Of a stretch of 36,859 nucleotides of DNA, positions 1 through 36,859 are shown piece after piece. Positions within the stretch are counted from its first letter, which is position 1; each line of letters opens with the position of its first letter. Location of the stretch: NCBI GenBank assembly GCA_947471985.1, contig CANIZL010000070.1, positions 1 through 36,859 of the forward strand, read 5' to 3'. The notes under the pieces were generated by a model. It saw only the letters and a list, made by a program, of their open reading frames with translations, was not told where the DNA came from and did not search any database. The position numbers were made by a program, and so were the translations under genes. Source of the stretch: Verrucomicrobiota bacterium. Lineage in GTDB: Bacteria > Verrucomicrobiota > Verrucomicrobiia > Limisphaerales > UBA9464.

Positions 1-71
1 ATCAGGGCTTCCATGCCCACCTTCGCTTTGAAGGCTGCGCTGTGTCTCTTTCGCTTCGTTTTTGCATTCAT
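1..71 (-). CDS. IS3-family transposase OrfA, N-terminal fragment (cut by the window edge)
   Basis: From the ATG at 69-71 the minus strand reads M-N-A-K-T-K-R-K-R-H-S-A-A-F-K-A-K-V-G-M-E-A-L and then leaves the window. The basic start followed by RHSAAFKAKVGMEAL is the classic beginning of IS3-family OrfA, where the helix-turn-helix DNA-binding region starts (compare the common pattern KRRxHSxEFKAKVALEAL). In the family, OrfA binds the element ends and is joined to the DDE OrfB by frameshifting. Only 23 codons are visible, so the subgroup and whether the element is intact cannot be judged. Confidence 0.7.
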   Translation of the reverse strand, partial: MNAKTKRKRHSAAFKAKVGMEAL

Positions 72-156
72 AGGTCTGATCTTTTCTACCGCGATCAGAC
101 CCGCAAATCCTTAACTTAACAACTGGTCCAGTTTTCGGGGTCCATTTCACTGCACA
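1..156 (-). mobile_element. End of an IS3-family insertion sequence (partial, runs off the left edge)
   Basis: Read on the minus strand, the segment begins near 156 with a likely terminal end (TGGACCCCGAAAACTGGACC, in the 125-145 region). After about 50 more bases comes an ATG at 71 that opens a reading frame matching the start of an IS3-type OrfA. The end-plus-orfA arrangement and spacing are usual for IS3-family elements. The exact outer boundary is uncertain by about 10 bases because only one end is in the window, so neither the partner inverted repeat nor a target duplication can be checked. Confidence 0.65.
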
Positions 157-241
157 GGAAGCGATCGAGTGACACCCCCAAAATCAGCGCCCCCAGCGCA
201 TACACACCCGCCAGTTTCCATTTATTTTGAGGGGTACTCAT
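155..241 (-). pseudogene. N-terminal stub of a small membrane protein, cut by the IS3 end
   Basis: An ATG at 239-241 on the minus strand opens MSTPQNKWKLAGVYALGALI and continues LGVSLDRFL. This is a lysine-containing start followed by one hydrophobic helix, as in membrane-anchored or exported proteins. The frame then runs straight into the IS3 end and stops soon after, inside the element. I infer that the element inserted after about codon 28 and separated this start from the rest of its gene, which would lie beyond the left edge. The product is not recognised. It lies downstream of the VOC gene on the same strand. Confidence 0.45.
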
Positions 242-470
242 GCGGCACTTTGGGGCTCGCTCCGGCGCCACGCCAGCCTCGCATTGTTGTACGGCAGCGC
301 CAGCCATCGGCATAAGTCTTCCAAGGACAATGCCCTCCAACACCCGAGTGCCAAGGGTGGAGGGCTCTCAGTCCGAAACCGTTGGCAACCCGAACCATCC
401 CCAATCCGACTCCCTCTGTACCCGGAGGATGCCAGGACAACGGATCGCGGGTCAGGCATGGCACCGGAAT
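242..470. other. Intergenic stretch, no gene seen
   Basis: About 230 bases between the truncated membrane-protein start and the VOC gene. Several frames stay open because of base composition, but none gives a recognisable protein. I see no tRNA, strong hairpin or repeat. Confidence 0.5.
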
Positions 471-884
471 TCAACACAGGGGCTTTCCGATCTCCCAATG
501 GTGGCCGAACGGGTCCACCAACCGACCGAGGCGCCAGCCGTAGGGTTGGTCACTGACCGGCCAGACGACGGTGGCACCTTCAGCGATCGCCCGGGCAAAG
601 ACCTCGTCGGGATCCGCAACTCGCAGAACCATCCGCACCGTGCCGCCGCCCAGGGATTCCGGGCTGAAATTCCCGTGTGCCGGGGATTCGTCCGCCACCC
701 AAAATTCCGCGCCGTTCACGGACAATTGGGCCACGACCCCGCCGGTATCATCGGTCACGCGAAACAATTCCTCGGCACCCCAGGCCCGCTGGTAAAATTC
801 AACGGCCTTGGCACCACGACGGACCGCCAAGATCGGTGCAATCGCCGTTTTTAGGGATTCCGGTGACGGGGAAGAACTTTTCAT
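471..884 (-). CDS. VOC family protein (PhnB/glyoxalase-like)
   Basis: A 137-residue single-domain protein of the vicinal oxygen chelate superfamily, PhnB-like subgroup. The start has the usual form (AIAPILAVRRGAKAVEFYQRAWGAEE, split here as AIAPILAVRR and GAKAVEFYQRAWGAEE). A middle strand follows (AQLSVNGAEFWVADE) and the closing motif is GRLVDPFGHHWEIG near residues 120-133. The family includes glyoxalases, resistance proteins and many members of unknown substrate. The usual metal-ligand pattern is incomplete, so no reaction is assigned. I chose the ATG at 884; the same frame reaches a TTG at 905, which would add seven unlikely residues. It lies 161 bases downstream of the TPR gene on the same strand. 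Confidence 0.85.
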   Translation of the reverse strand: MKSSSPSPESLKTAIAPILAVRRGAKAVEFYQRAWGAEELFRVTDDTGGVVAQLSVNGAEFWVADESPAHGNFSPESLGGGTVRMVLRVADPDEVFARAIAEGATVVWPVSDQPYGWRLGRLVDPFGHHWEIGKPLC

Positions 885-1045
885 ACGTTGGGTGACGGAT
901 CTCAAGGGTGGGTCGCTTTCTAACGCGACTTAATAGAGAACTCCCATCCGTCAATTGTGGCGATATAACCCCGCCCCGGCAATCTTGGGCGATCCGACCC
1001 GGGATCGCGCGGTGCGTTCCGGGAAATTTTCGGCCAACTGAACGT

Positions 1046-1819
1046 TCACCCCTGCCGCCGCCACCAACCGCGCAGGCGCTGGCCCCACGAGGTGCACCCC
1101 AGGGAATTCAATCCGTCCTGGGCGGCCCGACATCCTGGCTGCAGCGCCAGGGCTTGGTGAAAGGATCGGGTCGCCGGGTCCGTGAGTCCCAGCTCGGCCT
1201 GACAGAGGCCCGCCTCCACCCACAGCGCAAATCGGTCCGGCGCCAGCGCGAGGGCTTCCTGAATGAGTTTTAGGGCCGCGGCGAATTGGCCCCAGAACGC
1301 CCGGATCCGACCGGCCACCCACCGTAGGGTGGCGTCGCCCGGGGCGATTTGCAGGGCCCGGGTAAAGCAATGCTCCGCCGTCTTCTCCCCCCGCGCGAGC
1401 AGGAGATCCGCCCGCGCCAGCCAGACCAGGGGGAAATCACCGGGCCGCGCCACCGCCGCGTCCGAGAAGGCCAGGGCCGTCGCGGTTTCGCCGGTCCGTC
1501 CCAGCGCCATGGCTTTCAAGGCCAACAACTCGGGATGATCGGCAAACCGTTCCAAGGCCTTGTCCGCCCAGACTTTCGCATCGGCCGGACGCCCGAGTTC
1601 CAGCAACGCCCGGACCTGACCCACCCACGCCGGGACCTGCGACAAACCGTGTTCCAGGGAGCGGCCAAACCAGCGGAGGGCGGATTCAAATTCGGCCCGG
1701 TCAAACGCCTGATTCGCCTCCAGCAGGCACTGCGCCTGACTGGAGTCGGGCACGAAATGTCGGAGCACCGTGGACGCAGGTGTCGACGTCTCCAATTCCA
1801 GATGACCAAAGCGACTCAT
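1046..1819 (-). CDS. Tetratricopeptide repeat protein
   Basis: A 257-residue soluble protein made largely of TPR-like helix pairs from about residue 28 to 240. Visible units include ANQAFDRAEFESALRWFGRS, ADKALERFADHPELLALKAM, ARADLLLARGEKTAEHCFTR, ALQIAPGD and HQALALQPGCRAAQDGLNSL. There is no signal peptide or membrane segment. TPRs act as protein-interaction scaffolds and nothing here shows the partner. The C-terminus ends in a Trp/Arg-rich tail (RGWWRRQG). It is transcribed divergently from the PilT-type gene, with the shared upstream region at about 1820-1997. The ATG at 1819 is the only convincing start. Confidence 0.8.
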   Translation of the reverse strand: MSRFGHLELETSTPASTVLRHFVPDSSQAQCLLEANQAFDRAEFESALRWFGRSLEHGLSQVPAWVGQVRALLELGRPADAKVWADKALERFADHPELLALKAMALGRTGETATALAFSDAAVARPGDFPLVWLARADLLLARGEKTAEHCFTRALQIAPGDATLRWVAGRIRAFWGQFAAALKLIQEALALAPDRFALWVEAGLCQAELGLTDPATRSFHQALALQPGCRAAQDGLNSLGCTSWGQRLRGWWRRQG

Positions 1820-1886
1820 AAGAGGGGTTTCCGGAACCAGACAGGAGCAGGCTCGTTATGTCACGCAGGATTATGCTCGGGCTTCC

Positions 1887-1892
1887 TATAAT
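1887..1892 (+). promoter_or_regulatory. Perfect TATAAT box upstream of the PilT-type gene
   Basis: TATAAT occurs at 1887-1892 in an otherwise GC-rich intergenic region between divergent genes. No good -35 hexamer is visible 16-18 bases upstream. If the box is used, transcription would start near 1899. That argues against the TTG at 1896 or GTG at 1899 as the pilT start and for the GTG at 1998. Confidence 0.4.
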
Positions 1893-1997
1893 ATTTTGGT
1901 GACGGGACCCAGCCCGCCGTCCCGCCAAAATCCGAGCATCCCGGCTTGCTTTCGGCTGCCGTCGTGGGACCGTTCCGGCCAGTCCCCGTCTTTCCCT

Positions 1998-3059
1998 GTG
2001 TTTCACCCCCAACTTGATCGACTGTTTTCCGGCGCGTCCGAATTGTCGGCGTCGGACCTTCATCTGGTGGCCGGCGTCCCGGCCGCGTTTCGAGTCACCG
2101 GAGAAATCATTCTGGCCGACGAGGATGCGTTCACTGGTGAAGAGGTGAATGCCATGGCGCTGAGCCTGCTGTCGCCGGCGCAAAAGCAGAAGCTCGATGA
2201 TGATTGGGAACTCTGCATTTCCATCAAACACCCGGTGGCGGGGCGGATCCGGTCGACGTTCTATCGGCGCGCGGGGATTATCGAACTGAGTTTTCGCTTC
2301 ACCGGTGCGAACGTGCTGACCCGCGATGAACTCGGGCTGCCCAGCACCCTGGTGGATCTCGCCCGGCGCCCCAACGGATTGATCCTGATCACGGGTCCCA
2401 CCGGCGCGGGCAAAACCACCACGCTGAATTTCCTGGTGGACATCATCAACTCCGAGCGGCGGTGCAAGATCCTGACGATCGAAGACCCCATCGAATACGT
2501 GCATGAGAACCGGAAGGCCATCGTCGTGCAGCAGGAGGTGCTCACGGATGTCCGCTCGTTCAATCGCGCGTTGATCCACGCGTTGCGGCAGGATCCGGAC
2601 GTCATGGTGATCGGCGAGATCCGCGATCATGAAGCCATTGCCACGGCGCTGACGGCGGCGGAGACGGGGCATCTGGTGTTGGCGACCATGCATTCCCCCG
2701 GCGTCTCGAATGCGTTGGAGCGGATCATCGGGGTTTTTGAAGGCAGTGCACAGCGGCAGGTGGTGCTGCAATTGGCCAACACGCTGCAGGGGGTGATCGC
2801 CCAGGAATTGTTGCCGAGCACGGATCGCCTGCGTCGCGTGCTGGCGTATGAGCTGCTGGTTTCGAACCACGCCATCCGCACAATTGTCCGCAACAACGAG
2901 CTGCATCATCTGGTGAACGTCATGCAGACCAGCCAGCGCGACGGCATGGTGCTGATGGACAACTGTCTCATGGATCTCTACGGGAAGGCGGCGATCACCT
3001 ATGACACCGCCGTCAGCAAAGCCCGTCAGCCGGAGCGGTTCCAGCAGATGCAGGGCTGA
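1998..3059 (+). CDS. pilT: Type IV pilus retraction ATPase, PilT/PilU family
   Basis: A 353-residue hexameric secretion-type ATPase, expected at the cytoplasmic base of a type IV pilus, where it powers pilus disassembly (twitching, DNA uptake). The N-terminal domain carries SASDLHLVAGVPAAFRVTGE, the PilT hallmark. The ATPase domain has Walker A GPTGAGKTTT (from base 2395), the Asp box LTIEDPIEYVH, Walker B VMVIGEIRD and the His box ETGHLVLATMHS. The C-terminus keeps an AIRTIVRN segment, equivalent to the AIRNLIRE retraction motif. The GTG at 1998 gives the normal family length; the frame is open back to a TTG at 1896, adding 34 residues without family resemblance. No other pil gene is adjacent. 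Confidence 0.93.
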   Translation: MFHPQLDRLFSGASELSASDLHLVAGVPAAFRVTGEIILADEDAFTGEEVNAMALSLLSPAQKQKLDDDWELCISIKHPVAGRIRSTFYRRAGIIELSFRFTGANVLTRDELGLPSTLVDLARRPNGLILITGPTGAGKTTTLNFLVDIINSERRCKILTIEDPIEYVHENRKAIVVQQEVLTDVRSFNRALIHALRQDPDVMVIGEIRDHEAIATALTAAETGHLVLATMHSPGVSNALERIIGVFEGSAQRQVVLQLANTLQGVIAQELLPSTDRLRRVLAYELLVSNHAIRTIVRNNELHHLVNVMQTSQRDGMVLMDNCLMDLYGKAAITYDTAVSKARQPERFQQMQG

Positions 3060-3112
3060 CGGTTCGCGGCGGGACGCGGGATTCCTGCTGTTTCCCGCTT
3101 CTTCCCTTGCGC

Positions 3113-3125
3113 CAGCGGCGGGACG
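3113..3125 (+). repeat. Copy 1 of the dispersed 13-mer CAGCGGCGGGACG
   Basis: CAGCGGCGGGACG lies in the gap between pilT and the DUF1080 gene, 23 bases before the DUF1080 ATG. The identical 13-mer occurs at 24526-24538 (plus) and 30290-30302 (minus), also in intergenic DNA. This copy lacks a clear hairpin. Confidence 0.5.
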
Positions 3126-3148
3126 TTGCAGAGGTTCCGCTTGTTACC

Positions 3149-3952
3149 ATGAAGACTCGCAACGTACTCGGCCTGACGGCCGCCCTTAGCGTCCTCTCCG
3201 CGCTTGCCGCGGGTGTGGGCTACGACGACACCCCGCAAATTCCCGGTCAGAAGTGGAAGGTCCACGACAAGAACCGGCCGAATCCGCCGGTGGTGACTCC
3301 CGCCGCCACTTTCAGTCACAGCGCGCCGGCGCCCTCGGACGCCACCGTGCTGTTCGACGGCAAGGATCTGAGTGCCTGGAAGGGCAAGGACGGCACGGCT
3401 GGTTGGAAGGTGGAGAACGGCTACTTCGAAGTGGTGAAGGGCGCCGGCGACATCCAGACGAAGGCGGAGTTCGGCGATTTCCAAATGCACATCGAATGGG
3501 CCGCGCCGTCGGTGGTGAAGGGCGACAGCCAGGGCCGGGGCAATTCCGGTATCTTCCTGCATGGCCGCCATGAGGTGCAGGTCCTGGATGTGTACAACAA
3601 CAAGACCTACGCGGACGGCCAGGCGGGCGGGCTCTACGGCATGTGGGCGCCGTTGTACAACGCCATGAAACCCCCGGGCGAGTTCAACAGCTACGACATC
3701 ATTTTTGAAGCCGCGAAATGGGATACCGCCGGCAACCTGACCAAACAGGCCGCGGTGACGGTGATCCACAACGGCGTGGTGCTGCATCACAAGCAGAATT
3801 TCACCGGGCCCACGGGCCACCGGAACGTGCTGCCCAACACGCCTTATAGCGGCATGGGTGGCATCCGGCTCCAGGACCACGGCGATCTGGTTCGTTATCG
3901 CAACATCTGGATCCGGCCCCTCGGCGAGTACGATCGTCCGGAGGCGCACTGA
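3149..3952 (+). CDS. Secreted DUF1080 protein (3-keto-disaccharide hydrolase-type, concanavalin-like fold)
   Basis: A 267-residue exported protein. The ATG at 3149 gives a clean signal peptide (MKTRNVLGLTAALSVLSALA). A Pro-rich linker follows, then a DUF1080 domain from about residue 65 to 265. Family features are visible: VLFDGKDLSAWKG, GWKVENGYFEVVKGAGDIQT, EFGDFQMHIEWA, GNSGIFLHGRHEVQVLD and GGIRLQDHGDLVRYRNIWI. DUF1080 domains are jelly-roll glycan-binding or hydrolase domains, very expanded in Verrucomicrobiota and Planctomycetes; some members cleave 3-keto-glycosides. The substrate here is unknown. The gene stands alone between pilT and ygfZ. Confidence 0.9.
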   Translation: MKTRNVLGLTAALSVLSALAAGVGYDDTPQIPGQKWKVHDKNRPNPPVVTPAATFSHSAPAPSDATVLFDGKDLSAWKGKDGTAGWKVENGYFEVVKGAGDIQTKAEFGDFQMHIEWAAPSVVKGDSQGRGNSGIFLHGRHEVQVLDVYNNKTYADGQAGGLYGMWAPLYNAMKPPGEFNSYDIIFEAAKWDTAGNLTKQAAVTVIHNGVVLHHKQNFTGPTGHRNVLPNTPYSGMGGIRLQDHGDLVRYRNIWIRPLGEYDRPEAH

Positions 3953-4154
3953 TTCGGTGCGGTTTTGCGCCGCCCCTGCGGTTTTCGGGCCGTGGGGGGG
4001 GGCGAAGGGAGAAGGCGGAATTAGGAATTATAAAGGAAGAAGGGGGAGCGGTGGTTTCCGGGCGTTCCGCCGGCCACTTGGGTCCTTCCGGCAGGGTTAC
4101 TGGTTGCCGGAGATCTTTCGTGTCATTCGGCGATTCAAATCCCAAGTTGGGGGC

Positions 4155-5243
4155 ATGAGCACATTGCTGCCGCTGCACGAACTTCATGCCGAATTGGGTG
4201 GGCGCTTCGCGGAGGTGAACAGCCACGAGATCGTGGAGGATTACGGAAACCCCGACGCCGAGTACACGGCCCTGACCCGGACGGCCGGGGTGGTGGACCT
4301 TTCCTTTCGCGGCCGGCTGTGTCTCACCGGAGCGGATCGCGTGCGGCTGCTGCACGGGCAGGTCACCAATGACGTGCAGAAACTCCAGACCGGCGACGGG
4401 TGTTACGCGGCGCTGGTCACCAACAAGGGGAAGTTCCAATCGGACGCCCACATCTACGCGCTGGCCGAGGAACTGTTGCTGGATTTCGAACCGGGCCTGA
4501 CAGCCGCCATCCTCGGGCGACTGGACCATTACATCGTGGCGGACGACGTGCAGATGGTGGATGTCGCCCCGCATTACGGGCTACTTTCGGTGCAAGGCCC
4601 CCGGGCGGCGGAGGTGCTCCACAAATTGGGTTTGAACCTCACCCTGCCCACCAAGCCCCTCGGATTGATCCATGTGCCCGACGCCGCATTGGGCGATCTC
4701 TATTTCGTGCACCACGAGCGCGCCGGGTCCGACGGATACGACTGCTTCATTCCCACGGCGGCGGCGGCGATGGTTTTCGACAAGCTGGTGTTGGGAGCGC
4801 GGCAGGTGGGGGGCGGGGCGGCGGGCTTTGCGGCGTTGGAGCTGGCGCGATTTGAGGCGGGGATCCCGCGGTTCGGCGTGGATATGGACGAAACCAATCT
4901 CCCCCCCGAGGCCGGCATCGATACCCGGGCGATCAGTTACACCAAAGGCTGCTATATCGGTCAGGAAGTCATCGCGCGGATTCGTACTTACGGGCAGGTG
5001 GCCAAGGCGTTGCGGCGGCTGCGCCTGCCGGCTCCGCCCGCGGTGTTGCCCGTGAAGGGGGACAAACTTTTCCGCGACGGCCGCGACGTGGGTTACGTGA
5101 CCAGCGCCCGATTCTCGCCCGCGCAGCAGGCGAATCTGGCCATGGCTTACGTCCGACGGGAGGCCAACACCCCGGGCACCCCGCTGACGCTGCACACCGC
5201 CGGCGGCGAACTCGCCGTGGAAGTCCTGCCGCTCCAGCCGTGA
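4155..5243 (+). CDS. ygfZ: Folate-binding protein YgfZ (Fe-S cluster protein maturation/repair)
   Basis: A 362-residue member of the GcvT/YgfZ family. The signature KGCYIGQEVIARIRTYGQV starts at about residue 264 and contains the conserved Cys266 that defines YgfZ. The N-terminal GcvT-like part (RTAGVVDLSFRGRLCLTGAD, LLHGQVTNDVQ) is intact. YgfZ binds tetrahydrofolate and supports maintenance of certain [4Fe-4S] enzymes such as MiaB. The ATG at 4155 is chosen because the frame upstream, open to about 3858, is unlike the family. Its stop overlaps the GTG start of the next gene (GTGA), which suggests translational coupling. Confidence 0.9.
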   Translation: MSTLLPLHELHAELGGRFAEVNSHEIVEDYGNPDAEYTALTRTAGVVDLSFRGRLCLTGADRVRLLHGQVTNDVQKLQTGDGCYAALVTNKGKFQSDAHIYALAEELLLDFEPGLTAAILGRLDHYIVADDVQMVDVAPHYGLLSVQGPRAAEVLHKLGLNLTLPTKPLGLIHVPDAALGDLYFVHHERAGSDGYDCFIPTAAAAMVFDKLVLGARQVGGGAAGFAALELARFEAGIPRFGVDMDETNLPPEAGIDTRAISYTKGCYIGQEVIARIRTYGQVAKALRRLRLPAPPAVLPVKGDKLFRDGRDVGYVTSARFSPAQQANLAMAYVRREANTPGTPLTLHTAGGELAVEVLPLQP

Positions 5244-6166
5244 AGCGCGCCCGCAAACCGGCTCCGTCGGGGCCCCGCACCTCCCCGACCGGTACCGTCT
5301 TGCGGGATGCGGCGCCGGCGGCGGATTCGGGGCCGCGTCTCCCGGCCGCCCCGCGCTCGATCCAGAAAGGCACCACGCTCAAGGACCTGCTGGATCAGGA
5401 AGCCATCGAGTGCCTCGCCCACAACGTGGCCCGCGTGCACCCCGCCTTCCCGGCGGATGCCTTTCGGCAGATGGCCGTGGCCGGGCTCGCGCCGCTGGGC
5501 ATCCTGGATCGGGGACATCACCTGGCCCGGGCACTGAGGCAACACCTGCCGGCGAAGTACAGCGCGGCCGTGAAGGTGTTGATCCGTTCCCTGGGCGCCC
5601 CGCTCGACCGCACCAGCGACAACGGTCTCGCCCCATTTTTCTATCTGCCGCACATTTCCTTCGTGGCGAACTACGGGGTGGATCCGGCGCACAACGCCGG
5701 GGAGGATCCGTTTGAAATCTCGATGGACGCGCAGCACGCGCTGACGCGGCGGTTCACCGCGGAGTTCTCGCTCCGGGCCTTCCTTCAACGCTGGCCCGAA
5801 CGCACCCTGGCCCGGCTGCTGGAATGGACTCGGGATGAGGATCCCCACGTGCGACGGCTTTGCTCGGAGGGAAGCCGCCCGCGCCTGCCGTGGGCCGCGC
5901 GACTCCCGGCATTGATCGCGGATCCCCGCCCCGCCCTACCCATTCTGGAGGCGCTCAAGGACGACCCGGAGCCGTACGTGCGCCGCAGCGTGGCGAATCA
6001 CTTGGGGGACGTGGCCAAGGATCATTCCCGGCTGGTCTATGAACTTTGCACCCGTTGGCTGCGGGACGCCTCACCGGACCGGAAATGGCTGATCCGACAC
6101 GCCCTGCGTCACCCGGCCAAGCACGGCGAAGCGGCCGCTCTGAAGTTACGGGCCCAAGCGCGGTAG
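5240..6166 (+). CDS. DNA alkylation repeat (HEAT-like) protein, AlkC/AlkD-type
   Basis: A 308-residue protein starting at GTG 5240, overlapping the ygfZ stop by four bases. A basic, Pro/Ala-rich leader of about 40 residues precedes a helical-repeat domain. The region near residues 205-270 (EDPHVRRLCSEGSRPRLPWA, then LPALIADPRPALPILEALKD and YVRRSVANHLGDVAKDHS) is the characteristic block of the DNA alkylation repeat family. Members excise N3- and N7-alkylated bases or bind DNA as HEAT-like solenoids. Catalytic residues were not verified, so glycosylase activity is an inference. The overlap suggests co-expression with ygfZ. Transcription runs toward the repeat array at 6178. Confidence 0.8.
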   Translation: MKRARKPAPSGPRTSPTGTVLRDAAPAADSGPRLPAAPRSIQKGTTLKDLLDQEAIECLAHNVARVHPAFPADAFRQMAVAGLAPLGILDRGHHLARALRQHLPAKYSAAVKVLIRSLGAPLDRTSDNGLAPFFYLPHISFVANYGVDPAHNAGEDPFEISMDAQHALTRRFTAEFSLRAFLQRWPERTLARLLEWTRDEDPHVRRLCSEGSRPRLPWAARLPALIADPRPALPILEALKDDPEPYVRRSVANHLGDVAKDHSRLVYELCTRWLRDASPDRKWLIRHALRHPAKHGEAAALKLRAQAR

Positions 6167-6177
6167 GCGGAAACAGC

Positions 6178-6690
6178 GAGCCTGCCACGCCATCCCGGAC
6201 CGGGCCGCCAAAAAAATCCGAACCTACCCCCAGCTCGCCCCCCAAGATAGGGAGCCTGCCTCCCTGTTCATCCCGCCCGGTAATTGAGCCTGCCCCACAG
6301 TTCCCAACGCCAAATAGGTAGCCTGGCACGCTATCAAAACCTCACGCCACCAGGGCGCAACTTTGAACCTGGCACCCCATCCGAGGATGCGCAGACGACA
6401 TAAATTCTGAACCTGCCCCCAATGCTCGCCCACCCGGTTAGGGAGCCTGCCCCTCGATTTGCCGGCGCCAAATAGGGAACCTAGCACGCTATCAAAACCT
6501 CACGCCACCATGGCCCGACTTTGAACCTGGCACGCCATCCGAGGGTGCGCGGACGACACAAATTCTGGACCTGGCCCCACGTTCGCCCGCCCCAGATGGG
6601 GAGCCTGCCCCGCTGTTCCCGACGCCGAATTGGGAGCGTGGTACCGGATCCAATCCTCAAGCGGCCACAGGGTAACTTTGAACCTGGCCC
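6178..6690. repeat. Degenerate tandem array, unit 157-158 bp, built on a GARCCTGSCMC core
   Basis: Sequence blocks recur at a fixed period. CTATCAAAACCTCACGCCAC occurs at 6331 and 6489 (158 apart). ACTTTGAACCTGG follows in each unit, with starts at 6360, 6518 and 6675. GAGCCTGCCCC occurs at 6286, 6443 and 6601. Inside each unit an approximately 11-base core (GAGCCTGCCCC, GAACCTGGCAC and variants) returns every 32-47 bases, about 14 times in all. An extra 34-base sub-unit at 6252-6285 makes the first unit longer. No convincing protein is encoded on either strand. The array fills the gap between the convergent 3' ends of the alkylation-repeat gene and dxr, a usual site for REP-like elements. 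Confidence 0.85.
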
Positions 6691-6730
6691 GGTTCGGGCG
6701 CGCCTCAGTCGGGCGGAGGGGGCGGCGAGC

Positions 6731-6756
6731 AAAAAGCGCCATCGCCGCGGCGGCGA
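6731..6756 (-). terminator. Possible rho-independent terminator downstream of dxr
   Basis: On the minus strand, arms TCGCCG and CGGCGA (6751-6756 and 6742-6747, loop of three) form a GC hairpin. It is followed seven bases later by a run of five T (6731-6735 as A on the plus strand). It lies about 85 bases after the dxr stop, between dxr and the repeat array. The stem is short and the T run is offset, so this is a moderate call. Confidence 0.4.
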
Positions 6757-6841
6757 CGACGGTGGAAGCGGGCGGGTGTTCCGGTCCGGACGGGCCCAGC
6801 GCCCATCGGCGCGACGACCGTAGCCGGAACCGAGGTTGCGC

Positions 6842-7984
6842 TCAGGCGCCGGCTGTTTGGCGGGCCCAGAGGTCGGCTTCCAGAATCTGCGCCAGGGTGG
6901 GTTGGGCGATCACCTGGTGGGTGTCCATCACCCGGCGCACGGTCTCGGCGATTTGGGTGAAGCCCAGGCGGCGTTGGCAGAATTGCTCCACCGCCACCTC
7001 GTTCGCCGCGTTGAACACCGCCGGGAGCGTGCCCCCAATCTCCCCCGCCCGCCGCGCCAAGACCAGGGCCGGAAAGCGAACCGGATCCGGTTCCTCAAAG
7101 TCCAAGCGACCCAGCTTCGCAAAATTCGTCTGCACCCGGTCGGATTTCGCCCGGGCGGGATACGTTAGCGCGTATTGAATCGGCAGACACATGTCCGGCG
7201 TGGAGAGTTGCGCGATAATCGAGCCATCCACGTACTCCACCATCGAGTGCACAATGCTCTGCGGATGCACCACCACCTGCACGCGGTCCATCCCGATGTC
7301 GAACAACCAGCGGGCTTCGATCATCTCCAGCCCTTTGTTGAAAAGCGTGGCGGAATCGATGGTGATCTTCCGGCCCATCACCCAGCTCGGATGCTTCAAG
7401 GCCTGCTCCAGGGTCACCGCCGCCAGGGCTTCCGACGTCCAACGGGTGCGGTCGCGGAATGGGCCGCCACTGGCTGTCAGCCAGAGATTGCGCACTGACT
7501 CCGGGGGCTTGCCGTCCAGACATTGGAAAATCGCCGAATGCTCCGAATCCACCGCCAACACCCGAACCCCGTGCCGCCGCGCTTCACTCATCACGGTCTC
7601 ACCAGCCATCACCAGGATTTCCTTGCTGGCCACCGCGATGTCCTTGCCCGCGCGGATGGCGGCCAGGGCGGGTTCCAGTCCGGCCGTACCCACGATGGCG
7701 ATCAACACCACGTCCGCCTCGGGCAGCGTGGCCAGCTCAATCAGCCCGGCGGCACCGGTCCGCACCCGCGCTTGCGGCAGACGATTACGGAGCTCGTCGA
7801 CCTTGCTGGGATCGTTTACGGAAACCACGCCCACCCGGTGCGCCATCGCCTGGGTCGCGAGCAGATCGGCATTGCCGCCGGCGGCGAGGCCGACCAATTG
7901 CAGCTGGTCGGGCAAATCCTCCACGACCTTCAGCGTGCTGGTACCGATGGACCCCGTACTTCCGAGCAGGACAACGCGTTTCAT
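6842..7984 (-). CDS. dxr: 1-deoxy-D-xylulose 5-phosphate reductoisomerase
   Basis: A 380-residue enzyme, normal for the family. It converts DXP to 2-C-methyl-D-erythritol 4-phosphate with NADPH and a divalent metal, the committed step of the MEP isoprenoid pathway, in the cytoplasm. The NADPH-binding start is LLGSTGSIGTSTL (residues 6-18). The substrate/metal region has AVASKEILVMAGE (117-129) and VDSEHSAIFQCLDG (145-158), with Asp146 and Glu148 as metal ligands. The conserved block WVMGRKITIDSATLFNKGLE follows. It lies 71 bases downstream of gltX on the same strand and may share its transcript. The ATG at 7984 is clear. A candidate terminator lies beyond the stop. Confidence 0.97.
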   Translation of the reverse strand: MKRVVLLGSTGSIGTSTLKVVEDLPDQLQLVGLAAGGNADLLATQAMAHRVGVVSVNDPSKVDELRNRLPQARVRTGAAGLIELATLPEADVVLIAIVGTAGLEPALAAIRAGKDIAVASKEILVMAGETVMSEARRHGVRVLAVDSEHSAIFQCLDGKPPESVRNLWLTASGGPFRDRTRWTSEALAAVTLEQALKHPSWVMGRKITIDSATLFNKGLEMIEARWLFDIGMDRVQVVVHPQSIVHSMVEYVDGSIIAQLSTPDMCLPIQYALTYPARAKSDRVQTNFAKLGRLDFEEPDPVRFPALVLARRAGEIGGTLPAVFNAANEVAVEQFCQRRLGFTQIAETVRRVMDTHQVIAQPTLAQILEADLWARQTAGA

Positions 7985-8055
7985 GCGAGCGCTGACCTAT
8001 AGCTGGGCCAATTCCCGGGGCCAGTTTGAGTGCGGAACCGGGGCCCGACGCCCGT

Positions 8056-9402
8056 TCATAGGGCCAGAGCGCGGGCCAATCGACGATCCACCCGTTCGCG
8101 TCCCAAAACTTCCAGCAGATGATACAAGCTCGGCCCCACCAACGAGCCCGTGCAGGCCACCCGCACTGGTTGAACCAGCGCCCCCACCTTGCTCCCCAAG
8201 GCCGTCGCCTCCGCCTTCAAGGCCGCCTCCAACTGGGCCGCCGAAAAATCCGTGGCCGCAAAGGCGGCGCGCAGTTTCTCCAGGATCGGCTGGGCCGCGG
8301 GCGTCAACGCCTTCGCCCGGGCTTCCGCATCGAAGACCAGCGCGTCGTCCGCCACAAAATAGAAACCGACAAACGGCGCGAGATCCTTGAACAATTTGCC
8401 CTTTTCCCGCGCGGTGCCCAAGGCAGCCGCAACGTATTCCGGCGCCCACGGAGCGGTATCGATGCCCGCCGTGCGGAGATACTCCACACCCATCGCCACA
8501 AATCGCTCGGGAGCCAGCACACGCGTGTGCTCAAAATGGACCGCCTCCAACTTCTTCGAGTCAAACTTCGCCGGGCTGCGATGCACCCGATCCAAATCAA
8601 ACCGGGACACCAGATCCGCCACACTGAGAATTTCCTTCCCATCGGACGGAGACCAACCGAGCAGCGCCAGATAATTCACCACGGCATCCGGAGTGAAGCC
8701 ATCGAGCTGATAATTCTCCAGATGCGCTCCGCGATCACGCTTGCTCATCTTGGAGCCGTCGGGATTCAGGATCAGCGGGATGTGTCCGTAGCGCGGAGGT
8801 TCCACACCGAACGCACGGAACAGGGCGATGTGCTTGGCGGTATTGGTCAGGTGATCCTCCCCGCGGATCACGTGGGTGATCCCCATGTCCAGATCATCCA
8901 CCACGTTGACCAGATGAAATACCGGACCGCCATCGCTGCGCACCAGCACCCAGTCCGGATCCTGTTCCTCCCGATCCGTCAGCGGCCGATGCACATCGCC
9001 CACGATCAGGTCCGGGATGGTAATGGGCTCGCGGGTCATGCGGAAAAACACCGCGCCGTCGCGATCATAGGCCAGCCCGCGATCGCGCAGTTCCTGGATG
9101 CGCCGCAGGTAATTCGCCCCGCGCTGGCTTTGAAAATAAGGGCCAAACTCGCCCCGACTTGGTCCCGTCGGGTCGCTGGTGGCCGGACCTTCATCCCAAT
9201 CGAGCCCCAGCCAACGCAGTCCCTGAAGGATCACGTCGACGGCCGCCTGCGAATTCCGGGCGGTATCGGTATCCTCGATGCGCAGGAGGAATTTCCCGCC
9301 GTGATGCCGGGCGTACAACCAGTTGAACAGAGCCGTCCGGGCCCCGCCGATATGCAGGTACCCGGTGGGCGACGGAGCGAAACGAACACGAACCGTAGAC
9401 AT
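8056..9402 (-). CDS. gltX: Glutamyl-tRNA synthetase
   Basis: A 448-residue class I aminoacyl-tRNA synthetase that charges tRNA-Glu (possibly also tRNA-Gln if the organism uses the amidotransferase route; not testable here). The nucleotide-binding HIGH-type motif appears in FAPSPTGYLHIGGARTALFN (HIGG at 17-20) and the KMSKS-type loop as DGSKMSKRDRGAH (Lys218). The connecting block VWHLVNVVDD-like region (PVFHLVNVVDDLDMGITHVI) and RGEDHLTNTAKH are intact. Length is slightly short of the common 460-500 residues, and the C-terminal anticodon-binding part ends in LGRERVDRRLARALAL. It is divergent from the sigma-factor operon. Confidence 0.96.
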   Translation of the reverse strand: MSTVRVRFAPSPTGYLHIGGARTALFNWLYARHHGGKFLLRIEDTDTARNSQAAVDVILQGLRWLGLDWDEGPATSDPTGPSRGEFGPYFQSQRGANYLRRIQELRDRGLAYDRDGAVFFRMTREPITIPDLIVGDVHRPLTDREEQDPDWVLVRSDGGPVFHLVNVVDDLDMGITHVIRGEDHLTNTAKHIALFRAFGVEPPRYGHIPLILNPDGSKMSKRDRGAHLENYQLDGFTPDAVVNYLALLGWSPSDGKEILSVADLVSRFDLDRVHRSPAKFDSKKLEAVHFEHTRVLAPERFVAMGVEYLRTAGIDTAPWAPEYVAAALGTAREKGKLFKDLAPFVGFYFVADDALVFDAEARAKALTPAAQPILEKLRAAFAATDFSAAQLEAALKAEATALGSKVGALVQPVRVACTGSLVGPSLYHLLEVLGRERVDRRLARALAL

Positions 9403-9430
9403 TCGGACACGCTAGCGTCCGCGGACCCGG

Positions 9431-9459
9431 TTGAACAGCAAAGGAACGCCGGGGACAAT
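9431..9459 (+). promoter_or_regulatory. Candidate promoter for the sigma-factor operon
   Basis: TTGAAC at 9431-9436 and GACAAT at 9454-9459 are 17 bases apart, matching four of six consensus positions in each hexamer. They lie about 55 bases before the ATG at 9514, in the divergent gap with gltX. A GGAAC at 9443-9447 resembles an ECF -35 element, but no suitable -10 lies at the right distance. Confidence 0.3.
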
Positions 9460-9513
9460 TTCAGCAAAGCGTAGACAAGTGACGAATCGGCCGGCGTCTT
9501 GTCTGCGTCACCG

Positions 9514-10041
9514 ATGTCACCCGCGGAACTTGCCCGACTCTACGACGCCTACGCGGCGGCGTTGTTCGCGCATTTGCACACCCTGCTGGGGAACGACACC
9601 GACGTGCGCGACGTCCTGCAGGAGGTCTTCCGCAAACTCGCCGCCCGGGCCGAACTGCTGGCCGGCGTGACCGACGAACGCGCCTATCTGCTGCGGCTCG
9701 CGCATCATGCCGGCATCGATCATTGCCGTCGCCGTGCCACCCGCCAGCGCGCCCACGATCGCTGGGAAAACGAATCCGCCGTGACGCAGGACTCCACGTC
9801 CTTGTTTCCGTCGGCCACGGATCCCGACGAAGCGGAATTCCGCGCCCAACTCGCCACCGCGCTGGCCGGCCTGCCGGTGGAACAACGCACGGTGGTGCAG
9901 CTCAAGTTGTGGGAAGGCCTGACTTTTGAACAAATCGCGACGGTGCTCGACGTCCCGCCCAACACGGCGGCGAGCCGCTATCGCTACGCCGTAGACAAAC
10001 TCCGGGCGCATCTGCGTCCTCTTTATGATGAAATTCGATGA
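9514..10041 (+). CDS. ECF-type RNA polymerase sigma-70 factor
   Basis: A 175-residue two-domain sigma factor. Region 2 spans about residues 5-85, with LYDAYAAALFAHLHTLLGN, DVRDVLQEVFRKLAAR and the basic segment DHCRRRATRQRAHDR. A linker leads to region 4 (about 115-170: ALAGLPVEQRTVVQLKLWEG, LTFEQIATVLDVPPNTAASR, YRYAVDKLRAHL), which carries the helix-turn-helix. It should direct RNA polymerase to a small regulon. The frame also has a TTG at 9499, but the ATG at 9514 gives a normal N-terminus. The 3' end overlaps the next gene by 17 bases, so the two are almost certainly co-translated. Confidence 0.92.
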   Translation: MSPAELARLYDAYAAALFAHLHTLLGNDTDVRDVLQEVFRKLAARAELLAGVTDERAYLLRLAHHAGIDHCRRRATRQRAHDRWENESAVTQDSTSLFPSATDPDEAEFRAQLATALAGLPVEQRTVVQLKLWEGLTFEQIATVLDVPPNTAASRYRYAVDKLRAHLRPLYDEIR

Positions 10042-10567
10042 TCTGGAAAACGAGCTCCGCCGGGTGCCGCGGCGTCAGCCGCCGCCGGAATGGCGGGCGC
10101 AAATCCTGTCGGCCGAAGCTCCGACGTCGAGCCCATCCGACGCCCACGCGACCGTCGCCGCCCAGCGCCAGAATCACCACCGCCCCGGCTCGACGGGCGC
10201 TTGGATTTGGCAATGGAATTGGAACTGGGCGTGGTCCGCGCTGGCCGCCGGTTGGCTGGGAATTCTCGGCCTGCACCACCTGACCCCGCACACCAGCGAC
10301 CCGACCGAAGAATGGGCCGTCCGCCAAACCGGCCAACCGGCGAACGGAATCGCTCGATCAGCCAATCGCGCCCCGTTGGACGACCTCGCCTGGTGGGAAC
10401 AACGCCGGTTGCTCGCCCAATTGCTGCAGGAGAACGGCGCTCTGCCCAGCGTCCCACCACCCCAACGGCGCGGGCCCATCCGCTTGGGCCCCCGCAGTGA
10501 TCGCCCCGGCGCCGCCTGGGGTCAGTACGAACCCCTCCCCTTCACCCTCGACACCGCCCAAGCATGA
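10025..10567 (+). CDS. Single-pass membrane protein, candidate anti-sigma factor, with an alternating-Trp segment
   Basis: A 180-residue protein overlapping the sigma gene by 17 bases and the next gene by four (ATGA). The N-terminal 60 residues are charged and likely cytoplasmic (MMKFDDLENELRRVPRRQPP). A hydrophobic segment at about 60-85 follows, then a Pro/Arg-rich tail. Trp occupies positions 60, 62, 64, 66, 68 and 70 (WIWQWNWNWAW), six alternating tryptophans entering the membrane helix. Position and topology are what an anti-sigma factor would have, but I see no ZAS zinc motif (HxxxCxxC) and recognise no family. Function is inferred from context only. Confidence 0.75.
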   Translation: MMKFDDLENELRRVPRRQPPPEWRAQILSAEAPTSSPSDAHATVAAQRQNHHRPGSTGAWIWQWNWNWAWSALAAGWLGILGLHHLTPHTSDPTEEWAVRQTGQPANGIARSANRAPLDDLAWWEQRRLLAQLLQENGALPSVPPPQRRGPIRLGPRSDRPGAAWGQYEPLPFTLDTAQA

Positions 10568-12429
10568 ATCCGCCCGCCATGAAAAACTCCCGACTGCAAT
10601 TGCTGCCGCCACCCGACGAAAAATTCGGCTGGCGGCGCTTTCTGGGAGTGTCGCTGCTGGCGACCCCGGTGATCTACCCGGCGCTCCGTCACGGGCTCTT
10701 CCCCGCACTTTTAGCCGGCTCCGGAAACGTCAGTACGCCTGTGGAATTATGGGCCGGCCTCAGTTTGATCGGCGGCTTGGGCGTCGCCGCCGTGGTCACG
10801 TCGATCTGGAACCGTCGCGCCCGGGCGCGCCGCGCCGGAAAGGCGACCGCCGGCTGGTGGCCCGCCGCGCGACCGCTGGTCTTTTCGTTGGGCTTGGTGG
10901 TGACCCTCGTCGGCCTTTTCTTTGCCGTCGAAAACTGGCGGGGTGCCCGAGCCTGGGCGGCGCTGGAGGCGGAGCTTCGGCAAAAGGGCGAACACGTGGA
11001 TCTCGCCCACCTGATTCGCCCCCCGCTGCCCGACGACCAGAATTTCGCCGCCACGCCGCTCTTTAAAGCCGCCCACACGTTGACGCTCTCAACGGCGCCG
11101 CGGCAGTCGGCTTTGGATGCCACGTACCGGTGGAACTCCAGCCCGGAGGCCGACGCGGCCCGCCGCCGACTGGCGCCCGTAACGACCCTCGACGCGCTCG
11201 CCCCGCGCAATCGGACGGCGGACGCCCACGCCGTCGGTCGATTGCCCAACGGCCGATTGGATCTCGCCCAATACGCCGCCGCCATTCGCGCCAGCACGAA
11301 CTACCATCTATCCGGCCCTGCGGCTACCCCAGCCGCCGATATCCTCGCGGGATTGGCCCAACAGACACCGGTCCTGGACGAAATCGCCGCGGCCACCCGA
11401 CGCCCGGGCAGCCGATTCGATATCCATCCCGAGGATCTCTACGGTGCGCTGCTCCCGGCGCTGGGCCCCATGAAGGGGCTTAGTCGCACCTTCAAACTGC
11501 GCAGTGTCGCCCGACTGGCCACGGGGGACGGGGACGGGGCGTTTGACGACCTAATGACGGCCAGCCGGCTCGCGGAGACGATGCGGGACGAACCGTTTAC
11601 CATTTCGCAATTGGTACGACTGGCCTGTCATGCTGAAGCGCTGCGGGCATTGGCGGAGGGCCTGGCGGAGCACCGCTGGACGGACGCGCAACTGCAGGAG
11701 TATCAAAAATTTCAAGAGAACCTCGGCTTTAGATCGGGCCTGCTGGGCGCGCTCCGCGCCGAGGCAACCGTGGCCCAGCTCACTCTGGATCTCTTGAAAC
11801 GCGACCGGCCTTCCGTGTTGATGATGGATCGACTCATGAGCAACGAAGGCGGTACCGAGGAAGATGGGGGCCTGGTCCTCTTTTGCTTCGCGCCGTCAGG
11901 CTGGTTCGATCAAAATCGTGTGAGGGTCGTGAAGCATTTTCAGACCCAAATCCATCAACTAGAAGCCGGTGGCGGCGCCGCGCTGCCGGACCAGGCCCTC
12001 GACGATCTCCTCACGCAGTTGAAGGTCACAGCGTCCCGCGAATTTCTGCCTTATAATTTCTATCCGGCGATGTTCCTGCCCGCCATTTCGAAGATCGTCT
12101 CCCACGTCAACCAAGCCGAAGCCCGCCAGCGGATGACGATCACCGCCTGCGCCCTGGAACGGTATTGGTTGAAACATCGCGCCTACCCGGGTGCCCTGAA
12201 GGAACTGGTACCGGAGTTCCTCGCCGCCGTGCCCGTCGATCTGCTGAATCCCGCCGCGACACCCGAACCCCTGACCTATCGGCGCACGGACGACGGCTGG
12301 TATGTGCTCTACAGCTTCGGGGAGAATCGGAAGGACGATCACGGAATCTTCCGGGACTCCCCGGCGACCGTGAACGATCTCGACTGGGTCTGGCCCACGC
12401 CCGTGGGCGATGATCGGAAGATGTTTTGA
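10564..12429 (+). CDS. Membrane protein of unknown function encoded with an ECF sigma factor
   Basis: A 621-residue protein whose ATG overlaps the previous stop (ATGA). Three hydrophobic helices lie near residues 27-49, 61-82 and 102-122. A long soluble, mostly helical part follows, beginning ENWRGARAWAALEAELRQKG and carrying RPPLPDDQNFAATPLFKAA at about 152-170. Near the C-terminus, ACALERYWLKHRAYPGALKE, LVPEFLAAVPVDLLNP and WYVLYSFGENRKDDHG form a compact domain. I know this architecture only as an unnamed type recurring beside sigma factors in Verrucomicrobiota. No enzymatic motif is evident. A membrane sensor or effector controlled by, or controlling, the upstream sigma factor is the simplest inference. 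Confidence 0.8.
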   Translation: MNPPAMKNSRLQLLPPPDEKFGWRRFLGVSLLATPVIYPALRHGLFPALLAGSGNVSTPVELWAGLSLIGGLGVAAVVTSIWNRRARARRAGKATAGWWPAARPLVFSLGLVVTLVGLFFAVENWRGARAWAALEAELRQKGEHVDLAHLIRPPLPDDQNFAATPLFKAAHTLTLSTAPRQSALDATYRWNSSPEADAARRRLAPVTTLDALAPRNRTADAHAVGRLPNGRLDLAQYAAAIRASTNYHLSGPAATPAADILAGLAQQTPVLDEIAAATRRPGSRFDIHPEDLYGALLPALGPMKGLSRTFKLRSVARLATGDGDGAFDDLMTASRLAETMRDEPFTISQLVRLACHAEALRALAEGLAEHRWTDAQLQEYQKFQENLGFRSGLLGALRAEATVAQLTLDLLKRDRPSVLMMDRLMSNEGGTEEDGGLVLFCFAPSGWFDQNRVRVVKHFQTQIHQLEAGGGAALPDQALDDLLTQLKVTASREFLPYNFYPAMFLPAISKIVSHVNQAEARQRMTITACALERYWLKHRAYPGALKELVPEFLAAVPVDLLNPAATPEPLTYRRTDDGWYVLYSFGENRKDDHGIFRDSPATVNDLDWVWPTPVGDDRKMF

Positions 12430-12533
12430 GCCACCGGCCCTCCGCGGAACCGGTCGACGGAGGCCGCGTGATTCGCCCCGCGGGCTCGGATTAAACTGGT
12501 GCCCGGCCCCGGCTCGGTGTTCGCTTATCGGCA

Positions 12534-13880
12534 ATGAATTCCCTGTCTGGACGCCGATTTGCCCGCGCCGCGGCCCTGGCGATTTCACTGGCCACCGCGC
12601 TCCGCGCCGCCAGTCCCGACCTGCGAGCCTCCGTGGCGGCCAAGGTCGCGGCGGAATACCCCGCCCTGGAGGCGATCTATCGAAATCTCCACGCGCATCC
12701 GGAGCTTTCCTTCAAAGAGGAAAAAACGGCCGCCTTCGTGGCCGGCGAACTCCGTGCGCTCGGCTTTCAGGTCACGGAAAAGGTGGGTAACACGGGCGTC
12801 GTCGGTGTGTTGACCAACGGCCCCGGCCCCACGGTGCTGGTCCGGGCCGACATGGATGGTTTGCCGGTGAAGGAAACCTCGGGTGTGCCGTACGCCAGCA
12901 CGGACCGGGTGCGGGACCTGGCCGACCGCGAACAACCGGCGATGCACGCCTGCGCGCATGATGCCCATATCACCGGCCTGATCGGCACCGCGCGCACGCT
13001 CGTTGCCGTGCGGGATCACTGGTCCGGCACGCTCGTCCTGATTGCGCAACCCGCCGAGGAGATCGTCGCCGGCGCTCGGGCCATGCTCGCGGACGGGCTT
13101 TACACCCGCTTTCCGTTGCCGGACCACGCCCTGGCATTGCACGTGACCTCCATGCTGCCGGCGGGGGTTGTGGGTTATGGCGAAGGCCCGTTCCTCGCCC
13201 ATGTGAGTTCGGTGGACATCACCGTGCGCGGCGTGGGCGGCCACGGTTCCGCGCCGCACACCACCAAGGACCCGATCCTGCTCGCCTCGCAGATCGTCGT
13301 GGCCCTGCAAACCATCGTGAGCCGCGAAGTCCGGCCCGGGGCCACGGCGGTGGTCACCGTGGGCACCATTCACGGCGGAACCAAGCGCAACATCATTTCG
13401 GACGAGGTGAAACTCGAACTCACCTTGCGGGCGTACGAAGACGCGGTGATGGAACAATTGATTGCCGCGGTCCGCCGCATCTGTGCCGGTGCGGCGCAGC
13501 AGGCCGGACTCCCGGTGGATCGCTATCCCGTGGTGACGCTCACCCCGGAGTCGACCCCGGCGACCGTGAACGATCCCGCGCTGACCCGCCGCCTCTCGCA
13601 GACCTTCACGACGTGGCTCGGAACCAACGGCGTGCAAGCACAGGCCCCGATCACCGGCGGCGAAGATTTCTCGATCTTCGGCCGCACGCCGCAACACGTG
13701 CCGATCTGCCTCTGGTGGGTGGGCGCGACCGCCCCGCAACGTCTCGCGGAAGCGGCGCGCACCGGGATCCCGGTGCCTTCGAATCATTCCGCCACCTTCG
13801 CGCCCGTACCAGAACCCACACTGAAGGCCTGCGTCACTTCGATGACCGCCGCCGTGCTGGACCTGCTGGCCAAAAAGTGA
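12534..13880 (+). CDS. Exported M20-family amidohydrolase (N-acyl amino acid / hippurate hydrolase type)
   Basis: A 448-residue M20D metallohydrolase. An N-terminal signal peptide (RRFARAAALAISLATALRAA) indicates export, whereas many family members are cytoplasmic. Metal-site motifs are present: NLHAHPELSF (52-60), VRADMDGLPVKE (Asp106, Asp108), MHACAHDAHITGLIG (Cys140, His142, His145) and AQPAEEIVAGARAML (Glu175-176). The lid/dimerisation domain is seen as GVGGHGSAPHTTKDPI. The family hydrolyses N-acyl, N-aryl or IAA-type amide bonds of amino acids. The substrate is unknown. The stop overlaps or nearly overlaps the next start, so it is likely co-translated with the cytochrome/DUF1549 gene. 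Confidence 0.92.
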   Translation: MNSLSGRRFARAAALAISLATALRAASPDLRASVAAKVAAEYPALEAIYRNLHAHPELSFKEEKTAAFVAGELRALGFQVTEKVGNTGVVGVLTNGPGPTVLVRADMDGLPVKETSGVPYASTDRVRDLADREQPAMHACAHDAHITGLIGTARTLVAVRDHWSGTLVLIAQPAEEIVAGARAMLADGLYTRFPLPDHALALHVTSMLPAGVVGYGEGPFLAHVSSVDITVRGVGGHGSAPHTTKDPILLASQIVVALQTIVSREVRPGATAVVTVGTIHGGTKRNIISDEVKLELTLRAYEDAVMEQLIAAVRRICAGAAQQAGLPVDRYPVVTLTPESTPATVNDPALTRRLSQTFTTWLGTNGVQAQAPITGGEDFSIFGRTPQHVPICLWWVGATAPQRLAEAARTGIPVPSNHSATFAPVPEPTLKACVTSMTAAVLDLLAKK

Positions 13881-16579
13881 CGCTCGTGAACCTGTTTCTG
13901 CAGGGCCGACTCCTTCTCGGAATCGTGGGCAGCCTCTGGCTGTCACTCACGGCGCGCGGCGACACGGAGTACCTGCGCGACATCAAGCCGCTGCTGCAAG
14001 CCCGTTGTTACACGTGCCACGGCGCGTTGAAACAGAAAGGCGGACTGCGTCTCGACACCGCCGCCGCCCTGCGGCAAGGCGGCAAATCCGGCCCGGCCAT
14101 CGTCCGGCGCGAAGGCGTTCCGAGTCCGCTGCTGGAGCGCGTCACCGCCACCGAGGTGACCGAACGGATGCCGCCCGAACACGAGGGCGAACCGCTGAAC
14201 CCCGCCCAAGTGGCGCACCTGCGAAATTGGCTCGCCGCCGGCGCCCCCGCACCCGCCGATGAACGGCCGGAGTCCGACCCCCACGAGCACTGGGCCTTCC
14301 GCCCGCGCGTGCGTCCGGCCGTGCCGTCGGAGGGCAAGGACGCCCCGTCGCACTGGGCGAGAAATCCCCTCGACGCCTTCATCGCCCAACAACAACGCCA
14401 ACGCGGACTCACGCCGCAGCCCGAAGCCCCCCGCGGAGTTCTCGTGCGCCGCCTGTATCTGGACCTCGTGGGCGAGCCGCCAAGCGCGGCGGAACTGGCG
14501 GCGTTTGAAGCCGATCCCACCGAAGCCGGTTACGCCCGCACCGTGGAGCGTCTGCTGGACGATCCGCGCCACGGCGAACGCTGGGCCCGGCATTGGATGG
14601 ACATCTGGCGCTACAGCGATTGGTGGGGCTTGGGCGAGCAATTGCGAAACAGCCAGAAACACATCTGGCACTGGCGCGATTGGATCGTGGACGCCCTCAA
14701 CGCGGACACGCCCTACGATGAAATGGTGCGCCTGATGCTCGCCGCCGATGAGTCGCATCCGGATGACCTCGAAAAACTCCGCGCCACCGGCTTCCTCGCG
14801 CGGAACTATTTTCTCTTCAACCGGAATCAGTGGCTGGAGGAAACCGTGGAACACGTGAGCAAGGGTTTCCTCGGACTCACCGTGAACTGCGCGAAGTGTC
14901 ACGATCACAAATACGATCCGGTGGCGCAGACGGATTTCTATCGGCTGCGGGCCTTTTTCGAACCGTATCACGTGCGGCTGGACGTGGTTCCCGGCGAGCC
15001 GGATCTCGAGCGCGACGGCATTCCCCGCGTTTATGACGGCCTGCCCGACGTGCCCACCTATCGCTTCGTGCGCGGACAGGAAAATGCCCCGGACCGATCC
15101 GCGAGCCTTTCTCCGGGCGTCCCGGAGTTGCTCAATTTTCGACCGCTAGCGATTCAGCCGGTGCCGCTTCCAGAAACCGCATGGCAACCGGAACGACGCC
15201 CCTGGGTCTTGGCCGCACACCTCGCGGCCGCCCGCCAAAAGGTCGCAACCGCGGACACCGCCGCGCTCCAGGCCCGGCGTGCCGCCACCAACGCACCGGC
15301 CGGAGAAAGTTCAGCGGTCCAGGTCGCGGAACTCGCCGCTGCTTTGGCGCGAGCCGAACTCGTCAGCGTGGAACGACGCGGCGAAGCCATGCGCTGGTCC
15401 TGGGCACCGACGGGCACGAACGATCCCGCCCCCGCCGCACTGGCCGCCGAGCACGCCGTCACCACCGCCCGCGCCCGCCATCAACTCGCCGCGGCGGAAT
15501 TGCGACTCCAGCGGGCCGCGGCGGACCAAAAGGGCGCAATCGAAAAGGACGTGGCGACCGCGCGAACCGCCTTGGAGTCCGCCCGCAAAACCGAGGACTC
15601 CCCCGCCACAACCCCGGCGTCCTTCACCCGTCTGTCCGGAGCCCGCTGGACGCCGACTCGTTTTCTCTCCTCGGAGAAGGATGATCCCACGGTGGGGTTT
15701 GTTCCCCGGAGCACCGGCCGGCGCACCGCGCTGGCCGCGTGGATCACGGATCCCCGCAATCCCCTCCCCGCGCGCGTTGCCGTCAATCATCTCTGGGCCC
15801 GCCATTTCGGCACACCGCTGGTGGCGACCGCTTTTGATTTCGGTCGCAAAGGCAGCCCGCCCACGCATCCGGAGTTGCTCGACTGGCTCGCCTCCGAACT
15901 GGTGGAGAGCGGCTGGAGCCTGAAACACCTCCATCGTCTGATCGTGCTCTCGGCAACGTATCGCCTCGGCTCTTCCGTGGCCGGTGCCGAAGCCAACCTT
16001 GCCCGCGATCCCGACAATCGCTCCTGGTGGCGGCGCACGCCCATCCGACTGGAAGCCGAGACTGTGCGGGATTCCCTGCTCGCGCTGGCGGGCACGTTGG
16101 ATCCGCGTCTCGGCGGCCCATCCGTGCCGGCGGCCGAGCAGGCCGCGTCGATGCGTCGTAGTCTCTACTTCTTTCATTCCAACAACGATCGCAATTTGTT
16201 CCTGACCACCTTCGACGCGGCCGGCGTGAAGGAGTGCTATCGCCGCGAACAAAGCATCGTGCCGCAGCAGGCGCTGGCGTTGGTGAACAGCGGGCTGGTA
16301 CAGGACGCCGCCCTTCGGATCGCCGCCCGGCTGTCCCCTCCGGAAGATCGAACCGCCGCCACGCCGGAACGGGATCAGGCTTTCATTCGCACGGCTTTTC
16401 GCCGCCTGCTGGGCAGCGAGGTTCGCGACGACGAACTGGCAGCCTGTCTTCAGGCGCTCGCCGCTTGGCGACAACTCCCGACACCCACGAACCCGTCGGA
16501 AGGACCGGCCGCCGAACCCGCGCGCGCCAACCTCATCTGGGCGCTGCTCAACCATAACGATTTCGTCACCCTGCGGTAA
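13877..16579 (+). CDS. Planctomycete-type cytochrome c / DUF1549 / DUF1553 protein
   Basis: About 900 residues. GTG at 13877 overlaps the previous TGA; GTG at 13886 is equally possible. A signal peptide ([18 protein letters not shown]) is followed by a PSCyt1 haem domain with C44-Y-T-C47-H48. Next comes DUF1549 ([36 protein letters not shown]) with a second Cxx[15 protein letters not shown], at 338-342. An Ala-rich coiled-coil insertion spans about 440-575. DUF1553 at the C-terminus carries [40 protein letters not shown] and [19 protein letters not shown]. Such proteins are hugely expanded in Planctomycetes/Verrucomicrobiota and almost always precede a DUF1501 gene, as here. The role is probably periplasmic redox or polymer degradation and remains unproven. 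Confidence 0.93.
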
Positions 16580-16590
16580 ATCCCCGCGCC

Positions 16591-18069
16591 ATGCACCCTT
16601 CCCTCATCGCCCGTACCAACCACGGACTAATCGCCGGTCCCGCGTTGCCGCGCCGCACGTTTCTCGCGGACCTCGGATTGGGCTTCACCGGCCTCGCGCT
16701 GGGCGCCCTGCTGCACCGCGAAGCCCGCGCCAACGATTCCAGCTGGACGCCGCCCACCGGACAACCCCACCGCGCCCCCAAGGCCAAGAGCGTCATCTGG
16801 CTCTTCATGAACGGCGGGGTCAGCCACATGGAGAGCTTCGATCCGAAGCCCATGCTCACGAAGTACGCGGGCAAGACGATCGCGGAAACGCCGTTTGCCG
16901 ACGTGCAGAATCCCCGTCGACTCGCCCTCGAACGTCTCGTGGTGCCCGACGGCAACGGCAATCAACGCAACACTCTGTACCCGCTGCAGGTGGGATTTCG
17001 ACGGCACGGACAAAGCGGCATCGAAGTCAGCGATTGGTTCCCGCACATTGCCCGCAATGTGGATCGACTCGCGGTGGTGCGCTCGATGTGGACCACTGAC
17101 AGCAATCACGGCGCGCAGACCCAGTTTCATTCGGGCCGACACCAGAACGACGGGGACTTCCCCACGCTCGGCGCGTGGGTGCATTACGGACTCGGCACGC
17201 TCAACGAGAACCTGCCGCAGTTCATCTCCATCGGCGCGCGCGAATACTGGAATCGCCGGGACGGACATTATCTCGGCCCCGCCCACGACGCCGTACCGCT
17301 CCGCATTGACCCAAAGAATCCCTTGGATTTTGGCCAGTCCGAACGCCCGTTCGCCGACCGCGCCCAATCCGTGGGACAGGATCTGATCCAACGTCTCAAT
17401 ACCCTGCGGGGAATTGAGTACCCCAACGACCCGGCGCTGGCCGCCCGCATCGCCTCGTACGAACTCGCGTTTCGCATGCAGCGCTCGGTGCCGGACGTGG
17501 TGGATTTCCGTCAGGAATCCGAAGAAACCCAGGCGTTGTATGGACTCGATCGACCGCACTGTCGCGAGTTCGGCACGCAACTCCTGGCGGCCCGGCGGTT
17601 GGTGGAACGGGGCGTGCGCTTCATTCAAATTCAGCACGGTGGCAGTGGCGCCGGGGCTTGGGACGCCCACTCGGGACTCAAAGGCAATCACTCCCAGCTC
17701 GCCCTCGCGGTGGATCAACCGATCGGCGGCCTGCTCGAGGATCTCGATCGCCGGGGAATGCTCGATGAAACCCTGGTCATCTTCGCCACCGAGTTTGGTC
17801 GCACCCCCGGCACCCAGGGATCCGACGGCCGCGACCATCACATCTTCGGCTTCACCGTCTGGATGGCGGGCGGCGGATTGAAACGCGGAGTGGTGCACGG
17901 CGCCACCGACGAAATCGGTTTTCACGCCGTGGAAGACCGGCACTATGTCACCGACATCCACGCCACCATCCTGCATCAACTGGGCCTCGATTCACGCCAG
18001 TTGGAAATCCCGGGCCGCAAACGCCTCGAGATCGATCACGGCCGGCCGATCCGGGAGATCATCGCGTAA
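16591..18069 (+). CDS. DUF1501 protein with Tat signal (sulfatase/alkaline-phosphatase-like fold)
   Basis: A 492-residue exported protein, 11 bases after the DUF1553 gene. The Tat motif [20 protein letters not shown] begins at residue 20 (RRTFL 21-25), so it should be folded, and possibly cofactor-loaded, before export. DUF1501 features follow: [71 protein letters not shown] and [17 protein letters not shown] near the C-terminus. The fold is related to alkaline phosphatase/sulfatase enzymes but lacks the formylglycine CxPxR motif. DUF1501 and DUF1549/1553 proteins are standard partners. The two are probably one functional unit in the periplasm. Confidence 0.94.
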
Positions 18070-18085
18070 CGAAATCTCAGCCGCG

Positions 18086-19072
18086 TCACTTCGAACCAAA
18101 ATCTTCGAGGTACTCCTCGATGATCTGCGACAACGGCGGCGGCGGCGGCAGCCCCAGTTGAATCGCCCGGGTGCCGTCGACGGACGTGGGCCAATTTTCC
18201 ACGATGCCCTGAATCCGCGCATCCCACGCGTTGACGATTGGTCCAAGTTTCAATCCCCGCCGCGCCGCCACCTCACGCGTGACGGATTCCGCCAGCTCCG
18301 GTGTGACTACGAGGGCCGGCAGGCCGTAGCCGCGATCATCGCCCAAACGCGCCGTGGGCACCTCGTGCAGCGCGATGAGGGATTCGATCACGGTGCGGTA
18401 TCCCGTCATCGGATGCCGTTGATCGCGTCGCACCGGCAAGCGGCACGGTTCGCCCCGCAGCGGTTCACGAAACATCCCGCTGGCCCAACTCGACGCCGCG
18501 GCATTGGGCTGGCCGGGACGGATGATGACCGTGGGCAGACGCGCCGAGCGTCCGTCGAAATGTCCCTTTCGGGAATGATCATTCACCAACAGCTCGCAGA
18601 TGGCCTTGGTCATGCCGTAGGTCGTCCGCGGGGTGTGCTTGGTACGATCGACCATCCGCTCCGGCATATCCTCGCCCCCGAAACAGGCGATGCTGCTGGC
18701 GAACAGCACGCGCGGGCAACCGGGCAGCGCCCGCGCCGCTTCAAACACGTTTCGACCGCCATCCAGATTGACCCGCAGGGCGTCATCGAAGCGCTCTTCA
18801 CATTCCCCGCTGACCATCGAGGCGAGATGAAAAACGGAAGTTGCCTCATCCCGTCCCACCGCGGCCAGCACGGCCTGACGATCGGCGATGTCGCCCGTGA
18901 TTTGGCGAACGCGCGGATCGGTGGCGGGCCGGGCAAAGAACGCGTCGAACAGGACCAGTTCCCGCAGTGATTCCGCCGCCCCGGACGGACCCGTCAAAGC
19001 GCCCCGAGCCAGGAGTCGCTTCGCCAACTGGGAACCCAGGAAACCGCCGCCGCCGGTGATGACCACTTTCAT
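18086..19072 (-). CDS. denD: NAD-dependent dehydrogenase, D-erythronate dehydrogenase (DenD)-like
   Basis: A 328-residue extended short-chain dehydrogenase. The Rossmann motif is ITGGGGFLG (5-13) with Asp43 closing the nucleotide site. Catalytic Tyr152/Lys156 lie in RTTYGMTKAICELLV. The stretch LPTVIIRPGQPNAAASSWAS, then REPLRGEPCRLPV, is typical of the DenD group, which oxidises the C2 hydroxyl of four-carbon sugar acids such as D-erythronate. No kinase, isomerase or aldolase of that pathway is next to it, so the true substrate is open. It lies 18 bases downstream of the SDR gene on the same strand and converges on the DUF1501 gene with a 16-base gap. Confidence 0.85.
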   Translation of the reverse strand: MKVVITGGGGFLGSQLAKRLLARGALTGPSGAAESLRELVLFDAFFARPATDPRVRQITGDIADRQAVLAAVGRDEATSVFHLASMVSGECEERFDDALRVNLDGGRNVFEAARALPGCPRVLFASSIACFGGEDMPERMVDRTKHTPRTTYGMTKAICELLVNDHSRKGHFDGRSARLPTVIIRPGQPNAAASSWASGMFREPLRGEPCRLPVRRDQRHPMTGYRTVIESLIALHEVPTARLGDDRGYGLPALVVTPELAESVTREVAARRGLKLGPIVNAWDARIQGIVENWPTSVDGTRAIQLGLPPPPPLSQIIEEYLEDFGSK

Positions 19073-19090
19073 AATAGGATGGCGCCCAGC

Positions 19091-19864
19091 TTACGCGTGC
19101 ATGACCTGCCCGCCATCGATGTTGAGGGTCTGGCCGGTGATATTCCGCCCCGCATCCGAAGCGAGGAAGACGGCCATCGCCGCGCATTCCTCCGCGGTCT
19201 GCCAGCGGCCCAAAGGCGAGATTTTGCGAATCTTTTCCCCGGCCCAATCCGCGTAACTCTGCCGCTCCGCCGCGGGTCGCTGCGCCTGCCCGGCAGCCCA
19301 CACGGATTCATTCAGATCGGTGCGCACCATGCCCGGAGACAGCGCGTTGGCCCGCACGCCGTACCCGGCGAGATCGCGCGCCGCGCACTGCATGAAATTA
19401 ATGAGCCCGGCCTTCGCGGCACTGTACGGCGGATCCGTTTGCGAACCGATTTGCCCGGCGACGGAGGCCAGAAACAAAAACGATCCTCGGCCGCGCGCCG
19501 CCAATCCGGGAGCCAGCGCGTGCGCCACGTGGACCGCCCCGATCAAATTGATCTCGAGCACCCGCGCCCAATCCCCGGGCGGCACGTTCCAGAAGGGGAA
19601 ACCGAATTTGCCCGACCCGACGCCCACCGAAAAGACGACGTGATCCACCGGCCCGGCCGCAGCGGCAAAAGACTGCACCGCTTCGAGGGACGTGACATCA
19701 CCGGTGCGAATATCACCGGCCGTGCGCAGAGGCGTGGGATGCGGATCGCGATCGAAACCCAACACCTCGGCACCGGCCGCCAGAAAGGCCTCGGCGATGG
19801 CCCGACCGATTCCCTTGGCGGCGCCAAAGACGACCACTCGTTGTCCGGAAAATTGCGACGGCAT
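19091..19864 (-). CDS. Short-chain dehydrogenase/reductase (SDR)
   Basis: A 257-residue classical SDR. The cofactor loop is VVVFGAAKGIGRAIAEAFLA (GxxxGxG at 14-20), and Asp38 in GFDRD suggests NAD(H) preference. Catalytic residues are Ser134, Tyr147 and Lys151 (FLASVAG, PPYSAAKAGLINFM). The C-terminus has the usual SPLGRWQTAEECAAMAVFLA and NITGQTLNIDGGQVMHA. The substrate cannot be read from sequence. The short spacing to the DenD-like gene makes a two-gene operon likely, so a sugar, sugar acid or sugar alcohol is a reasonable guess. Confidence 0.93.
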   Translation of the reverse strand: MPSQFSGQRVVVFGAAKGIGRAIAEAFLAAGAEVLGFDRDPHPTPLRTAGDIRTGDVTSLEAVQSFAAAAGPVDHVVFSVGVGSGKFGFPFWNVPPGDWARVLEINLIGAVHVAHALAPGLAARGRGSFLFLASVAGQIGSQTDPPYSAAKAGLINFMQCAARDLAGYGVRANALSPGMVRTDLNESVWAAGQAQRPAAERQSYADWAGEKIRKISPLGRWQTAEECAAMAVFLASDAGRNITGQTLNIDGGQVMHA

Positions 19865-19919
19865 GCGTCAGTCTGCCAGCGCGGCGGCCGGGAGCCAGAG
19901 TGGACTGCGGGCGGCGGCG

Positions 19920-19941
19920 CGTTCGGGGGATCCCCCGAACG
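19920..19941. repeat. Perfect 22-bp palindrome between the GT2 and SDR genes
   Basis: Arms CGTTCGGGG and CCCCGAACG flank GATC, giving a nine-base-pair hairpin with a four-base loop. It begins seven bases after the GT2 stop on the minus strand. There is no T run on either side, so it is not a standard intrinsic terminator. It could be an mRNA 3' stabiliser, an attenuator or a protein-binding site. Confidence 0.7.
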
Positions 19942-19948
19942 TCGCGGC

Positions 19949-20914
19949 CTACTCCCAGAACGTGCGATCGTGGAAGAAACGCTCTCCCGGGTAACGGCAG
20001 TTCCAGCTGTGGTTCGCCCGGCGAAAGGCCCACGCCGCGGGCCACCGGCGCACCATTTCGGACAACCAGCAGAAGTCGCCCCAGACATGACTCCAGCGCC
20101 CGCTGAGCAAATTGATCAGCAGCACCACCGGCCATTGCACCGCAGCCAGCGCCAGCGCGGGCCAGCGGAAATATTTGAGGGCGATCACCAGCATGTTGGC
20201 GCGTTGCGAAACGTACCGGCGGAAGGCGACCTTGGTCCCCAGGCTGGGCAGGATGTTGTCGTTCGACGCATTGACCGCGTGGTGAATGCGCGCCCCGGGG
20301 ACGGTGATGCATTTCCAACCGCGTTGCCACGCCCGCAGGAAAAGATCCGTGTCCTCGTGATCGAGGAAGAAACTTTGATCCCAGCCGCCCAGTTCCTGGT
20401 ACACGTCGCGGTGGATCAAAAATGCCCCCGCGCACGCGTACGGCACCGGGCTACCCGCGGTGAGTTCCCGCTCAAAATTGGTCTGCACCCGGGGATAGGG
20501 TGAGTTGATCGCCCATTTCCGCGCCTCAAACCGCACGCCCCGATGCAACCAGGCGGTGTCGTCGTAGGTCCGATGCCAGCCATCCGTGCTACCAATGCGG
20601 GCCGGCAGATCAATGCCCGCCGCCAGGAGCTGCAGGCAATCGGGTTCGAACCACATGTCTTCGTTGCAGAAGAACAGCAATTCGCCGGTGGCCACCTTGG
20701 CCCCGACGGCATACCCGGTGACCAATCCGGATTCCGGCGGCTCGCCCAGCACCCGCACATCGGTCTGAGCCGCCAGGTATTCGGGGGAACCATCCCGGCT
20801 CTGCCGATCCACGACGATCAATTCCAACGTCACCCCACGCTGAGCGCGCAGGGATTCCAGCAGCCGGGGTAAAAACCGGCAGCCGTTGAAGTTGGAAATG
20901 ATGACGGAGATCAC
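19949..20914 (-). CDS. Glycosyltransferase family 2
   Basis: A 321-residue GT-A enzyme starting at GTG 20914. The start ISVIISNFNGCRFLPRLLES and LELIVVDRQSRDGSPEYL are classic GT2. The DxD-equivalent is in LLFFCNEDMWFEPDC (about 79-93), and the acceptor-side motif DHEDTDLFLRAWQRGWK lies near 220. A hydrophobic segment near the C-terminus (ALALAAVQWPVVLLINLLSG) suggests membrane association. It probably transfers sugars in rhamnosyl- or polysaccharide-type surface glycan assembly. The donor is unknown. It lies downstream of a GalE-like epimerase on the same strand, separated by 244 bases holding repeat-like operator sequences. Confidence 0.92.
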   Translation of the reverse strand: MISVIISNFNGCRFLPRLLESLRAQRGVTLELIVVDRQSRDGSPEYLAAQTDVRVLGEPPESGLVTGYAVGAKVATGELLFFCNEDMWFEPDCLQLLAAGIDLPARIGSTDGWHRTYDDTAWLHRGVRFEARKWAINSPYPRVQTNFERELTAGSPVPYACAGAFLIHRDVYQELGGWDQSFFLDHEDTDLFLRAWQRGWKCITVPGARIHHAVNASNDNILPSLGTKVAFRRYVSQRANMLVIALKYFRWPALALAAVQWPVVLLINLLSGRWSHVWGDFCWLSEMVRRWPAAWAFRRANHSWNCRYPGERFFHDRTFWE

Positions 20915-21111
20915 AAAAGTGCAACCCAGCTATTCTCCTAGAATGTCGCAAGAAATGCCGTGCAACAAGCCGGAGTGGATCGCTAGGCAGAAACGAGTGC
21001 GACCGACGACGCCTCGCGGGGGGGCGGGTCGGAAGGTCGGTGAAGGAACACCCTCAGGCCGTCAAGCCGGGCCGACAGACGGCCACCATCGGACGGAGGG
21101 CCTGGGGGCGG

Positions 21112-21150
21112 CAGATTGGAAGAAATCTACCACAATCTGTCAGAATCTAT
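21112..21150. promoter_or_regulatory. Clustered AATCT/AGATT repeats, possible operator upstream of the GT2 gene
   Basis: AATCT occurs at 21124, 21134 and 21144, exactly ten bases apart (AGAAATCTAC, CACAATCTGT, CAGAATCTAT). An inverted pair, CAGATTG at 21112-21118 and CAATCTG at 21133-21139, overlaps them. The cluster lies just past the epimerase stop and about 200 bases before the GT2 start. Direct repeats on one helical face resemble OmpR/PhoB-family sites, but this is pattern-based only. Confidence 0.35.
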
Positions 21151-21158
21151 CAAAGGCC

Positions 21159-22160
21159 TTATCCCCGCTTGGAACGCCACGCGTCGGGCAGGTTCTTGGC
21201 GACTTCCAGTCCGGCAAATTCCACCGGTCGTTGCGGTCCCCGGGCCTTCACCCACGTCGCCATGCGACCAATGCCCTCCGCCAGCTCCACGCTGGGCGGC
21301 GGCGAAAACACCCGGCGCACCTTCGTGTGATCGGAAAAGGCGTGCACCACTTCCCGCCGTGCGGCGAGGTGCTTGACCTCGGGCGGGACGCCAAAGGCCG
21401 TGGCCACGGCTTCCGCCAATTCCAAAACCGTATAAGGCGTGTCCGCCCCCACGTTGAACACCTGGTTCCGCGCCGCCGGCACAAACGGCGCCTTGGCCAT
21501 CAGGGGAGCGACGTCGTCCACGTGGGAAAACGCGCGCGTCTGCAAACCATCCCCAAACACCGACATTGGCTGCCCGAGCAGCACCTGGTTCATGAAGATC
21601 CCGATCACATTGCGGTAACGGTCCGCGATGTTTTGCCGTTCGCCGTAGACGTTGTGCGGTCGGAAAATGATGAAATCCAACCCGAACATCTCGTGCGCCG
21701 CCCGCAGATCCAGCTCCACCGCGTACTTGGAAATGCCGTACGGATCCTCCGGTTGCGGCACCAGATCCTCGATCATGGGCGTCTGACCTCCCCCGTAGAC
21801 CGCGATCGAGGACGCAAACACCACCGTCTGCGTGCCATTATTGACGGCCGCGTTGATGAGGTTGATCGAGGCGATCAGGTTCGTGTGGTAATTGTAGCGG
21901 CGAACAAAATGGGAAAGCCCCTCGGCCGCATACGCCGCCAGATGGTAGACGTGATCGAACGGACCGAAATCCGCCCACAACCGGTCCACGAAGCTGGGAT
22001 CCCGCAGATCGCCCTGCACCCAGCGTCCCCCGGCCGGCACGTTGGCCCGAAAACCGCCGGACAGATCGTCCGTCACCACGACCTCCAAACCCAGCGCGAG
22101 ACAATGATCCGCGACATGCGAACCGATAAATCCTGCCCCGCCTGTAACTAAGACCTTCAT
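21159..22160 (-). CDS. NAD-dependent sugar epimerase/dehydratase (GalE-like)
   Basis: A 333-residue extended SDR. It has VTGGAGFIGSHVADHCL (GxxGxxG at 7-13), Asp31/32 binding the NAD ribose, Ser118 in VVFASSIAVYGGG, and Tyr141/Lys145 in EDPYGISKYAVEL. FRPHNVYGERQN is the substrate-loop motif found in UDP-glucose/UDP-glucuronate 4-epimerase relatives. It would supply an epimerised nucleotide sugar, plausibly for the adjacent GT2. The ATG at 22160 starts the family homology exactly. The reading frame upstream stays open across the whole antisense of the next gene, which I treat as chance. It is divergent from the ceramidase/LamG gene. Confidence 0.92.
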   Translation of the reverse strand: MKVLVTGGAGFIGSHVADHCLALGLEVVVTDDLSGGFRANVPAGGRWVQGDLRDPSFVDRLWADFGPFDHVYHLAAYAAEGLSHFVRRYNYHTNLIASINLINAAVNNGTQTVVFASSIAVYGGGQTPMIEDLVPQPEDPYGISKYAVELDLRAAHEMFGLDFIIFRPHNVYGERQNIADRYRNVIGIFMNQVLLGQPMSVFGDGLQTRAFSHVDDVAPLMAKAPFVPAARNQVFNVGADTPYTVLELAEAVATAFGVPPEVKHLAARREVVHAFSDHTKVRRVFSPPPSVELAEGIGRMATWVKARGPQRPVEFAGLEVAKNLPDAWRSKRG

Positions 22161-22298
22161 TCGATGCAGAACGCTGACAGGCCGGGGTCGCGCTGACCAA
22201 TGAAACCCAACCGCCGGTTCAATTCCAAATCCGGGTTGACCGTCCCCCCGTTCCCCCGACAGCGTGGCTCCAACATTTCCTCTTTGCTGCACCAAGCC

Positions 22299-24482
22299 AT
22301 GACCACTCCCTCGGCCAAACGGATCTCCCGAACACCCCGGCCAAAGGCCGGCCGCGGCCCGCTCGGGTCGCCCCGCGGTCTGCGACTGCTGCTCTGGCTC
22401 GGCCTGACGACCCTGTCCGTCCGCGCCGAGTTTCAGGCTGGGGCGGCCGTCGTGGACGTCACGCCGGAGAAACTGCCGGTCCTGGTCAACGGCGGCATGT
22501 TCAGCCGCTACCTGGATAAAATCAAAACCCGCGTCCACGCCCGGGCCATTGCCCTGAGCGACGGCACCAATCAAGTCGCCTTGGTGGTCGTGGACAGCTG
22601 CATGATGGGACGACCGCTGCTGGACGAAGTCAAAGCGTTGGCCACCCGCCAGACCGGCATCCCGGCGGATCGCATCCTTATTTCCGCCACCCACGCCCAT
22701 TCCGCCCCGTCGTCGCTCGGATGCCTGGGGACCGATGCCGATCCGAACTACGTGCCCGTGCTGCGACGCAAATTGGTCGAAGCCATCGTCGCAGCGCAGG
22801 CGCACCTCGAACCCGCGCGAATCGGCTACGGCCGCATCGATGCCGGCGCCTACAACGCTTTGCGTCAGTGGATCCGACGACCCGACCGCCTGGGCGTGGA
22901 CCCCTTCGGCAATCGGACGGTGCGGGCCAACATGCACGCCGGCGCCAAATGGGACGACGTCACCGGCGAAGCCGGTCCGAAGGATCCCGATCTCAGTCTG
23001 ATCTCCCTCCAGACCCGTGACGGCCGGCCGTTGGCGGTGTTGGGGAATTTCTCGATGCATTATTTCAGCGATCAGGAGGTGAGCGCGGACTATTTCGGCC
23101 TCTTTGCGGAAGGCCTGCGCGAGCGGATCGCTCCGGTGACGGCCGCGGGGAAACCCGACTTCGTGGGCCTGCTGTCGCACGGCTGCAGCGGCGACATCTG
23201 GCGGCGCGATTACACCCGGCCGGAGAGCGAGTGGAATCCGAACCTGAAGATCGAGGACTACACCCGCGGCTTGCTGGACCTCGCCCTCCAGGCTTATGGC
23301 CGAATCCAGTATCGACACGACGTGTCGATCGCGATGACCGAGCAGCGCATGACCCTGAACTATCGTATCCCCGACCAACAGCGCCTGGAATGGGCGCAAC
23401 GGGTGGTGGCGGCGATGGGAGATCGGCCGCCCAAAACCGAACCGGAAGTTTATGCCCGGGAGCAACTCCTCCTGCACGAACGGCAACGGACGGAGATCGT
23501 GCTCCAAGCCCTGCGCGTGGGCGACATCGGCATCGCCGCCCTGCCCACAGAGACCTACGCCGTCACCGGCTTGAAGCTCAAGGCGGCCAGTCCCCTGAAA
23601 CAGACGGTCGTTATCGAACTCGCCAATGGCGGTGACGGCTATATCCCGCCGCCGGAACAGCACGCCTGGGGCGGCTACAATACCTGGGCGGCGCGTTCGG
23701 CGGGACTGGAGGTCATGGCCGAGCCGCGAATCCTCGCCACCTCCATCCACCTGTTGGAGCAAGTCGCACCAGCGCCGCGTCGGCCGTGGACCCTCCCCGA
23801 CGGCCCGGCGGCGCAGGCGATCTTGCGGGCCAAGCCCACCGCGTATTGGCGGCTCAATGAAGTCACCGGTCCACAGGCCGCGGACGCGTCCGGCCACGGC
23901 CACGATGCGGTTTATGAGAATTCGATCACGTATTATCTCGAAGGTCCCAACTCGCCGGCCTTCTGCGGCCCGGGCAACCTGAATCGGGCGCCGCACCTGG
24001 TGGGCGGACGCGTGCGCGCCCGGTTGGCCGGGCTGCGCGATCACTACACGATTTCGCTGTGGTGCTGGAACGGCATGCCCAACGACGGACGCGACGTGGC
24101 CGGCTGGCTGTTTTCCCGCGGCCCCGATCACTCGCTCGGAGTCGACGGCGAACATCTGGGCATTGGCGGCCAAAGCGGTCACACCGGACGGCTGGTCTAT
24201 CAATCGGGAGCAGACGCCCAATCCGCGGTGGCGGGCACGACGGAGATTCCCCGCTGGCGCTGGCAGCATGTGGTCCTCGTCCGCGACGGCGACGACGTCC
24301 GGGTTTATCTCAACGGCAACCTGGAGATCACCACGCGGCGGACGTCCCAACAGCGGAGCTATCCGGAACAGGCGTTTTTTGGCGGGCGCAGTGATTCGGC
24401 AGCCAACTGGGAAGGCCGCCTGGACGAGATCGCCGTCTTCGCGCGCGCGCTCAAGCCTGCGGAGATCCGACGCCTCGAGTAG
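22299..24482 (+). CDS. Exported neutral-ceramidase-type N-domain fused to a LamG-like C-domain
   Basis: About 727 residues from ATG 22299. An ATG at 22200 would add 33 residues; I prefer 22299 because it puts the hydrophobic export segment (GLRLLLWLGLTTLSVRA) nearer the N-terminus. The first two thirds match the neutral/alkaline non-lysosomal ceramidase N-terminal family: VVDVTPEKLPVLVNGG, RILISATHAHSAPSSLGC (zinc-site histidines), NFSMHYFSDQEVSADYFGLF and LLSHGCSGDIWRRDY. The last 200 residues form a concanavalin/LamG jelly roll (AYWRLNEVTGPQAADASGHG, WQHVVLVRDGDDVRVYLNGN, RLDEIAVFARALKPAEIRRL). Bacterial members are mostly uncharacterised. Ceramide as substrate is not established, and a glycan substrate is possible given the LamG module. 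Confidence 0.88.
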   Translation: MTTPSAKRISRTPRPKAGRGPLGSPRGLRLLLWLGLTTLSVRAEFQAGAAVVDVTPEKLPVLVNGGMFSRYLDKIKTRVHARAIALSDGTNQVALVVVDSCMMGRPLLDEVKALATRQTGIPADRILISATHAHSAPSSLGCLGTDADPNYVPVLRRKLVEAIVAAQAHLEPARIGYGRIDAGAYNALRQWIRRPDRLGVDPFGNRTVRANMHAGAKWDDVTGEAGPKDPDLSLISLQTRDGRPLAVLGNFSMHYFSDQEVSADYFGLFAEGLRERIAPVTAAGKPDFVGLLSHGCSGDIWRRDYTRPESEWNPNLKIEDYTRGLLDLALQAYGRIQYRHDVSIAMTEQRMTLNYRIPDQQRLEWAQRVVAAMGDRPPKTEPEVYAREQLLLHERQRTEIVLQALRVGDIGIAALPTETYAVTGLKLKAASPLKQTVVIELANGGDGYIPPPEQHAWGGYNTWAARSAGLEVMAEPRILATSIHLLEQVAPAPRRPWTLPDGPAAQAILRAKPTAYWRLNEVTGPQAADASGHGHDAVYENSITYYLEGPNSPAFCGPGNLNRAPHLVGGRVRARLAGLRDHYTISLWCWNGMPNDGRDVAGWLFSRGPDHSLGVDGEHLGIGGQSGHTGRLVYQSGADAQSAVAGTTEIPRWRWQHVVLVRDGDDVRVYLNGNLEITTRRTSQQRSYPEQAFFGGRSDSAANWEGRLDEIAVFARALKPAEIRRLE

Positions 24483-24525
24483 CAAGGGGCCGGGGCGCGT
24501 CGCGTCGTTCCCAGCCGAAAAGAGA

Positions 24526-24544
24526 CAGCGGCGGGACGCCGCTG
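24526..24544 (+). repeat. Copy 2 of the dispersed 13-mer, forming a hairpin
   Basis: CAGCGGCG and CGCCGCTG pair around GGA, an eight-base stem. The first 13 bases are identical to the elements at 3113 and 30290. The following GCCGCTGCCACTC (24538-24550) is also shared, in the same orientation, with 30296-30308. It lies 43 bases after the ceramidase/LamG stop. No T run follows. Confidence 0.55.
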
Positions 24545-24674
24545 CCACTCTGCCTTTCCGCCCCTCGGCGTGGTTGACCGCGAAGTTCCACCGGGGCATT
24601 ATAGCCCCCGCACCCCTTTGAAATTGGCAGCGCCGGAAACGCGTTGCCGCGTCGCCGTCTACTTATTGCCGCCT

Positions 24675-25562
24675 ATGGACCCAGCCACTCGTCCCCACTC
24701 CGAACGCACTCCCCTGCCCGTGCGCCTCAATGCCGCGGCCGGCGGGTTTACGTTGATCGAGCTATTGGTGGTGATTGCCATCATCGCCATTCTCGCCGGC
24801 ATGTTACTTCCCGCCCTCACCAAGGCGCGGGACCGTGCCCTGCTCGCCAATGACCTCAATAACATCAAACAAGTGCTCCTGGGCGGGCACATGTTTGCCG
24901 GGGACAATCAGGATTATCTCCCCTTTTGCGGCTGGGGTGGCCTGCCGGATCGCGACAGCTGGGCCTACTCCAAGGATCTCATCAAATACCCGGGGGCGGG
25001 CCGGAGCGATGCCGTCACCTTTTCCAACCAGGTGCAAATGTTCAAGAAGGGGCAGTTGGGAAATTATATCCAGACGGAAAAAGTCCTGACCTGCCCCAAG
25101 GACCTCGCCGAACGGTCCGGCGGCATCAAACAGAAGCAGTACATCAAACGCGACATCAAGATCATCAGCTATCTCTGGAGCGGCGCGATCAATGGTTTTG
25201 AATCCGGGGACGTCAATCAGATCGCCAAATCCAAGTGGACCCTGGGCGCGCTGCGACCGACCGGCCTGCTCATGTGGGAGGCCGACGAGATGCAGAGCGA
25301 ATATGTTTTCAACGACGCCAGCAGCACCCCGCACGAAGGCATCTCGCGTCGCCACGCCTCGACGCGCATCGCCAAGGATCAGACCGACAAGGTGGGCGGC
25401 GTGGCCACCTTCGGGAATTTGAGTGGAGCCGCCTTCACCATCCCGCTTTCCAAATGGCTGTCGCGGGACATGGCCGGCACCAGCATCTGGCCCGCGACCC
25501 CGGTCTTCGATGGTCCGAACGATGCGTGGTACGTCCCCGGCACCAAGGATGGCCTGAATTAG
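24675..25562 (+). CDS. Prepilin-type N-methylation protein (type II secretion/pseudopilin-like)
   Basis: A 295-residue protein. The ATG at 24675 gives a 24-residue leader ending AAAGG, followed by [18 protein letters not shown]. PilD-type cleavage is expected after Gly24, with Glu29 at +5 and an N-terminal hydrophobic helix for membrane anchoring. The rest is a large extracytoplasmic domain ([52 protein letters not shown]) of the kind expanded in dozens of copies in Verrucomicrobiota and Lentisphaerae. These proteins are bigger than structural pilins and their role is not known; they are not necessarily pilus components. PilT lies far away in the window. Confidence 0.92.
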
Positions 25563-25686
25563 GCCCCATATTTACCACTCAACCTCCGCGCTCGTCCCGG
25601 CGTCGACCCGCCAGCCAAAAATATCTTGAGGCCCGCTCGCCCCATGCGGAAGCTCGTCGCGGCACAGAAAATATAAGCGCGATACC

Positions 25687-26304
25687 ATGGCCGAAAACAC
25701 TCCCATCAATTCACCGGACAGCTCGCAAACGACGTTCTGGGTCAAGCGGTGGCAAACCGGTAAATTACCGTGGGATCTGGGCGGCATTCCCGCGGATCTC
25801 GTGTCCCATCTCACGCGCACCCGCAGTTCACCCACGAAGGTGCTGATTCCGGGGTGCGGCACGGGCTACGAGGTCCGGGCCTTTCACGAAGCCGGCCACG
25901 ACGTCACCGCCATTGATTTCTCGGGACCCGCGGTGACGCACGCCCGGGAAATCCTGGGGCCGCTCGGCGACAAGGTGATTCAGGGCAATTTCTTCAAACA
26001 CGACTTCGCCCAACAGCGCTACGGCCTGATCTACGAGCGCGGCTTTCTCTGCTCGCTCCCGCCGGAGCGCTGGCCGGCCTACGCCGCGCGCATGGCGGAC
26101 CTGTTGGTGCCGGGCGGACGCCTGGTGGGCCTGTTCCTGTACGGCAACGAACCCGAACCGCCTCCCTTTCCGCTCAATGAGGCAACCGCCAACGCGCTGT
26201 TCGGCGGGTCCCTTCGTTTGGTGACCGACGCAACGGTGGTCGCCCAATCCGTCCCCGTGTACCAGGGCATGGAGCATTGGCAGGAGTGGGAGCGTTTGGG
26301 CTGA
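25687..26304 (+). CDS. SAM-dependent methyltransferase, thiopurine S-methyltransferase (TPMT) family
   Basis: A 205-residue class I methyltransferase. The TPMT-type start FWVKRWQTGKLPWDLGGIP precedes the SAM-binding motif VLIPGCGTGYEVRAFHEAGH (about 55-74) and the acidic strand VTAIDFSGPAVTHARE. A later block, YGLIYERGFLCSLPPERWPA, matches the family. Members methylate thiol, selenol, tellurite or halide substrates; bacterial ones often act in detoxification. The exact substrate is unknown. The ATG at 25687 gives a normal length. The stop abuts the stop of the convergent permease gene with no gap. Confidence 0.9.
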   Translation: MAENTPINSPDSSQTTFWVKRWQTGKLPWDLGGIPADLVSHLTRTRSSPTKVLIPGCGTGYEVRAFHEAGHDVTAIDFSGPAVTHAREILGPLGDKVIQGNFFKHDFAQQRYGLIYERGFLCSLPPERWPAYAARMADLLVPGGRLVGLFLYGNEPEPPPFPLNEATANALFGGSLRLVTDATVVAQSVPVYQGMEHWQEWERLG

Positions 26305-27627
26305 TCAACGCCGCTGCCGCGCCTTGTCGATCAGAACCGCTCCCAGGATCACGAGCCCCAGCACCACTTTCTGGGTGTAGCTCTCAACGTTCGTCAGGTT
26401 CATGCCGTTCTGAATCACCGCGATGGTGAACGCCCCGGTAAGCGTGCCGAACATACGTCCCTCGCCCCCGCTGAGGCTGGTGCCGCCCACCACGACCGCC
26501 GCGATCACGTAGAGTTCATACATGTTGCCGTAGGTGGCGGATCCGCTCTTCAACTGGGACGCCATGATGACCCCGCCCAATCCCGCCAGCAGCCCGCTGG
26601 CGACATAGGCAAACAGGAGCACCCGTTCCACCGGCACTCCGGAAAGCCGCGCCGCCTCCCTATTTCCTCCCACCGCGTAGAGGTATCGGCCCAGGCGCAT
26701 CCGGGACATCAGGATGTGCGCCAGCACATACAGAATGAGCAGGAGCACGACGGCGTTCGGCAGGTTGAACAGATCCGCGCCCCGCCCCAGCCAGACGAAG
26801 GAGTCGGGAATTTGATAAATGGATTGTCCGCCAGCGAGCAGGTAGGCCGATCCGCTCGCGACCAACATCAAGGCCAGCGTGACAATAAACGGTGGAATGC
26901 CGAACTGCGTGATCAAGCCCCCGCACACCGCGCCCGCCACACCGCACAACACGATGGCTACGACGCAGGCCAGGATCATGCCCCCGACGGAGGCCTGGGT
27001 TCCGCCCGCCCAATCGCGGATGAAGCGCGCCGTCAGCACCGCGGCCAGGGCGATCAAACTCCCCACCGAAAGATCAATGCCCCCGGTGATGATCACCAGG
27101 GTCATGCCGATGGCCACGATGGCGATCACCGCGATCTGGTTCGCGATATTGAGCAGGTTTTCGGACTTGAGGAAATTCGGCCAGCGATAACTCCGCGGGG
27201 CCAGGACTGTGGGTGAACCGAGCGTGGGGAAATCTATCTTCAAATCCGCAAACACCAGCCAGGACGCGGCCACGGTGGTGCCCGCAATTATATCGAGTTT
27301 TTCGCCCGCGGCCGCGAGTTTCTGGAGGGCTTCGCGGGCCTGGCGCGGCTCACCGGTGACCACCCCCGCGAGGCGGATTCCGGAGGCCGACAACTCCTGT
27401 TCCAACCGCCGGACAAAGGCCACATCCTCCGGCTGGTCACGTCCCACGATGAGCACGCGCCCCGTGGCGCCGAGTTGTTTGCGAATGACCGGCGCCAGTC
27501 CCGTGGCCGCCCCGGCCCCGGTGGGCGATTGCTCGGAATAGGTCACCACGCTGAAGTACGCGCACAGCAGCAGCAGCCCGAGCAAGGTGCCGTAATGGGA
27601 AAGAAAATCCGCGAAAGTTCGTTTCAT
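26305..27627 (-). CDS. rbsC: Sugar ABC transporter permease (RbsC/BPD_transp_2 type) with an inserted extracytoplasmic segment
   Basis: A 440-residue inner-membrane permease, about 120 residues longer than typical RbsC. The first helix lies near residues 12-30. Residues about 32-150 are hydrophilic and form an unusual segment with an alternating strand/helix look (GRVLIVGRDQPEDVAFVRRL, SASGIRLAGVVTGEPRQARE, KLDIIAGTTVAASWLVFADL). The normal core follows: MTLVIITGGIDLSVGSLIAL, GGLITQFGIPPFIVTLALML and YVIAAVVVGGTSLSGGEGRM. It should form the membrane channel for the sugar carried by the neighbouring binding protein. It starts four bases after the ATPase stop. Substrate identity (ribose-like) is by family only. 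Confidence 0.92.
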   Translation of the reverse strand: MKRTFADFLSHYGTLLGLLLLCAYFSVVTYSEQSPTGAGAATGLAPVIRKQLGATGRVLIVGRDQPEDVAFVRRLEQELSASGIRLAGVVTGEPRQAREALQKLAAAGEKLDIIAGTTVAASWLVFADLKIDFPTLGSPTVLAPRSYRWPNFLKSENLLNIANQIAVIAIVAIGMTLVIITGGIDLSVGSLIALAAVLTARFIRDWAGGTQASVGGMILACVVAIVLCGVAGAVCGGLITQFGIPPFIVTLALMLVASGSAYLLAGGQSIYQIPDSFVWLGRGADLFNLPNAVVLLLILYVLAHILMSRMRLGRYLYAVGGNREAARLSGVPVERVLLFAYVASGLLAGLGGVIMASQLKSGSATYGNMYELYVIAAVVVGGTSLSGGEGRMFGTLTGAFTIAVIQNGMNLTNVESYTQKVVLGLVILGAVLIDKARQRR

Positions 27628-27631
27628 AGGC

Positions 27632-29179
27632 TCAGGCCACGGCGAGTTTCAAGACTTGTTCCTGGGTGGCCTGACGGGCGTCCGCCAATTCACCCGTGAG
27701 TCGTCCTTCGTGGAGCACGAGGATGCGATCGGCCATGCCGAGGACTTCCGGAAGTTCGGAGCTGATCATGAGGATGGCCTTGCCCTGCGCGGCCAGTTCG
27801 TTCATCAGGCGATAAATTTCATACTTGGCCCCGACATCAATGCCACGGGTGGGCTCATCGAAAATCAGGACCTCGCAATTCCGCGCGAGCCATTTGGCCA
27901 GCACCACTTTCTGTTGATTGCCCCCGGAGAGATTTCCCGCCCGCTGCTCGGCATGCGGCACTTTGATCTGCAACGTTTCCCGATATCCGAGAAATTCCGT
28001 CCGCTCGCGGGAACGCTGCACGAAGCCCCCGTGCGAGAGACGTTCCAGATTCGGCAGACCGAAATTGTCCCGCACCGAATGCCCCAGCACGAGCCCCTGG
28101 AGTTTACGATCCTCGGTCAACAGGCCGATGCCCGCGGCAATCGCGTCGCGCGGATGGCGAATGGTTAGTGCTTTTCCGTCGAGCCGGATCTCTCCCGCCT
28201 CGCGCGGATCCGCACCAAAAATCAACCGGGCCGTTTCGGTTCGCCCCGCACCGACGAGGCCCGTCAGTGCGACAATCTCGCCGCGGCGCACGGTGAACGA
28301 AACGTCCCGCACCGCCCGGCCCGCGCGCAGACCCGTGATCTCCAGACGTACGTCACCGCGGGTCACCGATCGCGCGGGAAATTCATCCTTCAGTTCGCGC
28401 CCCACCATGAGGCGAATCATCTCCGTCCGATCCAACTCGGCCACCGGCTTTTCCGCCACGTTCTCCCCGTCGCGCAACACCGTGACCCGGTTCGCGATGG
28501 TGAAGATCTCCTCCAATCGATGGCTGATATAAATGATGCCCAATCCCTGCCGCTGCAGTTCGCGGATCCGTTGGAACAACCGCTCCACCTCATGGGACGT
28601 CAACGCGGCACTGGGTTCATCCATCACCAAAATACGGGCGTCCGCGGCCAAGGCCCGGGCGATCTCCACCAACTGTTGCTGCGCCGTGCTCAATCGACGG
28701 CAGGGAAGATCGAGATCCATCTGCACCCCCAGACGTCGGAATAGTTCCGTTGCCCGTCGACGCTCCTCCTGACGACCGATAAAACCACCCCGGGTGACCT
28801 CCTGGCCGAGGAAGATGTTTTCCACCGCCGTGAGTCCGGGAATGAGATTGAACTCCTGATAGATCACCGCCACCCCCGCCCGCCGCGCCACCTGGGGGTT
28901 GGGGAAACTGCAGGGCCGGCCATCGATGAGAATGGTCCCGGCGTCGGGCGAATGCGCGCCCCCGAGCAATTTCATCAAGGTGCTCTTGCCGGCGCCATTC
29001 TCGCCCAGCAAGGCCAGCACTTCCCCCGCACGCAACGTCAGGCTCACGCCCCGCAGCGCCTGGACGCCGGGGAAGGACTTCACCATTCCGCGCATTTCCA
29101 GGAGCGGCGCCGGCGCAGCCCCGCCCGTCGCTCCGGATCCACTCAGGGGATCACTTGAGGGCGGGATCCTTTTGGCCAT
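27632..29179 (-). CDS. rbsA: Sugar ABC transporter ATP-binding protein (RbsA type, two nucleotide-binding domains)
   Basis: A 515-residue double ATPase. Domain 1 has Walker A GENGAGKST (59-67), signature LSTAQQQLVEIARAL and Walker B ILVMDEPSAALTSHE. Domain 2 has the degenerate Walker A GLVGAGRTETA (Arg for Lys, normal in RbsA/MglA), signature LSGGNQQKVVLAKWL and Walker B VLIFDEPTRGIDVGAKYEIY. It energises the RbsC-type permease. The ATG at 29179 overlaps the 3' end of the binding-protein gene by 29 bases, and the first 26 residues are a Ser/Gly/Ala-rich lead-in, so a later start cannot be excluded. The gene order is binding protein, ATPase, permease. Confidence 0.95.
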   Translation of the reverse strand: MAKRIPPSSDPLSGSGATGGAAPAPLLEMRGMVKSFPGVQALRGVSLTLRAGEVLALLGENGAGKSTLMKLLGGAHSPDAGTILIDGRPCSFPNPQVARRAGVAVIYQEFNLIPGLTAVENIFLGQEVTRGGFIGRQEERRRATELFRRLGVQMDLDLPCRRLSTAQQQLVEIARALAADARILVMDEPSAALTSHEVERLFQRIRELQRQGLGIIYISHRLEEIFTIANRVTVLRDGENVAEKPVAELDRTEMIRLMVGRELKDEFPARSVTRGDVRLEITGLRAGRAVRDVSFTVRRGEIVALTGLVGAGRTETARLIFGADPREAGEIRLDGKALTIRHPRDAIAAGIGLLTEDRKLQGLVLGHSVRDNFGLPNLERLSHGGFVQRSRERTEFLGYRETLQIKVPHAEQRAGNLSGGNQQKVVLAKWLARNCEVLIFDEPTRGIDVGAKYEIYRLMNELAAQGKAILMISSELPEVLGMADRILVLHEGRLTGELADARQATQEQVLKLAVA

Positions 29180-30170
29180 CGCTCCGGCGGTAAAGCTGGG
29201 TCGGAATCAACATCTGGGGCGGCAACGTCTCGCCTTTCGAATGACGCACGATCGCCGCCACCATCTGCACGCCCATCTGATCCGGGAATTGAATGGGATC
29301 CGCGTAGATCTTGCCGTCCTTGATCGCCTGCCGTCCCTCGGGCTGGCCGTCGAAACCCACGATCAGCACCTGCTGGGTTTTGCCCGCCTTTTCCAGCGCC
29401 GCCCGCGCACCGAGCGCGGCCGGATCGTTGATGGCAAAAATGCCGCGCAACGCCGGATGCGCTTGGAGGGCGTCCTCGGCGGCCTTGTAGCCCATATCCT
29501 TGGCACCGCCGCTCTCCAACTCGGTGACCATCTCGATGCGCGCGCGGCCCTTGGCATTGTGCGCGTCGATGACCTCGCGGAATCCCTTCACCCGCAGCAG
29601 ACAGGATTCGGCCTGCTTGAAATGCAAAATAGCCACCTGCCCGCCCGCTTCCCCGAGCGCCTCGATCATCGCCACACCCGCTTCCTTGCCACCGCCGTAG
29701 TTGTCGGTCGCAATCTGCGTCGCGATTTTCACGCCCGGTTCGTTGCAGGGAATATCGACCGTAAACACCGGGATGCCCGCGGCGTTGGCCTCCTGGATCA
29801 CGGGAATAATGGCCTTGGAATCGCAGGGACTCAGCACGATCGCACTGACCTTCTTGACGATGAAGTCCTTGATCTGATTGCCCTGTTTCGCCACGTCCTT
29901 GTCGCCGCTGACCACGATGGTTTCATAACCCTGTCGGCGTCCCTCGGTGGTGATGGTGTCACCGATGACCTTGAAGAAGGGATTATCCAAAGTGAGCAGG
30001 GAGACGCCGATCGTTCCCTGACTCTTGGCGGGAGCGGCCCCGCCGGCCGGCGCTGCCGCCGGGCGGTCGCCGGAGGGACCACAGCCGGCAAGGAAGGCCA
30101 GCAGCCCGGTGAACAAGGTCAGAAACAGCGGCTTCAGCCGCCCGGAAGGAAAGAAAACTCGAGGGCTCAT
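29151..30170 (-). CDS. rbsB: Sugar ABC transporter substrate-binding lipoprotein (RbsB type)
   Basis: A 339-residue periplasmic binding protein of the Peripla_BP_4 family. A signal peptide ends in the lipobox L-A-G-C at 27-30, so it should be lipid-anchored at Cys30, with an Ala/Pro-rich tether after it. The binding domain begins GTIGVSLLTLDNPFFKVIGD. Ligand-pocket blocks are DFIVKKVSAIVLSPCDSKAI, GIPVFTVDIPCNEPG, GIFAINDPAALGARAALEKA and LIVGFDGQPEGRQAIKDGK. The family binds ribose, galactose, xylose, allose and related sugars. It is first in the transporter operon and divergent from the PQQ-like protein gene. Confidence 0.94.
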   Translation of the reverse strand: MSPRVFFPSGRLKPLFLTLFTGLLAFLAGCGPSGDRPAAAPAGGAAPAKSQGTIGVSLLTLDNPFFKVIGDTITTEGRRQGYETIVVSGDKDVAKQGNQIKDFIVKKVSAIVLSPCDSKAIIPVIQEANAAGIPVFTVDIPCNEPGVKIATQIATDNYGGGKEAGVAMIEALGEAGGQVAILHFKQAESCLLRVKGFREVIDAHNAKGRARIEMVTELESGGAKDMGYKAAEDALQAHPALRGIFAINDPAALGARAALEKAGKTQQVLIVGFDGQPEGRQAIKDGKIYADPIQFPDQMGVQMVAAIVRHSKGETLPPQMLIPTQLYRRSDGQKDPALK

Positions 30171-30280
30171 GGATCAAGAAGTCGCTGTCCGAAAAGACGG
30201 ATGGCCGTGGCAGGATTCGCGGGGAAGCATGGAGAAAACCCTAGTTGTCCCGCGCCCACACCGGCAACTCTTCCGAAATG

Positions 30281-30302
30281 GGGACGCGACGTCCCGCCGC
30301 TG
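30281..30302. repeat. Copy 3 of the dispersed 13-mer, with an adjacent GGGACG/CGTCCC hairpin
   Basis: CGTCCCGCCGCTG at 30290-30302 is the reverse complement of the 13-mer at 3113 and 24526. Next to it, GGGACG (30281-30286) and CGTCCC (30290-30295) pair around CGA. It lies in the divergent region between the binding-protein gene and the PQQ-like gene, 51 bases before the ATG at 30353. Confidence 0.5.
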
Positions 30303-30352
30303 CCACTCGGGAAAGCGCTTTCGCCCCGAGCCTGAGCCGGTAGGGTGCCGCC

Positions 30353-31717
30353 ATGACGTTCCTACGGCCCGGGTGGCCAGTTTCGCAAGCGTGGCGGATG
30401 GCTCGATGGATTCCCTCGCTCCTGGCCCTTCTGGCGTCGGCCCGGGCGGACGATTGGCCCCAGTGGATGGGCCCCGAACGCGACGGGGTCTGGCGGGAAA
30501 AAGGCATTGTGGAGAAATTCCCCGCCGGGGGTGCGCCGCGCGTCTGGCGCACGGAGTTGGGCGCCGGCTATTCCGGTCCCTCCGTGGTCAACGGCCAGGT
30601 TTTCGTCATGGATCGACTGGTCCCCACCAACGCACCCAAAGCCAAAAGCGCCTTCGATCTGACGCAGATCCCCGGCAATGAACGGGTGCTGTGTCTCGAC
30701 GCGGCCAACGGGAAGGTGCTCTGGAAGTACGAATACGATTGTCCGTACACGGTCAGTTACGCCGCCGGACCGCGCGTCACGCCGTTGGTGCGCGACGGCA
30801 AGGTTTTCACCCTCGGCACCATGGGCCATCTCGTTTGCCTGGACGCCGCCACCGGCCGCCCCGTCTGGACCCGCGATTTGAAGGCGGACTACGGGGTGAA
30901 GATTCCCACGTGGGGACTCTCGGCGCATCCGCTGCTGGACGGCCGTCAACTGATCTGCCTCGTAGGCGGCGAAGGCAGCGTGGCCGTATCGTTCGACAAG
31001 GATACCGGCAAGGAACTCTGGCGGGCGCTCTCCGCGAAGGAACCGGGGTATTGTCCGCCGACGCTCTATGAACTGGGCGGTCGCCGGCAGCTCATCCTCT
31101 GGCACGCCGAGGCCATCAATGGTCTCGATCCCGACACTGGCCGCGTGCTGTGGACCGAGCCCTGGAAGTTGAATTACGGAATGTCGATCGCCATGCCCCG
31201 CAAGGTCGGCAACGAGCTGTTCCTCACCTGCTTTTACAACGGTTCCCAACTCCTGCGTTTCGAGCCCGGCCAGGATGCGCCCAAGGTGGTCTGGCGCACC
31301 GCCAAAATGAGCGAGCGCGACACCACGCACCTAAACTCCACCATGAGCACGCCGTGGATCGAGGACGGTTACGTCTATGGCGCGTGCAGTTACGGACAAT
31401 TCCGCTGTCTCCGGCTCGCCACCGGCGAGCGCCTCTGGGAGACCTTTGCCCCGACCTCCGGCAAATCCGAGCGCTGGGGCAATTGCTTTCTGACCAAGAA
31501 TGGAAACCGCAGTTTTCTGTTCAGTGAAAAAGGTGATCTCATCATCGTCCGGCTCGCCCCGCAGGGCTACGACGAGATCAGTCGCATGCACCTGATCGAC
31601 GCCGTGAACCACGATCCGGGGCGGCCCGTGGTCTGGACCTACCCGGCGTTTGCCAATCGCCGCGTTTACGCCCGAAACGACCAGGAAATGGTCTGCGTGG
31701 ATCTGGCCGCGCCGTGA
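30353..31717 (+). CDS. Exported PQQ-like beta-propeller protein
   Basis: A 454-residue protein. A signal peptide (RWIPSLLALLASARA) leads into DDWPQWMGPERDGVWREKG, the standard N-terminus of this Verrucomicrobiota/Planctomycetes family; an ATG at 30398 is an alternative start with a shorter signal. Propeller blades repeat as NERVLCLDAANGKVLWKYEY, HLVCLDAATGRPVWTRDL, AVSFDKDTGKELWRAL, NGLDPDTGRVLWTEPWKL and FRCLRLATGERLWETF. The fold resembles PQQ dehydrogenases and BamB, but the calcium/PQQ catalytic residues were not identified, so a binding or scaffolding role is as likely as an enzyme. It ends 22 bases from the convergent enolase-superfamily gene. Confidence 0.92.
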   Translation: MTFLRPGWPVSQAWRMARWIPSLLALLASARADDWPQWMGPERDGVWREKGIVEKFPAGGAPRVWRTELGAGYSGPSVVNGQVFVMDRLVPTNAPKAKSAFDLTQIPGNERVLCLDAANGKVLWKYEYDCPYTVSYAAGPRVTPLVRDGKVFTLGTMGHLVCLDAATGRPVWTRDLKADYGVKIPTWGLSAHPLLDGRQLICLVGGEGSVAVSFDKDTGKELWRALSAKEPGYCPPTLYELGGRRQLILWHAEAINGLDPDTGRVLWTEPWKLNYGMSIAMPRKVGNELFLTCFYNGSQLLRFEPGQDAPKVVWRTAKMSERDTTHLNSTMSTPWIEDGYVYGACSYGQFRCLRLATGERLWETFAPTSGKSERWGNCFLTKNGNRSFLFSEKGDLIIVRLAPQGYDEISRMHLIDAVNHDPGRPVVWTYPAFANRRVYARNDQEMVCVDLAAP

Positions 31718-31739
31718 AATTGCCGGCGCGCCCGTACGG

Positions 31740-32915
31740 TCAAAGGGCGGGACTGCGGAACAACACGCGGCCGCCCACTTTGATCTCCACGTCGACCTGA
31801 TATTTTTTGAGCGCAACGAGATCGGGCTGCACGCCCAGGCCCGGCTGCTCGGGCACGTGAATACAGCCGGCGGCATCGGGCTGGAATTGCGTGGTCGAAA
31901 ACTCCCGGGCGAGCGACGAAGGCTCGAAGGGAAACTCGCAGATCTCGTGCTGGGCCAAACCCGCGTAGGGCTGTAACGAAGCGCTGAGGGCGAGTGGGGT
32001 CGTGAACGTGTGGTTCACATAAAGCACGCCCCGGGCCGCGGCGTACTCCGCGGTGTCCCGCGCGGTGGTGATTCCACCAATGCGACCGGCGTCGATCTGA
32101 ATGAAGCCGAGCCCGGCGTAGTCGATCATGGCCTTGGCTTGCTGGTAATTGTGACAGCCTTCGCCCCCGGCGAGTTTCACCGCGCCACTCACCCGGGAGA
32201 GGTCGGCATACGCTTGAAGGGCCCCGGAGACAAACGGCTCCTCCAACCACACCGCCCCGGCAGCCAACAACGCGGGCAGTCGCAAGGCCGCCTGCGCGGC
32301 GTCCTCGCCCCACACTGTCCCGGCATCCACCAGCAACAGCGCGTCCCGCCCCAATCCTTCCCGCGCGGCCCGCACATGCTCGGCATCCACGGCCACGGTA
32401 CCGCGACCGTACGGACCCCAACCGAACTTCGCCGCCCGGAAGCCCGCCCGACCCACCAACCGCGCCTTGTTCAGCGTTTCCTGCGGATCGTCGCCGAACA
32501 ATTGCGAGGCGTAGGCAATCTTGGGAAACGCCCGCTCGTAGCCGAGCAGTCGGTACACCGGCTCTGATCGCCGCCGCGCGAGCAGATCCCACAGGGCGAT
32601 GTCGATGCCCGACAGCGTGTGATCGGCCTGCAGCAGGTCGAAGCTATGCGCGCGCACCAAGGCGTTGATGCGACGAATGTCTTCCGGTCCCTCGAGCGTT
32701 TGTCCAAGCACCGACGCACTGACTGGTTTGCACGCGCTGTGCGACATGGGGCAGTTCCAACTGGCCAACGAAACCAGCGGCGCCGCTTCACATTCGCCCC
32801 ATCCGACGTGTCCGCCGGCCTGCACCCGCACGAGCAGCGCGTCCTGGCTGCCATCACCCACGTCCCGCACGACCGGCATCGAGAGGTAGAAGAAATCCAC
32901 CGATTCAATTTTCAC
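31740..32915 (-). CDS. Mandelate racemase/muconate lactonizing enzyme family protein (enolase superfamily)
   Basis: About 391 residues from GTG 32915; the frame is open to ATG 32972, but the family homology begins at VKIESVDFF. The enzyme class abstracts a proton alpha to a carboxylate, typically dehydrating sugar acids or racemising. Metal ligands lie in LLVDAGTVWG (Asp197), VWLEEPF (Glu225) and LAGGEGCHN (Glu252). A candidate base is Lys163 in RAAKFGWGPYG, and Asp275/His302 (IQIDAGRIGGITTA, VNHTFTTPLAL) suggest the mandelate-racemase-like His-Asp arrangement. The tail PGLGVQPDLVALKKY is seen in acid-sugar dehydratases. The substrate is unknown. It is near a sugar importer but not in its operon. 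Confidence 0.91.
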   Translation of the reverse strand: MKIESVDFFYLSMPVVRDVGDGSQDALLVRVQAGGHVGWGECEAAPLVSLASWNCPMSHSACKPVSASVLGQTLEGPEDIRRINALVRAHSFDLLQADHTLSGIDIALWDLLARRRSEPVYRLLGYERAFPKIAYASQLFGDDPQETLNKARLVGRAGFRAAKFGWGPYGRGTVAVDAEHVRAAREGLGRDALLLVDAGTVWGEDAAQAALRLPALLAAGAVWLEEPFVSGALQAYADLSRVSGAVKLAGGEGCHNYQQAKAMIDYAGLGFIQIDAGRIGGITTARDTAEYAAARGVLYVNHTFTTPLALSASLQPYAGLAQHEICEFPFEPSSLAREFSTTQFQPDAAGCIHVPEQPGLGVQPDLVALKKYQVDVEIKVGGRVLFRSPAL

Positions 32916-33079
32916 GCCCCTGTCAGTCGTTGGACGGGGGCCGTTGTCAACGCCGGCCGCGCGGTGCGGCACGGTACCGCCGGAGGCCTCATCACCTGCC
33001 CACCACCGCTCCGGCGGTTCCTCCCGTTCCCTGCTTCCTTTATTGTTCCGGTCGGGCCGCCCCGCCTAAGGTGGCCGCC

Positions 33080-33580
33080 ATGGATCGGAACGAAGAATTG
33101 CCGCTGAGTGTGAAGAGTCTGTTTTGGATGTTTGTCGCCACGTTGTTTTTGTACGTGACCGTCTACGGCGCGTGCACCGCGATGAAACGCCGCGGCGGAG
33201 CATGGGAAATCACCTTCGCCGTTTCCAACGGCACCCCGGCCCTGGTCATCCAACACCCGCTGCGCCTGCCGCAACCGGTGACGATCTTGTTCCCCGGGGA
33301 AAAGCCGGAACGAACCGATCTGCCCATCACCGCGGTCTTCAATATCCCGATCACCAACCGCATGGCCTTCGGCCCCGTCCTGCACATCGACACCAGCACC
33401 CTGCCGGGCGTGGTGACGCTCAATTGCTTCGGGCATCCGGTGGAGATCTTCCCGCGGGCCCTGTCGATCGATCTGGTGGAGCGCCCGTGGATCCCCGGCA
33501 CCAACATCACGGTGACCGCCGAGTCCAAACCGCCCGCGGACCGACTCAAGCCGCGGGATCAGGAATGGAAGGGCCGTTAA
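33080..33580 (+). CDS. Membrane-anchored protein of unknown function
   Basis: A 166-residue protein from ATG 33080. It has a short charged start, one hydrophobic helix at about 12-31 (LFWMFVATLFLYVTVYGACT), and a soluble, strand-rich domain outside the membrane (AWEITFAVSNGTPALVIQHP, LHIDTSTLPGVVTLNCFGHP, RPWIPGTNITVTAESKP). I do not recognise the family. It precedes the uvrA-type gene by 28 bases on the same strand, so they may share a transcript, but no functional link is evident. Confidence 0.75.
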   Translation: MDRNEELPLSVKSLFWMFVATLFLYVTVYGACTAMKRRGGAWEITFAVSNGTPALVIQHPLRLPQPVTILFPGEKPERTDLPITAVFNIPITNRMAFGPVLHIDTSTLPGVVTLNCFGHPVEIFPRALSIDLVERPWIPGTNITVTAESKPPADRLKPRDQEWKGR

Positions 33581-33608
33581 TCCGGAAACCCCGCCCCCGC
33601 CCGCCACG

Positions 33609-36600
33609 ATGAACGATTCGGAAGCCATCCGCCTGCGCGGCGTGCGGCAGAACAACCTCAAGGGGTTCGATCTCGACCTGCCACTGGGCCGGCTGATCGT
33701 GGTCACCGGTCTGAGTGGTTCCGGCAAGAGTTCGCTGGCGTTCGACACGCTCTACGCGGAGGGACAACGCCGCTACATCGAAACGTTCTCGCCCTACGCC
33801 CGGCAGTTCTTCGACCGCATGGACAAGCCGGCGGTCGATCGCATCGAAAACATCCCGCCGGCAATTGCCATCGAGCAACGCAACTCCGTACGGACGAGCC
33901 GGAGCACGGTGGGCACGATGACCGAGTTGTGCGAACATCTGAAAGCCGTCTGGCCGCACATCGCGCAACTCCACTGCCGGCAATGCCACCGGCCGGTCCA
34001 CGCCGAACCGCCGGATTGGGTGTGGCGAACCGCGTCCACGGACTTCGGCACGGCCGCGGAATTACTCATCACCTTCGGGCTCCCGTTGTCCGACAAACTG
34101 CCCGTCGCCGAACAGCTCGCGATGCTGCAGCAACAGGGGTTTCAGCGGATCCTGCTCGACGGACAACCCGTGCGCGTCGCCGAAGTGATCGAAAAGGTGA
34201 GTGGTCCCGTGGTCACGGTGGTGGCGGATCGGGTCCGTCCTGTCGCCGCGAACCGGACACGCTTTCTGGAGGCCTGCGAAACCGCCTACCGTTTCGGCCG
34301 GGGACGCCTGCAATTGCGCCCCTGGACCGCCGGCGAAATCGCCGCGCCGCCCCGCGATTTCTCGCTCGGGGTCCATTGCGCCGCCTGCGATCTACTTTAT
34401 CCGGAGCCGACCACGGCGCTTTTTTCGTTCAACAATCCCGTCGGCGCCTGCGCCCGTTGCCGGGGATTCGGCCGCGTGATCGAGATCGACCTCGATCTCG
34501 TGCTCCCGGATCGCACCCGTACGCTGGCCGAAGGCGTGGTGAAGCCGTGGCTGAGTGGTGTCAGTGCCGAATCCCAGGCCGACATGGTTCGCATGGCCAA
34601 AAAGCGCGGCGTGCCTCTGAAGGTGCCGTTCAACGAATTGAGCGAGGCCCATCAGAGCTGGGTGATCGACGGGGATCCTGGCTACGGCACCGACGACGAA
34701 CACAAGTGGCCGCAGGCGTGGTACGGTGTTCGGGGCTATTTCCGCTGGCTCGAGAGCAACGCCTACAAGATGCACTACCGCGTACTGCTGTCGCGGTATC
34801 GGAGTTATCAGACGTGCCCGTCCTGCCACGGCCGCCGCTTCAATGCCGACAGCCTGTTGTACCGTGTGGCTCCGGAAACCGCGGACCGAACCGAGGGGTT
34901 GTCCCTCGCCGAGTTTTACGGGCTGTCGATCCACGACGCCCTCGCGCTGGTCCTCCGCCTGCTGGAGCATCACCACCCCAAGCCGCACGAGCCGCTGGGC
35001 GTGGCGTTGGGTGAAGTGCGCACCCGCCTCGGTTATCTGGTCGAGGTCGGCCTCGGTTACCTCACCTTGGATCGCACCACCCGCACCCTGTCCGGTGGCG
35101 AAACGGAACGGGTGAATCTCACGACCTGCCTCGGCACGCGCTTGTGCCACACCTTGTTTGTCTTGGATGAACCGAGCGTCGGATTGCACCCGCGCGACAC
35201 GGAACGGCTCATCGGTGTCCTCACCCGCCTGCGGGATCACGGCAACACCGTGGTCGTGGTCGAACACGAGGCGAGTGTGATGCGAGCCGCGGATCAACTG
35301 GTGGACATCGGCCCGGGCCACGGCGAGACCGGCGGCCGCGTGGTCTTCCAAGGCCCCGCGTCGGCGCTGGCCAAGGCCAAGGGTTCCCTGACGGCCGATT
35401 ACCTCACCGGACGCCGGAGCATCGAAATCCCCACGCGCCGCCCGGTGATCACCGGCGGTTCGAAGGCCACACCGGCGCTGATCCTGACCGGCGCGACGGC
35501 CAACAATCTGCGCTCGGTGACGGTGTCCCTTCCCCTGGCCCGCTTCGTGTGTGTGTCCGGCGTGAGCGGTTCCGGCAAGAGCACGCTGATCCGTGAAGTC
35601 CTGCTCCCGCTCTTGCAAGCGCGGCTCGCCCCGGCCGAAGCCGGCACGACGCTGGACGACGAGGTGGACGGAGAATCCCTGGACGAAGCCCGCACCGCCT
35701 TGGAATCGGCCACGCTCACGGGCGCCGAGGCGCTGGGCGCCGTGGTGCTGGTCGATCAATCCTCGCTGGGCCGGACACCCCGTTCGAATCCCGCGGTGTA
35801 TTCCGGCGCGTTTGATGACATCCGCGATTTCTTCGCCGCTTCCACCGAGGCCCGGGAAGCCGGGCTGAACGCCAGCGCGTTCAGTTTCAATTCCGCCGTC
35901 GGCCAGTGTGATCGCTGTCGCGGGGCGGGTTTTGAGAAGATCGAGATGCAGTTTCTCTCGGATATCTTCATCAAATGCGCGGGCTGCGATGGGCGACGAT
36001 ATCGCGAACATGTGCTGGCTGTCCGCGTCGCGGCGCCGGGGGGCACGGCGTGGTCGATCGGCGATCTGTTGGGCGCAACGATCGAGGATGCGCTCGCATT
36101 TCTGACGACTTTTCCGGCATCGAAACCGGCGAAGCGCGCCGCGGCCAAACTGCAGTTGCTGGTGGAAGTCGGGCTCGGATATCTGCGGGCCGGACAGCCC
36201 ATCAACACCCTGAGCGGCGGCGAAGCGCAACGCTTGAAACTGGTCAGCCATCTCGCGACGACGGTGGCCGCGGGCGAAAAGCCGGCCGCTCCGAAACGCT
36301 CGGCGAAGAATCCGTATTCCAGCGACCACCCGACGCACGCGGCCAAGCCCACGCTGTTCCTGTTCGACGAGCCCACCACCGGACTGCATTTCGATGACGT
36401 GCGAGTGCTGCTGGCGGTGTTCCAGCGGTTGGTGGACGCCGGGCACACCGTCCTGGTGATCGAACACAATCTGGACGTGATCCGCAGTGCGGACTGGGTC
36501 ATAGACCTCGGCCCCGAAGCGGGCGCCGACGGCGGCGAGGTGGTCGCCGCGGGCACGCCGGAAACCGTCAGCCGCTGCGACCGGAGTCACACCGGACGCT

Positions 36601-36623
36601 TCCTGCGTGCGTCCGGGCTGTAG
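33609..36623 (+). CDS. uvrA: UvrA-type excinuclease ATPase (divergent subfamily)
   Basis: A 1004-residue double ABC ATPase that recognises DNA damage in nucleotide excision repair. The first Walker A is GLSGSGKSSLAFDTLYAEGQ (from residue 34), signature LSGGETERVNLTT and Walker B FVLDEPSVGLHPRD. The second half has GVSGSGKSTLIREVLLP, LSGGEAQRLKLVSHLA and FLFDEPTTGLHFDD. Zinc modules are CAACDLLYPEP...CARC, CPSCHGRRF and CDRCRGAGFEKIEMQFLSDI. It differs from housekeeping UvrA: RIENIPPAIAIEQRNSVRTS replaces the usual VDxIEGLSPAIAIDQK-type stretch, and acidic/basic insertions occur near residues 675-705 and 890-915. It may be a second UvrA paralogue. Confidence 0.93.
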   Translation: MNDSEAIRLRGVRQNNLKGFDLDLPLGRLIVVTGLSGSGKSSLAFDTLYAEGQRRYIETFSPYARQFFDRMDKPAVDRIENIPPAIAIEQRNSVRTSRSTVGTMTELCEHLKAVWPHIAQLHCRQCHRPVHAEPPDWVWRTASTDFGTAAELLITFGLPLSDKLPVAEQLAMLQQQGFQRILLDGQPVRVAEVIEKVSGPVVTVVADRVRPVAANRTRFLEACETAYRFGRGRLQLRPWTAGEIAAPPRDFSLGVHCAACDLLYPEPTTALFSFNNPVGACARCRGFGRVIEIDLDLVLPDRTRTLAEGVVKPWLSGVSAESQADMVRMAKKRGVPLKVPFNELSEAHQSWVIDGDPGYGTDDEHKWPQAWYGVRGYFRWLESNAYKMHYRVLLSRYRSYQTCPSCHGRRFNADSLLYRVAPETADRTEGLSLAEFYGLSIHDALALVLRLLEHHHPKPHEPLGVALGEVRTRLGYLVEVGLGYLTLDRTTRTLSGGETERVNLTTCLGTRLCHTLFVLDEPSVGLHPRDTERLIGVLTRLRDHGNTVVVVEHEASVMRAADQLVDIGPGHGETGGRVVFQGPASALAKAKGSLTADYLTGRRSIEIPTRRPVITGGSKATPALILTGATANNLRSVTVSLPLARFVCVSGVSGSGKSTLIREVLLPLLQARLAPAEAGTTLDDEVDGESLDEARTALESATLTGAEALGAVVLVDQSSLGRTPRSNPAVYSGAFDDIRDFFAASTEAREAGLNASAFSFNSAVGQCDRCRGAGFEKIEMQFLSDIFIKCAGCDGRRYREHVLAVRVAAPGGTAWSIGDLLGATIEDALAFLTTFPASKPAKRAAAKLQLLVEVGLGYLRAGQPINTLSGGEAQRLKLVSHLATTVAAGEKPAAPKRSAKNPYSSDHPTHAAKPTLFLFDEPTTGLHFDDVRVLLAVFQRLVDAGHTVLVIEHNLDVIRSADWVIDLGPEAGADGGEVVAAGTPETVSRCDRSHTGRFLRASGL

Positions 36624-36774
36624 CGGGCGCCGAAATTTACAGCGGGCGGACACTGGAGTTCTGCGAACGCTCTGGGTGCCGGTCACGCTCCGTTGCAAAG
36701 CGGTAGAAGACTCTCACCCTTACCCACAAATCTTGAGGCTAGACGCGCGGGATTCTTTCAATGATGCTGGCCGG
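36624..36774. other. Intergenic stretch after uvrA, no gene seen
   Basis: About 150 bases with lower GC than the flanking genes around 36710-36760. I see no clear terminator hairpin with a T run, no RNA gene and no repeat. Confidence 0.4.
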
Positions 36775-36859
36775 ATGCATGGAGCTGTTCGAATCAGCGG
36801 GCGTTGGGTTCCGAAGGAAGTGTTGGAACGGATCTCACGCCGAAGCCAGGGGCCTGAGG
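36775..36859 (+). CDS. Possible start of an unidentified gene (partial, runs off the right edge)
   Basis: An ATG at 36775 opens a frame of 28 codons to the window end: MHGAVRISGRWVPKEVLERI then SRRSQGPE. It is basic and helix-prone and looks protein-like, but I recognise no family. A competing frame from ATG 36761 is also open to the edge and looks less natural. No convincing ribosome binding site is visible. Confidence 0.25.
   Translation, partial: MHGAVRISGRWVPKEVLERISRRSQGPE

Follow-up and report, generated by a model that had tools for sequence, protein, structure and literature searches.

A predicted periplasmic domain resembling one lobe of a sugar-binding protein in RbsC-type permeases of Verrucomicrobiota and Planctomycetota

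An RbsC-type importer operon with an enlarged permease

The window, meaning here the whole stretch of DNA that was analysed (36,859 nucleotides; contig CANIZL010000070.1 of a Verrucomicrobiota assembly), carries on its reverse strand the adjoining genes of a putative sugar importer. The permease gene (26305-27627, minus strand) is an open reading frame of 440 codons whose product matches PF02653 at E 1.2e-44, exceeding the gathering score of that family (153 bits vs 26.8) over profile positions 1-268 of 269. Upstream on the same strand lie the genes for an RbsA-type double ATPase of 515 amino acids with Pfam and NCBIfam matches (27632-29179) and for an RbsB-type substrate-binding lipoprotein of 339 amino acids (29151-30170; PF13407, E 3.6e-53), which the E. 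coli RbsB chains match at E 6e-38 to 3e-36 and in which a lipobox-like LAGC can be read from the sequence. Against NF007067, the NCBIfam equivalog for the ribose permease RbsC, the permease scored 226.9 bits and did not reach the cut-off of 398, so it is called RbsC-type here rather than a ribose permease. Upstream of the operon, a gene resembling sugar-acid dehydratases of the enolase superfamily (31740-32972, minus strand) reached the cut-off of none of the 14 families listed.

The permease shares with the RbsC/CUT2 permeases (PF02653; NF007067) the conserved core from TM2 to TM10 (residues 157-430; 26338-27159, minus strand), which together with TM1 (residues 2-28; 27544-27624, minus strand) gives ten model helices that we read as transmembrane, and a type II importer membrane fold, with parts of the core modelled at pLDDT below 50. 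In the full-length model this membrane core matches FhuB (7lb8; Z 16.9, 275 residues aligned, 4.4 Å), BtuC (1l7v; Z 15.7, 281 residues aligned, 4.5 Å) and HmuU, the three together giving Z 15.7-16.9. The difference from these permeases is an added segment, predicted to be a folded periplasmic domain, that follows TM1.

A preliminary description had placed such a segment between helices 1 and 2, at 27180-27535, and had noted in it an alternating pattern of strands and helices. Those positions correspond to residues 31-150, and the alignment limits of the two families agree with them: PF02653 covers residues 157-430 alone, and position 37 of NF007067 aligns opposite residue 149, which leaves about 112 extra residues on the N-terminal side. 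The extra segment is thus real and precedes TM2. In the model the alternating strands and helices occupy residues 30-150, between the helix of residues 2-28 and that of residues 155-182; the structural work described below used residues 29-153 (27169-27543, minus strand), hereafter the insert. Aligned relatives share TM1, the insert and an exit of the form WPxFL, many of them, though not all, with the full YRWPNFLK. Their start codons were chosen by script (none was found for L026). As the relatives show the same architecture, chance or a single error of frame or start was rejected as the source of the insert.

Predicted fold and membrane side of the insert

Modelled alone, the insert reached a mean pLDDT of 87.9 and a pTM of 0.81 as a single alpha/beta domain, in which a short strand and a helix are followed by the series strand-helix-strand-helix-strand-helix-strand. 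The model of the full permease, based on 54 aligned sequences, has a mean pLDDT of 73.1, with the insert above the membrane part, some of which falls below 50, and with block means of 79-91 across residues 21-150. A disordered linker or loop, which the preliminary description had weighed against its own reading, is rejected on these values, as structure prediction of both the permease and the insert alone gave an ordered domain.

Structure comparison points to the type I periplasmic binding proteins (RbsB, LuxP, XylF; Peripla_BP_4/6). In the full model, insert residues 35-146 align with residues 103-234 of E. coli RbsB (2gx6; Z 11.8, 105 residues, 2.5 Å), a range close to residues 104-235, which we take to be the C-lobe of RbsB, and residues 35-147 align with residues 179-310 of LuxP (4yp9; Z 12.4, 105 residues, 2.2 Å); further E. 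coli RbsB entries match the insert at Z 10.3-10.4. VIA-align with the insert model listed 50 matches (Z 9.1-11.2), whose titles name binding proteins, receptors and designed variants of these, 2rjo being the only one whose title leaves its class unstated. Foldseek searches with the insert alone placed binding proteins among the best rows, none of them at E ≤ 0.001 (best 7.5e-3). The insert differs from these proteins in being a single lobe of 125 residues where a ligand cleft takes two, in its 7-19% identity to them in the structural alignments listed, in scoring under the Pfam cut-offs where scored, and in its position inside a permease. These comparisons support a predicted fold resembling one lobe, the C-lobe, of RbsB-type sugar-binding proteins, in keeping with the binding-protein-like lobe first proposed, for which the support from sequence is weak. 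A shared fold does not demonstrate function.

The membrane side of the insert was judged from charge and from a natural fusion. With the N-terminus taken as inside and the insert excluded, the inside loops (about 57 residues) hold 9.85 lysines plus arginines per sequence, vs 2.61 in the outside loops (42 residues); two small loops run contrary to the positive-inside rule, TM2-3 with none and TM7-8 with 1.0. The fusion is found in a relative (locus L148, contig C11 of genome G276), where one open reading frame of 778 amino acids comprises an insert-bearing permease, one extra hydrophobic stretch past TM10 and then a complete RbsB-type domain. As the binding protein must be periplasmic, the end of TM10 in this protein must be on the inner side of the membrane, which, given ten helices, puts the TM1-TM2 loop outside. 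The ten-helix model, the positive-inside bias and the topology of the fusion together support the periplasmic placement given in the preliminary description, and on the same grounds a cytoplasmic segment is rejected. Lying between TM1 and TM2, the insert occupies a periplasmic loop, as a docking domain similar to MalF-P2 would.

Distribution, selection and descent

Searches with the TM1-insert-TM2 region detected the insert in 35 of 286 genomes of the class, and sequences were inspected for 32 of these, leaving out G130, G249 and G261. A 36th genome (G107; E 2.4e-4, 24% identity) was dropped, as its match is a 215-residue open reading frame unrelated to the permease and, by its look, presumably ExbD-like. 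A phylum-wide sample contained the insert in 11 of 387 genomes, three of them outside the class. With the same query, a GTDB-wide pattern scan found 254 relatives, the best 80 of which were kept; these match at least 141 of the 169 residues of the query, a span that takes in the insert. By record taxonomy, the best 80 of the 254 comprise 67 Verrucomicrobiota, 11 Planctomycetota and two labelled Pseudomonadota, labels that are fallible for metagenome-assembled genomes, so that the search of Verrucomicrobiota and Planctomycetes permeases suggested at the outset proved positive.

On a tree of membrane-core columns, all 49 insert-bearing permeases lie on one side of a branch and 15 insert-less ones on the other, with an SH-aLRT of 97. 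The tree was built with a quick method from 64 rows (57 of them different), with long branches flagged among the insert-less rows; L185, a duplicate of the window, and the truncated L203 were omitted, and four of the 11 other permease loci taken from the window's own genome were included. Identity to the window permease over the core, by BLASTP, is 51-86% for insert-bearing and 34-45% for insert-less sequences. The insert-bearing permeases are thereby supported as one group on the core-sequence tree. Among the 38 nearest genomes, all 17 untruncated permeases of the clade besides the window's have the insert, and so no loss is apparent in that set; the 80 loci, having been retrieved by means of the insert region, cannot reveal losses. 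Two distant members from another class of the same phylum (L149 and L150) have a shorter insert that keeps the tryptophan and proline described below, with lysine in place of R98 and the YRWPNFLK exit missing. A different, shorter insertion of about 45 residues occupies the same TM1-TM2 position in another permease group, represented by L002 (contig C14 of the window's own genome) and L208.

Across 88 distinct inserts, by weighted frequency, T29, P94, W123, F152 and L153 are invariant, and R98 (0.94), G92 (0.92), W149 and P150 (both 0.94) nearly so. The best conserved stretches are the loop after insert strand 2, G92-x-P94-x-x-x-R98 (27334-27354, minus strand; consensus GEPxDAR), and the exit motif RWPNFL at the junction of insert and TM2 (residues 148-153; 27169-27186, minus strand), and W123 (27259-27261, minus strand) lies seven residues past strand 3. 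In the 25 pairs of lowest core dS among 261 with core dS below 1, which are not independent of one another, dN/dS is 0.11-0.48 for the insert and 0.03-0.34 for the core. Conservation and dN/dS together indicate purifying selection on the domain, less strict than on the channel. The faster evolution of the insert would also suit a domain that stabilises the permease dimer or binds some other partner in the envelope, with no special part in docking RbsB, and the conservation of RWPNFL points to an interface on the membrane side. Such a structural or assembly function gives no specific reason to expect the near one-to-one co-occurrence with a single RbsB clade reported below, although it is compatible with that pattern, and we consider it rather doubtful.

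Sequence searches bear on where the insert came from. Pfam scans of 54 single inserts at E ≤ 1 gave Peripla_BP_6 in 18 (best E 5e-4) and Peripla_BP_4 in nine (best E 1e-4), the two commonest families across the set. Where the place of the match was inspected, all six for Peripla_BP_6 fell at profile positions 108-200 and three of four for Peripla_BP_4 at 104-203, both read as the C-lobe; the insert consensus matched Peripla_BP_4 at positions 15-80, in the N-lobe, and four of 18 N-terminal pieces matched Peripla_BP_6 at E ≤ 5. Scans of 26 whole permeases matched each family once at E ≤ 0.1. Relatives with scores reached 12.5-21 bits vs gathering scores of 35.1 and 31.7 for PF13407 and PF13458, and the window's own insert matched no binding-protein family of Pfam, its best match being Orexin at E 0.033-0.45. 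Searches of PDB sequences with the permease, and then with the full alignment, gave no match, and those with an insert profile gave 27 matches up to E 10, among them flavodoxins, designed and other proteins and no binding protein.

Profile-profile comparison gave a similar picture. With hhalign, the insert found no match in a narrow RbsB alignment (P 0.14), and against AroE it gave P 0.031. In a set of 12 comparisons, the real insert gave P 0.05 against sugar-binding proteins, 0.14 against leucine-type proteins, 0.0045 against all binding proteins and 0.023 against AroE, in that order; the reversed insert, as a control, gave 0.023, 0.46, 0.079 and 0.37, and the column-shuffled insert 0.54, 0.076, 0.27 and 0.26. 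The match of the insert to all binding proteins is thus the lowest P of the 12 (at a probability of 7.7%), and with sugar-binding proteins its P was poorer than those of its reversed control and of its own comparison with AroE. Descent from a binding-protein lobe seems likely overall. The alternative, that the insert is a flavodoxin- or Rossmann-type domain convergent on binding-protein lobes or sharing merely deep ancestry with them, draws on the weak results of hhalign, the PDB profile search and the profile-profile comparisons, and on weak Pfam matches of inserts to HEM4, Fe-ADH, YjeF_N and others as well. We hold it to be unlikely, as binding proteins nearly fill the 50 VIA-align matches listed and supply the two most frequent Pfam families, and the helix ahead of strand 1 fits a C-lobe in our own reading. 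It concerns origin only and overlaps the functional alternatives, so that the likelihoods assigned here do not sum to one.

Coupling to RbsB and a possible docking role

The insert keeps close company with one clade of RbsB. This clade (E ≤ 1e-60) was detected in 34 of the 286 genomes of the class, all of which have the insert, and in none of the 251 genomes without it; the sole insert genome with no RbsB match is G264, in searches that scored just the best candidates per genome. In G172 a contig end cuts off the core of the clade permease, and no RbsB was detected. The pairing persists even between distant genes: in G274 the insert-bearing permease and RbsB are encoded on one contig of 4.9 Mb (contig 1), at 3.96 Mb and 1.34 Mb and hence 2.6 Mb apart. 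At the level of loci, an RbsB of more than 50% identity lies within 67 of the best 80 of 254, and several of the remaining 13 loci are short. Near one-to-one co-occurrence of this sort would be expected among the components of any transporter, and shared ancestry confounds it. That the insert replaces RbsB as a general rule is rejected, given these 67 loci and the L148 fusion, which combines permease, insert and a complete RbsB in one protein, so that the insert is no replacement for RbsB there.

In the maltose importer, which uses MalE, the permease domain MalF-P2 (residues 91-271 of MalF) is a large periplasmic domain in contact with the binding protein, with segments lying between antiparallel sheets, according to passages of PMC3150292, and the title of a work cited there speaks of contact throughout the cycle. 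The likeness to the insert lies in the proposed role alone, and no relation between the two domains is claimed. From the predicted fold and the co-occurrence, we infer that the TM1-TM2 lobe of this clade may hold and orient, or retain, its cognate RbsB-type lipoprotein in a role like that of MalF-P2, a reading that we favour and to which we assign a probability of about one half. A domain that looks like half a binding protein on the permease suggests an unusual way for permease and binding protein to dock. There is one permease gene, and the B. subtilis ribose importer is modelled with the stoichiometry RbsA-RbsC2-RbsB in the relevant passages of PMC11466899; on both grounds RbsC is probably a homodimer. 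Two lobes would then rise from the periplasmic edge of the pore, and a single two-lobed RbsB should have an insert on either side. In this clade the periplasmic loop between TM1 and TM2 is predicted to have turned into a folded domain built like an RbsB-type C-lobe; under the docking reading, the two lobes would hold and orient the cognate lipoprotein through the cycle as a docking or retention collar.

Other functions can be imagined for lobes in that position. The lobe might act as a gate or plug, sitting in the RbsB docking site whenever RbsB is missing and so holding the transporter inactive, an autoinhibition in which the insert imitates an RbsB lobe. In favour of this, the predicted shape of the insert is that of a lobe from just the class of proteins that bind at this site; we nevertheless regard this function as improbable. 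The lobes of a homodimer might instead face each other, or each join up with one lobe of RbsB, to create over the pore a second sugar cleft that catches the substrate released by RbsB. The insert has the predicted lobe fold for this, and its proline, arginine and tryptophan are invariant or nearly so, the first two in the loop after strand 2, which, judging from the anatomy of RbsB, would belong to an edge lining the cleft of binding proteins. Conservation of the cleft edge, to which residues were assigned by secondary-structure order alone, is uneven, however, and the other loops are not specially conserved (averages of 1.91 and 2.18 after strands 1 and 3 vs a domain mean of 2.27). The arrangement also requires a symmetric pair of C-lobes, for which we know of no precedent, and a complete RbsB coexists with the insert, even fused to it in L148. 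Permuted halves of binding proteins tend to dimerise, according to the portions of PMC9815098 that treat them, so that one lobe per homodimer subunit could form such a second cleft, but isolated halves lose ligand binding in the account given by passages of PMC10601554. A built-in split cleft made of two binding-protein halves and receiving sugar from RbsB at a second binding site thus seems to us a long shot; if true, nature would here be using a one-lobed arrangement like that from which periplasmic binding proteins have been proposed to arise.

We know of no folded periplasmic domain in permeases of the RbsC family, and the binding-protein modules fused to importers are, to our knowledge, complete and two-lobed. 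In OpuA, the binding domains are fused to the importer. Passages of PMC11065425 count these domains as belonging to the importer complex. The L148 relative is of this type in its fusion with a complete RbsB; the window permease, by contrast, holds half a binding protein and is accompanied by a separate lipoprotein gene, and a complete, covalently attached binding domain occurs just in L148. Isolated halves of the Thermotoga ribose-binding protein fold alone, as reported in parts of PMC10601554 and PMC9815098. The insert and these halves (7qsp, 7qsq and probably 7pu4) have in common that they are single lobes that fold, or are predicted to fold, alone, but the halves are laboratory constructs, whereas the lobe-like domain of the window is natural and sits inside a permease. 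What is new here is the addition of a single binding-protein-like lobe to a known permease family; among the matches listed in searches of the open-licence PMC literature, no description of such an insert was found. The natural lobe can be set beside the engineered halves that served to test how binding proteins arose through duplication, as outlined in passages of PMC10601554. A conserved single lobe in the permease, which has to face a two-lobed binding protein sharing its fold, offers a concrete system for asking how sugar importers with the type II fold hold and open their binding proteins.

The ATPase appears to be less tightly coupled. A close RbsA (E ≤ 1e-160) was detected in 18 genomes, all with the insert, leaving 17 of the 35 insert genomes without one at that cut-off, and 20 of the 80 loci, some of them short, have no RbsA of more than 50% identity nearby. 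Loci with RbsB and the permease and no close RbsA include L046, L048, L052, L057, L058, L060, L061, L076, L083, L105 and L118. Twelve genomes from those 20 loci were searched further: in 11 the best RbsA shares 44-53% identity, and one has no RbsA at E ≤ 1e-100. RbsB and the permease seem to travel together more tightly than either does with the ATPase, in a comparison whose thresholds differ and in which a distant RbsA may be the partner; the permease in loci lacking a close RbsA may share an ATPase.

Finally, related loci contain additional genes. A gene resembling shikimate dehydrogenase (AroE) lies between RbsB and RbsA in related loci such as L118 (5857-6705) and L044 (5406-6257), and a motif search found 42 such reading frames in the 80 loci, 40 of which are listed, one per locus; the L118 copy scored 213 bits against TIGR00507, with a cut-off of 200.2. 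In the window, RbsB and RbsA overlap, which leaves no room for it. The presence of this gene in related operons hints at an unusual substrate. A protein of some 420 residues, its L118 copy without an NCBIfam match, is encoded between the AroE-like gene and the permease in L118 (6656-7927) and L061 (6668-7984), in the place that RbsA takes in other loci.
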